Source: Flavobacteriaceae bacterium D16
GTDB taxonomy: Bacteria > Bacteroidota > Bacteroidia > Flavobacteriales > Flavobacteriaceae
Direction: 5' to 3'
Assembly (NCBI GenBank): GCA_021295155.1
Contig: JAJTJC010000035.1
Location: 806,001-870,000, forward strand
Length of the DNA stretch: 64,000 nucleotides
Shown here: positions 1 through 64,000 of the stretch, one piece after another
Layout of the letters: each line of letters opens with the position of its first letter
Numbering within the stretch: position 1 is the first letter of the stretch
Notes under the pieces: model-generated
The model's input: only the letters and a program-made list of their open reading frames with translations
Told to the model about the DNA's origin: nothing
Database searches by the model: none
Made by a program: the position numbers and the translations under genes

Positions 1-180
1 CTTAACCCCCATGACGGTAAGCATACAACTTGCCAGGGCTGTCGCCACTGTATCTGTCGGAGAGAAGGCCTCTCCCTTTCCATTATTATCTATAGGAGCG
101 TCGGTTATAAATTCATTCCCCGAGCGCAGGTGCTGGCACTGGGTACGTAATTCACCGAGGTAGGTTACTTTAGAGGTCAT
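1..180 (-). CDS. OsmC family protein, N-terminal part (runs off the window)
   Basis: Sixty codons read from an ATG at 180 to the window edge without a stop. The peptide starts MTSKVTYLGELRTQC and contains the stretch FSPTDTVATALASCMLTVMG, which fits the OsmC/Ohr fold: a helix carrying a redox-active Cys after a PTD..ALASC motif. Proteins of this family reduce organic hydroperoxides with a Cys pair; only the first Cys of the pair (about residue 52) lies in the window. The start overlaps the end of the upstream LysM gene by 11 bases, so the two are probably co-transcribed. The family call rests on the N-terminal motif only. Confidence 0.8.
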   Translation of the reverse strand, partial: MTSKVTYLGELRTQCQHLRSGNEFITDAPIDNNGKGEAFSPTDTVATALASCMLTVMGVK

Positions 181-2371
181 CCAGAGGGTTTACTTGTTTA
201 ACCCGCATTTCATCATACATCATGATATACAGGGCTGTATTATAATAACCAGAGGCCAGGTCTTTGGCAAAATCGAATTTATTTCCGTCGTATTCCGTGA
301 CCCCTATGGTCTCCGAAGCATCAAAAAGGTCCATCTTGTAGGCCAGTTTCAAGAGAATATCATAGGTAAGGTCAAATCCCCTGATTGCATATCGGTCAGG
401 TATGGATCCGAATCTTCTTCGATATCGACGAACGAAGGCAGAATTACCGGCTTCCCGGTCTATGGAAGGATAGGTAAACCTCAGGTTGGATAAATGGTTT
501 CCGGAAATCACCTCATTCTCAAACGCCTTATTCTTGTTGGTGGTAAACATTCTGACCTGGGTGGTATCGGATATGGCAGAATTCAATATTGAGCTTACGC
601 TGCTTACCACTTTAAAGTTATCCGTTTCCACAAAGACCCAGTTATCTGTTTCTATGGAGAGGGAAAGTGTGAAAAGATCCAGATCCAAAGAAATATTTTC
701 CTCTTCCTCAACGAGATCAACCACTCTGGCTCCTGGGAATTCTTCCAGGATCCTGGCCTCGGCATCTTTGTTTTGCTGGTCTGCAATCACCACAATATTT
801 TGATCCGTTACCTTAGTCTGCATATAGGATAACATCCGCTCCCGCAGCGTATCCTCTGAAGGAATAGTAAAAAACACATTCCCCAGACTAATATCTGTCT
901 GAGAAGCAAGGGGGGCAATCACCGGCACCTGGTAATTCAAGGCTTGCGCCGCTACCTCTTTAAGCGCTGCATTCTGTAAGGGGCCAAAAATAGCACTGTA
1001 TTGCGACAAATTCTCTCGGGTTGCGATTTCACGTGTGCGTTCTAAATCCAGCTGGGTATCATAGGTCTTGACATCAACAGAAATACCAAGTGATGCTATA
1101 GAATCCAAGGCCACTAGCGCCCCGGAATAAAGTCCAAGGCTGTATTTCAGGGCATTACTTCTGTCTATTGACAGGGCTACTGCTTCCTGGTCATTAAGAT
1201 TCAGGCGGTCCAGCCTGAAAGGCAACATAAAAAGGATTTTAGGTCTATTTTCCAGGTTGATACTGTCCAAAAGATTGATTTTATCCAATACCAGGGAATT
1301 TTTTACCTGCAGGTCCGGGTTGATCTCCATGGGTAATTTAAGGACCATACCTGCCTTAAGACCACTTGCCAATTCCGGATTAAGATCCAGCAACTCCTTA
1401 TAGGTAATACCGAACATACGGGTCAGTGAAAACTCGGTCTGTTTTGGCTTAACCTCATAGAACACGTAGTTATCTGTGTTTACCTCTTCTTCAGGGTTTT
1501 TTCTTACTGGTAAACGCAAGACCATCCCTTCCTTTAGTCCATTGCGCTCCACAATTTCCGGGTTCAACTTAATGAGTTCTTCGTAGGAGATATCATACTC
1601 CTGAGTGAGGCTATAAAGGGTTTTTTGGGGGGGTACGGTGTAGGATTCAAAAAGTTCCACTTCCTGCCCTTTCACCGAACTACCTGCTATTTTAGGAAGC
1701 AGTAATTCCTGCCCGATGGCCAGGTGATTGGTGGTCTTTGGCAAATCCGGGTTGAGCGCTACCAAACTGTCTATGGTAATTCCGTATTTATGAGCAATAC
1801 TCCAACGGGTTTGTTTAGGCAACACACGGTAAACCTCATAATTTTCAGGATCCGGAGCATTGGGATCAACAAAGGTTGCCGGGAAGATAGGAATACGCAA
1901 ACGCATGCCTTTTTTTAGTTGCTGGGAATAGAGATTTGTGTTGAAGCGTTTGACATCCTCCTCAGAAACCTCATACCGATTGGCAATGCCGTATAGTGTC
2001 TCTTTTTTCCTGACCCGATGGGGCCGAAAAGCTACTGGTTCCATTTCCACCTTTACCGTATCTTTCTGAAGTACTTTCAATAATTCCTCTGCAGTTTTTG
2101 TAGGCGCTTGCACCGGAGTTATACGAACAGAATCGGTCTCAGCTGCCTGCACCGGAATTATCAGGATAACATCAGGTTTAATGTCTTCTGGAGATTTGAT
2201 TTCCGGGTTGACTTTCAGGATATTAAAAGGTGTAACCCTATATTGTTTGGCGATACTACCCAGGGTCTCCCCTTCTTTAACTGCATGTTTGGTAAGCTGT
2301 TGTGCCCATGCCCAGGTAGAAAGCATTAGGAAAATAAATACCAAGAAAAATTTCCTAAATATATTTTTCAT
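170..2371 (-). CDS. LysM-repeat protein with periplasmic ligand-binding domain
   Basis: This is a secreted 733-residue protein. Residues 1-23 form a signal peptide ending WAWAQ. Five LysM repeats follow at about 28-72, 118-162, 178-225, 240-288 and 304-348, each with the ETL/TLY..IA..Y..(N)P pattern; LysM binds glycan chains of peptidoglycan. From about residue 377 (RPKILFMLPFRLDRL) to the end the protein resembles the type I periplasmic-binding fold of ABC receptors, with alternating strands and helices such as YSAIFGPLQNAALKEVA. No transporter genes sit nearby, so a sensor or wall-anchored binding role is more likely than transport; the ligand is unknown. It lies 1 base downstream of guaA on the same strand and overlaps the OsmC gene, suggesting one operon. 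Confidence 0.88.
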   Translation of the reverse strand: MKNIFRKFFLVFIFLMLSTWAWAQQLTKHAVKEGETLGSIAKQYRVTPFNILKVNPEIKSPEDIKPDVILIIPVQAAETDSVRITPVQAPTKTAEELLKVLQKDTVKVEMEPVAFRPHRVRKKETLYGIANRYEVSEEDVKRFNTNLYSQQLKKGMRLRIPIFPATFVDPNAPDPENYEVYRVLPKQTRWSIAHKYGITIDSLVALNPDLPKTTNHLAIGQELLLPKIAGSSVKGQEVELFESYTVPPQKTLYSLTQEYDISYEELIKLNPEIVERNGLKEGMVLRLPVRKNPEEEVNTDNYVFYEVKPKQTEFSLTRMFGITYKELLDLNPELASGLKAGMVLKLPMEINPDLQVKNSLVLDKINLLDSINLENRPKILFMLPFRLDRLNLNDQEAVALSIDRSNALKYSLGLYSGALVALDSIASLGISVDVKTYDTQLDLERTREIATRENLSQYSAIFGPLQNAALKEVAAQALNYQVPVIAPLASQTDISLGNVFFTIPSEDTLRERMLSYMQTKVTDQNIVVIADQQNKDAEARILEEFPGARVVDLVEEEENISLDLDLFTLSLSIETDNWVFVETDNFKVVSSVSSILNSAISDTTQVRMFTTNKNKAFENEVISGNHLSNLRFTYPSIDREAGNSAFVRRYRRRFGSIPDRYAIRGFDLTYDILLKLAYKMDLFDASETIGVTEYDGNKFDFAKDLASGYYNTALYIMMYDEMRVKQVNPLDDL

Positions 2372-2372
2372 A

Positions 2373-3905
2373 CTATTCCCATTCTATGGTCGCCGGAGGT
2401 TTGGAACTGATATCATATACAACACGGTTCACCCCTGGCACTTTGTTTATTATTTCATTTGAGGTTTTTTGCAAGAACTCATACGGTAGATTCACCCAGT
2501 CTGCGGTCATTCCGTCCGTGCTTTCCACAGCTCGTAAAGCTACACATTTTTCATAAGTACGTTCGTCGCCCATAACCCCTACACTATTTACGGGTAAAAG
2601 CATAGCTCCGGCCTGCCAAACCTCATCATAAAGGTTCCATTCTTTCAATCCGTTGATAAAAATGGCATCTACTTCCTGCAAAATTTTCACCTTTTCGGCC
2701 GTAATATCCCCTAGTATCCTTATCGCCAATCCAGGCCCAGGAAAGGGATGTCTGCCAAGCCTTTCTTCGTCTACTTCCATCGTTGTCCCCACGCGTCTTA
2801 CCTCATCCTTAAACAACATTTTTAGTGGTTCTACCACTTTCAACTTCATAAAATCAGGTAAGCCGCCTACATTATGGTGACTTTTTATGGTTGCAGAAGG
2901 CCCCCCTGTAGCAGAAACGGATTCGATCACATCCGGATAGATGGTCCCTTGTGCCAACCATTTAACATTCTGGACCTTATGGGCTTCATCATCAAAAACC
3001 TCGATAAACACCCGACCAATAATCTTGCGTTTCTTTTCGGGGTCTTCCACGCCCTTTAGGGCATCCAAAAAGCGTGCCGAAGCATCAACCCCTTTAATAT
3101 TGAGCCCCATATGCGCGTACTGGTCCAGCACCTCCTGAAACTCATTTTTCCTCAATAAACCGTTATTTACAAAGATGCAATGCAGGTTCTCCCCAATAGC
3201 TTTGTTAAGTAATACCCCGGCAACGGTAGAATCGACACCACCAGAGAGCCCCAGGATTACTTTATCATTTCCCAGCTTTTTCTTTAATTCGGCAACCGTG
3301 GTATCCACAAAAGCATCCGGGGTCCAGGTCTGTTTCAATCCGGCAATGTGAACCAGAAAATTTTCCAGCAGTTGTTTCCCCTGATTGGTATGGTAAACTT
3401 CCGGATGAAACTGTATACCATAGGTAGTCTCCCCTTCAATTTTATAGGCCGCATTCTTCACATCCGAAGTACTGGCCAGGCGAGTGGCATTTTGGGGTAG
3501 TTCTTTTATGGTATCGCTATGGCTCATCCATACCTGGGATCCCTCGGCTATCTCATAGAAAAAAGGTTCCATGCCGTCAATATTAGTGAGCCTTGCCCTT
3601 CCATATTCCCGGGTATTGGATGGCGCTACATTCCCGCCATGGAAATGGGCCAGGTATTGAGCACCATAACAAATGGCCAACAGCGGCAATTTCCCCTTAA
3701 TCTCAGAAAGATCCGGATGGGGTGCATCTACAGCCCGCACGGAAAAGGGGGAACCGGAAAGGATTACCGCTTTGTACTCCTGCAGGGAATCAGGTAGTTT
3801 GTTGTAAGGTTTAATTTCGCAGAAAATATTCAGTTCTCGAACCCTTCTGGCGATGAGTTGGGTATACTGAGAACCGAAGTCGAGGATCAGGACGTTGTTT
3901 TGCAT
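2373..3905 (-). CDS. guaA: GMP synthase (glutamine-hydrolysing)
   Basis: GuaA aminates XMP to GMP in the cytoplasm using glutamine and ATP. The 510-residue protein opens with the class I amidotransferase domain ([17 protein letters not shown], nucleophile Cys79 in LLAICYGAQ, and a downstream HPE). The ATP-pyrophosphatase loop [10 protein letters not shown] follows at about residue 224, and the C-terminal dimerisation domain contains [10 protein letters not shown] and ends PPATIEWE, as the family does. I chose the ATG at 3905 rather than the upstream start at 3920 because family members begin directly at the NNVLILDFG strand. The 337-base leader region upstream carries a hairpin with a T tract in this gene's direction (see 4018-4049), which could attenuate transcription. 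Confidence 0.97.
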
Positions 3906-4242
3906 GAGCAAAAATAGCAAAATGCAAAATTGGCGGTAGCCTCATTTACGATTTTTTTTCCTCAAGAAATCCACAGAGGATAAGAGGTTTGGAAAAATGT
4001 AAACTGTAGAAAAAAGAAAAAGCCCTGACCTTACGGGGCCAGGGCTTTTCTAATCAAAAACCAACCTAAACACATGAACTTTATAACACAATCAATGTTT
4101 TCTTTTTTTTAAAACTTCATCCCTATAATTTGGGGCTTATAAGGATGAAGTGGTATTCCTTTTCATTGCAATTTGATTATATAACAACCCAATTTATATT
4201 TACCCTACCTAAGAATAGAATTTTTTATCTTTATGATAGATA
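3906..4242. other. Divergent intergenic region with two inverted repeats
   Basis: This 337-base gap separates guaA (leftward) from the PNPOx-like gene (rightward). It has no convincing ORF. It holds the terminator-like hairpin at 4018-4049; a second inverted repeat made of ACTTCATCC at 4114-4122 and GGATGAAGT at 4143-4151 (9 perfect pairs, 20-base loop); and a box TATCTTTA at 4226-4233, close to the start of the right-hand gene. A terminator between two divergent genes has no obvious gene to terminate. It could be an attenuator of guaA or the end of a small leftward RNA. Confidence 0.6.
4018..4049 (-). terminator. Terminator-like hairpin in the guaA leader
   Basis: AAAAGCCCTG (4018-4027) pairs perfectly with CAGGGCTTTT (4040-4049), and an inner CC/GG pair shortens the loop. 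Read leftwards, the stem is followed by a run of T with a single C (complement of 4005-4021), which makes a good intrinsic terminator in the direction of guaA; read rightwards the T tract is only four bases. No gene ends here, so attenuation or a small RNA end are the likely explanations. Confidence 0.6.
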
Positions 4243-4800
4243 ATGGGGTTGGATATGATAAATGGTTATTTTGATGAAATAAGACAGGAACTGACCAAGG
4301 GAGCAACTCAAAAAGGGCATCCTTTTCGCTACTTTACCCTGGGTACTGTAGGCTTAGAACGTCTGGCCAGACAGCGTACCGTGGTGTTACGCAGGATGGA
4401 TGATGAGCTTAATCTGATTTTCTACACGGATGCCCGTTCAAAAAAGATTATGCACCTAAAAGAAAACAACAAGGTGGGCCTCTTATTTTTTCATCCCAAG
4501 AAATTATTACAGGTCAGAATTGAAGGGCTAGCTCATGAGATAAAGGATGAAGATACCTTGAATAAATACTGGTCGGGTGTCCAACCCAAAGCTCGAAAAG
4601 ACTACACCACAGCTGCCGCTCCCGGCAGTCTTTTGGATGATCCAGGGCAACTGGAATACCTGGATGAAGAAAATCATTTTTGTATAGTCTCTGTGCAGCC
4701 TTTTAAAATAGAATATCTGAAGTTACAGCGTCCTAATCATATCCGGGTACGCTTTTCCAAAGTGGAAAACCTGTGGACTTCCGAACACCTGGTCCCTTAA
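4243..4800 (+). CDS. PNPOx-like flavin-binding protein (pyridoxamine oxidase family)
   Basis: The 185-residue protein has the split beta-barrel pattern of FMN-dependent pyridoxamine 5'-phosphate oxidase relatives: YFTLGTVGL..RTVVLRR near residues 27-50, FYTDARSKKIMHLKENNKVGLLFF near 66-89, and a C-terminal strand IEYLKLQRPNHIRVRF. It is shorter than true PdxH (about 215 residues) and lacks an obvious PdxH C-terminal signature, so it may oxidise or sequester another flavin-linked substrate. The start at 4243 is uncertain; an ATG at 4255 is an alternative. A TATCTTTA box at 4226-4233 lies just upstream. It runs convergently with the decarboxylase gene, which ends 3 bases away. Confidence 0.75.
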   Translation: MGLDMINGYFDEIRQELTKGATQKGHPFRYFTLGTVGLERLARQRTVVLRRMDDELNLIFYTDARSKKIMHLKENNKVGLLFFHPKKLLQVRIEGLAHEIKDEDTLNKYWSGVQPKARKDYTTAAAPGSLLDDPGQLEYLDEENHFCIVSVQPFKIEYLKLQRPNHIRVRFSKVENLWTSEHLVP

Positions 4801-4803
4801 AAA

Positions 4804-6174
4804 CTACCCCATAGTATTGAGGATCATTCGAATATCTTCTTCAGTGGTGGCCGGATTTATAAAACAGAATCGTGCTACCGTTTCGAATTCGCCCTGGGTT
4901 TTCCATTTGGTAGGCGCAACTAGTGCTACATTAGCCTGATGATTTTGATAAGTCCACATCTTATAATTTTCAGGGGTCCATCCCTTCCTGCGAAATAAAA
5001 CACAGGAAAGTGCAGGTTCCCTGACAAGTTCTAATTCGGGATGATCTTCTATGAGTTTACCCGCCAGCAAGGCCAGGCCGATGCCTCTTTCTACTGCCCA
5101 TTGATATTTCTTGGTCCCATGGGTGGCCAGGGAAAACCACAATGGAAGTCCTCTTAATCTTCGTGTAAGCTGTATCTGGTAATCTGCAGGGTTGAAACCG
5201 TTGGCGCCTTCGTCATAAAATATATCCAGATAGGAACCTTCCTGTGCATGCGTGGCTTTTGCCAGCTCCATATCCCTGTAAATCACCGCTCCACAGTCAT
5301 AGGGAGAAAAAAGCCATTTATGTGGGTCAATGGTAACACTGTCTGCCTCTTCTATTCCGTTGAAAAGATAACGCACGGAATCGGCAACCAATGCTGCGCC
5401 ACCGTATGCCGCATCTACGTGGAACCAAAGCTGCTCCTTTTTGCAAATCCTGGCAATTCCTTGTAAGTCGTCTACAATTCCGGCATTGGTAGTACCCCCG
5501 GTTCCCACTACTGCAAAAAGTCTTCTGCGTTGGGCTGGTTCCATATCCAAAATCCTTGCTTCCAGGGCTTCTTCGGTCATCTGATCTTCGGTCTCTACAA
5601 GCATAACATCAGCATCAATAACTTTAGCCATTGCCTTAATTGAAGAATGTGCTCCCGAAGAGGTAATCACAATGCCTCGTTCCATATTACCGGGATCTGC
5701 CTTGCGCCACTTCTCACGGGCGGTCACCATTGCCGATAGGTTAGCAGCGGTGCCCCCGCTTGTAAACACACCATGAGCTCCTTCAGGCATTCCGGTAAGA
5801 GAAACCAACCATTTCATCGCCTCATTTTCACAAAAGATCCCGCCTGCGCCTTCCAACCAGAATGCACCATGGATACTGGATGCAGAAGTAACCAGATCAA
5901 ACATTACTGCTGCCCTGGTTGGAGCTGCGGGAACAAAGGCCAAATGCCTGGGGTGATCTATTGGTATGGTTGCCTTTACCAGCTTATCACGAAAAAGGTG
6001 AAAGGCTTTCTCCCCACCAATGCCCTCTTCAGTTATGGTTTCTCCGGCAAGGGCCTTCAACTCCTCTTCCTTCATGGGTTTTCCCAGGTCAGGGGAAACA
6101 TTGGTGATTCGGTTAATGGCGTATTTCATGACGTCCAGGGTCATTTCCACAAGGCCAATATCAATATTATGCAT
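4804..6174 (-). CDS. PLP-dependent group II decarboxylase
   Basis: The 456-residue enzyme belongs to the aromatic/acidic amino acid decarboxylase superfamily (fold type I). Visible motifs are GVFTSGGTAANLSAM near residue 137 (cofactor phosphate binding), WFHVDAAYGGAAL near 252 (Asp to the pyridine nitrogen) and TIDPHKWLFSPYDCGA near 285, where the Lys forms the Schiff base. Whether it acts on tyrosine, DOPA, glutamate, aspartate or diaminobutyrate cannot be decided from sequence alone. No transporter or antiporter is adjacent, so an acid-resistance role is not supported by context. The gene is probably transcribed alone. Confidence 0.88.
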   Translation of the reverse strand: MHNIDIGLVEMTLDVMKYAINRITNVSPDLGKPMKEEELKALAGETITEEGIGGEKAFHLFRDKLVKATIPIDHPRHLAFVPAAPTRAAVMFDLVTSASSIHGAFWLEGAGGIFCENEAMKWLVSLTGMPEGAHGVFTSGGTAANLSAMVTAREKWRKADPGNMERGIVITSSGAHSSIKAMAKVIDADVMLVETEDQMTEEALEARILDMEPAQRRRLFAVVGTGGTTNAGIVDDLQGIARICKKEQLWFHVDAAYGGAALVADSVRYLFNGIEEADSVTIDPHKWLFSPYDCGAVIYRDMELAKATHAQEGSYLDIFYDEGANGFNPADYQIQLTRRLRGLPLWFSLATHGTKKYQWAVERGIGLALLAGKLIEDHPELELVREPALSCVLFRRKGWTPENYKMWTYQNHQANVALVAPTKWKTQGEFETVARFCFINPATTEEDIRMILNTMG

Positions 6175-6228
6175 GGGTTGATTTTACTGTAAAAGTACAG
6201 CATTTCTATGGGAAAATAACCAGAGAAA

Positions 6229-7830
6229 TCAGTAGGTAATCAGGGTAAAACGCAAATCCAGTGGATCCAGTTTTTCCATTACTCCGGAGATCAGCGTATC
6301 GCCCAGTTCAAGGTATATTTCGGAGAAATTTAACTGGCGCTCCTGCAGGGATTTACCGGGAAAGAGGGCATTTTGCAAAATCGTCGCGCGCTCCACTTCA
6401 TCTCTTAGTTTTCGCTTTTGTGCCTTGAGTAATCGCCTTTCCAATCTGTCCAGTCCTTTTTTCTGCTTGGTTTCCTGGGCCTTTACCGCTCCTAAAAAAC
6501 TTTTATCGGTCTGTGCTGCCAGTTCATACATCATTTCAAATTGCTTATCCAGGACTTCCTTCTGCTCACTGAAGTCAATATCAATGTTTGAGATTTTACG
6601 GATCCTTTTATTGATAAAGGTCGATTGCTTAAGAAAAAGATCTGAAATATTGAGGTCCAGCTTCTTCACCTTGTTCTTTTGTTTCCTGGAAACCAGCAAT
6701 GCGGAATTACGAAGCAATAGTATAGGAAATGGCACATCAAAAGCATTAAAGGCCGCTTTCAATTGTAACCAATAAGCCAACTCCCCTCCTCCACCAATAT
6801 AACACAGGTTGGGAAGGATAACTTCCTGATATATAGGCCTGGTAATTACGTTAGGAGAAAATCGTTCCGGATGGTTCTGTAATTCTTCCATGAATTCGTC
6901 ATGGGAAAAGTTAAGATCCGTATTGAGCACATGAAAATGCCCATCACGTTCTTCAATGCGTTCGCGAATCCCGTTGAGCAAATAGAAATAGTTGACCTTC
7001 CTGGGATTTACCTGAACTTTATAGGCTGCTTCCTGTTCCTTTAAGGCTTCAATGCTTTTTGTTACCTCATCATGGGTGGTATGTGCGGAAAGATCTTTTT
7101 GCATTATGGGGATCAACAAGCTTTTTAGTCTATGATCATCACCATCAACTATTACCAGACCGTAGGAACCGAACAACTCATTGGCCAGATAGCGCGTGGC
7201 ATCGGCCAAGGTATCGTGTTCCAGATAGGCCGTTTTGAAAAGCAGTTCCAGTTCACGTGCATTTTTACCAGCTCCCAGATTTTTTTTAAAGGTTTCCCAC
7301 ACTGCTTCCAGCCCTTCGGTGTTCATGCGCCCTACCGCACCGCCATCTTCCCGATTCCATTGCAACTTCTTCCCCTGAAAATTGAAATAGTTAATCTCTT
7401 CAAAATCATGGTCTTCAGTGGCCATCCAGTAAACGGGGACAAAGTGTTGCCCTGGATATTGCTTTTTAAGCTGATTGCTCAGGTTAATAGCCGATATAAT
7501 TTTATACAGGAAATATAAAGGTCCTGTAAAAAGATTCAGCTGATGGCCGGTCACTACGGTGAAGGTATTTTCCTTTTGGAGCAATTTAAGGTTGGCGGAA
7601 GTGGCTTTAGATGGTTTAAGCCCGGAGTATTGTTCAGACAAGGTTTCAAAAAGGACCTTTCGGTGTGCTGCAGGGTAGGTCTTTGATTTCTCCGCTATCT
7701 GTTCACCAAAAGCTTCCAGGCTGGGAAATCTGTGGTAGAATGATCTCAAGCCGGGGTGTTGATCCAGATAGTCGCAAATCAAACCAGAAAAATAACCGGT
7801 TTCTTTAAAAGGGATACAGTCCGACTCCAT
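6229..7830 (-). CDS. bshC: Bacillithiol biosynthesis cysteine-adding enzyme BshC
   Basis: BshC joins cysteine to glucosaminyl-malate in the last step of bacillithiol synthesis, making the low-molecular-weight thiol of many Bacteroidota and Firmicutes. The protein starts MESDCIPFKETGYFSGL and shows the family hallmark TGHQLNLFTGPLYFLYK near residue 93, followed by PVYWMATEDHDFEEI and a coiled coil near 420-500. I set the start at 7830 (533 residues, the usual size) rather than at 7929, because homologues begin at this point and because a TATCTTTG promoter box at 7849-7856 places the transcript start downstream of the longer alternative. It is divergent from the M14 peptidase gene. Other bacillithiol genes (bshA, bshB) are not in the window. 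Confidence 0.93.
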   Translation of the reverse strand: MESDCIPFKETGYFSGLICDYLDQHPGLRSFYHRFPSLEAFGEQIAEKSKTYPAAHRKVLFETLSEQYSGLKPSKATSANLKLLQKENTFTVVTGHQLNLFTGPLYFLYKIISAINLSNQLKKQYPGQHFVPVYWMATEDHDFEEINYFNFQGKKLQWNREDGGAVGRMNTEGLEAVWETFKKNLGAGKNARELELLFKTAYLEHDTLADATRYLANELFGSYGLVIVDGDDHRLKSLLIPIMQKDLSAHTTHDEVTKSIEALKEQEAAYKVQVNPRKVNYFYLLNGIRERIEERDGHFHVLNTDLNFSHDEFMEELQNHPERFSPNVITRPIYQEVILPNLCYIGGGGELAYWLQLKAAFNAFDVPFPILLLRNSALLVSRKQKNKVKKLDLNISDLFLKQSTFINKRIRKISNIDIDFSEQKEVLDKQFEMMYELAAQTDKSFLGAVKAQETKQKKGLDRLERRLLKAQKRKLRDEVERATILQNALFPGKSLQERQLNFSEIYLELGDTLISGVMEKLDPLDLRFTLITY

Positions 7831-7848
7831 AAAGCATTTTAACGCCAT

Positions 7849-7883
7849 CAAAGATAAAATTCCTGAATTTTTGAAATCCCAAA
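7849..7883 (-). promoter_or_regulatory. Bacteroidota-type promoter of bshC
   Basis: On the minus strand TTTG (7880-7883) is followed after 23 bases by TATCTTTG (7849-7856), matching the TTTG / TAnnTTTG promoter of Bacteroidota sigma-A. The predicted transcript start near 7845-7842 excludes the longer reading of bshC and supports the ATG at 7830. Confidence 0.6.
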
Positions 7884-7911
7884 AATACGTTAAGAAGTTA
7901 CGATAATTTGC

Positions 7912-7919
7912 TAGATTTG
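7912..7919 (+). promoter_or_regulatory. Possible -7 box of the M14 peptidase gene
   Basis: TAGATTTG matches TAnnTTTG exactly and lies 24 bases before the ATG at 7944. I see no clear TTG partner at the expected spacing, so only the -7 element is supported. Confidence 0.4.
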
Positions 7920-7943
7920 GCTTTCTCACTTCGATAATCGGCT

Positions 7944-10403
7944 ATGAAAAAAACAATACTCCTTCTCTTTTTGTGTTGCTCTTTTTGCCTGCTTGGGCAG
8001 GAATTACAATCTCCTTCAGCTTTCCTGGGTTACAAATTAGGAAGCCAGTTTACCCGACACCACAGGGTGGTTGACTATTACGAATACCTGGCAAAGTCGG
8101 CACCGGAACAAGTGATTTTAGAGGAATATGGTAAAACCAATGAAGGGCGTCGCTTACTTCTAGCCTACGTTAGTAGTTCGGATAACATAAAGAATCTGGA
8201 AAACATCCGAAAAGAACACTTAAAAAGTACTGAAGGGCAGGGTACGGCAGATAAGGCTATTGTTTGGCTCAGTTATAATGTACACGGCAATGAGAGTGTC
8301 AGTACAGAAGCGTCAATGCAAACCATCTACGATTTATTGACCAGTAAAAAGGAATACCTTGAAAATACGGTGGTTATCATGGATCCCTGTATCAACCCTG
8401 ATGGAAGAGACCGCTATGTAAACTGGTACAGGCAGTATAAAAACAGCCCCTATAATGCAGATCCTAACAGTAAGGAACATCGCGAAGGATGGTGGAGTGG
8501 ACGGAGTAATCATTATATGTTCGACCTCAACCGGGATTGGGCCTGGCTAACACAGGTTGAAAGTCAGCAGCGCTTGCCCATGTACAACCAATGGATGCCG
8601 CATATCCATGTAGATTTTCATGAACAGTCCCTAAACAGTCCGTATTATTTTGCCCCGGCGGCAGAACCCTACCATGAAGTAATTACTGATTTTCAACGTG
8701 ATTTTCAGGAAACCATAGGTAAAAATCACGCCCTGTACTTTGACCGGGAAGGCTGGTTTTATTTTACCAAAGAACGATTTGATTTGTTCTATCCCAGCTA
8801 CGGGGATACCTACCCTACCTACAATGGGGCTATAGGAATGACCTATGAGCAGGGCGGCAGTGGCCGGGCAGGATTAGGGGTGATAACCGCCAGCGGAGAC
8901 ACACTTACGCTTAAAGACCGTATAGAACACCATCGCACTACCGGTTTATCTACAGTGGAAATGGGGGCTAAACATGCAAACCGACTGAATGTAGAATTTC
9001 GAAAATTCTACAGCAGCAAGAATTACAAGTATAAAAGTTATGTGCTAAACGGTTCCGAAGACAAAATCAAATCCCTTACAAACCTATTGGACAAACATCA
9101 AATTGAATACGGGTTTGGTAGTGCATCAACTGTCAAAGGTTTTCGTTATCAAACGGGTAAAAACGGAGCCATGTCACTGAATGACAAAAGCCTGGTCATT
9201 TCCTCCAATCAGAAAAAAGGAACCCTAGTCAAAGTACTGTTCGAACCTGATGCCAGGCTCAGCGACAGCCTTACGTATGACATTACGGCCTGGTCATTAC
9301 CCTATGCATACGGCCTCGAAGCACTGGCCTCTACTGCGGTGATCAGCACAAAAAATACTAACCCCTACAAAGAAGAACAGATTACCAATAGCATTGTAGA
9401 TGGAGCCTACGCCTATTTGTCTTCCTGGAATAGCATGGCCGATGGGCGCTTCCTTGCCGATCTCTTAAAGGAAGGTGTACGTGTGAGGTATGCTCGTAAA
9501 CCCTTTCGGCTGGAGGGAAAAAAGTATGAAAGAGGCACACTTATTATAACCCGGGCAGATAATGCTAACAAATCAGGCTTTATGGAGATTCTCAGAAAGC
9601 TCAGAAAAAAGCATAACAGATCACTTGACAGGGTTTCAACAGGGTTTGTGGATAGTGGCAAGGATTTTGGCTCCAGGGATGTGCAATTGATTCCTGATAT
9701 AAAAGTAGGAGTAATCATGGGTGATCCCGTCACTACCTTGAGATATGGAGAGGTGTGGCACTTCATGGAACAACAGCTGGGATTTCCCTTTTCAGCTCTT
9801 GACGCCGATTATATCAACAACATAAACCTCGACGATTACAACATCCTGGTTTTACCAGATGGATCGAGTTACCGCAGCCTTATGGGGAATGGTTTCCTCA
9901 AAAAGCTTAAATCCTGGGTTAGTCGTGGAGGTAAACTGATTGCTATGGGAAGAGCTGTCGGCAGCCTGGAAGGTGAAGACGGGTTTGGTATTTCTTCAAA
10001 GGAAGTAGATTTTAAAACGGATAAAGAAGAAGTACAGGCTTTTGAAGATTCGCCTCGTGAGCGAATGAAAAATCAAATTACGGGGGCTATTTTTAAAGCC
10101 AAGGTAGACACCACTAACCCTTTGGCTTATGGGTATGAAGACACCTACTACACTTTAAAATTAGGAGCCGATGCCTACGAATACCTGAACTCAGGAACAG
10201 CCGTGTATCTGGATGGAGATACCAAACCGGTAGCCGGATTTGCCGGTAGCGAGGCACAGAAAAAACTGGACAAAACACTCATTTTTGGAGTGGAAAACCG
10301 GGGAAGAGGACAGGTAGTATACCTGGTTGACAATCCTCTTTTCCGGGGCTTCTGGGAAAATGGAAAACTATTCTTTGCTAACGCATTGTTTATGGTGAAT
10401 TAA
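7944..10403 (+). CDS. Secreted M14 family zinc carboxypeptidase
   Basis: This 819-residue protein has a signal peptide (about residues 1-19, ending CLLGQ) and an M14 metallopeptidase domain. The zinc ligands are visible: His114 and Glu117 in NVHGNES and His226 in HVDFHEQS; Glu302 in MTYEQGG is a candidate catalytic base. INPDGRDR near 150 and FDLNRDW near 195 are further family marks. After the peptidase domain, from about residue 590, comes a region containing VLPDGSSYRSLMGNGF that looks like a glutamine-amidotransferase-like fold. It probably cleaves C-terminal residues from peptides in the periplasm or outside. A paralogue with the same layout lies at 53520-56042. It is divergent from bshC and probably monocistronic. 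Confidence 0.9.
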   Translation: MKKTILLLFLCCSFCLLGQELQSPSAFLGYKLGSQFTRHHRVVDYYEYLAKSAPEQVILEEYGKTNEGRRLLLAYVSSSDNIKNLENIRKEHLKSTEGQGTADKAIVWLSYNVHGNESVSTEASMQTIYDLLTSKKEYLENTVVIMDPCINPDGRDRYVNWYRQYKNSPYNADPNSKEHREGWWSGRSNHYMFDLNRDWAWLTQVESQQRLPMYNQWMPHIHVDFHEQSLNSPYYFAPAAEPYHEVITDFQRDFQETIGKNHALYFDREGWFYFTKERFDLFYPSYGDTYPTYNGAIGMTYEQGGSGRAGLGVITASGDTLTLKDRIEHHRTTGLSTVEMGAKHANRLNVEFRKFYSSKNYKYKSYVLNGSEDKIKSLTNLLDKHQIEYGFGSASTVKGFRYQTGKNGAMSLNDKSLVISSNQKKGTLVKVLFEPDARLSDSLTYDITAWSLPYAYGLEALASTAVISTKNTNPYKEEQITNSIVDGAYAYLSSWNSMADGRFLADLLKEGVRVRYARKPFRLEGKKYERGTLIITRADNANKSGFMEILRKLRKKHNRSLDRVSTGFVDSGKDFGSRDVQLIPDIKVGVIMGDPVTTLRYGEVWHFMEQQLGFPFSALDADYINNINLDDYNILVLPDGSSYRSLMGNGFLKKLKSWVSRGGKLIAMGRAVGSLEGEDGFGISSKEVDFKTDKEEVQAFEDSPRERMKNQITGAIFKAKVDTTNPLAYGYEDTYYTLKLGADAYEYLNSGTAVYLDGDTKPVAGFAGSEAQKKLDKTLIFGVENRGRGQVVYLVDNPLFRGFWENGKLFFANALFMVN

Positions 10404-10420
10404 GCCTGAGGTAAAATCGT

Positions 10421-11485
10421 TTAGTACAGCATAAAAGAAGCGAAAACAATTCCGGCAAAAGCGATTGGGATGATCATCAGCATATAAATGAAGGAGATAA
10501 AACCGCTTTTGAAAAAAGCCCCAATCCAGCTACTTCTGTAAAAATTCCGCATGGCGATCATCAGGTAGATCAAAAACGATAAAAAGATCAGGAATTCAAG
10601 CCAAAATGGAAGGTCAACTACCTTGTTTGCCAGTATTAAAAGGCAAAATACCGTGAATAAAAAGGTAAAGTAATAGAAACTGAATACCATATGGTGGGCG
10701 AAATTCCCGCGCTTCCAGTAAAAGATCTTTAACAAGAGTGCAAATAAGGGCATCAATAAAAACATGGCTATCGGAATAGAATCGTAAAGGGTCTGAATAA
10801 TACCGTCCCCTTTCTGTTCATAGAATTTCAGCATTTGCTGATATAACCGTCTATTGAAACTTCCCGCATCCTCTTCCATCCCCATGGCTTTCAGTTTTTC
10901 TTCTTCGGATGCCCCAACTGCTATAAGTGAATCCAGTTGCTCCCTTTTAAAAGTAAAAGAAAGATCAGGGATATTGGGGTCTTGCTTTATCACAGAATCA
11001 ATGACCGCTATATCCTTATCGGACATACCCGTAAATTTTTGATTCTCCTTCAAGGCCATTCTCGCCTGTTCAATGGCCATGGAATCCTTTTCTATCTTAG
11101 CTACTGAGTCTAAGGATATTTCCGAATCAAAGCTTTTTTCCAGAGCCTTGGAAACCTCGGTATCTGCATCTCTAATACTGGATGCAAAAAGGAAGAAAAA
11201 CAAAACCGAAATAAAGAGGTAGAACTGTGCCGGGTGCAGGTATTTTAGACGCTTACCGTCTACAAACCGCCTGGGTAAAACCCCCGGTTTCAACATTAGG
11301 GGAACAAAACTCCGAAAAAAGCGGGCGTCTATGGAAAAATAGTTTTCAATGGTATTACTAAAGAGCACCCCAAAGGTGAGGTTATCTGCTTTTTCCTGTC
11401 CGCAATAGGGACAATATCCAAAGGAAGCATCAAAAGTCTTTTCGCAATTTTTACAGCTTTGGGTTTCCATGGTCGGTTTGTTCAT
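10421..11485 (-). CDS. DUF3667-type zinc-ribbon membrane protein
   Basis: The 354-residue protein begins with a zinc-ribbon-like segment: SCKNCEKTF..YCPYCGQEK, two CxxC pairs near residues 10-29. The motif LTFGVLFSNTIENYFSIDARFFRSF and LPRRFVDGKRLKYLHPAQFYLF follow, which I associate with DUF3667. One membrane helix comes near residue 95, then an acidic loop of about 130 residues, then a C-terminal cluster of four or so helices. The role of the family is unknown. I chose ATG 11485; ATG 11470 is a close alternative and the longer reading from 11524 adds residues unlike the family. Confidence 0.75.
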   Translation of the reverse strand: MNKPTMETQSCKNCEKTFDASFGYCPYCGQEKADNLTFGVLFSNTIENYFSIDARFFRSFVPLMLKPGVLPRRFVDGKRLKYLHPAQFYLFISVLFFFLFASSIRDADTEVSKALEKSFDSEISLDSVAKIEKDSMAIEQARMALKENQKFTGMSDKDIAVIDSVIKQDPNIPDLSFTFKREQLDSLIAVGASEEEKLKAMGMEEDAGSFNRRLYQQMLKFYEQKGDGIIQTLYDSIPIAMFLLMPLFALLLKIFYWKRGNFAHHMVFSFYYFTFLFTVFCLLILANKVVDLPFWLEFLIFLSFLIYLMIAMRNFYRSSWIGAFFKSGFISFIYMLMIIPIAFAGIVFASFMLY

Positions 11486-11619
11486 ATCTAAAGTACCAAA
11501 AAAATGGAACTTAGTACAGACCAATTTGGGTATTCCGTTTTTCGTTCTTCGGGTAATATTGAAATAATATTTAAATTACAACAAGCTAATTCCGGCTAAA
11601 CTATTGAACCCCAAATAAT

Positions 11620-12111
11620 ATGAAAGAACCCAGGATAGAACACGCTTTAAGTTTAAGGCTGGCCGGTTTGAAAAGGAATATCAGCCTGGCTAAAAATGAA
11701 ACCTTTCTCCTTTGGCGTTCGTTTATGCCCCTGATAAAAGAAATAAAAGCACGGGCAGGGACTGAACTGTATTCTGTTGAGATCTATCCAACGGATTATT
11801 TTATGCACTTCAGTCCTGAACGGGAATTTGAAAAATGGGCTGCGGCCCCTGTTACGGATACATTTCAACCTAATGAGCTTTTGCAGCTCCTGGAAATTCC
11901 GGGAGGTCTCTATGCCGTTTTCCTCTATCGGGGTATGTCGAGTGAGGCCCATACGGCCTATCAGTATATTTTTGGGGAATGGATACCAAACTCGGACTAT
12001 GAAGCAGATAACCGTCCCCATTTTGCCGTTATGGGCGATAAATACCGCAATGACCATCCGGAATCCGAAGAAGAACTATGGATACCCATTCGAAAGTCGG
12101 GACATTCTTAA
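11620..12111 (+). CDS. GyrI-like effector-binding domain protein
   Basis: The 163-residue protein resembles the stand-alone effector-binding (GyrI/SOUL-like) domain of AraC and MerR regulators. The C-terminal half has the usual pattern: GGLYAVFLYRG near 108, YIFGEWIPNSDYEADNRPHFAVM near 131, and a final acidic EEELWIPI. There is no DNA-binding domain, so it may bind small cationic or hydrophobic compounds, or act as a hydrolase as some relatives do. It converges with the lipoprotein gene at 12179. Confidence 0.78.
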   Translation: MKEPRIEHALSLRLAGLKRNISLAKNETFLLWRSFMPLIKEIKARAGTELYSVEIYPTDYFMHFSPEREFEKWAAAPVTDTFQPNELLQLLEIPGGLYAVFLYRGMSSEAHTAYQYIFGEWIPNSDYEADNRPHFAVMGDKYRNDHPESEEELWIPIRKSGHS

Positions 12112-12148
12112 AAAGAAAAGGACATACAGTTTCATCGGCTTAGCTGTT

Positions 12149-12162
12149 ATTGGGATCCCAAT
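12149..12162. repeat. 14-base palindrome between convergent genes
   Basis: ATTGGGATCCCAAT is a perfect palindrome, flanked by GTTA and TAAC that extend the symmetry loosely. It lies between the stop codons of two convergent genes and could serve as a weak bidirectional terminator, although no T tract follows. Confidence 0.3.
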
Positions 12163-12178
12163 TTGCCGGTAACAACAA

Positions 12179-12721
12179 CTATTGCTGCTTCAGATAAGCC
12201 TCCACATAGTGATGGGTATTGTTGTATTCATCCTTTAATTCTTTTAAAGCAAGTACAACTTCCTGCTGATTTGCATAGGAAGGTTTAAGGCAATCCCTGA
12301 ACTCAGAATCGACCACAGTGATTAAAATATACCAGGATTCATCCCCACTTTCATACATGTCTCCCAAAGCAGGATCTACTCCCTGGGATTGTAGTGTGGC
12401 ATCAACAAGAATAGGCAATAAATTGAGGGTTACGGATTGTCTTGGCCTTTCGTGAAAAGACAAATAATAGGTCTTATTGCCTACTTTAAATGGAAGATCA
12501 GCATCTAAATCGTAATCAATCCTTCCCAACTTAAAATGGAGGAATTCATAAAACTCATCGGCATTTTTGTTATCCTGAAATACAAAAGCATAACTCTTAG
12601 GGAGATCCTTTTTGAACTTCTTTGCCACTACAATATCATAATCGGCAATCCTGGGAGCATTTTTTAGTGGGATACAGGATGTACCAAACAAGAGGATAAT
12701 CCAGATGAAGTTTTTTTTCAT
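12179..12721 (-). CDS. Hypothetical lipoprotein
   Basis: The 180-residue protein has a lipoprotein signal with lipobox LFGTSC at about residues 11-16. The mature part is mixed alpha/beta, with FVFQDNKNADEFYEFLHFKLG and a charged C-terminal helix. I do not recognise the family. I used the ATG at 12721 rather than a TTG one codon upstream. The mature part would sit on the periplasmic membrane face or be moved to the outer membrane. Confidence 0.7.
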   Translation of the reverse strand: MKKNFIWIILLFGTSCIPLKNAPRIADYDIVVAKKFKKDLPKSYAFVFQDNKNADEFYEFLHFKLGRIDYDLDADLPFKVGNKTYYLSFHERPRQSVTLNLLPILVDATLQSQGVDPALGDMYESGDESWYILITVVDSEFRDCLKPSYANQQEVVLALKELKDEYNNTHHYVEAYLKQQ

Positions 12722-12886
12722 CAAAGTTGGTTTTAAATATTAGGCACAAGAACTATACCAGATCACCCATAATAGGAAAGACGGTATGCTGATTTTATAA
12801 GACTGGGATTCAATTTTGGTGATTTAGCTGTAGCTTGCTAGTTTTATAATCCCTGAAATGGGGTACCAAGGCGACAATATCTGGAA

Positions 12887-13348
12887 ATGATACAAAAGCT
12901 TTCTCATAAAAATCGGTCCATAGCTAAGGAATTACAGACCCTCTTCAGGGCTTCCTATGCCATAGAAGCCGAGTTACTGGGGGCAACAGATTTCCCACCA
13001 TTAAAAAGGCAGCTGGAAAGTTATTCAGAAAGTAACAATGTTTTTTATGGCTACTTTTCAAATGGATCTCTTGTCGCTGCAACGGAAATTGATGAGGGCC
13101 CGGATTCTACCCATATCCAGAGCCTGGTGGTGCACCCGGATTTCTTCAGGCAAGGAATAGGCAGAGCCCTTTTAATTTTTATTCAAAATGCTCATCCTTC
13201 GAAGGTATATACCGTGGAAACGGGAGCGGCCAACGGACCAGCTACAGCACTGTACCGCAAATATGGCTTTAAAGAACTTTATCAATATGAAACAGATCAT
13301 GAGATCCGCAAGGTCAGGTTTGAAAAAATAATCCCGGACACCAAATAA
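12887..13348 (+). CDS. GNAT family N-acetyltransferase
   Basis: The 153-residue protein has the GNAT acetyl-CoA loop in IQSLVVHPDFFRQGIGRALL near residue 85 (R-x-x-G-I-G form) and a late strand-helix GPATALYRKYGFKELYQYE typical of motif B. The substrate is not predictable. It is the first of a run of rightward genes (12887-15490) with short gaps that may form an operon. Confidence 0.88.
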   Translation: MIQKLSHKNRSIAKELQTLFRASYAIEAELLGATDFPPLKRQLESYSESNNVFYGYFSNGSLVAATEIDEGPDSTHIQSLVVHPDFFRQGIGRALLIFIQNAHPSKVYTVETGAANGPATALYRKYGFKELYQYETDHEIRKVRFEKIIPDTK

Positions 13349-13377
13349 TTATCTATGTTCAACAGAAAACATCAATC

Positions 13378-13839
13378 TTGAACGCTAATAGCAACATCAT
13401 TTACAGAGCCCTAAATATGGGGACAATACTTTTTTTGCTCGCAGCTTTTTTCATCCTTGCTTTGAACTATTCGGACTTACCGGAACAAATCCCGGTACAC
13501 TACAATGGGGAAGGGGAAATAGATAAATACGGGCCTAAGATCAATTTATGGGTAGTTCCTATTCTGGCATCCTTGATATGTTTTGGGATTGTTAAAAGCA
13601 ATAAATGGATTCCAAAAATGAATCCTAAAATTGTCGAAAGAGAGCTTTTTGTAATTAATTGGGGTTCTCGAATACTGAGCCTTTTGATAGCCTTTTCATT
13701 TTCATACATCACGATCCAAACCGTGAATATTGCCAGGAAAGGATCAGGAAGTCTTGGAACCTGGTTCTTACCTGTAGCCGCTATTTGTATGATCATAATG
13801 CCATTTCTACCACTTATTTGGTTTAAAAAGAAAAGATAA
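13378..13839 (+). CDS. DUF1648 domain membrane protein
   Basis: The 153-residue protein has about four membrane helices (near residues 13-30, 58-75, 95-115 and 125-145). After the first helix it carries LPEQIPVHYNGEGEIDKYGPK, the DUF1648 pattern also found in SdpI-type immunity proteins. The start used here is TTG 13378; an ATG at 13417 would remove the 13 residues before the first helix and is possible. The role is unknown. It sits between a GNAT gene and a DinB-like gene. Confidence 0.7.
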   Translation: MNANSNIIYRALNMGTILFLLAAFFILALNYSDLPEQIPVHYNGEGEIDKYGPKINLWVVPILASLICFGIVKSNKWIPKMNPKIVERELFVINWGSRILSLLIAFSFSYITIQTVNIARKGSGSLGTWFLPVAAICMIIMPFLPLIWFKKKR

Positions 13840-13927
13840 TTTTCCATAGCCTGGAATTCTAGACAAAAGAGCATCATAAACAACATCATTTTGTATCTTT
13901 TCCTTGTCCTATGAATAACACACCTTG

Positions 13928-14410
13928 ATGAAAACAACTAAACAAATTGCAAAGCATTTCAGAGCCATGGTATTTGGTGGGAACTCTACCGGGGTATGCC
14001 TGAAGGATGTTCTCGAAGATATCAACTGGTTACAGGCCACCACTTCTGTGCACAAACTCAACACCATTGCAGTCCTGGTTTTTCATATTCATTACTACAT
14101 AGTGGCTGTAAAGGACGTTTTACAGGGTAAGCCCCTTAATGCGCACGACAAATATAGCTTTGATGCCCCTCCCATAACTTCTGAAAAGGAATGGCAGCAC
14201 TTAATTTCCAAAGTATACGCCGATGTAGAAGCTACCACTCTATTGATTGAAGGGCTTTCGGAAGAACAACTTGGAGAGGATTTTGTTTTGGAAAAATATG
14301 GAAATTACTACCGAAACCTTCATGGGGTAATTGAACATAGCCATTACCATCTGGGCCAAATCTCATTGATCAAAAAAATACTTACCCGGGAAAAGCAATC
14401 CGGAAAATAG
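13928..14410 (+). CDS. DinB/YfiT-like putative metal-dependent enzyme
   Basis: The 160-residue helical protein fits the DinB four-helix bundle. Histidines that could bind metal are visible in VFHIHYYIVAVKDVL near residue 53 and in HSHYHLGQISLIKK near 140 (HxxxH followed by GQI, a usual ending). Members include thiol-S-transferases that use bacillithiol or mycothiol. Since bshC lies 6 kb away, a bacillithiol-linked role is conceivable but unproven. A TATCTTTT box lies at 13894-13901. I set the start at ATG 13928, one codon after an in-frame TTG. Confidence 0.72.
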   Translation: MKTTKQIAKHFRAMVFGGNSTGVCLKDVLEDINWLQATTSVHKLNTIAVLVFHIHYYIVAVKDVLQGKPLNAHDKYSFDAPPITSEKEWQHLISKVYADVEATTLLIEGLSEEQLGEDFVLEKYGNYYRNLHGVIEHSHYHLGQISLIKKILTREKQSGK

Positions 14411-14461
14411 TTCGTGAAATCATTGACAACCGGCATTGAGAACACTTTAAGAACTTATGCC

Positions 14462-15490
14462 ATGAAATACAATCATATCCTATCACTTTCAGGATGCTTC
14501 TTCATGAGTTTCATAGTCCTTATTGGCTTGCTGGGATGCCATTCCAGGGATAAACCCAAGTACATCGAAACGGTAAGTGGAAAACTGGAAATAGATAGCT
14601 CGCTAGTCTGGCTTTCACACGAGCATATATTAGTCGATTTTATAGGGGCAGACAGTATTCAGCCCGATCAATGGAACCGCCCTGAAATCATAGAAGAAGT
14701 ACTCCCTTACCTGGACTCATTGAAAGCCCACCAGGTAGCGGTATTTGTCGATGCCACACCCCACTATTTAGGTCGGGATATTGCCCTGCTGAAAACCCTT
14801 AGCGAGAGAACGGGTTTGCATATCCTGACCAATACTGGTTTTTATGGTGCGCGTGATAACCAATACATCCCGGATCAAAATAAAAATATGAGCCCGGAGG
14901 CTATGGCAGCGATATGGATTGACGAATTTAAAAATGGGATTTCCGGAAGTACGGTACGTCCGGGATTTATTAAGATTAGCGTGGATGATACCCTACCACT
15001 TAAACCCCTTCATAAAAAGCTGGTAGCAGCAGCTGCAATTACCCACAAAGCAACAGGACTTACCATTGCCTCCCATACCGGTAAAGCATCAGCTTTATGG
15101 CCACAACTGGAAATCCTGAAACGTTCAGGGGTAACACCAGATGCCTTTATTTGGGTCCATGCCCAGAACGAAACCGACAATAATGAATTGCTAAAAGCCG
15201 CGCGAACTGGTTGCTGGATTAGTCTGGATGGTTTTGGGTGGGAATTGGACAATCAAATAGCAAAACTCCAGTTTGCCAAAGCAAATAACTTTCTTAACCG
15301 CATATTGATTTCTCATGATGCTGGCTGGTACGATCCGCAAAAGAAAGTACAGGATATACAACCTTATACTACCTTATTTACCGAAGTTTATCCGAAGTTA
15401 AAGGCTTTGGGATTCACGGATAAAGATTGGAATCAGTTAATTTCGGTCAATCCATCGAAGGCCTATCAAATCAGAATCAGTACCCAATAA
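14462..15490 (+). CDS. Phosphotriesterase-family lipoprotein
   Basis: The 342-residue protein has a signal peptide with lipobox LLGC near residue 26, then a TIM-barrel metal hydrolase of the phosphotriesterase (PTE/Php) family. The expected ligands are visible: HEH in VWLSHEHILVDF, a Lys in PGFIKISVDD that could be carboxylated, His in TIASHTGKA, His in FIWVHAQNE and Asp in ILISHDAGW. Family members hydrolyse phosphotriesters, lactones or related esters. Export as a lipoprotein is less usual than a cytosolic form. A GTG at 14414 directly behind the previous stop is possible, but the ATG at 14462 gives the cleaner signal peptide. Confidence 0.85.
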   Translation: MKYNHILSLSGCFFMSFIVLIGLLGCHSRDKPKYIETVSGKLEIDSSLVWLSHEHILVDFIGADSIQPDQWNRPEIIEEVLPYLDSLKAHQVAVFVDATPHYLGRDIALLKTLSERTGLHILTNTGFYGARDNQYIPDQNKNMSPEAMAAIWIDEFKNGISGSTVRPGFIKISVDDTLPLKPLHKKLVAAAAITHKATGLTIASHTGKASALWPQLEILKRSGVTPDAFIWVHAQNETDNNELLKAARTGCWISLDGFGWELDNQIAKLQFAKANNFLNRILISHDAGWYDPQKKVQDIQPYTTLFTEVYPKLKALGFTDKDWNQLISVNPSKAYQIRISTQ

Positions 15491-15520
15491 GAAACCCATA
15501 CCCTTGAGGGATATGGGTTC
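15491..15520. terminator. Bidirectional terminator-like hairpin
   Basis: AACCCATA-CCC (15493-15503) pairs with GGG-(A)-TATGGGTT (15508-15519) around a TTGA loop. It sits between the stop codons of two convergent genes. The T tracts are short on both sides. The right flank CCTAAATCAACCAA resembles the flank of the hairpin at 4018-4049. Confidence 0.6.
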
Positions 15521-15539
15521 CTAAATCAACCAAATTCAA

Positions 15540-16889
15540 CTAGCTTATCGCTGCTAATAATTCTTGTTTTTCCAGGAAGGTCTCTAAGGTCTCTTCCAGG
15601 CTAGGGCTTCCAATGGACTGCAAGTCATAAAACACTCTTGTTGAGGGTTTTTGAATATCAATAACCCGGTTCAGGTCTATCGGAGTACCTATAATCACCG
15701 CATCACATTCGCAGCTATTGATCGTTGCTTCGAGGTCCCTTAATTGCTCCGCTCCATAGCCCATGGCAGGAAGAAGACATCCAATACCGGGATAGGTTTT
15801 GAAAGTATCCTTAAGTTGTCCCACTAAATAAGGCCTGGGATCTACCAAACTTGATGCCCCGAATTTTTGTGCTGCCAGGGTACCTGCTCCCAAAGTCATA
15901 CCCCCGTGGGTAAGCGTGGGGCCATCTTCCACAACCAGAACCTTTTTACCCGTGATTACCGAAGTATCGGCAACCCGTATTGGCGAAGCAGCATCAATTA
16001 CTCTTGCATTAGGTACTGCTTGAGCGATAATTTGCCTGAGTTTCAGGATATCCTCCGGACGGGCACTATCTATTTTATTAATGATAACCACATCGGACAT
16101 CTTAAGGGTTACTTCCCCGGGATAGTAGGCCAGACCGTGACCGGGCCTGTGGGGGTCTGTTACCGTAATATGAAGATCGGATTGATAGAATGGGAAATCG
16201 TTATTACCACCATCCCACACAATGACATCACAGCCATCCGGGTCGTTTTCAGCTGCCCTTAAAATAGCTTCATAATCTACGCCGGCATAAATGACATTAC
16301 CCCGAACAATATGGGGTTCATATTCTTCCATTTCCTCAATGGTACAATCGTATTTTTCCAAATCCTTCAAAGTGGCATATCGTTGCACCCGCTGAGCCTC
16401 AAGATCACCATAAGGCATGGGGTGTCTGATAGCGACCACTTTAAGGCCTTCTGCCATCAATAATTCAACTATTTGCCGTGCAGTCTGACTTTTTCCACAA
16501 CCGGTTCGTGTTGCCCCTATACTGATAAGGGGTTTTGTGCTTTTTAGGGAGGTTTCCTTTGAACCCAGCAGTATAAAGTTTGCGCCCTTAGCATTTACCA
16601 CTGCACTTTTATGCATCAGTGCCGCATAGGAAATATCGGAATAGGCAAATACCACATCATCTACCCTGAGATCATCAATGAGGGTTTCCAGTTCTTTTTC
16701 GTCATAAATGGGAATCCCTTTCGGATACAATTCTCCAGCCAGGGATGCCGGATAATTGCGACCCAGAATATTCGGAATTTGAGCAGCAGTAAATGCCACC
16801 ACTTCGTAGTTGGGATTGTCCCGGTAGGCCGTATTGAAATTATGAAAATCTCGTCCGGCTGCACCCATGATCAGAATTCTTCTCTTCAT
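15540..16889 (-). CDS. Cyclic 2,3-diphosphoglycerate synthetase-like GTPase
   Basis: The 449-residue protein has a Rossmann-like N-terminal part (KRRILIMGAAGRDFHNFNT) and a P-loop GATRTGCGKSQ at 125-135, followed by VIVWDGGNNDFPF near 225, INKID near 270 and VVEDGPTLTHGGM near 320. This layout matches the COG2403 family, named after archaeal cyclic 2,3-diphosphoglycerate synthetase. Bacterial members are widespread but their reaction is not well established, so I give no gene symbol. It starts at ATG 16889; the longer reading from 16919 adds ten residues ahead of the first strand. It is alone on its strand, ending at the hairpin at 15491-15520. Confidence 0.75.
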   Translation of the reverse strand: MKRRILIMGAAGRDFHNFNTAYRDNPNYEVVAFTAAQIPNILGRNYPASLAGELYPKGIPIYDEKELETLIDDLRVDDVVFAYSDISYAALMHKSAVVNAKGANFILLGSKETSLKSTKPLISIGATRTGCGKSQTARQIVELLMAEGLKVVAIRHPMPYGDLEAQRVQRYATLKDLEKYDCTIEEMEEYEPHIVRGNVIYAGVDYEAILRAAENDPDGCDVIVWDGGNNDFPFYQSDLHITVTDPHRPGHGLAYYPGEVTLKMSDVVIINKIDSARPEDILKLRQIIAQAVPNARVIDAASPIRVADTSVITGKKVLVVEDGPTLTHGGMTLGAGTLAAQKFGASSLVDPRPYLVGQLKDTFKTYPGIGCLLPAMGYGAEQLRDLEATINSCECDAVIIGTPIDLNRVIDIQKPSTRVFYDLQSIGSPSLEETLETFLEKQELLAAIS

Positions 16890-17034
16890 AAGTATTGCGT
16901 TTGATTTTGTTCTTTTCAAGCGAACCTAAAGGTACATGAGTAAAGTGAGCAGAAATATGATTTTTATCATCCATTAAACAACTGAAAAATACGCGCAGAC
17001 ACTAGTGAAAACCGAATCTCAGACTTAATTCTGT

Positions 17035-17042
17035 TATCTTTA
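17035..17042 (+). promoter_or_regulatory. TATCTTTA promoter-like box
   Basis: TATCTTTA lies 20 bases before the ATG at 17062 and differs from TAnnTTTG only in the last base. The same box precedes several other genes here (4226, 23496, 53483), which supports a promoter role. No clear -33 partner is seen. Confidence 0.4.
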
Positions 17043-17061
17043 TATTCAAAATGTAATTTCC

Positions 17062-17526
17062 ATGAAACTGGTCAAACTCTCAGAAAGAAAAGAACTGGAA
17101 ACCCAGGGAAAATTAAAAAAGCGATACCATGGGTTTGAGCAGCTCATAAACGAATTAGGGGAACGGGAATTACCAGAATCAATTATAGGAATTCTCAACA
17201 GTGAAATAGAAGCCCTGAATTCCATTCCCAGTTCGGACAAGCAATTTACCAGGGTGCTTCGCAAAAAGAAGAGTCTCATCTTAAAAACCCTGGAAAAAGA
17301 ACTTAAGCTCGTCCCAAAACACCATTACAGAAACCTGTGGATGGCCATCGGAATGTCTGTATTTGGTATTCCCATGGGCGCCGCATTTGGTGCAGCACTA
17401 GATAATATGGGGTTTTTGGGAATTGGCCTGCCTATAGGCATGGCAATCGGAATAGGTGTTGGAACTGCCATGGATGAAAAGGCCCGGAAAGAAGGAAGGC
17501 AATTAAATGTGGTACACGAATTCTAA
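17062..17526 (+). CDS. Hypothetical protein with glycine-zipper membrane segment
   Basis: The 154-residue protein has a charged helical N-terminal part (about 1-90) with Leu/Glu-rich helices, then a Gly/Ala/Met-rich hydrophobic stretch with GIPMGAAFGAALDNMGFLG and LPIGMAIGIGVGTAMDEKA near 105-140. The repeated GxxxG spacing suggests a pair of packed membrane helices. I do not recognise the family. Its stop codon directly abuts the ATG of the AraC gene, so the two form an operon and may be functionally linked. Confidence 0.7.
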   Translation: MKLVKLSERKELETQGKLKKRYHGFEQLINELGERELPESIIGILNSEIEALNSIPSSDKQFTRVLRKKKSLILKTLEKELKLVPKHHYRNLWMAIGMSVFGIPMGAAFGAALDNMGFLGIGLPIGMAIGIGVGTAMDEKARKEGRQLNVVHEF

Positions 17527-18393
17527 ATGGCTATCCTACCCACATATACTCAGGTAAATCGTGAAGATAGCCAGGTAAATTTTGGAATCTCCCGAATGGA
17601 GGCCATATATGACAAGCGCAAGGGCAAAATAGACCAACCCCACCGTCACGATTTCTATACCATACTTTTGATCAAATCTGCTCAAGGGAAGCATATAATA
17701 GATTTTAACACCTATCCCCTGGAACCGCTGACCATTACTTTTATCGGACCCGGGCAGGTGCATCAGGTAATAGAAGAAAAACGCAGTGAAGGATATTCAC
17801 TGGTGTTTTCATCCGACTTTTTGGCGCAGAACAACATCCCAATCGAGTTTATTGAAGACCTCAACCTCTTCGAGTGTTACGGGGAAAGTCCCCCTCTTAG
17901 CCTGGATCCTCATGAATTCACACAATTGAGTATTTATACAGAAGAAATAATCAAGCTACAGCACTCAGAAACAGCCTTAAAAGAACAGGCTATTGGGGCC
18001 TTGCTAAAACTTCTGTTAATTAGGTCCAACAATTTGTGCCACCTCCCTAAGGCAGACCCCGTGACGCAAAGTACGGGGCAGGAAACCTTCAGGAAATTCA
18101 GAGATCTGCTCAACAAGAATTTTTCAAAGTGGCATGCCTCCGCCGAATATGCCAGGGCACTTCATATAACACCGGACCACCTCAACAGGGTGGTTAAATC
18201 CCTGAGTGGAAAAACAGCAAAGGAACATATTCAAAGCCGCATACTTACCGCCGCCAGGAGGATGTTGTACTTCACAAATGAATCCCAGAAAGAAATTGCT
18301 TATGCCCTCGGTTTTAAAGAACCCGCCCATTTTAGTGCGTTCTTTAAAAAATGCGCCGGAGTATCCCCTTCCCATTTCCGTTCTATGCGCTAG
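17527..18393 (+). CDS. AraC family transcriptional regulator
   Basis: The 288-residue regulator has an N-terminal cupin-like domain (DQPHRHDFYTILLIKSAQGKH near 35-55, then ITFIGPGQVHQV) and a C-terminal pair of helix-turn-helix motifs from about 190: HASAEYARALHITPDHLNRVVKSL and QKEIAYALGFKEPAHFSAFFKK, ending GVSPSHFRSMR. This is the standard AraC layout. The His residues in the cupin suggest sensing of a small molecule. It follows the glycine-zipper gene with no gap and precedes the pirin and nitroreductase genes, which are plausible targets. Confidence 0.92.
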   Translation: MAILPTYTQVNREDSQVNFGISRMEAIYDKRKGKIDQPHRHDFYTILLIKSAQGKHIIDFNTYPLEPLTITFIGPGQVHQVIEEKRSEGYSLVFSSDFLAQNNIPIEFIEDLNLFECYGESPPLSLDPHEFTQLSIYTEEIIKLQHSETALKEQAIGALLKLLLIRSNNLCHLPKADPVTQSTGQETFRKFRDLLNKNFSKWHASAEYARALHITPDHLNRVVKSLSGKTAKEHIQSRILTAARRMLYFTNESQKEIAYALGFKEPAHFSAFFKKCAGVSPSHFRSMR

Positions 18394-18611
18394 ATCGGAT
18401 TTTTGTAAGTCTAGCCCGTATTTTAATATTCCCTACCTAAAGGAAATGGACCAATTTTGTGGTGTATAAGTATTATCTCAACCTTGAGCGGACAAAAAAA
18501 CGTAATCCCGTTATGTTAATGACAAAAAATGTGCGTCTTAAAAAGTCCTCTTATGATGAGTTTATAGAGAAGACAAATTTTAGTATTGGTTCAACTACAA
18601 AAAATACAATT

Positions 18612-19325
18612 ATGAATTCCGTTTTACATAAATCAGAAACACGCGGCCATGCCAATCATGGCTGGTTGGATTCTCACCATACCTTTAGTTTTGCAAATTA
18701 TTACCATCCGGACCGTATTAATTTTGGAGTGCTCCGGGTATTAAATGATGATATTGTTTCCGAAGGCAGGGGATTTGGAACCCACCCTCATGACAATATG
18801 GAGATCATCTCCATCCCATTGGAGGGTGACCTGGAACACAAAGACAGCATGGGTAATACCACGGTTATCCGGGAAGGTGATGTACAGGTCATGAGCGCTG
18901 GTACCGGGATATTCCACAGTGAATACAACAAGAATCCGGATAAGCCGGTAAAATTCTTACAGATCTGGGTGCTTCCCAATAAAAAAGATGTAACCCCAAG
19001 ATATGATCAGGTTACGGTAGGTGATCTTGAAAAAGAAAATGCATTTTACCAGGTGCTTTCACCCAATGAGGACGATGCCGGCGTATGGATTCACCAGGAT
19101 GCCTGGTTTCATATGGGCAATTTTGAGGCCGGCACAGCAACCAGCTATACCCTGAAAAAAGAAGGAAACGGGATATATGCCTTTATAATTGATGGGGAAG
19201 TAGAAATAGAAGGCCAAATTCTAAATAAAAGGGATGGTTTTGGACTCTGGAACACCTCAGAAGTGCATTTAAAATCCAATAGTCCAAGCAAAGTATTATT
19301 AATGGAAATACCCATGAACATTTAA
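18612..19325 (+). CDS. Pirin family protein
   Basis: The 237-residue protein is a bicupin of the pirin/quercetin dioxygenase family. The metal site is visible in the N-terminal cupin: FGTHPHDNMEIIS (His, His) with a later HSE in GIFHSEYNK and a Glu of the same cupin. Some pirins oxidise quercetin. I start at ATG 18612 because homologues begin with SVLHKSETRGHANHGWL; the 51 codons upstream to 18459 have no family similarity. It is followed 12 bases later by a nitroreductase gene, forming a likely redox or xenobiotic pair. Confidence 0.9.
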   Translation: MNSVLHKSETRGHANHGWLDSHHTFSFANYYHPDRINFGVLRVLNDDIVSEGRGFGTHPHDNMEIISIPLEGDLEHKDSMGNTTVIREGDVQVMSAGTGIFHSEYNKNPDKPVKFLQIWVLPNKKDVTPRYDQVTVGDLEKENAFYQVLSPNEDDAGVWIHQDAWFHMGNFEAGTATSYTLKKEGNGIYAFIIDGEVEIEGQILNKRDGFGLWNTSEVHLKSNSPSKVLLMEIPMNI

Positions 19326-19337
19326 GACAACAACACT

Positions 19338-19967
19338 ATGAAACTTATTGAAAATCTGCAATGGCGATACGCCACAAAAAAATTCGACGCCACAAAAAAA
19401 GTGAGCCAGGAAGAACTGGAAAATATCAAGGAAGCCATTAGGTTATCTGCATCCTCCTATGGCCTTCAATTGTATAAAGTACTGGTTATAGAAGATCCCG
19501 ATATACGGAAGTCACTTAGGGAAGCGTCCTGGGGGCAGCCTCAAATTACAGATGCCTCGCATCTCTTTGTTTTTTGTAACTACGCCAGTGTTCAGGAAGC
19601 AGATGTGGATGCCTATCTGGAATTAAAGGCCGACACACAGGGCCTTGATATAAAAAATTTGCAAGGTTATGGGGACTTCATGAAAGATAAATTAGTCTCT
19701 ATGAGTCCTGAGGTACAAAAGAACTGGACTGTCAGACAGACCTACATCGCCTTGGGTAACCTTCTGGCTGCTTGCGCCGAACTGCAAATAGATTCCTGTC
19801 CGATGGAAGGTTTTGACCCCGTCCAGTACGATGAGATCCTTGGATTAAAAGAAAAAGGACTTACTACAGCTGTAGTTGCATCCATTGGATATCGTTCTGA
19901 AGAAGATCAGACCCAGGATCTCCCAAAAGTTCGCAAAGCCACTAATGTGCTTTTTGAATCTGTTTAA
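19338..19967 (+). CDS. NAD(P)H-dependent nitroreductase-family oxidoreductase
   Basis: The 209-residue flavoenzyme starts LIENLQWRYATKKFDATKKVS, the NfsB/DrgA-type opening with the FMN-binding R..KKFD motif. It continues with RLSASSYGLQLYKVLVI and the dimer-side segment LGNLLAACAELQIDSCPMEGFDP near 135-160. Such enzymes reduce nitro compounds, quinones or flavins with NAD(P)H and FMN in the cytoplasm. It probably shares a transcript with the pirin gene 12 bases upstream. Two hairpins at 20004-20030 and 20049-20081 end the unit. Confidence 0.9.
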   Translation: MKLIENLQWRYATKKFDATKKVSQEELENIKEAIRLSASSYGLQLYKVLVIEDPDIRKSLREASWGQPQITDASHLFVFCNYASVQEADVDAYLELKADTQGLDIKNLQGYGDFMKDKLVSMSPEVQKNWTVRQTYIALGNLLAACAELQIDSCPMEGFDPVQYDEILGLKEKGLTTAVVASIGYRSEEDQTQDLPKVRKATNVLFESV

Positions 19968-20003
19968 GAGAGGCTATTTATCTAAAAAAGGGCTTAAATC
20001 AAT

Positions 20004-20030
20004 CAGAGAGGTAGTTATTTCTCTTTTTTA
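20004..20030 (+). terminator. Weak terminator after the nitroreductase gene
   Basis: AGAGA (20005-20009) pairs with TCTCT (20020-20024), followed by TTTTTA. The stem is only five pairs, so this would be a weak first terminator ahead of the strong one at 20049-20081. Confidence 0.35.
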
Positions 20031-20048
20031 AATATTCAGTATATTGAT

Positions 20049-20081
20049 AGGACTTTTAGTAACTAAAAGTCCTTTCTTTTT
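20049..20081 (+). terminator. Strong intrinsic terminator just before the STING-like gene
   Basis: GGACTTTTAG (20050-20059) pairs perfectly with CTAAAAGTCC (20063-20072) around a TAA loop, plus an A-T pair outside, and is followed by TTTCTTTTT. It ends the pirin-nitroreductase transcript. The next gene starts only 23 bases after the T tract, leaving little room for a separate promoter, so the hairpin may also act as an attenuator. Confidence 0.8.
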
Positions 20082-20103
20082 GGTCAATACCATATAGTAT
20101 CAC

Positions 20104-20784
20104 ATGCCTGCCAAACTAAAATTTTTCCCATTTAAGGATTTAGTCTTTTCCGTAGTACCCACAGCGGCCTCGTACGAAGGCTATCTTAAAGACATGGTAC
20201 CACTGGAACTATTATCCAATAAGTTTGTAGAACTCGGGGTTGGAGCTGGGCTTTCTTTACTACTGGCGCTAGTTTTTTACCGGGAAAACATAAGATCTTA
20301 TAAAAAATCCCTTGCTGAAATTCTGGCAACCGGCTATTTCTCAAATTTTACAGGAAAATTAGGCAGGGTCTTGCAAACCAATAAGCCCCTGACTTTTATA
20401 TTTCCCAACGGTGTTGAACATCAGGTGTATCCCGATAATATTCAAGTTCAGGTTGCCTTGCCAAATTCACTATCATCACTAAAAAAATATAGTGGTGATG
20501 TAAAAAAGAAGTGCCAGATAGCATATCTGAAAGACAGTCCCACACAGGATCCGTTTTGGGTGAGAGGAGTAATTAATGGTGGAGGTAAAATGACAATCTA
20601 TGAATATCCGAGGACCTTATTTGCACTTCCCTCCTATCTACGCAAAGATTTTGATGACGAGGTTACAGCTGAAAAAAACTCCAAAACGCTTTTCCGTTAC
20701 TTTAATGCCAAAATAGAAAGTTTCCGTATCGAATTCAGTCAGGATATTCCAGAAAACAATATACATTTTACGGATATTTCATAG
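20104..20784 (+). CDS. Membrane-anchored STING-like cyclic-dinucleotide receptor
   Basis: The 226-residue protein has a hydrophobic helix at about 41-59 (FVELGVGAGLSLLLALVFY), then a soluble domain that I read as prokaryotic STING. ILATGYFSNFTGKL (73-86) matches the first helix of STING cyclic-dinucleotide domains (human: AWSYYIGYL). DNIQVQVALPNSLSSL (111-126) is the core strand, and MTIYEYPRTLFALPSYL (163-179) aligns with human VLEYATPLQTLFAMSQY, the ligand-contacting segment. A helix KNSKTLFRYFNAKIESF (191-207) follows. Arg154 is a candidate lid residue. Known bacterial STINGs bind c-di-GMP from a neighbouring CD-NTase and drive abortive infection through a fused TIR or membrane part. No CD-NTase, GGDEF or TIR gene occurs here. 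Hand-counted lines of the gene run 30-45% G+C, poorer than asnA, hinting at transfer. The family call is from pattern recall, not a search. Confidence 0.68.
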   Translation: MPAKLKFFPFKDLVFSVVPTAASYEGYLKDMVPLELLSNKFVELGVGAGLSLLLALVFYRENIRSYKKSLAEILATGYFSNFTGKLGRVLQTNKPLTFIFPNGVEHQVYPDNIQVQVALPNSLSSLKKYSGDVKKKCQIAYLKDSPTQDPFWVRGVINGGGKMTIYEYPRTLFALPSYLRKDFDDEVTAEKNSKTLFRYFNAKIESFRIEFSQDIPENNIHFTDIS

Positions 20785-20875
20785 CGCCCGCGAGAACGAA
20801 TAAATAGTGCACTGTTAGCAACTGCCATTTACATTCATCTAAAAACATGTATTTGACCCTTAAATAGCTGTTTTT

Positions 20876-20905
20876 AAGTTTATTAAACACTTTGTAAAGT
20901 TTATT
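20876..20905 (+). repeat. Paired direct repeat in the asnA leader
   Basis: AAGTTTATT occurs at 20876-20884 and again at 20897-20905, exactly 21 bases apart (two helical turns), within 235 bases of otherwise featureless sequence before asnA. This spacing suits a regulator binding side by side. The larger word GTAAAGTTTATT (20894-20905) recurs once upstream of kdsD at 42051-42062. Confidence 0.35.
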
Positions 20906-21019
20906 CCAAACCTGAGATTTATCACCTTTTATGCTACCTGTATTGAGTAATTTTAGGCTGCAATCCGGAGAAGTTGATTGGCGCTCTTTCCACAACTTTT
21001 CTGTTTAAATGTTTCTCCT

Positions 21020-22147
21020 ATGAAAAGTAAAACATCAGACCTGGCCGGACCCGGTATCAGCACTTATGAAGCTGTAAAAGAAGTATTGCCCAAGGATTAT
21101 CAAGCACTGCAATCACCATTAAAGCGGATGGAAGCCCTTTATGAAGTGAAAGAATTTATTGAAAAAGGACTTGCAAACGCACTAAACCTGCAAATGGTAC
21201 AGGTGCCCCTGATCGTTAGTAAAGACAGTGGTGTAAACGATTACCTGGATAGGGATGGTTCCCGAACCCCGGTAGAATTTCCAGCCGGACTCGGCTTGGA
21301 GAAACGTATTGAAGCACAGGTGGTACAGGCTGCCACCAAGTGGAAACGCATGGCCCTCGCCCAATTTGAATGCGAGGCGGGACAAGGTATCAATACAGAC
21401 ATGCGCGCTATCCGTAAAGATTACTTCCTGGATCATGATCACTCATCTTATGTAGATCAGTGGGACTGGGAAAAGCGAATAAATGAAGAAGATCGGAATC
21501 TGGAATATCTCAAAGATACGGTTCGGAAGATATGGACAGTGATCCGGGATGCCGGACGCATGGCCAGGGAAAAATTCCCGGAACTCCGCAATACCGACTA
21601 CCCGGATTTCCCTGAAGAGTTGAAATTCATACACGCCGAGGAGATTCTGGAGATGTTCCCGGACCTGCCACGAAAAGATCGGGAAACCGAACTCCTTAAA
21701 AAATATCCGGCGGTCTTTATCATTGGCATAGGCGCTGTGCTCGAAGACGGCTATCCCCACGAAATGCGTGCGGCGGATTATGACGACTGGATCAGCCCGA
21801 CCGTAACCAAAAACGGGAAGCAGTACTACGGCCTTAACGGCGATATTTTGGTATACAATCCGGTTACCGGAAGAAGGCATGAATTAAGTTCTATGGGCGT
21901 TCGGGTAACCAAAGAAAGTCTTAAAAAACAGTTGGAAATGAGCGGACAGCTGGACTTCCTGGACCTCCCCTACCACCAGGCCATCCTGAACGATGAGATC
22001 CCACTGAGTATTGGCGGTGGTATCGGGCAGGCACGTACCTATATGTACCTGCTGCGTACGGCTCACCTTGGGGAAGTTACCGTATCCATCTGGCCGGAGG
22101 AACTCAAGAAGATTTGTGCTGAGAAGAATATTCACGTACTGGAATAA
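21020..22147 (+). CDS. asnA: Aspartate--ammonia ligase (asparagine synthetase A)
   Basis: AsnA makes asparagine from aspartate, ammonia and ATP in the cytoplasm; it has the fold of class II aminoacyl-tRNA synthetases. The 375-residue protein shows LQMVQVPLIVSKDSGVNDYL near 60 and VEFPAGLGLEKRIEAQVVQAATKWKR near 85. The class II motif-2-like stretch GINTDMRAIRKDY lies near 122, and LSIGGGIGQARTYMYLLRTAHLGEV near 335. I start at ATG 21020, giving MKSKTSDLAGPG; the reading from 20978 adds 14 unlike residues. Length is slightly above the E. coli enzyme (330). It ends in the terminator at 22171-22207. Confidence 0.95.
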   Translation: MKSKTSDLAGPGISTYEAVKEVLPKDYQALQSPLKRMEALYEVKEFIEKGLANALNLQMVQVPLIVSKDSGVNDYLDRDGSRTPVEFPAGLGLEKRIEAQVVQAATKWKRMALAQFECEAGQGINTDMRAIRKDYFLDHDHSSYVDQWDWEKRINEEDRNLEYLKDTVRKIWTVIRDAGRMAREKFPELRNTDYPDFPEELKFIHAEEILEMFPDLPRKDRETELLKKYPAVFIIGIGAVLEDGYPHEMRAADYDDWISPTVTKNGKQYYGLNGDILVYNPVTGRRHELSSMGVRVTKESLKKQLEMSGQLDFLDLPYHQAILNDEIPLSIGGGIGQARTYMYLLRTAHLGEVTVSIWPEELKKICAEKNIHVLE

Positions 22148-22170
22148 TTAATTTGACCAGATAAAGAATG

Positions 22171-22207
22171 CAGCCATTGTAAAAGAACTACAATGGCTGT
22201 ATCTTTT
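22171..22207 (+). terminator. Terminator after asnA
   Basis: CAGCCATTGTA (22171-22181) pairs perfectly with TACAATGGCTG (22189-22199) around a seven-base loop, followed by TATCTTTT. The tail TATCTTTT also resembles a promoter -7 box for the methyltransferase gene that begins at 22213. Confidence 0.75.
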
Positions 22208-22212
22208 CAGCA

Positions 22213-23016
22213 GTGAACAGGGAGAAGGACTATATCGCCAAAAACCGCAAGGGCTGGAACAACAAGGTATCATTCCACCTGCAATCAGACTTTTACAATG
22301 TCGCAGGATTTCTTGAAGGTGAGTCGTCTTTACGTGAAATCGAGCTCGGCCTTTTAGGGGATTTAAAAGGAAAATCCATCCTGCATCTGCAGTGCCATTT
22401 TGGTCTGGACACCCTGTCTCTCGCACGTATGGGGGCTAATGTTACTGGTGTGGACTTATCTGACAAAGCCATTGAAAAGGCTCGCGAACTGGCGAAAGAA
22501 ACGGATTTACCAGCACGTTTTATTTGTTGCGATCTGTACGAACTGCCCAATCACCTCAATGAAAAATTTGATCTGGTTTTCACCACCTATGGTGCCATTG
22601 GCTGGTTACCTGATTTAGACAAATGGGCCTCACTCATATCGCGCTACCTGAAACCTGGAGGGGAATTGTTATTTGTAGAATTTCACCCGGTGGTCTGGAT
22701 GTTTGATGAGGACTTTGATCGGGTTGCCTATGACTACTTCAAATCAAAACCCATTATAGAAACCGAAACAGGCACTTATGCCGATCCCAGCGCCCCACTG
22801 AAACAGGAATTAGTATCCTGGAACCATGGCCTGGGAGAAGTATTGAGTAATCTTCTGGAGGCGGGATTGGAAATCGCTTTTTTTGAAGAATACGATTATT
22901 CTCCTTACAACTGTTTTAAGGGAACCGTGGAAGTAGCTCCCGGCAGGTACCGGATCGCCAGCCTCGAGCACAAGATCCCTATGGTATATGCCTTAAGAGC
23001 TGGAAAACGGAGGTGA
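22213..23016 (+). CDS. Class I SAM-dependent methyltransferase
   Basis: The 267-residue protein has the SAM-binding motif I ILHLQCHFGLDTLSLARMGANVTGVDLS near residues 56-83, motif II/III region FDLVFTTYGAIGWLPDLDKWA near 120 and post-motif LKPGGELLFVEFHPV near 148. The substrate cannot be told; it belongs with the UbiE/small-molecule type. It starts at GTG 22213, only six bases after the asnA terminator tail. No ATG lies nearby in frame, and the N-terminal KDYIAKNRKGWNNKVSFH is normal for this subgroup. Confidence 0.88.
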   Translation: MNREKDYIAKNRKGWNNKVSFHLQSDFYNVAGFLEGESSLREIELGLLGDLKGKSILHLQCHFGLDTLSLARMGANVTGVDLSDKAIEKARELAKETDLPARFICCDLYELPNHLNEKFDLVFTTYGAIGWLPDLDKWASLISRYLKPGGELLFVEFHPVVWMFDEDFDRVAYDYFKSKPIIETETGTYADPSAPLKQELVSWNHGLGEVLSNLLEAGLEIAFFEEYDYSPYNCFKGTVEVAPGRYRIASLEHKIPMVYALRAGKRR

Positions 23017-23081
23017 AAATCTGAGTTTTAGTATTTCAATCTGAATGAAAATCACTAACTTATTCAGGATTCTGTAAGAGA

Positions 23082-23438
23082 ATGACCACAACTTCAAGCC
23101 AAAAAGATAAATACCGCTGGCTGCTCTGGCTGGCCCGGATATGGAATGTGCTTAGCATCGCCTTTCTGCTTTTCATGCTTATCGGCCACTTAATAGGGGA
23201 TGATGGATTTGCTTTCGCCAACCAGAAAGAATGGCTTATGTTTCTCTTTTTTCCTTTGGGCGTACTTCTGGGTCTCGCCCTCTGTTGGTGGAAACCCTGG
23301 TTGGGTGGCTTTGTTACAATTGGGTCTTTAATAGCATTCCGTCTGATTGGTCAGGAAATCGACTTTAATTTTTGGATCGACGGTTCGGCTGCACCCGGTT
23401 TTCTTTTCTTGTTATATTGGGCACTGCATAAAAAATAG
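23082..23438 (+). CDS. Hypothetical small membrane protein
   Basis: The 118-residue protein has four predicted membrane helices (near 14-35, 48-68, 72-90 and 98-115), rich in Trp and Leu, with LALCWWKPWLGG between the second and third. I do not recognise the family with certainty; the C-terminal WALHKK is a typical positive end. It lies between the methyltransferase and the molybdate operon, with no clear link to either. Confidence 0.65.
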   Translation: MTTTSSQKDKYRWLLWLARIWNVLSIAFLLFMLIGHLIGDDGFAFANQKEWLMFLFFPLGVLLGLALCWWKPWLGGFVTIGSLIAFRLIGQEIDFNFWIDGSAAPGFLFLLYWALHKK

Positions 23439-23495
23439 CCAATTTTTAGCACCCTTACGGGCCTGTGTGATACCCAAATTCTACCATAGGATTGC

Positions 23496-23503
23496 TATCT
23501 TTA
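23496..23503 (+). promoter_or_regulatory. TATCTTTA promoter-like box of the molybdate operon
   Basis: TATCTTTA lies 75 bases before the ATG at 23578. It is one base from TAnnTTTG and sits in the first non-coding stretch upstream of modA. I see no molybdenum-cofactor riboswitch-like structure in the leader. Confidence 0.4.
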
Positions 23504-23577
23504 AACCCAAAGCTAAATTCCCCTTGTCTCCTTTGATCCAAAAAAATCCTTTTAAGACTTTGCACTCCTTCGCGGCT

Positions 23578-24426
23578 ATGTTTTTTAATGTTTTGGAAAT
23601 GACGGTTCCTCTGAGCCCGTGGTGGGTTAAGATCAACAGGGGGCCAAGAACCCTCCTGTCCCTGAAGAACTATTACTGGGCTACATTGGGGGTTCTCCTC
23701 ATTACTTTTTCCTGCAATCCAGATGTGAAACAGTCCAAACTCACCATCGCTACCGCGGCGAACATGCAGTTCGCTATGGAGGAACTCACCCAGGCTTTTA
23801 CCGAGCAGAGTGGCATTAAAACCGAACTTATCCTGGGATCTTCCGGTATGCTTACCGCACAGCTAATGGCCGGAGCCCCCTATGATATTTTTGTATCAGC
23901 GAATTTGCAGTACCCCGAATACCTTTATGAACACGGCTATGGGTATCAGAAGCCTGATATCTACGGATACGGGCAATTGGTTCTTTGGACTTGCAAAGCA
24001 GGAATATCCCCCTCATTATCGTGGCTCAAAGAAGAATCTGTTTCTCATATAGCAATAGCCAACCCGGAATTGGCGCCTTATGGACGAGCTGCTAAAGAAG
24101 TACTGCTGCAGGAAGATCTCTACAATGCTGTTTCCAAAAAACTGGTATATGGCGAAAGTATTACCCAAACCAATCAGTTTATCCGCACCGGGGCTGCAGA
24201 AATGGGTTTTACATCCTTGTCGGTTGTTGTATCTCCTAAAATGAAGAATACGGGCAAATGGACGCTCATACCCAATGAAAAATACAGTCCGATTGCTCAA
24301 GGAATTTTAGTCCTGAATATTGAGGAAGCATCACTGAATAATGCGCTAAAATTTCATACTTTTCTCAAAAGCGATAACGGAAAAAGGATTTTAAAAAAAT
24401 ACGGGTACCTTCCTGCTGATGAATAA
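23578..24426 (+). CDS. modA: Molybdate ABC transporter substrate-binding lipoprotein ModA
   Basis: ModA binds molybdate or tungstate in the periplasm and hands it to ModBC. After a long N-terminal region and a hydrophobic signal ending LLITFSC (probable lipobox), the mature protein starts KLTIATAANMQFAMEELTQAF. It continues with ILGSSGMLTAQLMAGAPYDIFVSAN, the family's oxyanion-binding segments (Ser/Ala of TAANM and SSGML). NPELAPYGRAAKEVL and AEMGFTSLSVV follow. The start is uncertain: ATG 23578 (282 residues) or ATG 23599. It overlaps the Mop gene by 8 bases and heads the operon modA-mop-modB-modC. Confidence 0.9.
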   Translation: MFFNVLEMTVPLSPWWVKINRGPRTLLSLKNYYWATLGVLLITFSCNPDVKQSKLTIATAANMQFAMEELTQAFTEQSGIKTELILGSSGMLTAQLMAGAPYDIFVSANLQYPEYLYEHGYGYQKPDIYGYGQLVLWTCKAGISPSLSWLKEESVSHIAIANPELAPYGRAAKEVLLQEDLYNAVSKKLVYGESITQTNQFIRTGAAEMGFTSLSVVVSPKMKNTGKWTLIPNEKYSPIAQGILVLNIEEASLNNALKFHTFLKSDNGKRILKKYGYLPADE

Positions 24427-24820
24427 ATTGAGTGGAAATATCGTCGATATTGAAACAAGCGGTAATCTTTCCCGGGTGGAAGTAGCCTTATCCAATGGAA
24501 TTAAGGTTTCTGCTGTTGTTATTGAAACACCGGATACCGCGAGCTATCTCAAAATAAATAATGCCATTCATGTACTATTCAAAGAGACAGAAGTAATACT
24601 GTCTAAAGACCCGGAGGTGGCCGTAAGCATGGCAAATAGAATTCCGGGCAAGATATCCGAATTACGGGTAGGAGATTTGTTTTGCGAAGTATCTATACAA
24701 ACCACTGCCGGTGATATCAAAGCTATAATTAACAAATTAGCGTGGGAAAGGTGGCCCTTGCATTCAGCGGATCAGGTTATTGCTATGGTGAAAACAAACG
24801 AAATTATGCTTCAGGAATAA
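24419..24820 (+). CDS. Molbindin-like protein with two Mop domains
   Basis: The 133-residue protein consists of two Mop/TOBE repeats: KLSGNIVDIETSGNLSRVEVAL..GIKVSAVV (about 3-66) and IPGKISELRVGDLFCEVSIQT..DIKAII (about 74-133). Mop domains assemble into rings that bind molybdate or tungstate, so this is probably a cytoplasmic oxyanion store or sensor. It overlaps modA by 8 bases, and its stop overlaps the modB start (TAATG), so translation is coupled across the operon. ModC carries its own C-terminal TOBE-like part as well. Confidence 0.85.
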   Translation: MNKLSGNIVDIETSGNLSRVEVALSNGIKVSAVVIETPDTASYLKINNAIHVLFKETEVILSKDPEVAVSMANRIPGKISELRVGDLFCEVSIQTTAGDIKAIINKLAWERWPLHSADQVIAMVKTNEIMLQE

Positions 24821-25491
24821 TGGATTGGGGTCCTATATATTTAACACTTAAGCTGGCTTTCGCTACTACCTTTATTCTATTGCTGGTAGGTATACCCCTT
24901 GGTAATTGGTTGTCCCGAACTACCTCCTGGTGGAAACCCCTTGTTGAAACCTTGGTAAGTATGCCCCTTGTCCTGCCTCCTACGGTACTGGGGTTTTATT
25001 TTCTAATCGCTTTTGGCCCGGAACAGTTTTTAGGCGGCTGGATCGATAAATGGTTTGGTGTCAAACTGGTATTCTCTTTTCCTGGTTTAGTACTGGCCTC
25101 TGTGATATACAGTTTGCCTTTTATGGTACAACCCATACATTCAGGGCTTTCCAGCCTCCCAAATTCCTTACTGGAGGCTTCAGAACTGATGGGTAAATCG
25201 AAGTGGAAAACCTTGTTGAAAGTTGGATTACCAAACATAAAACCATCATTACTTACCGGTATTATCCTTTCATTTGCCCACACTGTTGGGGAATTTGGTG
25301 TAGTATTGATGATAGGGGGAAGCATCCCGAACAAAACCCGGGTGGCCTCTATAGCCATTTATGAGGAAGTGGAAGCCTTAAATTATACAACTGCTCACAC
25401 TTATTCCCTGCTACTCCTGGTCCTGGCATTTGGTGTCCTGCTATCTGTATACTTGATCAACGGGGGTTACCTAAAACGATTCTGGAAATGA
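24820..25491 (+). CDS. modB: Molybdate ABC transporter permease ModB
   Basis: The 223-residue inner-membrane permease starts MDWGPIYLTLKLAFATT and has about five or six helices. The hallmark permease loop EASELMGKSKWKTLLKVGLPNIKPSLLTG near 125-155 contacts ModC. FAHTVGEFGVVLMIGGSIPNKT is the conserved ModB segment that follows. I start at ATG 24820, which shares a base with the stop of the Mop gene; the reading from 24742 runs inside that gene and lacks family residues. It overlaps modC by 4 bases. Confidence 0.95.
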   Translation: MDWGPIYLTLKLAFATTFILLLVGIPLGNWLSRTTSWWKPLVETLVSMPLVLPPTVLGFYFLIAFGPEQFLGGWIDKWFGVKLVFSFPGLVLASVIYSLPFMVQPIHSGLSSLPNSLLEASELMGKSKWKTLLKVGLPNIKPSLLTGIILSFAHTVGEFGVVLMIGGSIPNKTRVASIAIYEEVEALNYTTAHTYSLLLLVLAFGVLLSVYLINGGYLKRFWK

Positions 25492-26366
25492 TTGCACTGG
25501 ACATTAGTAAACGGCTCCGGGCAGAAGGCGGATATTTGGATCTGCATATCAATGTCCGTATTGAAGCAGGAGAGTGGGTTACCTTATACGGTCCTTCCGG
25601 GGTTGGCAAGACTTCCACCCTACGGATGCTATCGGGCTTAATGAAACCAGATAAGGGAAGCATTATAGTCTCCGATACTACCTGGTTCGATGCTTCCAAA
25701 AAAGTGAACCTGAAACCAGGACTACGCAACATCGGTTATGTTTTTCAGGACTTTGCTCTTTTTCCAAATATGACGGTCAGACAAAACCTGGAGTTTGCCA
25801 GAAAAAAAAGCGGTGACGGGAAAATGCTGACTACAGTTCTTGACATGATCGAACTGGCAGACCTGCAGGATCAGAAGCCTGCTAGCCTTTCAGGTGGTCA
25901 GAAACAACGGGTTGCACTGGCAAGGGCTCTGGTGCAGGAACCGAAAGTACTGCTGCTCGATGAGCCGCTCTCAGCTTTAGATCCGGCCATGCGATTTAAA
26001 CTGCAGGAATACCTCATTAGAGTACATAAAGAGTTTAAGCTTACGACCCTTTTAGTGAGCCATGATATCAGTGAAATAAGTCGATTGTCCAATACCGTTT
26101 TGGTGATGGAAAAAGGGAAGATAATCCGCCAAGGGTCACCTTCACAAGTTTTGCTCAGGCATGATGTAAGTGGTAAATTCAAATTCACTGGGGTAATTAT
26201 CTCCATTGAAAAAGCAGATCTGATGTATGTGGCCAATGTGCTTGTTCAGGATCAAGTGGTACGGGTAATTGCCACCGCAGAAGAAGTTAGTACGCTCAAG
26301 CCCGGTGATCAGGTAATGGTGGCTTCAAAAGCTTTCAACCCACTTATTTACAAATTGGAAATTTAG
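25488..26366 (+). CDS. modC: Molybdate ABC transporter ATP-binding protein ModC
   Basis: The 292-residue ATPase powers molybdate import. Walker A is LYGPSGVGKTST near 34, the Q-loop YVFQDFALFPNMTV near 84, signature LSGGQKQRVALARAL near 133, Walker B VLLLDEPLSALDP near 154, and switch His in LLVSHDISE. The last 75 residues or so form a TOBE-like regulatory domain (VIISIEKADLMYVANVLV..VRVIATAEEV). It overlaps modB by ATGA and is the last gene of the operon. Confidence 0.94.
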   Translation: MIALDISKRLRAEGGYLDLHINVRIEAGEWVTLYGPSGVGKTSTLRMLSGLMKPDKGSIIVSDTTWFDASKKVNLKPGLRNIGYVFQDFALFPNMTVRQNLEFARKKSGDGKMLTTVLDMIELADLQDQKPASLSGGQKQRVALARALVQEPKVLLLDEPLSALDPAMRFKLQEYLIRVHKEFKLTTLLVSHDISEISRLSNTVLVMEKGKIIRQGSPSQVLLRHDVSGKFKFTGVIISIEKADLMYVANVLVQDQVVRVIATAEEVSTLKPGDQVMVASKAFNPLIYKLEI

Positions 26367-26396
26367 AGAACACTTTGCATTAAGTACCTTAAAGGC

Positions 26397-26963
26397 ATGT
26401 CGCTGATTTCGAAAAAAGCCGCTTTAGTATTGATAGACATCCAAAAGGGTTTGGATGAATCTGCCTTCTATGGAGGTCACAGGAACAACCCTGAGGCAGA
26501 ACTACGAGCCTCTACCCTACTGGATAGATGGCGTACTTTGGGGCTACCTGTTTTTCATGTCAGACATAGTTCTCAAAACCCGGATTCACCCTTGCATGCT
26601 TCTAAATCCGGCTATGTCATTAAAGATATTGTTAAGCCACTGCAAGGGGAATCTGTGATCACCAAAACCGTGAATAGCGCCTTTATTGACACAAATCTTC
26701 TTCCTTTACTTAAAGAGGTCCCCACCCAAACCTTGGTGATCGCAGGCCTTACCACTAATCATTGTATATCTTCCACCGCACGAATGGCTGGTAATCTGGG
26801 TTTACAAACCTATGTGGTTTCTGATGCTGTTGCGGCATTTGATAGTCAGGATCTTAATGGAAACCCTTTACTGGCTGAGCTCATGCACCAAACGGCTCTT
26901 GCAAGCCTTCAAAAAGAGTTCGCAATAGTTACTGATTCGGCGGAGATTCTTTCACTTCTTTAA
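26397..26963 (+). CDS. Isochorismatase-family cysteine hydrolase
   Basis: The 188-residue protein has the catalytic triad of the family: Asp in ALVLIDIQKGLDES (about residue 13), Lys in VITKTVNSAF (about 88) and the nucleophile Cys in LTTNHCISSTARMAGNLG (about 122). Such enzymes hydrolyse amides (nicotinamide, biuret) or isochorismate. The substrate cannot be fixed by sequence. It stands 30 bases after modC and might be co-transcribed, but no functional link is evident. Confidence 0.88.
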   Translation: MSLISKKAALVLIDIQKGLDESAFYGGHRNNPEAELRASTLLDRWRTLGLPVFHVRHSSQNPDSPLHASKSGYVIKDIVKPLQGESVITKTVNSAFIDTNLLPLLKEVPTQTLVIAGLTTNHCISSTARMAGNLGLQTYVVSDAVAAFDSQDLNGNPLLAELMHQTALASLQKEFAIVTDSAEILSLL

Positions 26964-27097
26964 TCTGATCCCAGGTTTACCAAGGGTAGATTTCTTGGGT
27001 TGGCATAGCTAACGAATTATTGGTACTTTTATATAAGCCGGTAATTTGGCTCATCTCCTTCCAATTCCCGGTAAACCACATCAGTTATTTAGGATCC

Positions 27098-28645
27098 ATG
27101 CCAACCGGAAGAAAATACATAAGCGAAAACCCGGCCAAAGTCATCAGATATATCCTATTTATTGCTGCTCCGCTGATAGCCGCATACCTTATCGCATTTG
27201 TAGAACTGGACCCTGATAAGCCAGTACTGACCTATACCCTCGCTGTGGCCATCCTAATGGCTATTTGGTGGGTAACCGAAATTGTTCCACTGGCCATCAC
27301 TTCCTTATTGCCCATTGTTCTGTTCCCTGCTTTTGGAATTATGGATGGCAGGGAAGTTTCTGCCACTTATTTTAATCATGTAATCTTTCTGTTTATAGGA
27401 GGTTTCCTTGTTGCTCTGGCGATCCAGAAGTGGGGCCTTCATAAGCGTATTGCATTGAAAATTCTCAAAATTGTAGGCAGCAGCCCGGCCAAGATTTTAC
27501 TGGGTTTTATGTTTGCCACTGCCTTTCTTTCCATGTGGATTTCAAATACGGCAACGGCCATGCTAATGGTCCCCATTTTACTATCCATTATCACTAAATT
27601 GGAAGAGATCAATACCAAAGCTTTGGTGAATCATTTTGCCGTAGGGCTTCTTTTGAGTATTGCCTACAGCGCCTCTGTAGGCGGAGTGGCTACCCTTGTC
27701 GGCACCCCTCCTAACCTTTCCTTTGCCCGGATCTTTTATATTTATTTTCCAGATGCTCCGGAAATATCGTTCGCAACCTGGTTTTTTTATGCGTTCCCAA
27801 TAACTGTTTTGCTTTTTGGATTAGTGTTTGCCTACCTGTACTTCATTTTCGTTAAAAGAAAAACCCAGTGGAAAAGCCTGAAGCGATCCGAAATAGCCCA
27901 GTCTTATCAAAAACTGGGACCAAAGGGGTTTGAAGAAAAAGTCTTACTAATCGCTTTTGCAAGCCTGGCATTGCTCTGGTTTTTGAGGGCCGATATCAGT
28001 ATTGGTTCATTTACGATCCCAGGCTGGTCCGGTCTATTTAACCAACCTGAATTTTTTAATGATGGTACAGTGGCTATCCTGGTGGCGGTGGTCCTGTTTG
28101 TAATACCCTCCAAATCGGCTCCTGGGACCTTTTTAATGGACTGGAAGGCTGCTGAAGAAATACCCTGGGAGATCATCCTGCTTTTTGGTGGTGGTTTCGC
28201 ACTGGCAAGTGGTTTTAAAGAATCCGGCTTATCCCTTTGGTTTGGTCAGCAACTGATATGGTTAGGTGATATGCATCCTATCGTACTTATTCTATGCATA
28301 AGTCTGCTGGTTACTTTTCTGACCGAAGTAACCTCAAACACCGCAACTGTAGAAACACTTCTCCCTATTCTGGCCGGGCTGGCAGTGAGTATTGAAACCA
28401 ACCCCCTACTTTTTATGCTTCCCGCTACCGTCGCAGGTTCCCTGGCTTTTATGCTACCCGTGGCTACCCCGCCTAATGCCATCGTTTTTGGAAGTAAACG
28501 CTTAACCGTGATACAAATGGCAAAAACCGGGTTTATCCTGAACCTGATTGGTGTTATTCTGGTGACCCTTGTTACCTATTATTTCGGGACGCTAATATTT
28601 GACATTAGTGAGGGGGTATTCCCAGACTGGGCGATTATCCCCTAA
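27098..28645 (+). CDS. DASS/SLC13-family sodium:dicarboxylate symporter
   Basis: The 515-residue inner-membrane transporter has about 11-13 helices. It contains the two SNT signatures of the family: FLSMWISNTATAMLM near residue 140 and FLTEVTSNTATVETLLPIL near 410, plus VGGVATLVGTPPNLSF and VATPPNAIVFGS, which form the sodium and substrate sites. Substrates of relatives are succinate, fumarate, malate or citrate. I start at ATG 27098 (MPTGRKYISENPAK); the reading from 27020 adds a hydrophobic stretch that is not family-like. It ends at the hairpin at 28651-28672. Confidence 0.92.
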   Translation: MPTGRKYISENPAKVIRYILFIAAPLIAAYLIAFVELDPDKPVLTYTLAVAILMAIWWVTEIVPLAITSLLPIVLFPAFGIMDGREVSATYFNHVIFLFIGGFLVALAIQKWGLHKRIALKILKIVGSSPAKILLGFMFATAFLSMWISNTATAMLMVPILLSIITKLEEINTKALVNHFAVGLLLSIAYSASVGGVATLVGTPPNLSFARIFYIYFPDAPEISFATWFFYAFPITVLLFGLVFAYLYFIFVKRKTQWKSLKRSEIAQSYQKLGPKGFEEKVLLIAFASLALLWFLRADISIGSFTIPGWSGLFNQPEFFNDGTVAILVAVVLFVIPSKSAPGTFLMDWKAAEEIPWEIILLFGGGFALASGFKESGLSLWFGQQLIWLGDMHPIVLILCISLLVTFLTEVTSNTATVETLLPILAGLAVSIETNPLLFMLPATVAGSLAFMLPVATPPNAIVFGSKRLTVIQMAKTGFILNLIGVILVTLVTYYFGTLIFDISEGVFPDWAIIP

Positions 28646-28650
28646 TAAAA

Positions 28651-28672
28651 AAGGGTTAGCGAACTAACCCCT
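28651..28672. terminator. Bidirectional terminator between the DASS gene and rny
   Basis: GGGTTAG (28653-28659) pairs with CTAACCC (28664-28670) around a stable CGAA tetraloop. An A run lies on the left and a short T run on the right, so it can stop transcripts from both sides. Confidence 0.75.
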
Positions 28673-28697
28673 TTGCTTAGGTACTATTATAATTCTA

Positions 28698-30266
28698 TTA
28701 TTTAGCTACATTAACGGAACGTGTTTCCCGAATCACGGTAACTTTTACCTGACCCGGATAGGTCATATCGGTTTGTATTTTCTGAGATATCTCAAAAGAT
28801 AGTTGGGCCGCCTTTTCATCACTTACCTTCTCACTCTCCACAATAACCCTTAATTCTCGTCCTGCCTGTATGGCGTAGGCCTTTTGTACACCTCCGAAAC
28901 CAAAGGCTATTTCTTCCAGGTCCTTCAACCTCTGGATATAGCTGTCCAGGACTTGTCGCCTTGCTCCTGGCCTGGCTCCACTGATAGCATCACAGACCTG
29001 TACTATGGGAGAGATCAGGGATTTCATATCAATTTCATCGTGGTGAGCCCCAATAGCGTTGCAAACTTCAGCTTTTTCGCCAAATTTTTCTGCCCATTGC
29101 ATCCCCAATATAGCGTGAGGCGTTTCCACTTCCGCTTCCGAATTAGGAACTTTCCCTATATCGTGCAGTAAACCTGCCCTTTTTGCCAATTTAGGATTAA
29201 CCCCTAATTCGGCGGCCATTATTCCGCATAGTTTGGCTACTTCCCTCGAATGCTGTAAAAGGTTTTGGCCATAGGAAGAACGGTATTTCATCCTACCTAC
29301 CGCTCTAACTAATTCGGGATGTAATCCATGAATACCCAGGTCGATTACCGTCCGTTTACCCACTTCAACTATTTCCTGTTCTATTTGTTTTTCAGTCTTG
29401 CGCACGATTTCTTCTATACGTGCGGGGTGTATACGCCCATCGGTAACCAGCTTGTGAAGAGATAAGCGAGCTACTTCTCTGCGCACGGAATCAAAACACG
29501 ACAGTATGATGGCCTCCGGGGTGTCGTCTACAATGATCTCAACGCCAGTAGCAGACTCGAGGGCTCTGATATTTCGTCCTTCCCGACCAATAATCCTTCC
29601 TTTTACATCGTCAGATTCAAGGTTGAAGACGGAAACGCAGTTTTCAATAGCCTCTTCTGTACCTACGCGTTGAATAGTATTGATAACGATTTTTTTGGCT
29701 TCCTGTTGGGCAGAAAGTTTTACTTCTTCCAGGGTACTTTGCATGTAGGACATGGCATCTGCCTTGGCCTTCTCCTTGAGCGATTCAAACAGTTGTGACT
29801 TGGCCTCTTCTGCCGAAAGTCCCGATATTACCTCAAGTTGCTTTACCTGGCTATGGTGTAGTTTCTCTAGTTCGGCCTGCTTCTTTTCGTAGAATTCCCT
29901 TTTGTGGTCAACTTCTTTAAGCTTCGTTTCCAGCTTTTCATTATTGCGCCTCACTTTCGCCAATTCGCTGCTGATTTGGGACTCTTTATCCCGGGTCCTT
30001 TTCTCGGATTCGGCAATCTTTTTGTCTTTATTGATGATGACCTTTTCGTGTTCGGCCTTCATTTCCAAAAACTTTTCTTTAGCCTGGAAGATTTTATCCT
30101 TCTTGATACGCTCTCCCTCAATATTGGCATTTTTAATAATGGCGCTGGCGTCTTTTTTAGCCTGACCAATGGTCTTGGATGCCCTCCCCTTCTCCAGGAT
30201 CTTGGCAATGATAAATCCAAGGACCAATCCGCCTATTGCTGCGATTGAAATTGATGTTATGTCCAT
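28698..30266 (-). CDS. rny: Ribonuclease Y
   Basis: RNase Y is a membrane-anchored endoribonuclease that starts mRNA decay. The 522-residue protein has an N-terminal membrane helix ([17 protein letters not shown]), a long Lys/Glu-rich coiled coil (about 30-190), a KH domain with [15 protein letters not shown] near 225, and an HD domain with [12 protein letters not shown] near 365 (His-Asp pair) and GAHHDEID near 400. The length is standard. It lies downstream of zapA and the 6S RNA on the same strand. Confidence 0.96.
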
Positions 30267-30368
30267 TTGTCGTTACAGTTTAGATGCCTTTATCAGGCAA
30301 TGAGTTGTCTGAGGCAATCCACTTAAGGCCGTACCGCAGATAAATTGATCTCAAAAGCAATTGATACC

Positions 30369-30542
30369 AAAAAAAAGCCCACATTGGTTAGAAGTTTTGT
30401 ACAAACTCCAATAAACAGGTTTAGGGCTAACAGACTGATCAAGGATCCTCTAACAAGGAGGCATGCTTTTACAATCTAAACTCACCCTTTTTAAAAATAA
30501 TAGTGTTGAGTTTGTCAAAAAATATATTACCAATGTGGGCAG
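30369..30542 (-). ncRNA. ssrS: 6S RNA
   Basis: The 299-base gap between zapA and rny holds a long rod-like RNA on the minus strand. Its outer stem is perfect: the strand from 30540-30529 pairs with that from 30388-30377 (12 pairs), directly followed by eight U (30376-30369). A second helix joins 30515-30508 to 30408-30401 (8 perfect pairs) and continues with three pairs past a bulge. The interior holds further short pairings and a large open region, as in 6S RNA, which mimics an open promoter and binds RNA polymerase. Position next to zapA is the classic 6S location. A box AACATTTG (minus strand, 30547-30554) would start the RNA near 30542. The 174-base size fits. The call is by synteny and structure, not by a covariance search. 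Confidence 0.72.
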
Positions 30543-30565
30543 TAACAAATGTTATGTTAAAGAAC

Positions 30566-30862
30566 TTATTTCATGCTCAATTTGGAATTCACCAGTTCAT
30601 CCAGCGCGCGCAGACGCGCGTTAACTTCCCTGGTATCCTCCTGCTGATCAATGCCCCGCTGTTCAACCTTAGAGGCGAATTGCAAGGCACACATGGCCAG
30701 AACATCCTGTTTGTCGCGAACTGCGTAGTTCTGCTGGAATTTCCTGGCCAGCTGCTCGATATTCTTGGCAGCCTTCCGCAACCCTTCTTCCTGTTCCGGA
30801 TCAATGGTCAGGGGGTATACGCGGTCTGCAATGGATAGCTTTATCTTAAGCTTTTCTGCCAT
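30566..30862 (-). CDS. zapA: Cell division protein ZapA
   Basis: ZapA is a cytoplasmic protein that bundles FtsZ filaments at the division site. The 98-residue protein starts AEKLKIKLSIADRVYPLTIDPEQEEGLRKAAKNIEQLARKF, the globular head pattern of ZapA with the strand-strand-helix order. It continues into a coiled coil ending LDELVNSKLSMK. The size is typical. It follows the coiled-coil gene at 30879 by 16 bases and precedes the 6S RNA, whose promoter overlaps its 3' end. Confidence 0.92.
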   Translation of the reverse strand: MAEKLKIKLSIADRVYPLTIDPEQEEGLRKAAKNIEQLARKFQQNYAVRDKQDVLAMCALQFASKVEQRGIDQQEDTREVNARLRALDELVNSKLSMK

Positions 30863-30878
30863 ATTTCAGAGCGGTGTG

Positions 30879-31169
30879 CTAAACAGCGAGTTGTGCAATA
30901 CAATGGTCCAACTCCCTGATCAGCGAATTTATTTTGAGCTTTGCTTCTGTTTTATTAGTATCACTGCCCAGCATTGAGTTTGCCAGTTTGAGGGAATCAT
31001 ACTTTTCTTCCCAGTCCTTAGCGGATCTATTGGCCTTAACCAGCTTGTCTTTCAAGACTTGTAACTCTTGCTCCAGTCTAGAATTAGCCTGTGCCTGCAA
31101 CTCCAATTTATGCAGAACTTTGCTAATCTTATTCTCGAGAGAATCAACGATTTCAACCAATTCACTCAT
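30879..31169 (-). CDS. Small coiled-coil protein upstream of zapA
   Basis: The 96-residue protein is almost wholly helical with heptad repeats: VEIVDSLENKISKVLHKLELQAQ and SRLEQELQVLKDKLVKA, then a C-terminal INSLIRELDHCIAQL. It resembles ZapB-like division proteins in size, composition and position, but coiled coils make homology hard to prove, so I give no symbol. The start is ATG 31169 (MSELVEIVD). It is the first gene of the unit zapA-6S-rny, and a role with ZapA at the septum is the natural guess. Confidence 0.75.
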   Translation of the reverse strand: MSELVEIVDSLENKISKVLHKLELQAQANSRLEQELQVLKDKLVKANRSAKDWEEKYDSLKLANSMLGSDTNKTEAKLKINSLIRELDHCIAQLAV

Positions 31170-31350
31170 TTGCAAATTTCAATGCCATTCCTACAAATTT
31201 AAGATAGATAGTAAGACCTCGCAATTATTTTTGGAATTATTATTGAAGTATCACTTTAAGTGATTTTCTGATAATGCACGGATTCTTCAGGATCCCTTTC
31301 TATTATGACAATTAGGGCATATTAACTAATTTCGCACTAAGCTTCCTACT

Positions 31351-33042
31351 ATGAGAATATCGGTAATAGTACTATTCCTGCTTTCGTTTCAACTGTTCTT
31401 TGGACAGTCGCAATATCCCAAAGAGGTTTTTCGGCCCCCACTTGACATACCGATAATCCTGGCAGGAACATTCGGGGAATTGCGCTCCAATCATTTTCAT
31501 TCCGGGATTGATATTAAAACACAGCAGCGGCAAGGCCTGCCTGTTTTCGCAATTGCTGATGGCACCATAACCCGAATAAAAATTTCACATTGGGGTTATG
31601 GCAAGGCACTCTACATTGCCCACCCTAATGGTTATACCTCTGTTTATGCTCATTTGAAGAAGTTCGCTCCTGAAATTGAGCAATACGTGAAAAAGGTGCA
31701 ATACCAGAAACAATCTTATGAGGTGGAGATATTTCCGGATTTTGGGGAAATCAAAGTAAAAAAAGACAGCGTTGTAGCCTATTCGGGAAATACGGGTGGA
31801 TCTTCAGGGCCACATCTGCATTTTGAAATTCGGAACAGCATAAACGAAAAACCAACCAATCCGTTATTATATGGACTGGAAGTCAGGGATGCCACCAATC
31901 CCAGCCTGGTTAGCCTGCATGCTTATCCGTTATCCCAGGAAGCACAGGTTAACCAGAGTAACGAACGGGTGCAGCTCAGTTATACCAAGCAGGCAGACGG
32001 AACTTATCTGGCAGAAAAAGTTAGGGCACTTGGCACCATTGGATTTGGAGTAAATGCATTTGACCGTCAGGACCTGGCCGCCAATAAGAACGGGGTTTTC
32101 GCCATTGAACAAAAAGTTAATGGTAAAGTATACACGGATTTCGATTTCGACTCTTTTTCCTTTTCCGAAACCCGATATATTAATACCCTGATCGACTACG
32201 CTTATTTTGGTAGAAACAGGCAGCGGATACAGCAGTGCTTCAAGGCTCCCGGCAACAAATTAAGTATTTACAAAACCTTGGTAAATGATGGCAAAATAGT
32301 GGTCAGGGAGGGGTTGTCCTATAATGTAGAAATCGATATTAAAGACCTGGAAGGCAATGCCATAAGGGTAATTGTTCCTGTTGAAGGCGTCAGGGAACCA
32401 CTATTGAAAAAGCGGGAAGTACAAAAAACTCCCTACTGGCTTCAGCATGATAAACCCAATAATTTTGACCTGGGAATTGCCCGCGTATATTTCCCTGAAA
32501 ATACGTTCTACAGGGATTTCTATCTTGATTTAGATCCCGGCCAGGATACGGTCCGGATCCATAACAACAGGGTTCCTGCTCATAAAAATTTCACTATTGC
32601 CTTTGACGCCTCTGTCTTTACTCCTGAAGAAAGGAAAAGCCTTTTTATTGCACATTTAGACAAGGAAAGTCGTCCGCAATACATGAATACCTATAAAAAC
32701 GGGACTTCATTTTCTACCAGGACACGGCAACTTGGTACCTATACCCTTGCAAAAGATACTGTACCTCCTAAGATCAGACCCAGAAATTTCAAGGAAAAAC
32801 AATGGTTAACCAACTACCGTTACCTCAGTCTTCGTATTTCGGATGATCTCAGCGGTATAAATTCCTATAAAGCAACGCTCAATGGTGAGTGGATCCTGAT
32901 GGAATATGAACCCAAGACCAGTACCCTAACGTATAATTTTGACGACGTAATCCTGGACAAAAAGCAATGCCAGCTGGAGGTGGTTGTTACGGATAATGCG
33001 GGGAATTCAACTACCTTTAACAGTAGTTTCTTCAGAAGATAA
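31351..33042 (+). CDS. Secreted M23 family metallopeptidase
   Basis: The 563-residue protein has a signal peptide (about 1-19, ending LFFGQ). A LytM/M23 domain follows with HFHSGIDIK near residue 50 (first His and Asp), VYAHLKKF near 98 and GPHLHFEIRN near 158 (HxH). These are the zinc and catalytic residues of peptidoglycan endopeptidases, so an active wall hydrolase is likely. The remaining 370 residues are beta-rich, with Ig-like segments such as VVVTDNAGNSTTFNSSF at the end. It lies 4 bases before the TonB receptor's TTG start, so the two are co-transcribed. Confidence 0.92.
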   Translation: MRISVIVLFLLSFQLFFGQSQYPKEVFRPPLDIPIILAGTFGELRSNHFHSGIDIKTQQRQGLPVFAIADGTITRIKISHWGYGKALYIAHPNGYTSVYAHLKKFAPEIEQYVKKVQYQKQSYEVEIFPDFGEIKVKKDSVVAYSGNTGGSSGPHLHFEIRNSINEKPTNPLLYGLEVRDATNPSLVSLHAYPLSQEAQVNQSNERVQLSYTKQADGTYLAEKVRALGTIGFGVNAFDRQDLAANKNGVFAIEQKVNGKVYTDFDFDSFSFSETRYINTLIDYAYFGRNRQRIQQCFKAPGNKLSIYKTLVNDGKIVVREGLSYNVEIDIKDLEGNAIRVIVPVEGVREPLLKKREVQKTPYWLQHDKPNNFDLGIARVYFPENTFYRDFYLDLDPGQDTVRIHNNRVPAHKNFTIAFDASVFTPEERKSLFIAHLDKESRPQYMNTYKNGTSFSTRTRQLGTYTLAKDTVPPKIRPRNFKEKQWLTNYRYLSLRISDDLSGINSYKATLNGEWILMEYEPKTSTLTYNFDDVILDKKQCQLEVVVTDNAGNSTTFNSSFFRR

Positions 33043-33046
33043 GCTT

Positions 33047-35509
33047 TTGACCAATCGTATACTTTTCTGGCTCCTATTTTGTTTACCGTTCTCGGTATTG
33101 GCCCATAAGGCCATTATTACGGGAATTGTTTTGGACGAAAACCAACGCCCGCTAATCAATGTAAATATCAGCACCAACAATCAGGGGACGGCTACTGATG
33201 AAACTGGATTCTATCTGCTGGAAATAACTTCAGATACGGAAGTAACTATAAGGTTTACCCATCTGGGGCATGAAGATGTTGTCCTGGAAAACCTTATCCT
33301 GACCACCAATGAGACCTTTGTTTTTAATCCGGTGATGAAAGCAAATTCACTCCAGATTGATGAGGTAGTGGTAACACCAACAGGAGAAAAATCAATTCAG
33401 GGCATCATTACATTATCACCAGAAACTGTTAAGAAGATTCCCGGGGCCAATGCTGGAATAGCCAACGTATTAAAGCTTCTTCCCGGAGTAAGTTCCAATA
33501 ACGAATTAAGTACCCAATATGCGGTACGCGGTGGGAATTATGATGAAAATCTAATCTACATCAACGGCATTGAAGTATACAGGCCCTTTTTGGTCCGTTC
33601 AGGTCAACAGGAAGGTCTGGGGGTGGTTAACAGCAATATGGTCAGTGATTTGTCCTTTTCTGCAGGAGGGTTTCAGGCAAGGTATGGGGATCGCTTATCA
33701 TCTGTACTGGATATCACCTATAAGTCCCCTGCCAGCTTTGGCCTGCAACTGGAAGCAAGTTTATTGGGAGCCAGCGCTACTATTGAAAGTCGCTCTAAAG
33801 ACAAGAAATTCAGTCAGATTACTGGACTCCGATTCCGGGATAACAGTTTACTGGTCAACAGTCAGCAAACCCAATCGAACTATAATCCCAGTTTTATCGA
33901 TATGCAATCTTACCTCAGCTACAAGTTCACAGAAAAATTCCATTTGAATTTCCTGGGTACCGTTGCTATTAACAACTACCGTAATGAGCCACTTTCCAGG
34001 CAAACTAATTTTGGAACCCTTGATCAACCGCTGGCCCTGGTTGTTTTTTTCCAGGGAAATGAACAAAACAAGTACTCTACTGTACAAGGAGCCGTCAAGG
34101 CAGATCTATTTCCCAGTGATTCTCTCCAACTAAATTTTACGGCATCGGCCTATCATGCACTGGAAGAAGAGTTCTCAGATGTGATTGCACAATATGAACT
34201 GGGAGAAATTGACACAGATCTTGGCAGTGACACCTTTGGTCAGGTGACCTCCTCCCGCGGTATCGGTACCCAATTCAACAGAGCGCGCAACATTCTGGAT
34301 GCACTTGTACTAAAATTAGGGCACCAGGGTAAACTATCCAGGGAGAATAAAGAATTGTCCTGGGGCCTTCAATACCAATTTGAAGACTTCCGCGATCAGC
34401 TAAACGAATCTGAATTTCTGGATTCCTTAGGTGTTTTTATCCGGCCTCCGGGTTCAGGGATTACTAACAATGAGCCCGAAGAGCCATTTAACGGACCCAT
34501 TCTTCCCTTTGAAGGAGTCAATGCCCAAAATAACTCACAGACGCATCGGGTGATGACCTATGGTCAGTTCAGTAATCAGTCGAGGTGGAAAGACACTGAG
34601 ATATATTACAACATCGGATTACGTGCACAATACTGGAGCAGCAGTGGAGAGGGTTTCCGTACAACCCAACAATTTATACTGAGTCCACGGCTACAGTTTG
34701 GTCTGAAACCCGACTGGAAACGCGATATGCTATTCAGGCTGGCTGCAGGTCTTTATCAACAACCCCCATTTTACAGGGAGTTAAGAGCTCCCACTGGCAT
34801 CTTACAGCCTGAGGTAAGGGCTCAAAAATCCTTTCATATTATTCTGGGTAACGAATACAGTTTTCGGCTTTGGAACAGGCCTTTTAACCTCAGCAGTGAA
34901 GCCTACTACAAATTCCTGAGCGATGTAAATGTCTATACCCTGGAAGACGTGCGAATACGATACGCTGCTAACAATGATGCCAAGGCGTTTGCCTATGGAC
35001 TCGATTTTCGTTTAAATGGCGCTTTTGTGCCGGGTACAGAATCATGGCTAAGTCTGGGTTTCCTGAGAACTGAAGAGAATCAAAACAATCGCGGATATAT
35101 TTCCAGGCCTTCCGACCAACGTTTTAAAGCTGCGATACTCTTTCAGGACTACATCCCTGATTTGCCTAACTTCAGGATGTACCTGAATCTGGTTTACAGC
35201 ACAGGCTTGCCAGGAGGGTCGCCAAGTTATGCAGATCCCTATAATTTTCAGAATAGATTAAGAGATTACAGGAGGGCTGATCTGGGAATTTCCCATATTT
35301 TTGTGGACGAGAATAATACATACCCTAAAGGACACTGGTTAAGTGGGATAGAAAACCTCAATGTAGGTTTTGAAATCTACAATCTATTTAACAATCAAAA
35401 TTCCATTACTAATACCTGGGTTCGTGATGTGGACAGTAAACAGCAGTTTGCAGTTCCTAATTTTATGACATCACGTGTATTTAATGTAATTCTAAGAATG
35501 CGTTTTTAA
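33047..35509 (+). CDS. TonB-dependent outer-membrane receptor
   Basis: The 820-residue protein starts at TTG 33047, giving MTNRILFWLLFCLPFSVLA, a clean signal peptide; the upstream reading from 32984 runs within the M23 gene. Next comes a carboxypeptidase-regulatory-like domain (ITGIVLDENQRPLINVNIST, about 25-105). A plug follows with DEVVVTPTGEKS, LLPGVSSNNELSTQYAVRGG and NYDENLIYINGIEVYRPFL. A 22-strand beta-barrel follows, ending in aromatic FNVILRMRF. No SusD partner is adjacent, so it is not a classic SusCD pair. The ligand is unknown. It shares a transcript with the M23 gene and the protein at 35515. Confidence 0.93.
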   Translation: MTNRILFWLLFCLPFSVLAHKAIITGIVLDENQRPLINVNISTNNQGTATDETGFYLLEITSDTEVTIRFTHLGHEDVVLENLILTTNETFVFNPVMKANSLQIDEVVVTPTGEKSIQGIITLSPETVKKIPGANAGIANVLKLLPGVSSNNELSTQYAVRGGNYDENLIYINGIEVYRPFLVRSGQQEGLGVVNSNMVSDLSFSAGGFQARYGDRLSSVLDITYKSPASFGLQLEASLLGASATIESRSKDKKFSQITGLRFRDNSLLVNSQQTQSNYNPSFIDMQSYLSYKFTEKFHLNFLGTVAINNYRNEPLSRQTNFGTLDQPLALVVFFQGNEQNKYSTVQGAVKADLFPSDSLQLNFTASAYHALEEEFSDVIAQYELGEIDTDLGSDTFGQVTSSRGIGTQFNRARNILDALVLKLGHQGKLSRENKELSWGLQYQFEDFRDQLNESEFLDSLGVFIRPPGSGITNNEPEEPFNGPILPFEGVNAQNNSQTHRVMTYGQFSNQSRWKDTEIYYNIGLRAQYWSSSGEGFRTTQQFILSPRLQFGLKPDWKRDMLFRLAAGLYQQPPFYRELRAPTGILQPEVRAQKSFHIILGNEYSFRLWNRPFNLSSEAYYKFLSDVNVYTLEDVRIRYAANNDAKAFAYGLDFRLNGAFVPGTESWLSLGFLRTEENQNNRGYISRPSDQRFKAAILFQDYIPDLPNFRMYLNLVYSTGLPGGSPSYADPYNFQNRLRDYRRADLGISHIFVDENNTYPKGHWLSGIENLNVGFEIYNLFNNQNSITNTWVRDVDSKQQFAVPNFMTSRVFNVILRMRF

Positions 35510-35514
35510 GGAAT

Positions 35515-36168
35515 ATGAGAACACAGTTGATTATCCTTTTTGCTTTTTGTTCAATCCAGCTTTGGGGGCAAAAAGATATATATGAAAGTGTACGTTTTGA
35601 TGAGCTGAGTGAAAATCACACTACCCTGGCCATAATCCCATTTTTCGCTCACCTGGACCTGGAAAAGGAACTGACTAAAGGGGAACAAATCAAATTGGAG
35701 GAGTTAGAAGGGAAAGCCGTTCAGAACGCCCTGGAAACCTACTTTGGCAGAGGTAAGAAGCGAAAAAAGTTTTCTGTTGAGTTTCAAAATGTGAAAAACA
35801 CAAATGCTTTACTGGCCCAGAACCAAATCAACTATGGTAATATCGACACCTATACCATCAAACAACTCAGTGAAATACTTGAGGTAGATGGAATTATCAG
35901 TGGTAACCTCGATCTGAATGTCTTGTTATCTCGTGGCGTACCTGATAAAGTAAGTTTTATCGATTATCTGCTGGGGGACGCTAATTACGGAAGAATCGGT
36001 ATTAAGATAAGCGATGGGAAAACAGGAAAGTTACTCTGGAAGTACGAAAATGAAATCACGAAGAAATCCGGCAGGAATACTACCGACCTCATCGAAAAAA
36101 TGATGAGGAAAATGACGCGTCAGTTTCCTTATGATAAAGAGCGAAAAAAGGTGCGAAAACGCTCCTAA
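35515..36168 (+). CDS. Hypothetical secreted protein downstream of the TonB receptor
   Basis: The 217-residue protein has a signal peptide (about 1-18, ending IQLWGQ). The mature part has TTLAIIPFFAHLDLEKELTKGEQ near 38 and IKQLSEILEVDGIISGNLDLN near 118. The segment IGIKISDGKTGKLLWKYENEI near 162 recalls the CsgG/curli-assembly-type fold seen in many periplasmic proteins. I cannot name the family. It follows the TonB receptor by 5 bases and belongs to the same operon; a helper role at the outer membrane is possible. It overlaps the convergent cysteine desulfurase gene by 4 bases. Confidence 0.7.
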   Translation: MRTQLIILFAFCSIQLWGQKDIYESVRFDELSENHTTLAIIPFFAHLDLEKELTKGEQIKLEELEGKAVQNALETYFGRGKKRKKFSVEFQNVKNTNALLAQNQINYGNIDTYTIKQLSEILEVDGIISGNLDLNVLLSRGVPDKVSFIDYLLGDANYGRIGIKISDGKTGKLLWKYENEITKKSGRNTTDLIEKMMRKMTRQFPYDKERKKVRKRS

Positions 36169-37310
36169 TTCGCTGCGAATTCCTTTAAGACGTCCACCAG
36201 ATAGTCGATATCTTCGCGGGTATTGTACTTAGAAAATGATATCCGCAAGGACGGTTTTTTAAGTTCTTCCTCATCCAGGATTTGTGCCAATACATGTGAT
36301 CCCCCATCACTTCCTGATTGACAAGCACTTCCCTTGCTGCAGGCTATCCCTTTTAAATCCAGATGAAATAAAAGCATTAGGGATTTTTGCTCATCAAAGG
36401 GCAGCCGCATATTGACCACAGTATAAGTACTCTTCTCCATGTCTCCGGAATGCCCGTTAAAAGCAACTCCCGGAATTTCACTAATGCGTTTAAGGAAATA
36501 AGCTTTCAAATCCTTGATATAAGCAGTTTCAGTTTCCAGGTTTTCATAGGCCTCCACAAAAGCTGTCTCTAGTCCAACTATGTTGTGATAGGCCTCGGTC
36601 CCCGCGCGATATCCACGTTCCTGGGATCCTCCAACAATCAGGGGTTTTATTCCGGTATTCTTTCTGATAAAAGCAAACCCTACTCCCTTGGGGCCATGAA
36701 ATTTGTGGGCAGCAGCGGCCATAAAATCAATTGGGATTTCCGAAACATCCCAGTTAAAGTGCCCAATGGACTGCACCGTATCTGAGTGAAAAAAGGCTTC
36801 ATTTTCCTTACATAATTTGGCAATAGCAGCTACATCTATTTTATTGCCGATTTCGTTGTTGATATGCATCAGACTTACCAACTTCTTGGTATCATCTTTT
36901 TTTAAAAGCTGTTCCAGGTGACTCAAATCCGGATTTCCGTAGCTGTCCAATTTCACATACTGCAGGCTAATCCCAAATTCATGTTCCAGGGCTTCTGCCG
37001 TATGTAATACAGCGTGGTGCTCAACCCTGGAAGTTATTATGGTTTGCACACCCAAATCGCGAACCGAAGAGCGCAATATCATATTGTCTGCCTCGGTACC
37101 CCCGGAAGTAAAAATGATTTCAGCTGGTTGGGCATTCAGATATTTGGCAATTGTTTTTCTTGCCTGTTCTACCGCGGTCTTGGCCGTCCTGCCGTAGGCA
37201 TGTGTTGAAGAGGGGTTTCCAAAGCAACTAGCCAGGGCTTCCTGCATTTTATCAATAACCTCCTGCCTGACCTGGGTTGTGGCAGCATTGTCCAGGTATA
37301 CTTTTTGCAT
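36165..37310 (-). CDS. Cysteine desulfurase (NifS/IscS type)
   Basis: The 381-residue PLP enzyme takes sulfur from cysteine as an enzyme-bound persulfide. It starts MQKVYLDNAATTQVRQEV. TSGGTEADNMIL near 70 binds the cofactor, SHKFHGPKGVGFAFI-type residues (here AAHKFHGPKG, Lys about 200) form the Schiff base, and the active Cys is in IACSKGSACQSGSDG near 320. No IscU, SufE or other scaffold gene is adjacent. I start at ATG 37310 in place of the TTG one codon earlier. The call between IscS-like and NifS-like paralogues is left open. Confidence 0.92.
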   Translation of the reverse strand: MQKVYLDNAATTQVRQEVIDKMQEALASCFGNPSSTHAYGRTAKTAVEQARKTIAKYLNAQPAEIIFTSGGTEADNMILRSSVRDLGVQTIITSRVEHHAVLHTAEALEHEFGISLQYVKLDSYGNPDLSHLEQLLKKDDTKKLVSLMHINNEIGNKIDVAAIAKLCKENEAFFHSDTVQSIGHFNWDVSEIPIDFMAAAAHKFHGPKGVGFAFIRKNTGIKPLIVGGSQERGYRAGTEAYHNIVGLETAFVEAYENLETETAYIKDLKAYFLKRISEIPGVAFNGHSGDMEKSTYTVVNMRLPFDEQKSLMLLFHLDLKGIACSKGSACQSGSDGGSHVLAQILDEEELKKPSLRISFSKYNTREDIDYLVDVLKEFAAN

Positions 37311-37387
37311 CAATTGGATTCTTGTTCAACAAAGTGGATAAAAGTAAGGATTTCTAAAGATTTTCAGGATTATTTTGAAAACTTCCC

Positions 37388-37421
37388 TTTGGGTATTTCC
37401 CAGCATTTTCATTTACCTTTG
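37388..37421 (+). promoter_or_regulatory. Bacteroidota-type promoter of the lipoprotein gene
   Basis: TTTG (37388-37391) and TACCTTTG (37414-37421) are separated by 22 bases, a full match to the TTTG / TAnnTTTG consensus. The predicted transcript start falls at about the ATG at 37426, implying a leaderless or nearly leaderless mRNA. Confidence 0.55.
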
Positions 37422-37425
37422 AAAT

Positions 37426-37932
37426 ATGAAAAAAGTCTTTCTTCTGTTCGTCCTGATCATCTTCAATGCCTGTAGCGATGGCGAACTTCAAATCGATGTC
37501 ATTGATTTTGATAGTGCCGCCCTGCAATTTTGCGAAACAGAGACTACAGTGAACAGTACCGTTTTTTTTAAATTAAATGATAGCGAAGCCCTAATCCTTG
37601 AACTGCAATCGGGCTTGCTGCAAAACCAGGCATCAACAGACACTATAAGAAGTGCAATCCCCTCCCAGTCCAATCTGATTTACCGATTTTTTTCTGATGA
37701 TGTTAGCAAGAATTATTTCTGCGATATTATTCCCCCTGCCACGCCCAGTGTTTTAGATGAGATTCTTGCGGAGGCAGGAGAGGTCCTTATAACAACGGTG
37801 CAATCAGAAACGGACAGCACTCGCTATGAGCACACACTAAAACTAAGTGGTGTAACACTGGTGAATAATCAGGGTGAGCGAATTACAAATACCCAGATTG
37901 ACGACTTTGGTACCATAACTACCCAGGAGTAG
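37426..37932 (+). CDS. Hypothetical lipoprotein
   Basis: The 168-residue protein has a short lipoprotein signal, MKKVFLLFVLIIFNACS, with Cys16 as the acylated residue. The mature protein has three further Cys (in FCETETTV, YFCDIIPPATPS) and a beta-rich C-terminal half. I do not recognise the family. Its promoter sits almost directly on the start codon. It converges with the Smr gene, with 2 bases between the stops. Confidence 0.72.
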   Translation: MKKVFLLFVLIIFNACSDGELQIDVIDFDSAALQFCETETTVNSTVFFKLNDSEALILELQSGLLQNQASTDTIRSAIPSQSNLIYRFFSDDVSKNYFCDIIPPATPSVLDEILAEAGEVLITTVQSETDSTRYEHTLKLSGVTLVNNQGERITNTQIDDFGTITTQE

Positions 37933-37934
37933 CC

Positions 37935-38483
37935 TTATTTGGGATTCTGAAAAATATAGACCTCTGTGGCTCCCAGGCCGTATTTGCGGTAATCGGCGTC
38001 GTAATATTTCAAGTTGTCATAGCGCCCGAACAGGTACTTGAGCTCTTCCTCTAAAACACCTGCACCCTTTCCGTGTATAAAGACAACCTTCTGAATTCGT
38101 TTCTTCATGGCAAATTCAAGTTGCCTTTTTGCCGTTTCCAACTGAAGGTTGAGCATATCGTAATTGCTCATTCCCCTGGTTGAAGGCACTAATTGATGGA
38201 TATGGAGGTCTACTTCCATTTTGGGGACATTCCGTTCCTTTGCTTTTGGCACGACTTTTTTCTTCCCCCTGGATTGCTCCTTGATTTGCTTCACTTTTGC
38301 CGCATCATAATTACTTACCCTTATCTCTTCTTTTGCTGGTAGTTTGATTAAGGATGAAGCAGGAAATACCATGGGGAAACCAGCTTCTGTTTCAATGGTC
38401 ACCTGGTCGCCATTTACAGCGGTTACTTCGCCTTTAAGGACATCATCCAATGTTTCTACTTGGTCTCCGGGTTCAAATTGCAT
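37935..38483 (-). CDS. Smr-domain protein (MutS2 C-terminal-like)
   Basis: The 182-residue protein has a small beta-barrel N-terminal part (GDQVETLDDVLKGEVTAVNGDQVTIETE), a basic linker, and a C-terminal Smr domain with MEVDLHIHQLV near 88 (the DLHxH motif) and VVFIHGKGAGVLEEEL near 138 (HGKG). Smr domains nick branched or structured nucleic acid, and relatives act in RNA or ribosome quality control. It overlaps the small membrane protein gene upstream by one base, so they are co-transcribed. Confidence 0.85.
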   Translation of the reverse strand: MQFEPGDQVETLDDVLKGEVTAVNGDQVTIETEAGFPMVFPASSLIKLPAKEEIRVSNYDAAKVKQIKEQSRGKKKVVPKAKERNVPKMEVDLHIHQLVPSTRGMSNYDMLNLQLETAKRQLEFAMKKRIQKVVFIHGKGAGVLEEELKYLFGRYDNLKYYDADYRKYGLGATEVYIFQNPK

Positions 38484-38665
38484 TATTCCTCCTTTTTTGC
38501 CTTATCCCTTACGCCCCAACTCACTGAAGTTTTATAAATACCGAACATAATCAAAACAATACCAATAATCATCGCATATTCCTTAAGTACTATCTGTCCT
38601 CCAAAACCTATAAGAAGACCTCCGGTAATTATAAGCAGGAAATAAATGAATGGTTTTATTTTCAT
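38483..38665 (-). CDS. Hypothetical small two-helix membrane protein
   Basis: The 60-residue protein (ATG 38665) has two membrane helices, FIYFLLIITGGLLIGFGG and YAMIIGIVLIMFGIYKTSV, and a charged C-terminus (RDKAKKEE). I favour ATG 38665 over a TTG at 38707 because it starts just ahead of the first helix. The function is unknown; it is translationally coupled to the Smr gene. Confidence 0.6.
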   Translation of the reverse strand: MKIKPFIYFLLIITGGLLIGFGGQIVLKEYAMIIGIVLIMFGIYKTSVSWGVRDKAKKEE

Positions 38666-38709
38666 TCCATAAAAATAATAGTATTTTTCGGTAACCAACA
38701 CACCCAACC

Positions 38710-39006
38710 ATGCCGCTTTTCAGTCTGGTATTCGAGGACTTTATGTTGCCTTGCCTGAACAAACAGGTTTTAGGGATGCCTTGTCCCGGTTGTGGGATAC
38801 AGCGTTCCGTTTCCCTGATTCTTCAGGGAGAATTCTATGCTGCCTTCCTAATGTACCCGGCAATTTACCCTATTCTGGCTTTATTTGGTTTTCTATTCCT
38901 GGATGTGTTTTTCAAGATTAAGTATGCCAGTAAGATCACCATTGGACTTATGATTGCCAGCGTGGTTTTTATTCTGGGCAATTTTCTAATTCAACTTATT
39001 AACTGA
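38710..39006 (+). CDS. DUF2752 membrane protein
   Basis: The 98-residue protein carries the DUF2752 signature MPCPGCGIQRSVSLILQGEF near residue 23 (CPGCG..R), ahead of two to three membrane helices. The function is unknown. It starts a rightward trio with two CCC-motif proteins, the next gene beginning 7 bases after its stop. All three bear Cys clusters at a membrane edge. Confidence 0.82.
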   Translation: MPLFSLVFEDFMLPCLNKQVLGMPCPGCGIQRSVSLILQGEFYAAFLMYPAIYPILALFGFLFLDVFFKIKYASKITIGLMIASVVFILGNFLIQLIN

Positions 39007-39013
39007 CCAAAAA

Positions 39014-39346
39014 ATGGAACAACAAAAACTTCCAAATGTTACTATTGTAATTGTTCTCGCAATCCTCTCGTACCTCTGCTGCTGCATCTATGGGGTGCCA
39101 GCAATTATCTTATCGGGTATAGGTTTGATTCTAATTCGTTCCGATGAACGAAAATACCAGGAGAATCCTGAAGGCTATTCCAATTACAAACAACTTAAGA
39201 CAGCCAAGATCATGGTAATCATCGGTCTTGTAATTGGCGTATTGTACCTGGGATGGACCATTTATCAGATCCAGGCAATGGGTGGCTGGGATGCCATGAT
39301 GGAGCAATCCCGCGAAATTATGGAGCAATGGGGTATTGAAGAATAA
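39014..39346 (+). CDS. CCC-motif membrane protein
   Basis: The 110-residue protein has two membrane segments flanking a short linker: VTIVIVLAILSYLCCCIYGVPAIILSGIGLILI (about 9-41) and KIMVIIGLVIGVLYLGWTIYQI. The CCC run at 22-24 and the following RSDERKYQENPEGYSNYKQLKTAK linker define a flavobacterial family of unknown role, distantly like TM2/DUF4190 proteins. The next gene, 19 bases on, is a paralogue. Confidence 0.78.
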   Translation: MEQQKLPNVTIVIVLAILSYLCCCIYGVPAIILSGIGLILIRSDERKYQENPEGYSNYKQLKTAKIMVIIGLVIGVLYLGWTIYQIQAMGGWDAMMEQSREIMEQWGIEE

Positions 39347-39365
39347 ATTCTAAAAAAATAGAACA

Positions 39366-39677
39366 ATGGAACAACAATCATTACCTGGCGCCAGCACCGC
39401 TCTGACCATGGGAATTATCTCTGTGGTCGGTGCATTAGTATGCTGCGGGCCATTTGCGGCAATTTTCAGCATTATCGGATTGAACAGTGCAAGCAAAGCA
39501 GAACGTATGTACAAGGCAAATCCAGGAGCTTATACGGGATTTGAGAGTGTAAAAACCGGTAGGATCCTGTCTTATATTGGACTCGGACTTTCCCTGGTCA
39601 TGCTGGTTTTTGTAATCCTGTATTTCGGTGCTATTGCGGCCTTTATTGGCAGCGGCGCATTTGACGGAAATTATTAA
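39366..39677 (+). CDS. CCC-motif-related membrane protein, paralogue
   Basis: The 103-residue protein shares the layout of its upstream neighbour: start MEQQ.LP, helix with VVGALVCCGPFAAIFSIIGLNSA, linker KAERMYKANPGAYTGFESVKTGR, and second helix ILSYIGLGLSLVMLVFVIL. It has CC where the neighbour has CCC. The shared MEQQ start and linker pattern indicate an old tandem duplication. It ends at the terminator 39684-39712. Confidence 0.75.
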   Translation: MEQQSLPGASTALTMGIISVVGALVCCGPFAAIFSIIGLNSASKAERMYKANPGAYTGFESVKTGRILSYIGLGLSLVMLVFVILYFGAIAAFIGSGAFDGNY

Positions 39678-39683
39678 ACTAAA

Positions 39684-39712
39684 GACCCCCGTTTATCGGG
39701 GGTTTTCTTTTT
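39684..39712. terminator. Bidirectional terminator
   Basis: ACCCCCG (39685-39691) pairs with CGGGGGT (39697-39703) around a TTTAT loop, followed by TTTCTTTTTT on the right. It separates the CCC-motif genes from convergent recQ. Confidence 0.85.
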
Positions 39713-39728
39713 TCAGCAAAGCACTTAT

Positions 39729-41927
39729 TTAATTCGCTACTTCGCTCATGAATTTGAGCCGGTATAAACGAAGTTCTTCATCCTCGTATTCGCCTTCAAA
39801 TTCTTCAAGGGCTGTTTCAATATTATCTGTCTCTGCTTCAAGGAAATATTCATGGATCTCTTCCTGCTGGTCTTCATCCAGAATTTCATCAATCCAATAC
39901 TGCAGATTAAGGCGGGTGCCACTAAATACAATCTGCTCCATCTCCTTGACCAGATCGCCTAGTTCCAGGCCTTTGGAAGAGGCAATATCATCCAGGGGGA
40001 GTTTGCGATCTATATTCTGAATGATGTAGAGTTTTAATGCCGAATTTGCACCGGTACTTTTTACCACAAGGTCGTCCGGGCGGATAATGTCATTCTCTTC
40101 AACATAGTTTGCAATGAGGTCTACAAAAGGCTTTCCGTATTTCTTGGCTTTCCCATCTCCTACTCCGTGGATGTTTACCAATTCCTCCATCGATATCGGA
40201 TATTTCAAGGCCATATCCTCCAGCGAAGGTTCCTGAAAAACAACAAAAGGAGGCACATCCTGTTTGTGCGCTTCCTGCTTACGGAGTTGTTTTAGCAGAT
40301 TAAGGAGTTTTTCATCGGCCACACCTCCGCTTCGAGAAGACTTGACGATACTGCTGTCGCTCTTCTCATCATAAACATGATCCAAGGTCATCAGGAATGA
40401 TTTTGGTTTTGCCAAAAATTCCCGGCCAGCATCAGTAAGGTGCAAAATGCCGTATTGTTCTATCTCTTTTTTGAGGTAACCCGCAACCAACACCTGACGA
40501 ATCAAGGCCATCCAAAACGACTTGTCTTTATCCTTACCTATGCCAAAAATGGTTTTTTCATTTGCTTTATGAGCGGCTATGAGCGCATTGGTACTGCCGG
40601 TTAAGACGAGTACAATTTCTTTGGCCTTAAACTTCTCGCTTGTTCCCTGCACCACCTGTAGCAATTTATGAAGTTCCTCTTTGGCTTCGAGCTTTTCCTT
40701 GGGGTTACGGGAATTGTCATCCATGTTTGCCCCATCTCCATTTACCTCATCGAACGCTTCCCCGAAATAATGCAGGATAAACTTCCTCCTGGATATTGAG
40801 GTCTCGGCATAGGCTACTATTTCCTGCAACAAGGCATTACCAATCTCCTGCTCTGCCACGGGTTTCCCTGACATAAATTTCTCCAGCTTTTCAATATCCT
40901 TGTAGGCATAAAACGCCAGACAATGTCCTTCTCCACCATCCCTTCCGGCACGTCCGGTTTCCTGATAATAGCTTTCAATACTCTTTGGGATATCATGGTG
41001 AATCACAAAACGAACATCCGGTTTATCGATACCCATCCCAAAGGCAATAGTAGCCACCACCACATCCACGTCTTCCATAAGAAACATGTCCTGATAGCGG
41101 GAACGTGTTTTGGCATCGAAACCCGCGTGGTAAGGCACTGCACTGACACCATTAACCTGTAGCACCTGCGCTAGTTCCTCAACCCGTTTACGGCTAAGGC
41201 AATATACAATCCCGGATTTCCCGGAATTCTTTTTTACAAAGCGAATAATGTCGGCGTCTACGTCCTTGGTCTTGGGGCGTACCTCATAAAACAAATTGGG
41301 TCGGTTGAAGGATGCCTTATATACTTTGGCATCACCGATACCCAAATTTTTAATGATGTCTTCCTGTACCTTGGGGGTAGCCGTGGCAGTAAGACCAACA
41401 ATAGGAATATTGTCGCCTAGACGGTTAATAATACTTCTCAGGTTGCGGTATTCCGGCCTAAAATCATGACCCCATTCCGATATACAATGAGCTTCATCAA
41501 CAGCCACAAAGGAAAGAGGGACTGTTTTGAGGAAATCAACATAATCTGTTTTGGTCAGGGATTCAGGGGCTACATACAAAAGCTTGGTAATCCCATTCCG
41601 GATGTCTTCCTTAACCAATTTAACATCAGACTTGGTCAAAGAGGAGTTCAGCACATGGGCCACTCCCTTGTGCGCGGAAACCCCCCGGATGGAATCTACC
41701 TGGTTTTTCATCAGGGCGATCAGCGGGGAAACAACAATAGCCGTTCCTTCCTGTATCAAGGCCGGTAACTGGTAGCAGAGAGACTTTCCACCTCCGGTAG
41801 GCATGATCACGAAGGTGTTTTCTCCGTTAACCACGCTGGTGATAACTTCTTCCTGTAACCCTTTAAAACTGGAAAAACCGAAATACTTCTTTAAAGAAGC
41901 ACGCAAATCCAACTCTTTCAAATGCAT
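39729..41927 (-). CDS. recQ: ATP-dependent DNA helicase RecQ
   Basis: RecQ unwinds DNA 3'-5' in recombination and fork repair. The 732-residue protein has Walker A MPTGGGKSLCYQLPA near 41, the DEAH box VDEAHCISEWGHDFR near 138, motif VI QETGRAGRDGGEGHCLAF near 325 and an HRDC domain near 580-655 (DVPPFVVFQEPSLEDMA). The length is usual for Bacteroidota, where an extra acidic C-terminal tail is present (EEIHEYFLEAETDN..EGEYEDEELRL). No other repair genes are adjacent. Confidence 0.96.
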   Translation of the reverse strand: MHLKELDLRASLKKYFGFSSFKGLQEEVITSVVNGENTFVIMPTGGGKSLCYQLPALIQEGTAIVVSPLIALMKNQVDSIRGVSAHKGVAHVLNSSLTKSDVKLVKEDIRNGITKLLYVAPESLTKTDYVDFLKTVPLSFVAVDEAHCISEWGHDFRPEYRNLRSIINRLGDNIPIVGLTATATPKVQEDIIKNLGIGDAKVYKASFNRPNLFYEVRPKTKDVDADIIRFVKKNSGKSGIVYCLSRKRVEELAQVLQVNGVSAVPYHAGFDAKTRSRYQDMFLMEDVDVVVATIAFGMGIDKPDVRFVIHHDIPKSIESYYQETGRAGRDGGEGHCLAFYAYKDIEKLEKFMSGKPVAEQEIGNALLQEIVAYAETSISRRKFILHYFGEAFDEVNGDGANMDDNSRNPKEKLEAKEELHKLLQVVQGTSEKFKAKEIVLVLTGSTNALIAAHKANEKTIFGIGKDKDKSFWMALIRQVLVAGYLKKEIEQYGILHLTDAGREFLAKPKSFLMTLDHVYDEKSDSSIVKSSRSGGVADEKLLNLLKQLRKQEAHKQDVPPFVVFQEPSLEDMALKYPISMEELVNIHGVGDGKAKKYGKPFVDLIANYVEENDIIRPDDLVVKSTGANSALKLYIIQNIDRKLPLDDIASSKGLELGDLVKEMEQIVFSGTRLNLQYWIDEILDEDQQEEIHEYFLEAETDNIETALEEFEGEYEDEELRLYRLKFMSEVAN

Positions 41928-42050
41928 TCCTTTATCAATTGCTTCGCGTTGCGGGCTGCAACTTCATAATTCTGTTCTCTAAAGACTCCTCTTAAAAATT
42001 GGCAGGTAGATAGAATTATTATCGGTGCTGTTAATTTAATCAGCGATTCC

Positions 42051-42070
42051 GTAAAGTTTATTTAATTTTG
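42051..42070 (+). promoter_or_regulatory. Promoter region of kdsD with repeated word
   Basis: TAATTTTG (42063-42070) matches TAnnTTTG exactly. It is directly preceded by GTAAAGTTTATT (42051-42062), a 12-base word also present upstream of asnA at 20894-20905. No clear TTG lies at the -33 distance, so a regulator site in its place is possible. Confidence 0.4.
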
Positions 42071-42156
42071 CTTTATTAAAGATAACACAATCTTTTAGAA
42101 ACTGTTTATTTATCTAAACAAATTCTTAAAACAAAATCAGCTAATTCCAAGCTCAA

Positions 42157-43122
42157 TTGAAGGACAGCAAGGCCATAATTTCCCTGGCGAAAAAGACCCT
42201 GGCAACACAAGGTGATGCCATTCATAACCTCTCCCAGTATGTAGACACTGACTTTGTTAATGCAGTGAACTGTATCCGGAATGCAGAGGGTAGAGTGGTA
42301 ATCTCAGGAATAGGAAAGAGTGCTATTATAGCATCAAAAATTGTAGCCACCTTAAATTCCACAGGTACACCCGCGATCTTTATGCACGCGGCAGATGCCA
42401 TTCATGGAGATTTGGGTACCATTCAAAAAGATGATGTAGTGGTATGTATTTCCAAAAGCGGAAATACCCCGGAAATTAAAATGCTGGTACCCCTGATCAA
42501 GAATGGGAAAAACCGTATGATTGGTATGACCGGTAATATGGATTCTTTTCTTGCTAAAAAGGCAGATTACGTAATCAACACCTTTGTTGAGAAGGAAGCC
42601 TGCCCCAATAACCTTGCCCCTACAACCAGTACTACCGCACAGTTGGTTATGGGCGATGCTCTCGCCATATGTCTGCTGGAACTCCGTGGCTTTAGTAGCA
42701 AGGATTTTGCCAAATACCATCCCGGTGGAACATTGGGCAAGCGACTTTACCTCAGAGTAGGAGATATGGTTCAAAACAACATGAAACCAGTGGTTGATCT
42801 GGATACAAATGTTAAAAAGGTAATTGTAGAGATATCAGAAAAAATGCTGGGCGTTACTGCCGTTATTAAGGATGATCAAATTGTAGGGGTGGTTACTGAT
42901 GGAGATATCAGACGCATGCTTAACAAATATGATAATATCAACGGGCTAACCGCTAAGGATATCATGACCTCCAATCCTAAAGTTATCCAGGCCGAAGTCC
43001 TGGCCGTCAAAGCGCTAAAAACAATGCAGGACAATGAGATCTCCCAGCTATTAGTTGTGGAAGGAGAAAACTACATTGGGGTAGTACACCTCCATAACCT
43101 GGTAAATGAAGGGATTATCTAA
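42157..43122 (+). CDS. kdsD: D-arabinose-5-phosphate isomerase (KpsF/GutQ family)
   Basis: The enzyme interconverts ribulose 5-phosphate and arabinose 5-phosphate, the first step of KDO synthesis for LPS. The 321-residue protein has an N-terminal SIS domain (VVISGIGKSAIIASKIVATLNSTGTPAIF near 47 and VVCISKSGNTPEIKMLVPLI near 97) and two C-terminal CBS domains (LGVTAVIKDDQIVGVVTDGDIRR; EISQLLVVEGENYIGVVHLHNL). The start is TTG 42157 (KDSKAIISLAKKTL); no in-frame ATG exists nearby. Its stop overlaps the tatC start (TAATG). Confidence 0.93.
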   Translation: MKDSKAIISLAKKTLATQGDAIHNLSQYVDTDFVNAVNCIRNAEGRVVISGIGKSAIIASKIVATLNSTGTPAIFMHAADAIHGDLGTIQKDDVVVCISKSGNTPEIKMLVPLIKNGKNRMIGMTGNMDSFLAKKADYVINTFVEKEACPNNLAPTTSTTAQLVMGDALAICLLELRGFSSKDFAKYHPGGTLGKRLYLRVGDMVQNNMKPVVDLDTNVKKVIVEISEKMLGVTAVIKDDQIVGVVTDGDIRRMLNKYDNINGLTAKDIMTSNPKVIQAEVLAVKALKTMQDNEISQLLVVEGENYIGVVHLHNLVNEGII

Positions 43123-43964
43123 TGGAAAAGGCGGCAAATAAACCCAACGAAATGTCCTTCCTGGACCATTTGGAAGAGTTGCGATGGCACCTTATTCGCT
43201 CAACACTGGCCATTGTGCTCATAGGCTGTGTAGCTTTCCTGATGAAAGACTTTATCTTCGATACGGTCATTTTTGGCCCCAAGAAACCTGATTTCCCTAC
43301 CTACGGTTTGTTCTGTAAACTTTCAAGATTTTTGGGTTTCAGTGAAGCTTTTTGTGGCAGCGAACCTTTGTTCAGGGTGCAAAGCAGGGTAATGGCCGGA
43401 CAGTTTTCAGCCCACATATGGACGTCCATATGGGCAGGTTTCATAGTTGGGTTTCCCTATTTGCTCTATGAAATGTGGAAGTTTATTAGTCCCGGGCTCT
43501 ATGAAAAGGAAAGAAAATATTCCAAAGGCTTTATCCTGATAGCGTCCCTGCTTTTCTTTACCGGAGTATTATTTGGCTATTATATTGTAGCTCCGCTATC
43601 TATCAATTTCCTGGGCAGCTATACCGTGAGCAAGGAGGTGTTTAATGATATTGACCTCAGTTCCTACATCTCCACCGTTAGGGCTTCTGTCATTGCCTGC
43701 GGAATTGTGTTTGAATTACCAATTGTCATCTACTTTTTGACGAAAGTAGGACTGGTTACTCCGGAAATCCTCAGAAAATATCGCAAGATAGCCCTGGTAT
43801 TGGTTTTAATCCTTTCGGCCATAATTACCCCTCCGGATGTAGCCAGCCAGATAATTGTTGCAGTACCTGTCCTCATCCTTTACCAGGTGAGTATTTACAT
43901 ATCCAAAGTGGTCATTAAAAGAGAAGAAAAACAACGCAAGAAGGATGTCAAACCCCGTTCATGA
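43122..43964 (+). CDS. tatC: Sec-independent protein translocase TatC
   Basis: TatC recognises twin-arginine signal peptides in the inner membrane. The 280-residue protein starts with the conserved MSFLDHLEELRWHLIRS near residue 11. It has six helices, with FIVGFPYLLYEMWKFISPGLYEKERK near 108, the FELP motif in VIACGIVFELPIVIYFL, and IITPPDVASQIIVAVPVLILYQ near the end. The first periplasmic loop is long, as in Bacteroidota. tatA is not in the window. It overlaps kdsD by one base and the next gene by 20 bases. Confidence 0.96.
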   Translation: MEKAANKPNEMSFLDHLEELRWHLIRSTLAIVLIGCVAFLMKDFIFDTVIFGPKKPDFPTYGLFCKLSRFLGFSEAFCGSEPLFRVQSRVMAGQFSAHIWTSIWAGFIVGFPYLLYEMWKFISPGLYEKERKYSKGFILIASLLFFTGVLFGYYIVAPLSINFLGSYTVSKEVFNDIDLSSYISTVRASVIACGIVFELPIVIYFLTKVGLVTPEILRKYRKIALVLVLILSAIITPPDVASQIIVAVPVLILYQVSIYISKVVIKREEKQRKKDVKPRS

Positions 43965-44295
43965 ATTTAATGAATATCGGTCCCGGATGAATGAGAAAAT
44001 CCTGGCGGCGGATAATAAGATCATTAAACGAATATTTAACCTGGACACCAATGCTTACAGTGAGGGCGCCCTTGATGTTAAAACCAAGGAACTGCTTGGT
44101 CTTGTGGCATCTGCAGTTTTACGATGTGATGATTGTGTCCGGTATCACCTTGAAAAGGCCTATGAAAATGGTGTAAGCAAGGATGAAATGATGGAGACTA
44201 TGGGAATCGCCACCCTGGTTGGAGGCACTATAGTGGTCCCACACCTCCGAAGAGCTTATGAATTTTGGGAAGAACTGGAGAAGCAGAACCATTAA
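43945..44295 (+). CDS. Carboxymuconolactone decarboxylase family protein (AhpD-like)
   Basis: The 116-residue helical protein has the AhpD-type redox motif in RCDDCVRYHLEKAYENGVSKDEM near 60 (CxxC followed by H). Family members act as peroxidase partners or lactone decarboxylases; the CxxC favours a thiol-disulfide role. The start overlaps the end of tatC by 20 bases, so translation is coupled. A related context in flavobacteria is kdsD-tatC-CMD-lptB, which I recognise as a common envelope cluster. Confidence 0.86.
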   Translation: MSNPVHEFNEYRSRMNEKILAADNKIIKRIFNLDTNAYSEGALDVKTKELLGLVASAVLRCDDCVRYHLEKAYENGVSKDEMMETMGIATLVGGTIVVPHLRRAYEFWEELEKQNH

Positions 44296-44354
44296 TATTC
44301 CGTTAATACAAAAGCTTATTCTGGATTATATCATTAGCTTTACCTGCTGAATAT

Positions 44355-45095
44355 ATGAAGCTCAGAGCGGAAAATATCATGAAGGCCTATCGGGGCCGAA
44401 GAGTAGTAAAAGGAATTTCACTTGAAGTTAATCAAGGCGAAATTGTTGGATTACTTGGTCCTAATGGTGCTGGTAAGACCACTTGTTTCTACATGATCGT
44501 GGGATTGATAAAACCCAATGGCGGGAGGATCTTTTTGGATGATACCGAAATCACCAAGTATCCTATGTATAAAAGGGCGCAGAACGGCATAGGCTATCTG
44601 GCACAAGAAGCTTCTGTTTTCCGAAAATTAAGTATTGAGAAGAATATTCTAAGTGTGTTGCAGCTAACCAAACTTAGCAAGAAGGAGCAACATATGAAAA
44701 TGGAGTCTCTGATCGAAGAATTTGGATTGTCCCACATCCGGAAAAATCGTGGTGATCTGCTGTCCGGAGGCGAAAGGAGAAGGACAGAAATAGCACGTGC
44801 ATTGGCTACAGACCCCAAATTCATCCTGCTGGATGAACCCTTTGCCGGCGTAGACCCGGTAGCCGTGGAAGACATTCAACGCATCGTAGCTCAGTTAAAA
44901 AACAAAAATATCGGGATCCTTATCACCGATCATAATGTTCAGGAAACACTTGCCATAACCGAACGCTCCTATCTGATGTTCGAAGGGGGTATCTTGAAAT
45001 CAGGTATACCGGAGGACCTTGCCGAAGATGAGATGGTGCGTAAAGTATATCTGGGACAAAACTTTGAGCTCCGCAAAAAGAAGCTGAACTTCTAA
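44355..45095 (+). CDS. lptB: LPS export ABC transporter ATP-binding protein LptB
   Basis: LptB powers extraction of LPS from the inner membrane. The 246-residue ATPase has Walker [21 protein letters not shown] near 33, Q-loop [15 protein letters not shown] near 78, signature [16 protein letters not shown] near 135, Walker [21 protein letters not shown] near 156 and switch His in [10 protein letters not shown]. The DEPFAGVDP form is typical of LptB. Its last codons overlap the stop of convergent pssA. lptF/G and lptC/A lie elsewhere. Confidence 0.95.
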
Positions 45096-45859
45096 TCAGC
45101 GGGCCCCTGATCTACCTTGTCACTTGCCTTATAAATCACCGAACTAAGAATATAAAAAAGAACGATAGCTGCCACTGCCAGGTATTTCATGGTCATTAGA
45201 AAAACCAGACTGACCAAAATAAAGGTATAACGCAGCGCATTGTCTTTGAATGACCAGGTTTTAAACTTTAAGGCAAAAAGCGGTATCCTCGCATTTAAGA
45301 GGAATGAACTTAAAAGGGTTACTACCAGAAGGAACCAGGGTTTTAAAATGAGTTCATTAAGGGCATCATTTCCCTGATATAGTAATATCAAAGGGAATGA
45401 TATTATCAATAAGGCATTTGCCGGTGTTGGCAGGCCTATGAAGGATGTAACCTGATCCTCATCTATATTAAACCGCGCAAGGCGATATGCTGAGGCCAGG
45501 GTTATCAGAAATCCGAAAAATGGAAGAATATTATCCCATCCCAGGGGACCTTCCCTCAGGGCGGGATTAAAGTCGTTGATGTTCCATCCACCGGTTTGAG
45601 ACATCCCAAGGAGCTGGAACATTACAATACCAGGCACCAGGCCACAGGTGATCATATCTGCAAGCGAATCCAGCTGTATCCCCAATTCACTCTGGGCATT
45701 CAGGGCCCGGGCAGCAAGGCCATCAAAAAAGTCAAAGAAAATTCCGATAATGACAAAGAATGCTGCTAAATGCAATTCGTTTAACACAGCAAATACCACT
45801 GCGATAGAGCCACTGAGTACATTACAAAGCGTAAGCAACTGAGGAATATGTCGGGTCAT
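45092..45859 (-). CDS. pssA: CDP-diacylglycerol--serine O-phosphatidyltransferase
   Basis: PssA makes phosphatidylserine, the precursor of phosphatidylethanolamine. The 255-residue membrane protein has about seven helices and the CDP-alcohol phosphotransferase motif [20 protein letters not shown], matching DG-x2-AR-x8-G-x3-D-x3-D, near residues 45-70. It starts [21 protein letters not shown]. Its stop codon overlaps that of lptB on the other strand, so no room exists for a terminator between the two genes. Confidence 0.94.
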
Positions 45860-45972
45860 AGTTGGCCGTTTGAAGTAAAAATAAGATAATTATTAATCCA
45901 ATTACGGGGTACCGCATTTTATTCAGATATTTGTTTTATATGGCTTCAGGTCATCTGCATCATTACCGAATC

Positions 45973-47154
45973 ATGCCAAAAAAATACCGAAGTTTAGTTG
46001 TTTTACTTCTGACCCTTACCCAGGTACTTGGTCAAGACCCGATTTTATCAGAATCAGCACAAATCAGTGTACTTACCTGCGGGCCGGGACAGGAATTATA
46101 TACAGCATTCGGACATAGCGCTTTTCGGGTGCAGGATCCTGTAAAGGGCATAGATGTGGTTTACAATTACGGCACTTTTAATTTCGAAGCCCCTAACTTC
46201 TATACAAACTTTGCCCGCGGTAAATTGATTTATACCCTCAGCAGGCAACGATTTGAGAATTTTCTTTTTGATTATGAACTGGAAAAGAGATGGGTAAAAG
46301 AACAAATCCTGGACCTGGATCAAAATCAAAAAAATGAGCTGATTGTTTTCCTCGAAAATAATTATCGCCCTGAGAACCGGGATTACCGATACGATTTCCT
46401 AATGGATAATTGCTCTACTAAAATGCCGGATATCCTGGGCCTAATACTGGGAAACCAATTAATATTCGGAGAAGACCACCTGGAACAACGGTATTCCTTT
46501 CGTGAACTTATCAGGCAGAATTTAAGAACCAATTCCTGGTCCAGCCTGGGTATCGACCTGGCATTGGGTGCAAATATTGACCGGGAAGCTACAGCCTATC
46601 AACATATGTTTCTTCCAGCCTATGTAATGGATCAACTGGAGCATACTCAACTCAATGGAAAGCCACTTGTTAAGAGGACTCGTTCAGTGTTGGAAACGCA
46701 CATCCCGCTACAAGCCCCTTTATTTACAACTACCCCACTGTTTTGGTTATTGTTGCTGTTCGCATTTACGCTAACCATTACCTACATTGATGTCCGAAAC
46801 AAAACACGCAGCAGGCGTCTGGATTTTATCCTTTTCTTTTCAAGCGGAATGGCAGGTTGTCTGCTGTTTTTTCTTTGGTTTTTTACAGATCATACGGCTA
46901 CGGTAAACAATTTAAACCTGCTTTGGGTTTTCCCCCTCAATTTGGTAGCGGCCTTTTATGTCTTGTCAAAGACGGATCCTCCGGCGATTATCCGAAACTA
47001 TACGCTGTTTGTCACTTCTTTATTAATCTTGCTTTGCCTGCTTTGGATCCTCGGAATTCAGCAACTATCTCCCCTGGTGTTGATCCCAATGCTTACCCTA
47101 CTCATTCGATACCTCTGGTTGATTCTCTACCTGAAAAAACCACAAAGTATCTAA
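45973..47154 (+). CDS. DUF4105 domain membrane protein
   Basis: The 393-residue protein has a signal peptide (about 1-20, ending QVLGQ). A DUF4105 domain follows with ISVLTCGPGQELYTAFGHSAFRV near 29 and DFLMDNCSTKMPDILG near 140. The conserved His in FGHSAFRV and the Cys in DNCSTK suggest a papain-like (NlpC/P60-related) hydrolase site. The last 140 residues form about four membrane helices. A role in envelope or lipid modification is plausible. The start is ATG 45973; the longer reading from 45931 adds 14 residues before the signal peptide. Confidence 0.82.
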   Translation: MPKKYRSLVVLLLTLTQVLGQDPILSESAQISVLTCGPGQELYTAFGHSAFRVQDPVKGIDVVYNYGTFNFEAPNFYTNFARGKLIYTLSRQRFENFLFDYELEKRWVKEQILDLDQNQKNELIVFLENNYRPENRDYRYDFLMDNCSTKMPDILGLILGNQLIFGEDHLEQRYSFRELIRQNLRTNSWSSLGIDLALGANIDREATAYQHMFLPAYVMDQLEHTQLNGKPLVKRTRSVLETHIPLQAPLFTTTPLFWLLLLFAFTLTITYIDVRNKTRSRRLDFILFFSSGMAGCLLFFLWFFTDHTATVNNLNLLWVFPLNLVAAFYVLSKTDPPAIIRNYTLFVTSLLILLCLLWILGIQQLSPLVLIPMLTLLIRYLWLILYLKKPQSI

Positions 47155-47235
47155 AAATCACTCAACAACTATCCAGGATATAGAACAAGGGGTGATGTGA
47201 AGATGGAAAGGATGCTGGAATTGTTTATATTCCCT

Positions 47236-47243
47236 TAATTTTG
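47236..47243 (+). promoter_or_regulatory. -7 box upstream of the 48-residue gene
   Basis: TAATTTTG matches TAnnTTTG exactly and lies 16 bases before the ATG at 47259. The only nearby TTG (47221) is too close for a -33 element. Confidence 0.45.
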
Positions 47244-47258
47244 CAATAATCTTTAGAG

Positions 47259-47405
47259 ATGGATAACGGAATTTACTACTTGCTGGGCATTCTGGCCATA
47301 GTATATCTTTTTTTCTCTGCCTTTAATAAACGTAACGCCAAACGGCGCAAAACCAGGAAGTTCATGGAAGGCTATGAACGGAAGGACAGAAAAAAGAAAG
47401 AATAA
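47259..47405 (+). CDS. Hypothetical 48-residue single-helix membrane protein
   Basis: A short ORF begins ATG 47259 (MDNGIYYLLGILAIVYLFFS), giving one N-terminal membrane helix and a strongly basic tail (NKRNAKRRKTRK, RKDRKKKE). The start lies 16 bases after a perfect -7 box, and the gene lies 49 bases before the adenosyltransferase gene on the same strand. Such helix-plus-basic-tail peptides are common in flavobacteria. The role is unknown. Confidence 0.6.
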   Translation: MDNGIYYLLGILAIVYLFFSAFNKRNAKRRKTRKFMEGYERKDRKKKE

Positions 47406-47453
47406 CAGGCCCAAGAACACTAAAATTTAAAGGGGAGGAAAACCTTCACAAAG

Positions 47454-48029
47454 ATGAAAATTTACACAAAGACTGGAGATACCGGAACTACCTCTCTTTT
47501 TGGGGGGACAAGAGTCGCGAAACATCATATTCGTATTGAAAGCTATGGAACCACAGACGAATTAAATTCATGGATTGGGTTGATTCGGGACCACGTATCA
47601 GACAAGCAGATTAAGGAACTATTGCAGGAAATACAGGATCGCCTCTTTGTTTTGGGTGCCCAATTAGCTACAGAACCCGAAAAAGCCAAGTTGAAAAGCG
47701 GGAAGGACCGCCTCAACATTTATACTTTGCAAGAGCAGGATGTGGATAAGCTTGAAGCGGCCATGGACCAAATGAATGCTCAATTGCCACCCATGACGCA
47801 TTTTATTCTTCCTGGAGGGCATCCTACCGTGTCATATTGTCATGTTGCGCGAACAGTTTGCCGCAGGGCGGAGCGCATGATCACTTACCTGAATGAAAAT
47901 GAACCTGTTGATCCATTAATTCTGGTATTCATTAATCGTCTTTCCGACTATCTTTTTGTTCTGGCCCGCAAATTATCGGCGACCTTAAAGGCAGAGGAAA
48001 TCAAGTGGATACCCGAGAAAAAGGCCTAA
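47454..48029 (+). CDS. Cob(I)alamin adenosyltransferase (PduO type)
   Basis: The 191-residue enzyme transfers adenosyl from ATP to cob(I)alamin to make coenzyme B12. It starts MKIYTKTGDTGTTSLFGGTRVAK, the PduO ATP-binding motif, and has SYGTTDELNSWIGLIRDH near 30, FILPGGHPTVSYCHVARTVCRRAERM near 118, and FINRLSDYLFVLAR near 163. Relatives form trimers in the cytoplasm. No cobalamin riboswitch or B12-dependent mutase gene is seen beside it. It is probably transcribed with the small gene at 47259. Confidence 0.94.
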   Translation: MKIYTKTGDTGTTSLFGGTRVAKHHIRIESYGTTDELNSWIGLIRDHVSDKQIKELLQEIQDRLFVLGAQLATEPEKAKLKSGKDRLNIYTLQEQDVDKLEAAMDQMNAQLPPMTHFILPGGHPTVSYCHVARTVCRRAERMITYLNENEPVDPLILVFINRLSDYLFVLARKLSATLKAEEIKWIPEKKA

Positions 48030-48160
48030 TAATTTCACATTTTCTTCGTTATCCCTATATTAAATTGGAACAATTTGGAAAATTTCTGTATTTAAGTGAC
48101 AATTTTCTTTGCCGTTTGGGTTTAAAAATTATTTTTGCAAAAAATTAAAAAAGTACAGCA

Positions 48161-48385
48161 ATGTATTGGACATTAGAATTAGCATCTTACTTAAGCGATG
48201 CACCCTGGCCGGCCACCAAGGATGAGTTGATTGACTACGCAATAAGAACTGGCGCCCCGCTGGAAGTTGTGGAAAACCTGCAGTCTATGGAAGAAGAAGG
48301 TGGTGAAATCTATGAATCGATTGAAGAAATCTGGCCGGATTATCCTACTGAAGAAGATTACCTCTGGAACGAGGATGAATATTAA
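48161..48385 (+). CDS. DUF2795 domain protein
   Basis: The 74-residue acidic protein starts MYWTLELASYLSDAPWPATKDELIDYAIRTGAP, the DUF2795 pattern, and ends in a very acidic tail (EEDYLWNEDEY). It is conserved in Bacteroidota. The function is unknown. It has its own terminator at 48407-48434 and lies 131 bases after the adenosyltransferase gene. Confidence 0.82.
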   Translation: MYWTLELASYLSDAPWPATKDELIDYAIRTGAPLEVVENLQSMEEEGGEIYESIEEIWPDYPTEEDYLWNEDEY

Positions 48386-48406
48386 TAACACACGTTAATT
48401 AGTTCA

Positions 48407-48434
48407 AAAAAGTCTCATTCGAGGCTTTTTTTTT
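48407..48434 (+). terminator. Terminator after the DUF2795 gene
   Basis: AAAAAGTCTC (48407-48416) pairs with GAGGCTTTTT (48421-48430), including one G-T pair, around an ATTC loop, and continues as a nine-base T run. Confidence 0.8.
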
Positions 48435-48587
48435 ATGTAATTTTGACACCTCTAGCCCGATTTTGGGCTGTATTGGGGAGTCTGGAATACCTTTTGCACT
48501 AATTGAAAAAAGACATTCCTACACCAAATCCTGAAGGTCTATCAAAGAAATTGTTGGCCTACCACAGGAATAAAAAAAGAATTACAC

Positions 48588-51500
48588 ATGAGTTTAGTTA
48601 ATTCCATTATTAAAGCCTTCGTCGGTGATAAATCGAAAAAGGATGTAAAGGAACTACAGCCAATTGTCAATAAAATAAGGTCTTTCGATGAGGAAATGAA
48701 AGGCCTGAGCCATGATGAACTCAGGAATAAAACCATTGGCTTTAAAGAAATCATCGCTGAAAAATGCCGGGAGATTAATGAAGAAATTGATAGGTTACAG
48801 GAAGAATCCCAGGATTCTTCAGATATCGATAAAAACGAGGCTGTATATAACAAAATAGACAGCCTTAACGAGGAGGCCTATAAAATTACCGAAGCAACAC
48901 TTAATGAGCTTCTTCCTGAGGCCTTTGCCGTAATGAAGGAAACAGCTCGTCGTTTTAAGGACAATGAAACGCTTCAGGTATCAGCTTCCGAATTTGACCG
49001 GAAATTAAGCGGATCCAAAGACTATGTAACCCTTGAAGGTGATAAAGCTATATGGAGCAATTCCTGGGATGCCGCAGGAAAGGAAGTTACCTGGGATATG
49101 GTGCATTATGATGTGCAGCTTATCGGAGGTATTGCGCTGCACCAGGGGAAAATAGCAGAAATGCAGACGGGTGAAGGAAAAACCCTCGTAGCCACACTAC
49201 CCATGTACCTCAACGCCCTGGCAGGGAAAGGAGCTCATCTGGTAACCGTAAACGATTATCTGGCAAAACGGGATAGTACCTGGATGGGGCCATTATTTGA
49301 ATTTCACGGACTTTCCGTAGATTGTATTGATAGGCACCAACCCAATTCTGACGGCAGACGGGCTGCTTATAACGCGGATATCACTTACGGAACCAACAAT
49401 GAATTTGGTTTTGATTACCTAAGGGATAATATGGCCCATACTCCTGGAGATTTGGTCCAAAGGCCTCATTATTATGCAATTGTGGATGAGGTAGATTCTG
49501 TTCTGGTCGATGACGCCAGGACACCCCTTATTATTTCCGGACCTGTACCCGAAGGAGATCGCCATGAGTTTAATGAACTCAGGCCCAAGGTCTATGATAT
49601 TGTACAGAAACAGCGACAATATCTTACTGGCGTACTGGCAGAAGCTAAAAAGAAAATTTCAGAAGGAGATACCAAGGAAGGTGGTTTTTTACTGCTACGG
49701 GTTCACCGGGGTTTGCCAAAAAATAAAGCGCTTATCAAATTCCTGAGTGAGGAAGGGATTAAACTGCTCCTGCAAAAGACGGAGAACTTTTACATGCAGG
49801 ACAATAATCGGGAAATGCCCAAAGTAGATGCGGAGCTGTTGTTCGTCATAGACGAGAAGAACAATCAAATCGAACTGACAGATAAGGGGATTGAATACAT
49901 TTCGGGTGATGAAGACAGTAATTTCTTTGTTATGCCGGATATCGGTAGCGAGATCGCCAAAATCGAGAATCAAAACCTTGAGATTGAAAAAGAGGCCGAG
50001 CTAAAAGAAGAACTTTTCAAGGATTTCTCCGTAAAAAGTGAGCGAATCCACACCATGAGTCAACTCCTAAAGGCTTATACCCTTTTTGAAAAGGATGTGG
50101 AATATGTGGTGATGGATAACAAGGTGATGATCGTGGACGAACAGACTGGTCGGATCATGGACGGCAGGCGCTATTCAGACGGACTACACCAGGCCATTGA
50201 AGCTAAGGAGAATGTCAAGATTGAAGCGATGACCCAAACCTTTGCTACGGTTACCCTGCAGAACTATTTCCGTATGTACAAAAAGCTATCCGGTATGACG
50301 GGTACAGCCGTTACGGAAGCAGGGGAATTCTGGGAAATCTACAAGCTAGACGTTATGGAGATCCCAACTAACCGTCCCATTGCCCGGGATGACCGTAATG
50401 ATCTGATTTACAAAACTAAAAGAGAAAAATACAACTCCATTATTGAGGAAGTTGCCCAACTTTCGGCACAGGGAAGGCCGATACTTATCGGTACTACCTC
50501 TGTGGAAATTTCCGAACTGCTTTCGCGTATGTTGAAAATACGCAAGATTGATCACAATGTCCTTAACGCTAAACTGCACAAAAAGGAAGCCGACATTGTT
50601 GCAGAAGCAGGTAACCCGGGTGTAGTAACCATAGCCACCAACATGGCGGGACGGGGTACGGATATCAAATTAACCGAGGAAGTAAAAGCCGCGGGTGGAC
50701 TGGCCATTATAGGAACTGAACGACATGATTCCAGGCGGGTTGACAGACAGCTCAGAGGACGATCCGGACGTCAGGGTGATCCTGGAAGCTCACAGTTTTA
50801 TGTGTCCCTTGAAGATAACCTGATGCGATTATTCGGTTCTGACCGGGTAGCCAAGATGATGGACCGCATGGGCTTGAAGGAGGGTGAAGTCATCCAGCAT
50901 TCTATGATGACAAAATCTATCGAAAGAGCACAGAAAAAGGTAGAAGAAAATAATTTTGGAATCAGAAAGCGTCTGTTGGAATACGACGACGTGATGAACG
51001 CGCAAAGGGAGGTAGTTTACGCTAGAAGGCGCCATGCCCTGAAGGGAGACCGCCTTCAACTGGATATCGCCAACATGATCTACGATACCTGCGAGGTTAT
51101 TGCGGAGACCAACAAAATGGCGAATGATTACAAGAACTTTGAGTTCGAACTTATCAAATACTTTTCCATTACTGCACCGGTAACAGAAGAAGAGTTTACC
51201 AAAAAGAATTTCCAGGAAATAGCCAATGAGACCTATCAGGCTGCTTACAGCTATTACCAAAATAAAATGGAGCGCAGTGCCGCTACGGCTCTACCTGTGA
51301 TCAAGCAGGTATACGAAGACGAATCCAATAAGTTTGAACGGATTGTAGTACCGTTTACAGACGGTATCAAAACCCTCAACGTAGTCACCAATCTTAAGGA
51401 AGCCTATGAATCTGGGGGCAAGCAGCTGGTAGCAGATTTTGAAAAAAATATTACCCTGGCCATTATTGACGATGCCTGGAAGACGCATTTGCGAAAAATG

Positions 51501-51953
51501 GACGAATTAAAACAGTCCGTACAGCTGGCGGTTCACGAACAAAAAGACCCGTTGCTTATCTATAAATTCGAAGCTTTTGAACTTTTCAAAAGTATGATCG
51601 AAAAAGTAAATAAAGATGTGGTTTCCTTCCTTTTCAAAGGGGAATTACCTTCTTCAGATACAAGATCCATACAGGAAGCACGAACCGTAAGGCGCAAAAA
51701 AGAGAACCTGAAAACTACCAAAGAAGAAATTCCCAACAGTGATGAGCTGGCAGCCCAGAACCGGGCAGTAGGCCAAAACCAGGGCAGGCGACCCCAGATA
51801 ACGGAAACCATAATCAGGGAGAAACCAAAAATTGGAAGGAATGAACGGGTTACTATCAAAAATGTGATGTCCGGCGAAAGCAAAACAGTTAAATACAAAC
51901 AGGCTGAACCTCTCATTGACAAAGGCGAATGGGTACTTACAGACCATCTGTAA
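48588..51953 (+). CDS. secA: Preprotein translocase ATPase SecA
   Basis: SecA drives secretion through SecYEG. The 1121-residue protein has Walker [20 protein letters not shown] near 198, [18 protein letters not shown] near 305 (Walker B and conserved loop), motif [15 protein letters not shown] near 570, and [11 protein letters not shown] with [24 protein letters not shown] near 690-745. It is longer than the E. coli protein (901) because of insertions around residues 50-110 and 340-480, as is usual in Bacteroidota. It lacks the C-terminal Cys-rich zinc motif, ending [20 protein letters not shown]. It is transcribed alone, with terminators on both sides. Confidence 0.97.
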
Positions 51954-51975
51954 TCCATTCAATACATTAAGTATT

Positions 51976-52000
51976 AGGCAACCCAAGGGTTGCCTTTTTT
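51976..52000 (+). terminator. Terminator after secA
   Basis: AGGCAACCC (51976-51984) pairs with GGGTTGCCT (51987-51995), followed by a T run. Confidence 0.85.
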
Positions 52001-52102
52001 ATGCTTGCATCAAAGGTGTAACTCATAGCAGTTTATTTACTGTTAACAATCCATTTTCACCTTCAATTATACCCATCTAAATACGAATCAGATGGTCCAT
52101 TG

Positions 52103-52133
52103 TTGATTATCTGACAAAACATAGTTAGTTTTA
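52103..52133 (+). promoter_or_regulatory. Promoter of the histidine kinase gene
   Basis: TTG (52103-52105) and TAGTTTTA (52126-52133) are separated by 20 bases, close to the Bacteroidota consensus except for the final base. The predicted transcript start near 52139 keeps both candidate start codons (52157, 52208). Confidence 0.45.
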
Positions 52134-52156
52134 TAAAACCAATCAGAGGATAAAGG

Positions 52157-53431
52157 ATGCTGGGATATACTCAGAAACCTGGCTTTCTTACTTTAAATTA
52201 TCTTGGCATGGAAAATTCCGGGGCGCATAAACAGGAACGATACGAAGCTAAAAGAACACTGACACTTAAGGTAGGATATTGGGCATCCTTCCTGACACTT
52301 GTTTTTGGAGCACTTTGCTTTTTTTGGCTGGATATTACCAGGATAGTCCCCTACTGTTTCTTAGGCTTCTCCCTGGCTAACCTACTCAATACCATTGCTT
52401 TACAAAGACATAATGATTTAAACTTAAGCTTTAACCTGGCTACCTTACTAAGCCTCGGCGCTGCACTACTAATCACTTGGTTTACAGGGGGCATTAACAG
52501 CCCCTTTATTTTTGTGCTGGCCATTGTAGTTTTCGCCGGATATGCCACTACCGGGCCCAGGGGAAAACTTTACCTATACCTGTGTGTTGCCCTTATTTTA
52601 CTGGTATTCTTTAACGATGTTTTTAAATTTCTTCCTGCAGACAATGTAGTTCCGGAATATTCCAGTACCATTTTTGCCCTCCTCAGTATCTTACTATCTG
52701 TATATCTAATGGGAGGGGTATTGGCCAAAAACCTGCTGAAAGCTCATATTAAGCTTTACAAGTCCAATATGGATATCGAACGGCAGATTAAGGAAAAAGA
52801 AACCCTGCTTCGTGAAGTGCATCATCGGGTTAAAAATAACCTGCAAACGGTTTCCAGTCTTTTAAGTCTGCAATCCAGGAGTGTGGAGGACGTCAAAATG
52901 AAAGGTTTGCTTAAAAGTAGTCAAAACCGGGTAATCTCAATGGCCATGGTTCACGAAATGCTCTACATGCGCGAGGATTTATCCAGGATTGAATACAAGA
53001 GTTATGTTCAGGAGTTGAGTGAATACCTGGTACGATCTGTAAAAGGCGCTGAAAACAAAGTCAAACTAAACATAGATATCCCAGACATTAAACTGGGAAT
53101 TGACACTGCCATCCCCCTTGGCCTTTTGATTAATGAAGCCCTTACCAATGCCCTCAAATACGGAATTATGGAGGATAATGAGGGGGAAATACATATTGCC
53201 CTTAAAAAGGAAGCAGATGAGGACTACGTCCTGAATATTGGTGATAATGGCGCGGGCTTTTCCTCCCTGGTAGATCATAAGACCACCCGTTCCCTCGGCC
53301 TTAAACTCATTCACAATCTGGCCAGGCAACTCAAGGGAACCATCACCAGGGATGAAAGCAAAAAGGGTACTAACTACATTGTTAAATTCAGGGAGATTGG
53401 TAAGCAGCAACATTTAAACCCTGTGGCATAA
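52157..53431 (+). CDS. Membrane sensor histidine kinase (HWE/HisKA_2 type)
   Basis: The 424-residue protein has about six membrane helices in residues 38-200, without a large periplasmic domain. A short coiled linker follows (IERQIKEKETLLREVHHRVKNNLQTVSSLL), where the phosphoacceptor His is about residue 222. The H-box form H-R-V-K-N-N-L is that of HisKA_2 kinases. The ATPase domain shows AIPLGLLINEALTNALKYG near 318 (N-box) and IGDNGAGFSSLVDH near 365. No response regulator is adjacent, so its partner is elsewhere. A start at ATG 52208 (MENSGAHKQERYE) is an equal alternative, although GAGGATAAAGG before 52157 resembles a ribosome site. Confidence 0.88.
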   Translation: MLGYTQKPGFLTLNYLGMENSGAHKQERYEAKRTLTLKVGYWASFLTLVFGALCFFWLDITRIVPYCFLGFSLANLLNTIALQRHNDLNLSFNLATLLSLGAALLITWFTGGINSPFIFVLAIVVFAGYATTGPRGKLYLYLCVALILLVFFNDVFKFLPADNVVPEYSSTIFALLSILLSVYLMGGVLAKNLLKAHIKLYKSNMDIERQIKEKETLLREVHHRVKNNLQTVSSLLSLQSRSVEDVKMKGLLKSSQNRVISMAMVHEMLYMREDLSRIEYKSYVQELSEYLVRSVKGAENKVKLNIDIPDIKLGIDTAIPLGLLINEALTNALKYGIMEDNEGEIHIALKKEADEDYVLNIGDNGAGFSSLVDHKTTRSLGLKLIHNLARQLKGTITRDESKKGTNYIVKFREIGKQQHLNPVA

Positions 53432-53482
53432 ATCCTTAAATAAGCGTCTCTTTCCATACCCCTACATTGCATCATTTCTTGT

Positions 53483-53490
53483 TATCTTTA
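53483..53490 (+). promoter_or_regulatory. TATCTTTA promoter-like box
   Basis: TATCTTTA lies 30 bases before the ATG at 53520. It is the same box as at 4226, 17035 and 23496. The nearest upstream TTG is too close to be a -33 element. Confidence 0.4.
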
Positions 53491-53519
53491 GTTTTCTTAT
53501 TTACGTAAAACACTATTCC

Positions 53520-56042
53520 ATGTTAAAAAGACTCGTATGGGTATTGCTCCTTAGCACCCAGGCATTTTACGCCCAGGACTATTTCTTCAAAAAGTACCAT
53601 CCTTTTCAATCCCAGGTACCCTCTCCAGAAGACTATCTGGGGTATCCTATTGGCGCACATCACACCAGGCACGATCGTATTGTGGGATATCTGGAAATGT
53701 TAGCGGAAGTATCGGATCGGGCAACCCTATACGACTATGGCCGTACTCATGAGGGCAGACGTTTGGTAATCCTTACCATTTCTACCCCGGAAAATATCGG
53801 TCAATTGCCAAACCTAAAGGAACGCCACCTGGCCTATACCCAACCCAATGCTAATTTAAGCCCAGATCCCAATCTCCCTGTTTTCATTAACCTGGCCTAT
53901 AATGTTCATGGAAATGAGCCATCGAGTTCGGAGGCTGCACTTTTAACCGCATATACCCTAACTGCCTCTGATCATCCTGAAATCCTCAATTATTTAAAAA
54001 ATGCTGTGATTTTTGTTGATCCAACCATCAATCCGGATGGCCGGGACAGGCATACACAATGGGCCAATATGTATCAGGGGAACCCTTTGGTTGAGGATCC
54101 ACAGGACGCCGAACATAACGAATACTGGCCTGGTGGCAGAACAAACCACTACTGGTTCGACCTTAACCGGGACTGGCTGCTGGCAATCAATCCTGAAAGT
54201 CGTGGAAAACTCAACTGGTACCATGAATGGTATCCCAACGTGGTTACTGATTTTCACGAAATGGGAACACAGAGCACTTATTTCTTCGAACCCATGAAGG
54301 CCAATGGGTCCCTGGATCCCATTATGCCCAAAGAGAATTATGAAGACCTGAATAACCTGTTTGGCGAATACTTCAGTCAGGCTCTGGATAGTATTGGATC
54401 ACTTTATTTCACCAAAGAAGTTTTTGACGGTACCTATCCGGGTTACGGTTCGTCCTATCCCGATCTGCAGGGAGGTCTCGGATTGCTATTCGAACAGGCC
54501 AGTTCCCGGGGACACAAGCAAAAAACAGCTTTCGGGGCAATCACCTTTCCTTTTACCATTAGAAACCAATACACCTCCAGTATCACTACGGTAAAGGCCG
54601 CGGTGGAGAACAAAGACTACCTGTATCAATACCAGCAAGACTTTTTTAATTCAGCTATACAGAATGCACAGAAGGCTAAAATAAAGGGGTATCAGTTCGG
54701 AGATCCCTATGATAAGAATAGGGTAAAAGCCTTTATTGACAAACTCCTTATCCATAGAATTGAGGTGTATAAAGCTTCGAATGGAGAATATATAGTACCT
54801 ACCGGACAGGCCCAGTATCGCATGGTACAGACCATGTTTGAGACTTATGATAAATATCGTGATAGTGTTTATTACGATGCTTCGGCCTGGTCTGTAGCTA
54901 ATTTTTATAACATGAAATACCGGCCCGTAAACAATTTTAGCCGCGGGGAACAAATTAGCAGTACTGATAACCTGGTAGCGGTAAAACCAGTTAAAAAATC
55001 AGATTATGCATACCTGATTGACTGGGATGATTACAATGCTCCTGCGGTGTTAAATGAACTACAAACCAAAGGGCTGGTAGTTTCTGCTGCCTTCAAACCC
55101 TTTACCGCAGATGTAGATGGCACATCAAAAACCTTTCATTATGGCACCCTGATGGTGCCGGTAAGCCTTCAGAAAAAAACTGCCGAAGAGACATATACCT
55201 TTTTGCAAAAAGCTCAGGAAAAATACAAAGTGCCCATGTTTTCGGTAGAAACGGGCTATAATCTGCAAGGTGTTGACCTGGGAAGCAGGTACCTAAGTGC
55301 ACTGACTAAACCCAAGACTGCAATGCTAATTGGAACAGGCACCAGATCTTATGAAGCGGGTGAGGTTTGGCATTTGCTCGACACCCGGATTGGGATGCCC
55401 ATCACTAAAATACCGATGAGCAACTTTAACAGGGTAAAATTTGACAAATACAATACACTGGTCATGGTATCCGGCAACTATTCCCTGACGGAGAAACAGC
55501 AAAACAGCCTGAAGGAATGGGTTAAAAAAGGAAATACGCTGATCACCATCGGAACAGCATCAGAATGGATCATTAAAAAGAAATGGGTAAAAGAAAAATT
55601 GATTAAATCCGAAATTGATTCAACCAAGGCCCCTGCCCGACTACCTTATGTGGATTCGCGGGAAAACCTCGGAAAAGAAAGTGTTGGTGGGATTATTGCC
55701 AGGGTCAACCTGGATATAAGTCATCCCCTGGGTTTTGGCTACCACAATACTACCTTGCCGGTTTATAAGAACAATACGGTTTGGCTTGCTCCCAGCCAAA
55801 ACGCATATGCCACGGTTGCCAAATACTCGAAAGAACCGCACATCGATGGTTTTATCACCAAACGTAACCTTGATGAGTTCCTCAAACCTGCTGCTTCCTT
55901 AATTGTCAGTCCGCTAGGGAGTGGCAGGGTAATTATGTTTGCCGACAACCCCAATTTCAGGGGTTCATGGTATGGCACAAACCGCTTGTTTCTAAATGCT
56001 ATTTTTCTCGGACATAAAATAACCGTTCCTAAACGAAATTAA
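53520..56042 (+). CDS. Secreted M14 family zinc carboxypeptidase, second copy
   Basis: The 840-residue protein has a signal peptide (about 1-18, ending AFYAQ) and the M14 zinc site: His130 and Glu133 in NVHGNEPSSSEA, His246 in VVTDFHEMG, with Glu325 in LLFEQASSRG as candidate base. INPDGRDRHTQW and FDLNRDWLLA are shared with the paralogue at 7944. The C-terminal half again includes a glutamine-amidotransferase-like part (MLIGTGTRSYEAGEVWHLL..LVMVSGNYS) and ends FADNPNFRGSWYGTNRLFLNAIF, close to the other copy's ending. It is followed after 4 bases by an amidohydrolase, so the two may act on one peptide substrate in turn. Confidence 0.9.
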   Translation: MLKRLVWVLLLSTQAFYAQDYFFKKYHPFQSQVPSPEDYLGYPIGAHHTRHDRIVGYLEMLAEVSDRATLYDYGRTHEGRRLVILTISTPENIGQLPNLKERHLAYTQPNANLSPDPNLPVFINLAYNVHGNEPSSSEAALLTAYTLTASDHPEILNYLKNAVIFVDPTINPDGRDRHTQWANMYQGNPLVEDPQDAEHNEYWPGGRTNHYWFDLNRDWLLAINPESRGKLNWYHEWYPNVVTDFHEMGTQSTYFFEPMKANGSLDPIMPKENYEDLNNLFGEYFSQALDSIGSLYFTKEVFDGTYPGYGSSYPDLQGGLGLLFEQASSRGHKQKTAFGAITFPFTIRNQYTSSITTVKAAVENKDYLYQYQQDFFNSAIQNAQKAKIKGYQFGDPYDKNRVKAFIDKLLIHRIEVYKASNGEYIVPTGQAQYRMVQTMFETYDKYRDSVYYDASAWSVANFYNMKYRPVNNFSRGEQISSTDNLVAVKPVKKSDYAYLIDWDDYNAPAVLNELQTKGLVVSAAFKPFTADVDGTSKTFHYGTLMVPVSLQKKTAEETYTFLQKAQEKYKVPMFSVETGYNLQGVDLGSRYLSALTKPKTAMLIGTGTRSYEAGEVWHLLDTRIGMPITKIPMSNFNRVKFDKYNTLVMVSGNYSLTEKQQNSLKEWVKKGNTLITIGTASEWIIKKKWVKEKLIKSEIDSTKAPARLPYVDSRENLGKESVGGIIARVNLDISHPLGFGYHNTTLPVYKNNTVWLAPSQNAYATVAKYSKEPHIDGFITKRNLDEFLKPAASLIVSPLGSGRVIMFADNPNFRGSWYGTNRLFLNAIFLGHKITVPKRN

Positions 56043-56046
56043 ACTT

Positions 56047-57615
56047 ATGAAAAACCTGGTATTTACCTTTTTCCTTCTCATTTTCCTGGGAATACAACCG
56101 GGCTTGGCCCAGGAATTAAAGACCAACTCTGAAGGTCCGTTTAAGCAACTTATTATCCGCGGTGCCACTTTGATCAATGGGAATGGAGCACCTCCGCAGG
56201 GACCCGTGGACATAGTTGTTGAAAACAATAGGATAAAGCGGGTAGCGGTGGTAGGTTATCCCGGAGTTGCTATAAATCCGGACGACCGACCGAAATTATT
56301 AGCTGGTGGACGTGAATTAGACGCTTCCGGCATGTATATACTCCCCGGTTTCGTAGATATGCATGGCCATATTGGCGGTGTCCCACAGGGGGCCGATCCG
56401 GATTATGTATTCCGGTTATGGATGGCACATGGCATTACCACCGTAAGGGAACCTAGTGGCAGGGGAGTTGATTTTACACTGGACCTCAAACGAAAAAGTG
56501 CTGCAAATGAGATTATAGCCCCCAGGATATTAGCTTACACAGGCTTTGGACAAGGTAGCAAAGATCCTATCAGCTCTCCGGAAATGGCCAGGGAATGGGT
56601 TCGTTCTAATGCCAAAAAAGGTGCAGACGGTGTAAAATTTTTCGGGGCTCCACCGGAAATAATGGCCGCCGCCCTGGATGAAAACAAGAAGCTAGGGCTT
56701 CGTTCTGCCTGCCATCATGCACAGCTCAATGTAGCGCGCTGGAATGTTTTGCACTCGGCAAGGGCGGGACTTACCTCTATGGAACACTGGTATGGCTTGC
56801 CCGAGGCGCTTTTTGAAGATCGCACAGTTCAGGACTATCCGCTCGATTACAATTACAACAATGAACAGCACCGTTTTGAGGAAGCGGGCAAACTGTGGAA
56901 ACAGGCCGCAGAACCCTATTCTGAACACTGGAATAAAGTTATGGACGAACTGATTGCCCTCGACTTTACCTTGGACCCTACCTTCAACATCTATGAAGCT
57001 AGCAGGGACCTGCATCGGGCACGCCGGGCCGAATGGCATGAAACCTATACCCTACCCTCACTTTGGGATTTTTATCAACCCAGTAAAATTTCCCATGGTT
57101 CTTACTGGCATTATTGGGGAACGGAACAGGAAGTAGCCTGGAAGGAAAATTATCAATTGTGGATGACCTTCGTTAACGAATACAAAAACCGGGGCGGAAG
57201 GGTTACCACAGGCTCCGATTCCGGATTTATATTTCAACTATACGGTTTTGCCTATATCAGGGAGATGGAATTGCTGAGAGAAGCCGGTTTCCACCCGCTG
57301 GAAGTAATCAAGTCTGCTACTCTTAATGGAGCAGAGGCTCTGGGAATGGCAGATCAGATAGGGACAATAACAGCAGGCAAGCTTGCAGATTTTGTCCTGG
57401 TTTCCGAGAATCCCCTGGAAAACCTCAAAGCGCTTTACGGCACCGGGGCGATTAAATTGACGGATGACAATAAAGTTGTGCGTGTAGGAGGAGTTCGCTA
57501 CACCATAAAAGATGGTATTATTTACGATGCCAAAGCCTTGCTAAAGGAAGTTGCAGATATGGTGGCCTCAGAAAAAAAACGCCTCAATTACAAAATCACG
57601 CAACCGGGCAATTAG
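56047..57615 (+). CDS. Secreted amidohydrolase (imidazolonepropionase-like)
   Basis: The 522-residue protein has a signal peptide (about 1-21, ending GLAQE) and the amidohydrolase fold. The HxH metal motif is in LPGFVDMHGHIGG near 100, a Lys in GVKFFGAPPEIM near 200 may be carboxylated, later His residues are in ACHHAQLN and LTSMEHWYG, and the Asp is in RVTTGSDSGF near 393. IGTITAGKLADFVLV is the usual C-terminal strand segment. Secreted relatives often hydrolyse dipeptides (Xaa-Pro or isoaspartyl) or carbamates. It is co-transcribed with the M14 gene. Confidence 0.9.
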   Translation: MKNLVFTFFLLIFLGIQPGLAQELKTNSEGPFKQLIIRGATLINGNGAPPQGPVDIVVENNRIKRVAVVGYPGVAINPDDRPKLLAGGRELDASGMYILPGFVDMHGHIGGVPQGADPDYVFRLWMAHGITTVREPSGRGVDFTLDLKRKSAANEIIAPRILAYTGFGQGSKDPISSPEMAREWVRSNAKKGADGVKFFGAPPEIMAAALDENKKLGLRSACHHAQLNVARWNVLHSARAGLTSMEHWYGLPEALFEDRTVQDYPLDYNYNNEQHRFEEAGKLWKQAAEPYSEHWNKVMDELIALDFTLDPTFNIYEASRDLHRARRAEWHETYTLPSLWDFYQPSKISHGSYWHYWGTEQEVAWKENYQLWMTFVNEYKNRGGRVTTGSDSGFIFQLYGFAYIREMELLREAGFHPLEVIKSATLNGAEALGMADQIGTITAGKLADFVLVSENPLENLKALYGTGAIKLTDDNKVVRVGGVRYTIKDGIIYDAKALLKEVADMVASEKKRLNYKITQPGN

Positions 57616-58044
57616 GTTTGCTAATTACTTCCGTGGAAAACGTTGGCTTTCCTTGGAATTTGGTATTTCAAGAGGTCTGAGTTGCCCTTTTGTTTTGGGA
57701 AAAATCAAAGCATAACTTAAATAAAGGGCGATTGGCAGTGATAGGACAAATACGATCATGATAGTAGGGTTGATTTCATTCTTTTATTACAACGTCCATA
57801 AATTGCCTTTCTGTTTATTATTCGATCAAGTTAACTGGAAATCGGTCGAGAAGCACTCTGGGATAAAAAAGGAGTAAACAGCTGTCAATAGATCTACATG
57901 TTTAGAACAATTATTCACGAGAAATTGTATTGAAAAGATAAAACTGTACTTCTAATTAAAAAGAAGTTAAAAATAGGTATTCCTTTACCCAGGCTATTTG
58001 TTAATCCCTTAATTTAGAGGTAAACGATCTATAAACTGATAATA
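57616..58044. other. Intergenic region with one small leftward ORF
   Basis: This 429-base gap lies between the amidohydrolase and SIMPL genes. It contains the 44-codon minus-strand ORF at 57625-57759. The remaining 285 bases are AT-rich with no ORF, repeat or strong hairpin that I can see; the last 60 bases must hold the SIMPL promoter. Confidence 0.5.
57625..57759 (-). CDS. Possible 44-residue membrane peptide
   Basis: An ATG at 57759 opens a 44-codon frame with an N-terminal membrane helix, MIVFVLSLPIALYLSYALIF, then PKTKGQLRPLEIP and a polar basic tail. The codons look protein-like (hydrophobic helix then charged tail), and the size resembles other short membrane peptides in flavobacteria. 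No clear promoter is seen, so a chance ORF is not excluded. Confidence 0.4.
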   Translation of the reverse strand: MIVFVLSLPIALYLSYALIFPKTKGQLRPLEIPNSKESQRFPRK

Positions 58045-58752
58045 ATGAAAGAAATGGACTGGCTCAAAACCCTAATAGTCTTCATTGGCCTCATCGTTGC
58101 TGGCTATTTTGTAGGGAATATGCATAAAACGGGAATGCAGTACAATCGTTATGTTCAGGTAAAAGGTCTGTCGGAGCGTGAAGTAGAGGCTGATCTTGCG
58201 GTATGGCCTATTAACATCACCCTCACCGGAAACGATCTTAATATGTTGAAAAACAACATAGAATCACAAAATGAAGCGGTTTATTCGTTTTTTATGCAGC
58301 AAGGTTTTGATGCCACTGAAATAACCCGTGGAACCACTAACATTAGTGATGCCAGAGCCAACCTCTATAATTCCAATAGTCAAAGTCCCTATCGCTTTCT
58401 TGCCGTATCTGAATTTACGGTCAGAACCCGGGATATTCCCCGACTTAAAAAAGCCCTGGCCGAATCACTCACCCTGATGTCAGAAGGCATAATACTAGGG
58501 TCTAAAAATACGTGGAGACCGGTGGAATATATTTTTACGGGGCTCAATGCCCTTAAACCAGACATGATAGAAGAAGCTACCAAGAATGCGCGTGAAGTGG
58601 CCATTAAATTTGCCGAAGACTCCCAGTCACGTGTTGGGAAAATTAAAGTGGCAAGGCAAGGCCTGTTCACGATAAGTGACCGCGATCAAAATACCCCGGA
58701 AATCAAAATTGTACGTGTGGTCTCTACCCTGGATTTTCATTTACAGGATTAG
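58045..58752 (+). CDS. SIMPL domain (DUF541) membrane-anchored protein
   Basis: The 235-residue protein has one N-terminal membrane helix (LKTLIVFIGLIVAGYFVGN) and a SIMPL domain with RYVQVKGLSEREVEADLAVWPINI near 36, TRGTTNISDARANLYN near 93 and AREVAIKFAEDSQSRVGKIKVARQGLF near 180. The domain forms ring-shaped assemblies in relatives; the periplasmic role is unclear. It is flanked by a long gap and by the convergent ABC permease gene. Confidence 0.87.
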   Translation: MKEMDWLKTLIVFIGLIVAGYFVGNMHKTGMQYNRYVQVKGLSEREVEADLAVWPINITLTGNDLNMLKNNIESQNEAVYSFFMQQGFDATEITRGTTNISDARANLYNSNSQSPYRFLAVSEFTVRTRDIPRLKKALAESLTLMSEGIILGSKNTWRPVEYIFTGLNALKPDMIEEATKNAREVAIKFAEDSQSRVGKIKVARQGLFTISDRDQNTPEIKIVRVVSTLDFHLQD

Positions 58753-58794
58753 CTTTAAAAGCTAGGTTTTTAGTTTGCCCTGAAATAAGATAAA

Positions 58795-61347
58795 TCAAGG
58801 CCGCTCTTTACGCAATACTTGCAGCGGAGGACTGTTAAGTACCGCAGTGCTATTGAGTAATCCAATGCTGAGCACCAGTAAGGTAATACCGGGTAAAACA
58901 ACCAAAAAGGGGATTGCCGATGGGGTAAAACTGGTATCGAAAACAAAATAAGCCAGAAGTTCGCTCGCTAACAGCGATAGCAGGATACCAAAACCACTGC
59001 CTAAAACCCCAAGATACAGGTATTCCAGGGCCGCAATTTTGAGAATCTGACGACCCTTAGCTCCCAAAGTCCTGAGCAATACGCTTTCGCGGATACGTTG
59101 ATATTTACTGGTGCGTACCGCCCCAATAAGCACAATTACACCGGTAAGGATGCTGAAGAAAGCCATAAAATTGATAACCCATGATATTTTATCAAGGATG
59201 TTCTCAATGAGGTTGATAACCTGGCGTAGATCTATGATCGATAAATTTGGGAAGGAGCGTACCAAATCGCGTTGCAATTCCGCTGAGGAAGCTTCATCCT
59301 CAGCACTGGTGGTTATTACATGGAATTTTGGCGCTTCCTCTAATACCCCCTTGGGAAAAACAATGGAAAAATTAAGCTGCATTCTACCCCAGTCTACTTC
59401 GCGAATACTGCTGACTACGGTTTCCATTAATACGCCCTGTACATTAAAGGTGATGATATCTCCTAACCCAACTTCGGCATCCTGAGCCACATTGTAGGCC
59501 AGGGAAATCGGAACAGGTCCACTTTCATTATACTGAGGCACCCAGTCGCCTTCTAGCAGGGTTTCGGAGGCAATCAGGCTGTCGCGGTAGGTCACGCGGA
59601 ATTCATGGCTCAAAATCCATCCGTTAATGGTTGAAGTACTGTCCAATCGGATTTCATTGACAGGCCTTCCCTTAAGTTCTTGCACCCGCATGGTTACGAT
59701 GGGAATATTATCCATTACTGTTAACCCTTTAGGCTTTATTAATTGAGTTACTTGTTCCTGCTGATCGCTCTGAACGTCAAGAACAATAATATTAGGGCTG
59801 CTACTTCCGGGCTCCAATTGTGCTTTAGCCAAAAGGATATCCTTGGTAAAATAGAGTGTACTGATAAGAAAAGTTCCTACTCCAACAGCCAGAATCAGGG
59901 TCCGTGTCTGGTTTTGCGGGCGGAAAAGGCTCAACAAGCTCTGACGGGCACAGAAACCCCAGGAAGAGGGAAAAAACTTTTTAATCCCCTTCATAAAAAG
60001 TCCCGCCACTCCGGAGAGGATTGCGAAGGTGACCATGATGGCCAATACAAAACTCAGGGCATACCTCCAGTTTTCAAGCAGGGAAAGTGAAAACATGAAT
60101 ATAAACAGCATAATGCTGCTAATGATCAAAACAAAGATGGTACGAGGGGGTTTGGGTGCCTGCTCCTGTATGCGCAATACTTGTAAAGGGGAGACAAACC
60201 AGGTGCCAAGCAGAGGCAATAAGGCAAAGAGTACCGACATGGAAACGCCCAATAAAACTCCCTGAAATATGGGAGGCCAAACCCAGGATATTACCACTTC
60301 AAATGGCAAAAAATCCTGCAGGATATAGGGGAATAATTGCTGCAGGAGCACTCCTCCCAAAGCCCCGATTAGCCCTCCAATAAATCCCATTCCGGCTATC
60401 TGGAGCAGGAAAATATAAAAAGATTGCTTTCGTGTAGCTCCCATGCACTTAAGGATGGCAACAGATTTGAGCTTTTCCCGTATATAAATATTAACTGAAC
60501 TGGCTATTCCTACACATCCTAACAACAAGGCAATAAAAGCAACCAGGTTCAAAAACTTTCCAAAGTTATCATAACGACGCCCAAGTCTCCTACTGGTATC
60601 TAAATGACTATCCAGGTCTGCATTTTCAGCATCCAGAATCGGGTCTATTTTTTCATCTAATACAAGCAGGTCTTCCTCCTTATCGGCCTTGAAGTAATAA
60701 TTGTATTCCAGACGACTTCCCCTTTGTAACAGGCCCGTTTGCTCTACATAATCGTAGGGTATAACAATAGGTGGAGCTACTGAACTGGAAATAGCCGTAC
60801 TTCCCGGAGCTGATTTCAGAGCACCTCCAATGGGGAAAGTCAAAGTCCCGATCTTGACACTATCCCCAACCTTTAAGTTATACTGCAACATGGCTGTTGC
60901 ATCTACCAAGGCGCTGCCATCTTTTACATAGTTTTCGGCTGCGTCAAGAGGTTCAGTCTCAAGTTCCCCATAAATTGGGAAGTCGCCAGCTATTCCCCTG
61001 ATACGTACCAATTTGGTAGCATTGGCTTTAGGGAACGCAGCCATGGAAGCAAAATTGACTTCCATACCATTGGCACCTCCAAGTGAATCGATAATTCCCA
61101 GCACCTTTTCAGTGGGGAATTGATTGCTATCAATAAGAAAATCCGCTCCCATGAGCGATTTGGATTGAAGGCTGATGTTCTCCTTGAGGTTCGCACTAAA
61201 CGATTGAATAGCCACCACAGCCATTATGCCCAAAACAATTGCTGCCATAAAGAGGATCAGCCTGCGGCTGCTAGCCTTTCCATCCCGATAGGCCATACGT
61301 GCTACCCAAAGCATACCAGGCTGTTTTGGAGTAACTGATTCAATCAT
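58795..61347 (-). CDS. FtsX-like ABC transporter permease (YbbP type)
   Basis: The 850-residue inner-membrane protein has an N-terminal helix, a large periplasmic domain and two FtsX cores. The first is at about 265-400 (LVAFIALLLGCVGIASSVNIYIREKLKSVAILKCMGATRKQSF) and the second near the end (TGVIVLIGAVRTSKYQRIRESVLLRTLGAKGRQIL). With an additional middle helix cluster this gives about 10 helices. It matches YbbP of E. coli (804 residues) in layout. It overlaps the ATPase gene at 61344 by 4 bases and is part of the ybbP-ybbA-tesA trio. The substrate is unknown; lipids or lipoproteins are candidates. Confidence 0.9.
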   Translation of the reverse strand: MIESVTPKQPGMLWVARMAYRDGKASSRRLILFMAAIVLGIMAVVAIQSFSANLKENISLQSKSLMGADFLIDSNQFPTEKVLGIIDSLGGANGMEVNFASMAAFPKANATKLVRIRGIAGDFPIYGELETEPLDAAENYVKDGSALVDATAMLQYNLKVGDSVKIGTLTFPIGGALKSAPGSTAISSSVAPPIVIPYDYVEQTGLLQRGSRLEYNYYFKADKEEDLLVLDEKIDPILDAENADLDSHLDTSRRLGRRYDNFGKFLNLVAFIALLLGCVGIASSVNIYIREKLKSVAILKCMGATRKQSFYIFLLQIAGMGFIGGLIGALGGVLLQQLFPYILQDFLPFEVVISWVWPPIFQGVLLGVSMSVLFALLPLLGTWFVSPLQVLRIQEQAPKPPRTIFVLIISSIMLFIFMFSLSLLENWRYALSFVLAIMVTFAILSGVAGLFMKGIKKFFPSSWGFCARQSLLSLFRPQNQTRTLILAVGVGTFLISTLYFTKDILLAKAQLEPGSSSPNIIVLDVQSDQQEQVTQLIKPKGLTVMDNIPIVTMRVQELKGRPVNEIRLDSTSTINGWILSHEFRVTYRDSLIASETLLEGDWVPQYNESGPVPISLAYNVAQDAEVGLGDIITFNVQGVLMETVVSSIREVDWGRMQLNFSIVFPKGVLEEAPKFHVITTSAEDEASSAELQRDLVRSFPNLSIIDLRQVINLIENILDKISWVINFMAFFSILTGVIVLIGAVRTSKYQRIRESVLLRTLGAKGRQILKIAALEYLYLGVLGSGFGILLSLLASELLAYFVFDTSFTPSAIPFLVVLPGITLLVLSIGLLNSTAVLNSPPLQVLRKERP

Positions 61348-62033
61348 GTGACAGAAATAGATTCATTACTCAATATTTTTCCACCCTTAAGTCTCAGGAT
61401 GTGCTGTGTTTTACGGGCAAGCTCGAGGTCGTGAGTAACGATTACCAGAGTAGTACCCGCTTCCTTATTCAGGTCAAACAGCAGTTGCACTACCTTATCT
61501 CCAGTTTCCTCATCCAGGTTGCCAGTGGGTTCATCGGCGAAGAGGATTCTGGGGCGATTACAGAAAGCCCTGGCCAGGGCAACCCGTTGTTGCTCTCCTC
61601 CCGATAGTTGTGAAGGATAGTGGTGCGAACGATCTGCCAGCCCTACTTTCTTCAGCAGTTCCATAGCCGTATGGGAAGCACTTTTTTCTCCCTGCAGTTC
61701 CAGGGGAACGCTTACATTTTCCAGGGCGGTTAGGGTAGGAATTAATTGAAAATCCTGAAAAATAAATCCGATTTCGCGATTGCGAAGCAGGGCACGTTCG
61801 TCTTCATTTAATTTGGATAACGCCACCCCACTAAGCCATACATCTCCGGAATCAGCTTTATCCAGGCCTGCACACAACCCCAATAAGGTGGTCTTGCCGC
61901 TTCCGGAGGGTCCAACAATAGAAAAGGTGGCTCCTTCTTCAATGCTGAAGGAGATATCATCAAGAACCAACAGTTCTTTATTGCCACTGCTATAACTCTT
62001 CCTGAGGTGGGTTACGTTTAATATCTTTGTCAT
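61344..62033 (-). CDS. ABC transporter ATP-binding protein (LolD/YbbA type)
   Basis: The 229-residue ATPase starts TKILNVTHLRKSYSSGNKELLVLDD. Walker A is IVGPSGSGKTTLLGLCAGL near 37, Q-loop IGFIFQDFQLIPTLTALENV near 88, signature LSGGEQQRVALARAFCNRPRILFADEPTGNLDEETGD near 138-175, and switch His in VTHDLELARKT. The DEPTGNLD form groups it with LolD, MacB and YbbA. The start is ATG 62033; the reading from 62057 adds eight residues. It is divergent from tesA with a 61-base gap, just as in E. coli. Confidence 0.92.
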   Translation of the reverse strand: MTKILNVTHLRKSYSSGNKELLVLDDISFSIEEGATFSIVGPSGSGKTTLLGLCAGLDKADSGDVWLSGVALSKLNEDERALLRNREIGFIFQDFQLIPTLTALENVSVPLELQGEKSASHTAMELLKKVGLADRSHHYPSQLSGGEQQRVALARAFCNRPRILFADEPTGNLDEETGDKVVQLLFDLNKEAGTTLVIVTHDLELARKTQHILRLKGGKILSNESISVT

Positions 62034-62094
62034 GTTGTAATTTCGGATAATGGACAAAAGTCGAAAAATAAGGATTTGCCATTAATTTACGGGT

Positions 62095-62808
62095 ATGAGA
62101 AACGTCTATAAAGTATTAAAGTTTAGTTATTTTTTCGGAGTCCTGCTCTTAATGAGTTGTGGCAATTCTACTTCCAAATCTAAACCTCAGCCTGCTGAAG
62201 CGGAGACATCTATAGATAGTCCTGTAGAAAACGCCGATAAAAAAGGGGTAATACTGTGTTTTGGCGATAGCCTTACAGCTGGAATGGGGCTTGATCCTGA
62301 GGAGGCTTTCCCAGCAGTACTGCAAAAAATAGTAGATTCTCTGGGATTAAATTACACCGTGGTAAATTCCGGGCTTAGTGGTGAAACCACGGCCAGTGGA
62401 AGAAACAGGTTAAGTTGGGTGTTAAATCAAAAAACAGAAGTATTCCTTCTGGAGCTGGGTGCCAATGACGGATTAAGGGGTATAGACCTTAGTGAGACCC
62501 GTAGCAACTTGCAGGCTATTATTAATATGGTAAAGGCAAAGAACCCTGATACTAAGATTATTCTTGCCGGCATGCAGATTCCTCCCAATATGGGACCTGA
62601 CTATACATCAGAATTCCGGAAGATTTTTCCAGACTTGGCAGAAGAAAACAACGCCTACCTAATTCCTTTTCTACTGAAAGATGTGGGCGGTATACCGGAA
62701 TTGAACCAGAATGATGGGATACATCCCACTAAAAAGGGGCATAAAATCTTGGCGCAAAACGTATGGGAAGTGCTGGGGCCAATTTTGGTAAGTAGTAACA
62801 ATCAATAA
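62095..62808 (+). CDS. tesA: Arylesterase / lysophospholipase-like lipoprotein (TesA type)
   Basis: The 237-residue SGNH hydrolase has a lipoprotein signal with lipobox LLMSC (about residues 18-22). The catalytic Ser is in CFGDSLTAGMGLDPEEAFP near 57 (GDSL). Block II Gly is in SGLSGETTASGRNRL, block III Asn in LELGANDGLRGID near 124, and the Asp-His pair in NDGIHPTKKGHKI near 211. E. coli TesA is a periplasmic thioesterase and arylesterase. Its neighbour ybbA and ybbP genes run the other way, a conserved arrangement suggesting a joint role in lipid handling. Confidence 0.9.
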   Translation: MRNVYKVLKFSYFFGVLLLMSCGNSTSKSKPQPAEAETSIDSPVENADKKGVILCFGDSLTAGMGLDPEEAFPAVLQKIVDSLGLNYTVVNSGLSGETTASGRNRLSWVLNQKTEVFLLELGANDGLRGIDLSETRSNLQAIINMVKAKNPDTKIILAGMQIPPNMGPDYTSEFRKIFPDLAEENNAYLIPFLLKDVGGIPELNQNDGIHPTKKGHKILAQNVWEVLGPILVSSNNQ

Positions 62809-62817
62809 TCGAGTGAT

Positions 62818-63192
62818 ATGGAAAACCTGATGAGTGCTCTCTCCTGGATAGATACTATTGCCCCTACAGTTTGGATAGGTTTAACGGTAATTATGTTTTG
62901 GATACTATACAAAGTATATGGCAGGGAAGGAAAACAACATCCTGTTTTCAGGTTTGGGGTATTCCTGCTGGTTCTGGTATGGCTATATCCACTTTACACC
63001 TATGTGTTCAACCAATTTGAGGTAAGTCTTGTTGGGAACCTATTAACCTTATGGGCTACAATTTCATATCGAAATAGGCTTAAATCTCTTGATAAAAAGA
63101 TGGCTAACTGGATGGTTCCTCAAATAATATGGATCTGTCTGGCTACGATTTATGTAAGCTTGCTATTATTAGACAAGCTGCAACAGGGTTGA
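62818..63192 (+). CDS. Hypothetical small membrane protein, weakly TspO-like
   Basis: The 124-residue protein has four membrane helices (about 12-30, 43-60, 65-82 and 98-118). The last segment WMVPQIIWICLATIYVSLLLLDK resembles the C-terminal helix of TspO/MBR proteins (VPYLLWVSFAT), and LYPLYTYVFNQFE resembles the middle loop. It is shorter than TspO (about 155) and lacks the Trp-rich start, so the relation is unsure. It follows tesA by 9 bases and is probably in its operon. Confidence 0.45.
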   Translation: MENLMSALSWIDTIAPTVWIGLTVIMFWILYKVYGREGKQHPVFRFGVFLLVLVWLYPLYTYVFNQFEVSLVGNLLTLWATISYRNRLKSLDKKMANWMVPQIIWICLATIYVSLLLLDKLQQG

Positions 63193-63420
63193 TTAAGCCA
63201 ATTTAGATTTGTTACGCTTAGTAGTAAAAGACAAAGCCTTCTTCACTTTAGAATTAGCCCTTCTGTACAAACGAGCTACTTTCTCTTCCTTATTAACAGT
63301 AGTTGTAGAAGTAACGATACTCATTTCAATAGTCTCAACCTTAACCTCAGCAGTTTTATCCTGTGCCTGAGCTGCTACTCCGATCGTAAGAACAAAAATT
63401 AAAGTGATAAAGGTTTTCAT
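63193..63420 (-). CDS. Hypothetical small secreted basic protein
   Basis: The 75-residue protein has a signal peptide (MKTFITLIFVLTIGVAAQAQ) and a mature part of about 55 residues with a Thr/Val/Glu-rich first half (VKVETIEMSIVTSTTTV) and a Lys/Arg-rich tail (RRANSKVKKALSFTTKRNKSKLA). I do not know the family. I start at ATG 63420; the reading from 63453 runs through a hairpin. It converges directly on the gene at 62818 with stops adjacent. Confidence 0.65.
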   Translation of the reverse strand: MKTFITLIFVLTIGVAAQAQDKTAEVKVETIEMSIVTSTTTVNKEEKVARLYRRANSKVKKALSFTTKRNKSKLA

Positions 63421-63424
63421 TACT

Positions 63425-63448
63425 GCGTTTTTTCTATTAAAAAAACGC
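63425..63448 (-). promoter_or_regulatory. Hairpin just upstream of the small secreted protein start
   Basis: GCGTTTTTT (63425-63433) pairs with AAAAAACGC (63440-63448) around a six-base loop. In the leftward mRNA the stem ends 4 bases before the start codon at 63420. It could hide the ribosome site, or be the remnant of a terminator. Confidence 0.4.
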
Positions 63449-63691
63449 GGCAACCCCCCTGTTGACCCCCTGCAATTCGTCGAAGAGCCCTTATTATTCG
63501 GTATTTGACAAAAACCCGGATTAAGTGCAAAAAATCCTCGATGAACGTATTGAAGCTTAAAAATGCTTATCGAGAAAAGGTGTCGTTAATCGGGAAATTT
63601 GAGGGGTATAATACGCTGTAGAGTCAAGTTTTCTACAAAATCAGGGAAAAACTCAGTAATTTACCTGGACATAAGGTTCATATGCATATCT

Positions 63692-64000
63692 ATGATAGAT
63701 TTATTCAGTAAAGAGCATATTGATCTCTTTTGTCCTTATGACAGTTTAGAGTTTATACACAATATTCTTAGCAATATCGGGTATGGTTTCGAGAATGAGG
63801 CTTCAAAAGAAGCCAAAGCAGATGGGTTAGCAGTAATAAGAAAGCTTCTTGAGCTGAATTTACTTGAAGTTTTTCACTGGGGACCTGAACATTCCAGTAG
63901 AAAAGGAAAATCGTATACTAACGAAGAAATCTTAGACTACGTAGATGCTATATGGAAAGAAGGAACGCAATATCCTGACTTTTATGGTTTGGTCATGTTT
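63692..64000 (+). CDS. Unknown protein, 3' end outside the window
   Basis: From ATG 63692 a frame of 103 codons runs to the window edge without a stop. The peptide starts MIDLFSKEHIDLFCPYDSLE, has helices (EASKEAKADGLAVIRKLLELNLLEVFHWG near 36-65) and a late EEILDYVDAIWKEGTQYPDFYG. The size and acidic alpha/beta style resemble immunity proteins of polymorphic toxins, but I do not recognise a family and make no functional call. The sequence is AT-rich compared with the window. Confidence 0.6.
   Translation, partial: MIDLFSKEHIDLFCPYDSLEFIHNILSNIGYGFENEASKEAKADGLAVIRKLLELNLLEVFHWGPEHSSRKGKSYTNEEILDYVDAIWKEGTQYPDFYGLVMF

Follow-up and report, generated by a model that had tools for sequence, protein, structure and literature searches.

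The RNA encoded on the minus strand at 30370–30542 of the window (the whole 64,000-nucleotide stretch of Flavobacteriaceae bacterium D16 DNA that was analysed) is a member of an already described family, 6S-Flavo (RF01685), and it is, with high confidence, an ordinary 6S RNA in which the complementarity of the 3′ strand to a second, apical partner is a product of chance and not a switch. Established for this RNA are its identity, structure, conservation and synteny, together with the absence of a selection signal for the proposed apical fold.

Identity and genomic context of the RNA

The Rfam model of 6S-Flavo, a family described by Weinberg et al. 2010 (PMC2864571), matched the minus strand at 30511–30403 in a cmscan search (110.8 bits, cut-off 85; model positions 1–108), which confirms the earlier note in placing a 6S RNA between zapA and rny. 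The ends of the gene were set from the closing stem and the T-run, with the 5′ end approximate. A full-length model, R1, gave 179.4 bits at G000:C22:836370-836544 (window 30370–30544), a score that is not independent as the window's own RNA was among the rows used to build the model. The genome carries a single copy of 6S-Flavo, and 118 of 120 sampled genomes from the same family had an RF01685 match, 110 of them above the cut-off. The blocks ACUCAAC, GGGUGAGU, UAAACYUG and GGAGUUU of RF01685 are conserved in the window's family, but the Rfam model as printed pairs the inner helices only and lacks the closing helix P1.

Two further Rfam families were considered. Bacteroidales-1 (RF01693), labelled '6S-Bacteroidales RNA suggested' in its Rfam line, was a weak match below its cut-off (22.5 bits, cut-off 60), with an alignment that spans the whole model length, GGAGUUU block included. 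Membership in RF00013 (6S / SsrS) was rejected: the window's RNA shares with the E. coli 6S RNA a rod with a central bubble, but it scored only 29 bits (cut-off 46.4), and a search of the genome at E 0.001 returned no RF00013 match (0 of 1).

The gene is flanked on the same strand by zapA (30566–30862; PF05164, 69.6 bits, cut-off 23.8) and by rny, encoding RNase Y (28698–30266; TIGR03319, 632.1 bits, cut-off 454.35). Among the 120 loci of the family, zapA was upstream of the RNA at 119 and rny downstream at 115 (tblastn, E 0.01), and the sole locus lacking zapA (L046) is broken by a contig end. Conservation of the region between zapA and rny, which the earlier note had named as a check on its proposal, was borne out by the presence of both neighbours at 114 of these loci. 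The position directly downstream of zapA is shared with the E. coli 6S RNA and is reported for beta- and gamma-proteobacteria (PMC7641849); the same source places ygfA next in many proteobacteria, whereas rny follows the 6S RNA of the window. A small coiled-coil-like protein is encoded upstream of zapA (30879–31175, minus strand), with a weak match to ZapB (14.4 bits, cut-off 31.5) among other sub-threshold matches, which suggests, without showing, the gene order zapB-zapA-6S at this locus.

A covarying rod of five helices

The minimum free energy (MFE) fold of 30545–30368 reached −52.1 kcal/mol (z = −5.19 compared to shuffles). Covariation was examined in the 66 loci left after the family's 120 had been thinned at 86% identity. 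Across these diverse homologues, a fold of five helices, P1–P5, had 96.1% of cells paired (85.7% when shuffled), changes on both sides of the pair in 31 of 39 pairs, and a covariation score of 0.425 (0.212 when shuffled), and pairing fell to 33–48% when the partners were slid by one to three columns. The rod of the functional 6S type, with a closing stem, a central bubble and an apical stem, is thereby supported by covariation in five helices.

All helices lie on the minus strand. The closing helix P1 joins GCCCACAUUGGU (30540–30529) to ACCAAUGUGGGC (30388–30377) with 12 of 12 pairs at −22.4 kcal/mol, a strength matched by none of 2000 shuffled 3′ strands, and in the 66 rows 11 of its 12 pairs had two-sided changes, with 97.7% of cells paired. 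The pairing of P1 is far beyond chance, and the perfect match of the 3′ strand to the 5′ end described in the earlier note stands. A run of eight U follows P1 (30369–30376), and the helix may also contribute to an intrinsic terminator, a combination that was not listed by a terminator scan covering loops of 3–8 only. P2, the downstream duplex, is formed by UUUUGACAAACUC (30508–30520) and GAGUUUGUACAAAA (30395–30408), with two-sided changes in 8 of 13 pairs. Inside it are P3, with GGGU (30484–30487) opposite 30424–30427 (4 of 4 pairs), P4, with 30472–30477 opposite 30432–30437 (5 of 6 pairs), and the apical hairpin P5 (30447–30461), with CCUC (30461–30458) opposite GAGG (30450–30447; 3 of 4 pairs).

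By analogy to known 6S RNAs, the rod and its central bubble would mimic an open promoter. The 3′ strand of the bubble contains UAAACCUG (30416–30423, minus strand), a conserved element resembling the −7 promoter box of the Bacteroidota, TAnnTTTG (PMC9723704, PMC7366714), which is placed at −12 to −5 (PMC9723704); the element has CCUG in the place of TTTG, with CUUG as the family consensus. The nearly invariant ACUCAAC (30505–30511, minus strand) is the predicted template of a product RNA. Counting from the −7-like box with the spacing given in PMC9723704, the product RNA is predicted to start opposite C30505 and to read 5′-GUUGAGUUUGUC..., with GUUGAGUUU... as its predicted 5′ end. Polymerase binding, the start of the product RNA and release are the parts of this explanation that we infer: the 6S RNA would bind the housekeeping RNA polymerase holoenzyme, a short product RNA would be copied from the bound RNA, and synthesis of GUUGAGUUUGUC, starting opposite C30505, would open P2 and lead to release. 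Evidence for a product RNA is reported in Bacteroides thetaiotaomicron (PMC7366714), and a 6S RNA is reported as detected in Flavobacterium psychrophilum (PMC9723704).

Chance-level complementarity of the 3′ strand to the apical strand

The earlier note had proposed that the 3′ strand could exchange P1 for an internal partner at about 30465–30450 and that the two folds form a built-in switch. The claimed pairing does exist on the sequence level, with 14 pairs and small bulges, and the two folds do exclude each other, but the partner GCCUCCUUGUUAGAGG lies at 30462–30447 (minus strand) and the strength of its complementarity to 30394–30377 is at the level of chance. The pairing consists of three blocks (GCCU/GGGC, UUG/CAA and UUAGAGG/CUUCUAA), and its best duplex, at −13.7 kcal/mol (z = −1.82 for the window's RNA), was equalled by 191 of 2000 dinucleotide-shuffled interiors and by 220 of 2000 3′ strands after shuffling. 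Among 120 homologues, the strongest pairing that the 3′ strand can make internally did not exceed that of shuffles (mean z, 0.27), and z was below −2 in three.

The apical fold also lacked covariation in the 66 rows, with 57.1% of cells paired compared to 57.8% when shuffled (403 of 500 shuffles as high) and a covariation score of 0.143 compared to 0.152. In all 120 rows, the three blocks had 79.1, 77.2 and 50.1% of cells paired (78.1, 78.6 and 51.0% when shuffled); the first, block (a), was marginally above its shuffles (79.1 against 78.1, maximum 78.9), in columns that are nearly invariant. Of the two folds that the covariation of homologues was meant to support in the earlier note, P1 is upheld and the apical partner is not, and the built-in switch of the 3′ strand is contradicted by covariation for one fold only. 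When 3′ strands were exchanged among the 120 loci, own strands bound better than foreign ones in P1 (mean, −18.11 and −13.09 kcal/mol, respectively) and equally well in the apical pairing (mean, −6.61 kcal/mol for both; apical segment cut by position, not alignment). The duplex of the window's RNA is stronger than average, and its apical strand is bound this well by only 5 of the family's 120 3′ strands (its own among them), a point in favour of a switch. At the two loci from the same genus, L122 and L123, CCAGUUAGAGG faces CUUCUGAUCAAU and the UUG/CAA block is broken, and the 7-bp block, as UUAGAGG/CUUCUGA, still pairs with wobbles.

Energetically, forcing the apical fold gave −23.7 kcal/mol (all 14 pairs) or −33.5 kcal/mol (7-bp block) compared to the MFE of −52.1 kcal/mol, a cost of approximately 19–28 kcal/mol, and the pairs of the 7-bp block had predicted probabilities of about 2e-12 to 1.5e-11. 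Because the internal strand overlaps P5, the proposed fold must break this covarying helix. With up to 20 nt of template blocked in silico, P1 was still intact, so that product RNA synthesis into P2 alone would not free the 3′ strand, and the MFE structure predicted after blocking all of the 5′ strand still contained the apical hairpin and lacked the proposed fold. Given its chance-level strength, the lack of covariation and of strand specificity, and its unfavourable energy, a switch in which the 3′ strand leaves P1 for the apical strand as polymerase makes the product RNA was rejected as highly improbable. An apical pairing formed only briefly while polymerase is bound, or confined to the genus, is a slight possibility.

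Homologues beyond the family

Searches with R1 found homologues in 123 of 196 genomes of the order, 30 of these in the window's family, and in 30 of 198 genomes of the class, six of these in the window's family; given the latter count, R1 misses most of the class. Loci outside the family (n = 84) comprised 60 of the 93 order matches, picked for spread, and 24 class loci, with rny downstream at 79 (tblastn, E 0.1). At these loci (L168–L251), zapA was upstream in 81 of 84 in the same tblastn search. RF01685 matched 5 of 12 genomes from other families, all below the cut-off, and in a set of 19 loci, one per family from 19 families, Rfam at gathering cut-offs called 0 of 19 where R1 matched the same loci end to end. 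Families f4 and f12 (L137 and L136) were used in the synteny listing alone. Weak R1 matches to the reverse complement (L001, 32.8 bits; L079, 26.2 bits; L201, 26.5 bits) probably reflect the nearly palindromic rod; the three were counted as artefacts and left out.

Candidate hairpins at P2

A better place for a switch would be P2 rather than the proposed pairing of the 3′ strand with the apical strand. Local pairing of the two P2 strands was compared across 19 families, using 160 rows that represent 150 distinct loci; the window's family contributed 76 rows, 10 of which repeat a locus already present, with ends that differ slightly. Three loci (L184, L190 and L191; families f38 and f37) in which a segment is missing were excluded from the family counts, so that 157 of the 160 rows were used.

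One possibility, which we hold as tentative and somewhat doubtful, is that the product RNA would pair with ACUCAAC and the sequence upstream and that the freed 3′ strand of P2 would fold on itself. With the 5′ strand of P2 blocked, a candidate release hairpin, GGAGUUU-GUACA-AAACUUC (30391–30409, minus strand), is predicted. Blocking 6 nt of template yielded a refolded RNA with this hairpin and with P2 open and P1 still closed, at a cost of 3.9 kcal/mol relative to the ground fold (hybrid uncounted), compared to 7.8 kcal/mol when the hairpin was forbidden. GGAGUUU would pair with AAACUUC in the window's RNA and the 3′ bubble strand would supply the partner in several other families, including UGUCUAAAC-GGA-GUUUAGACA in f7 rows and UCCU..AGGA, UCCA..UGGA and UCCG..CGGA elsewhere. 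In the subclade with GUUUGU, 14 of 23 rows retain CUUC and the remaining linker is variable (118 of 120 loci counted; L108 and L111, in which the motif was not found, were omitted). Shuffling the 3′ bubble gave a family-mean z of −0.69 for the energy, negative in 14 of 19 families, and a precedent is reported for E. coli 6S RNA, in which a 9-bp hairpin of the 3′ bubble forms upon P2 unwinding (PMC8876501). The likeness to the E. coli release hairpin is that a candidate 3′ hairpin is predicted after P2 opening; a difference is that, in the window's clade, it would recruit the linker that follows P2.

Several results weigh against such a release hairpin. Local pairing of the P2 3′ core exceeded dinucleotide shuffles in 13 of 19 families (p = 0.08, weak) and mononucleotide shuffles in 16 of 19, a result that depends on the null. 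Shuffling the linker downstream of P2 had a small effect (z averaged −0.18 and was below zero in 9 of 19 families), and the 3′ segment of the window's RNA was not clearly below shuffles in energy (z = 0.13 and −0.67). The AAAC/GUUU pairs had two-sided changes in none of the four tested, and the conservation of GUUU and AAAC may have other reasons. Within-family covariation of the P2 hairpins was assessed over pairs that exclude GGAG/CUUC.

Less probable, and on balance unlikely, is a hairpin of the 5′ bubble in which UGAGUUU (30478–30484, minus strand), as an alternative partner of AAACUCA (30513–30507), would compete for the template strand with both P2 and the product RNA. In 15 of 19 families the P2 5′ core was locally paired to a greater extent than in dinucleotide shuffles (sign p = 0.0096, moderate), with the same count for mononucleotide shuffles, compared to 4 of 19 and 11 of 19 for the strands of P1 used as controls, and the energy z of the 5′ segment averaged −0.92 and was below zero in 17 of the 19. 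Hairpins of the GCUAAACUC/GAGUUUAGC type occurred in 7 of 17 f7 rows and those of the GUUAAACUC/GAGUUUGAC type in 9 of 13 f11 rows, the two types differing by a C-G to U-A exchange. Against this, the families in the count are not mutually independent, and the P2 5′ core was paired below shuffles in f10, f13, f15 and f42 and barely above in f5. In the window's family, AAACUCA/UGAGUUU is paired in 86.1% of cells with hardly any variation, for which reason covariation is lacking (one pair changed on both sides compared to 0.5 when shuffled), and the energy signal was weak (mean z, −0.43; window RNA, −0.61). The 5′-bubble hairpin may also be a folding intermediate formed before the 3′ half is transcribed.

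Four f7 rows (L196, L198, L204 and L212) possess a very regular hairpin of the 3′ bubble, (UG)UCUAAAC-GGA-GUUUAGA(CA), that competes with P2, and also carry a 9-bp hairpin of the 5′ bubble, GCUAAACUC/GAGUUURGC; these are the clearest place for testing a switch at P2.

Combined, the two candidates yield a reading for the Bacteroidia that we regard as decidedly unlikely, in which each strand of P2 has its own local competitor and P2 opening would result in two local hairpins, a mode of release unlike that in E. coli or B. subtilis. The distal 5′ bubble copies the 3′ strand of P2 and hence the product RNA, so UGAGUUU could capture the template strand, and the freed 3′ strand would close on its neighbouring segment. 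The collapse helix of the B. subtilis 6S-1 central bubble (PMC8876501) is similar in that a strand of the bubble is proposed as another partner for P2 once the product RNA has been made; in 6S-1, however, the distal 5′ bubble is reported to pair with the 3′ strand of P2 (PMC8876501), whereas the distal 5′ bubble of the window's RNA looks like the P2 3′ strand and would have the 5′ strand as its partner. As the families share ancestry and the pairs tested within the window's family lack covariation, the P2 hairpins are a lead and not a result.

Implications

The analysis removes a false switch from the 6S RNA of the window and provides a structure that covariation supports along its full length, with the closing helix P1 that the Rfam model lacks. 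R1 finds syntenic 6S genes in several Bacteroidia families for which Rfam makes no call at its cut-offs, so the apparent lack of 6S RNA there may be a gap in annotation. Should the competitors of P2 be real, product-RNA release would become a testable question in this class.
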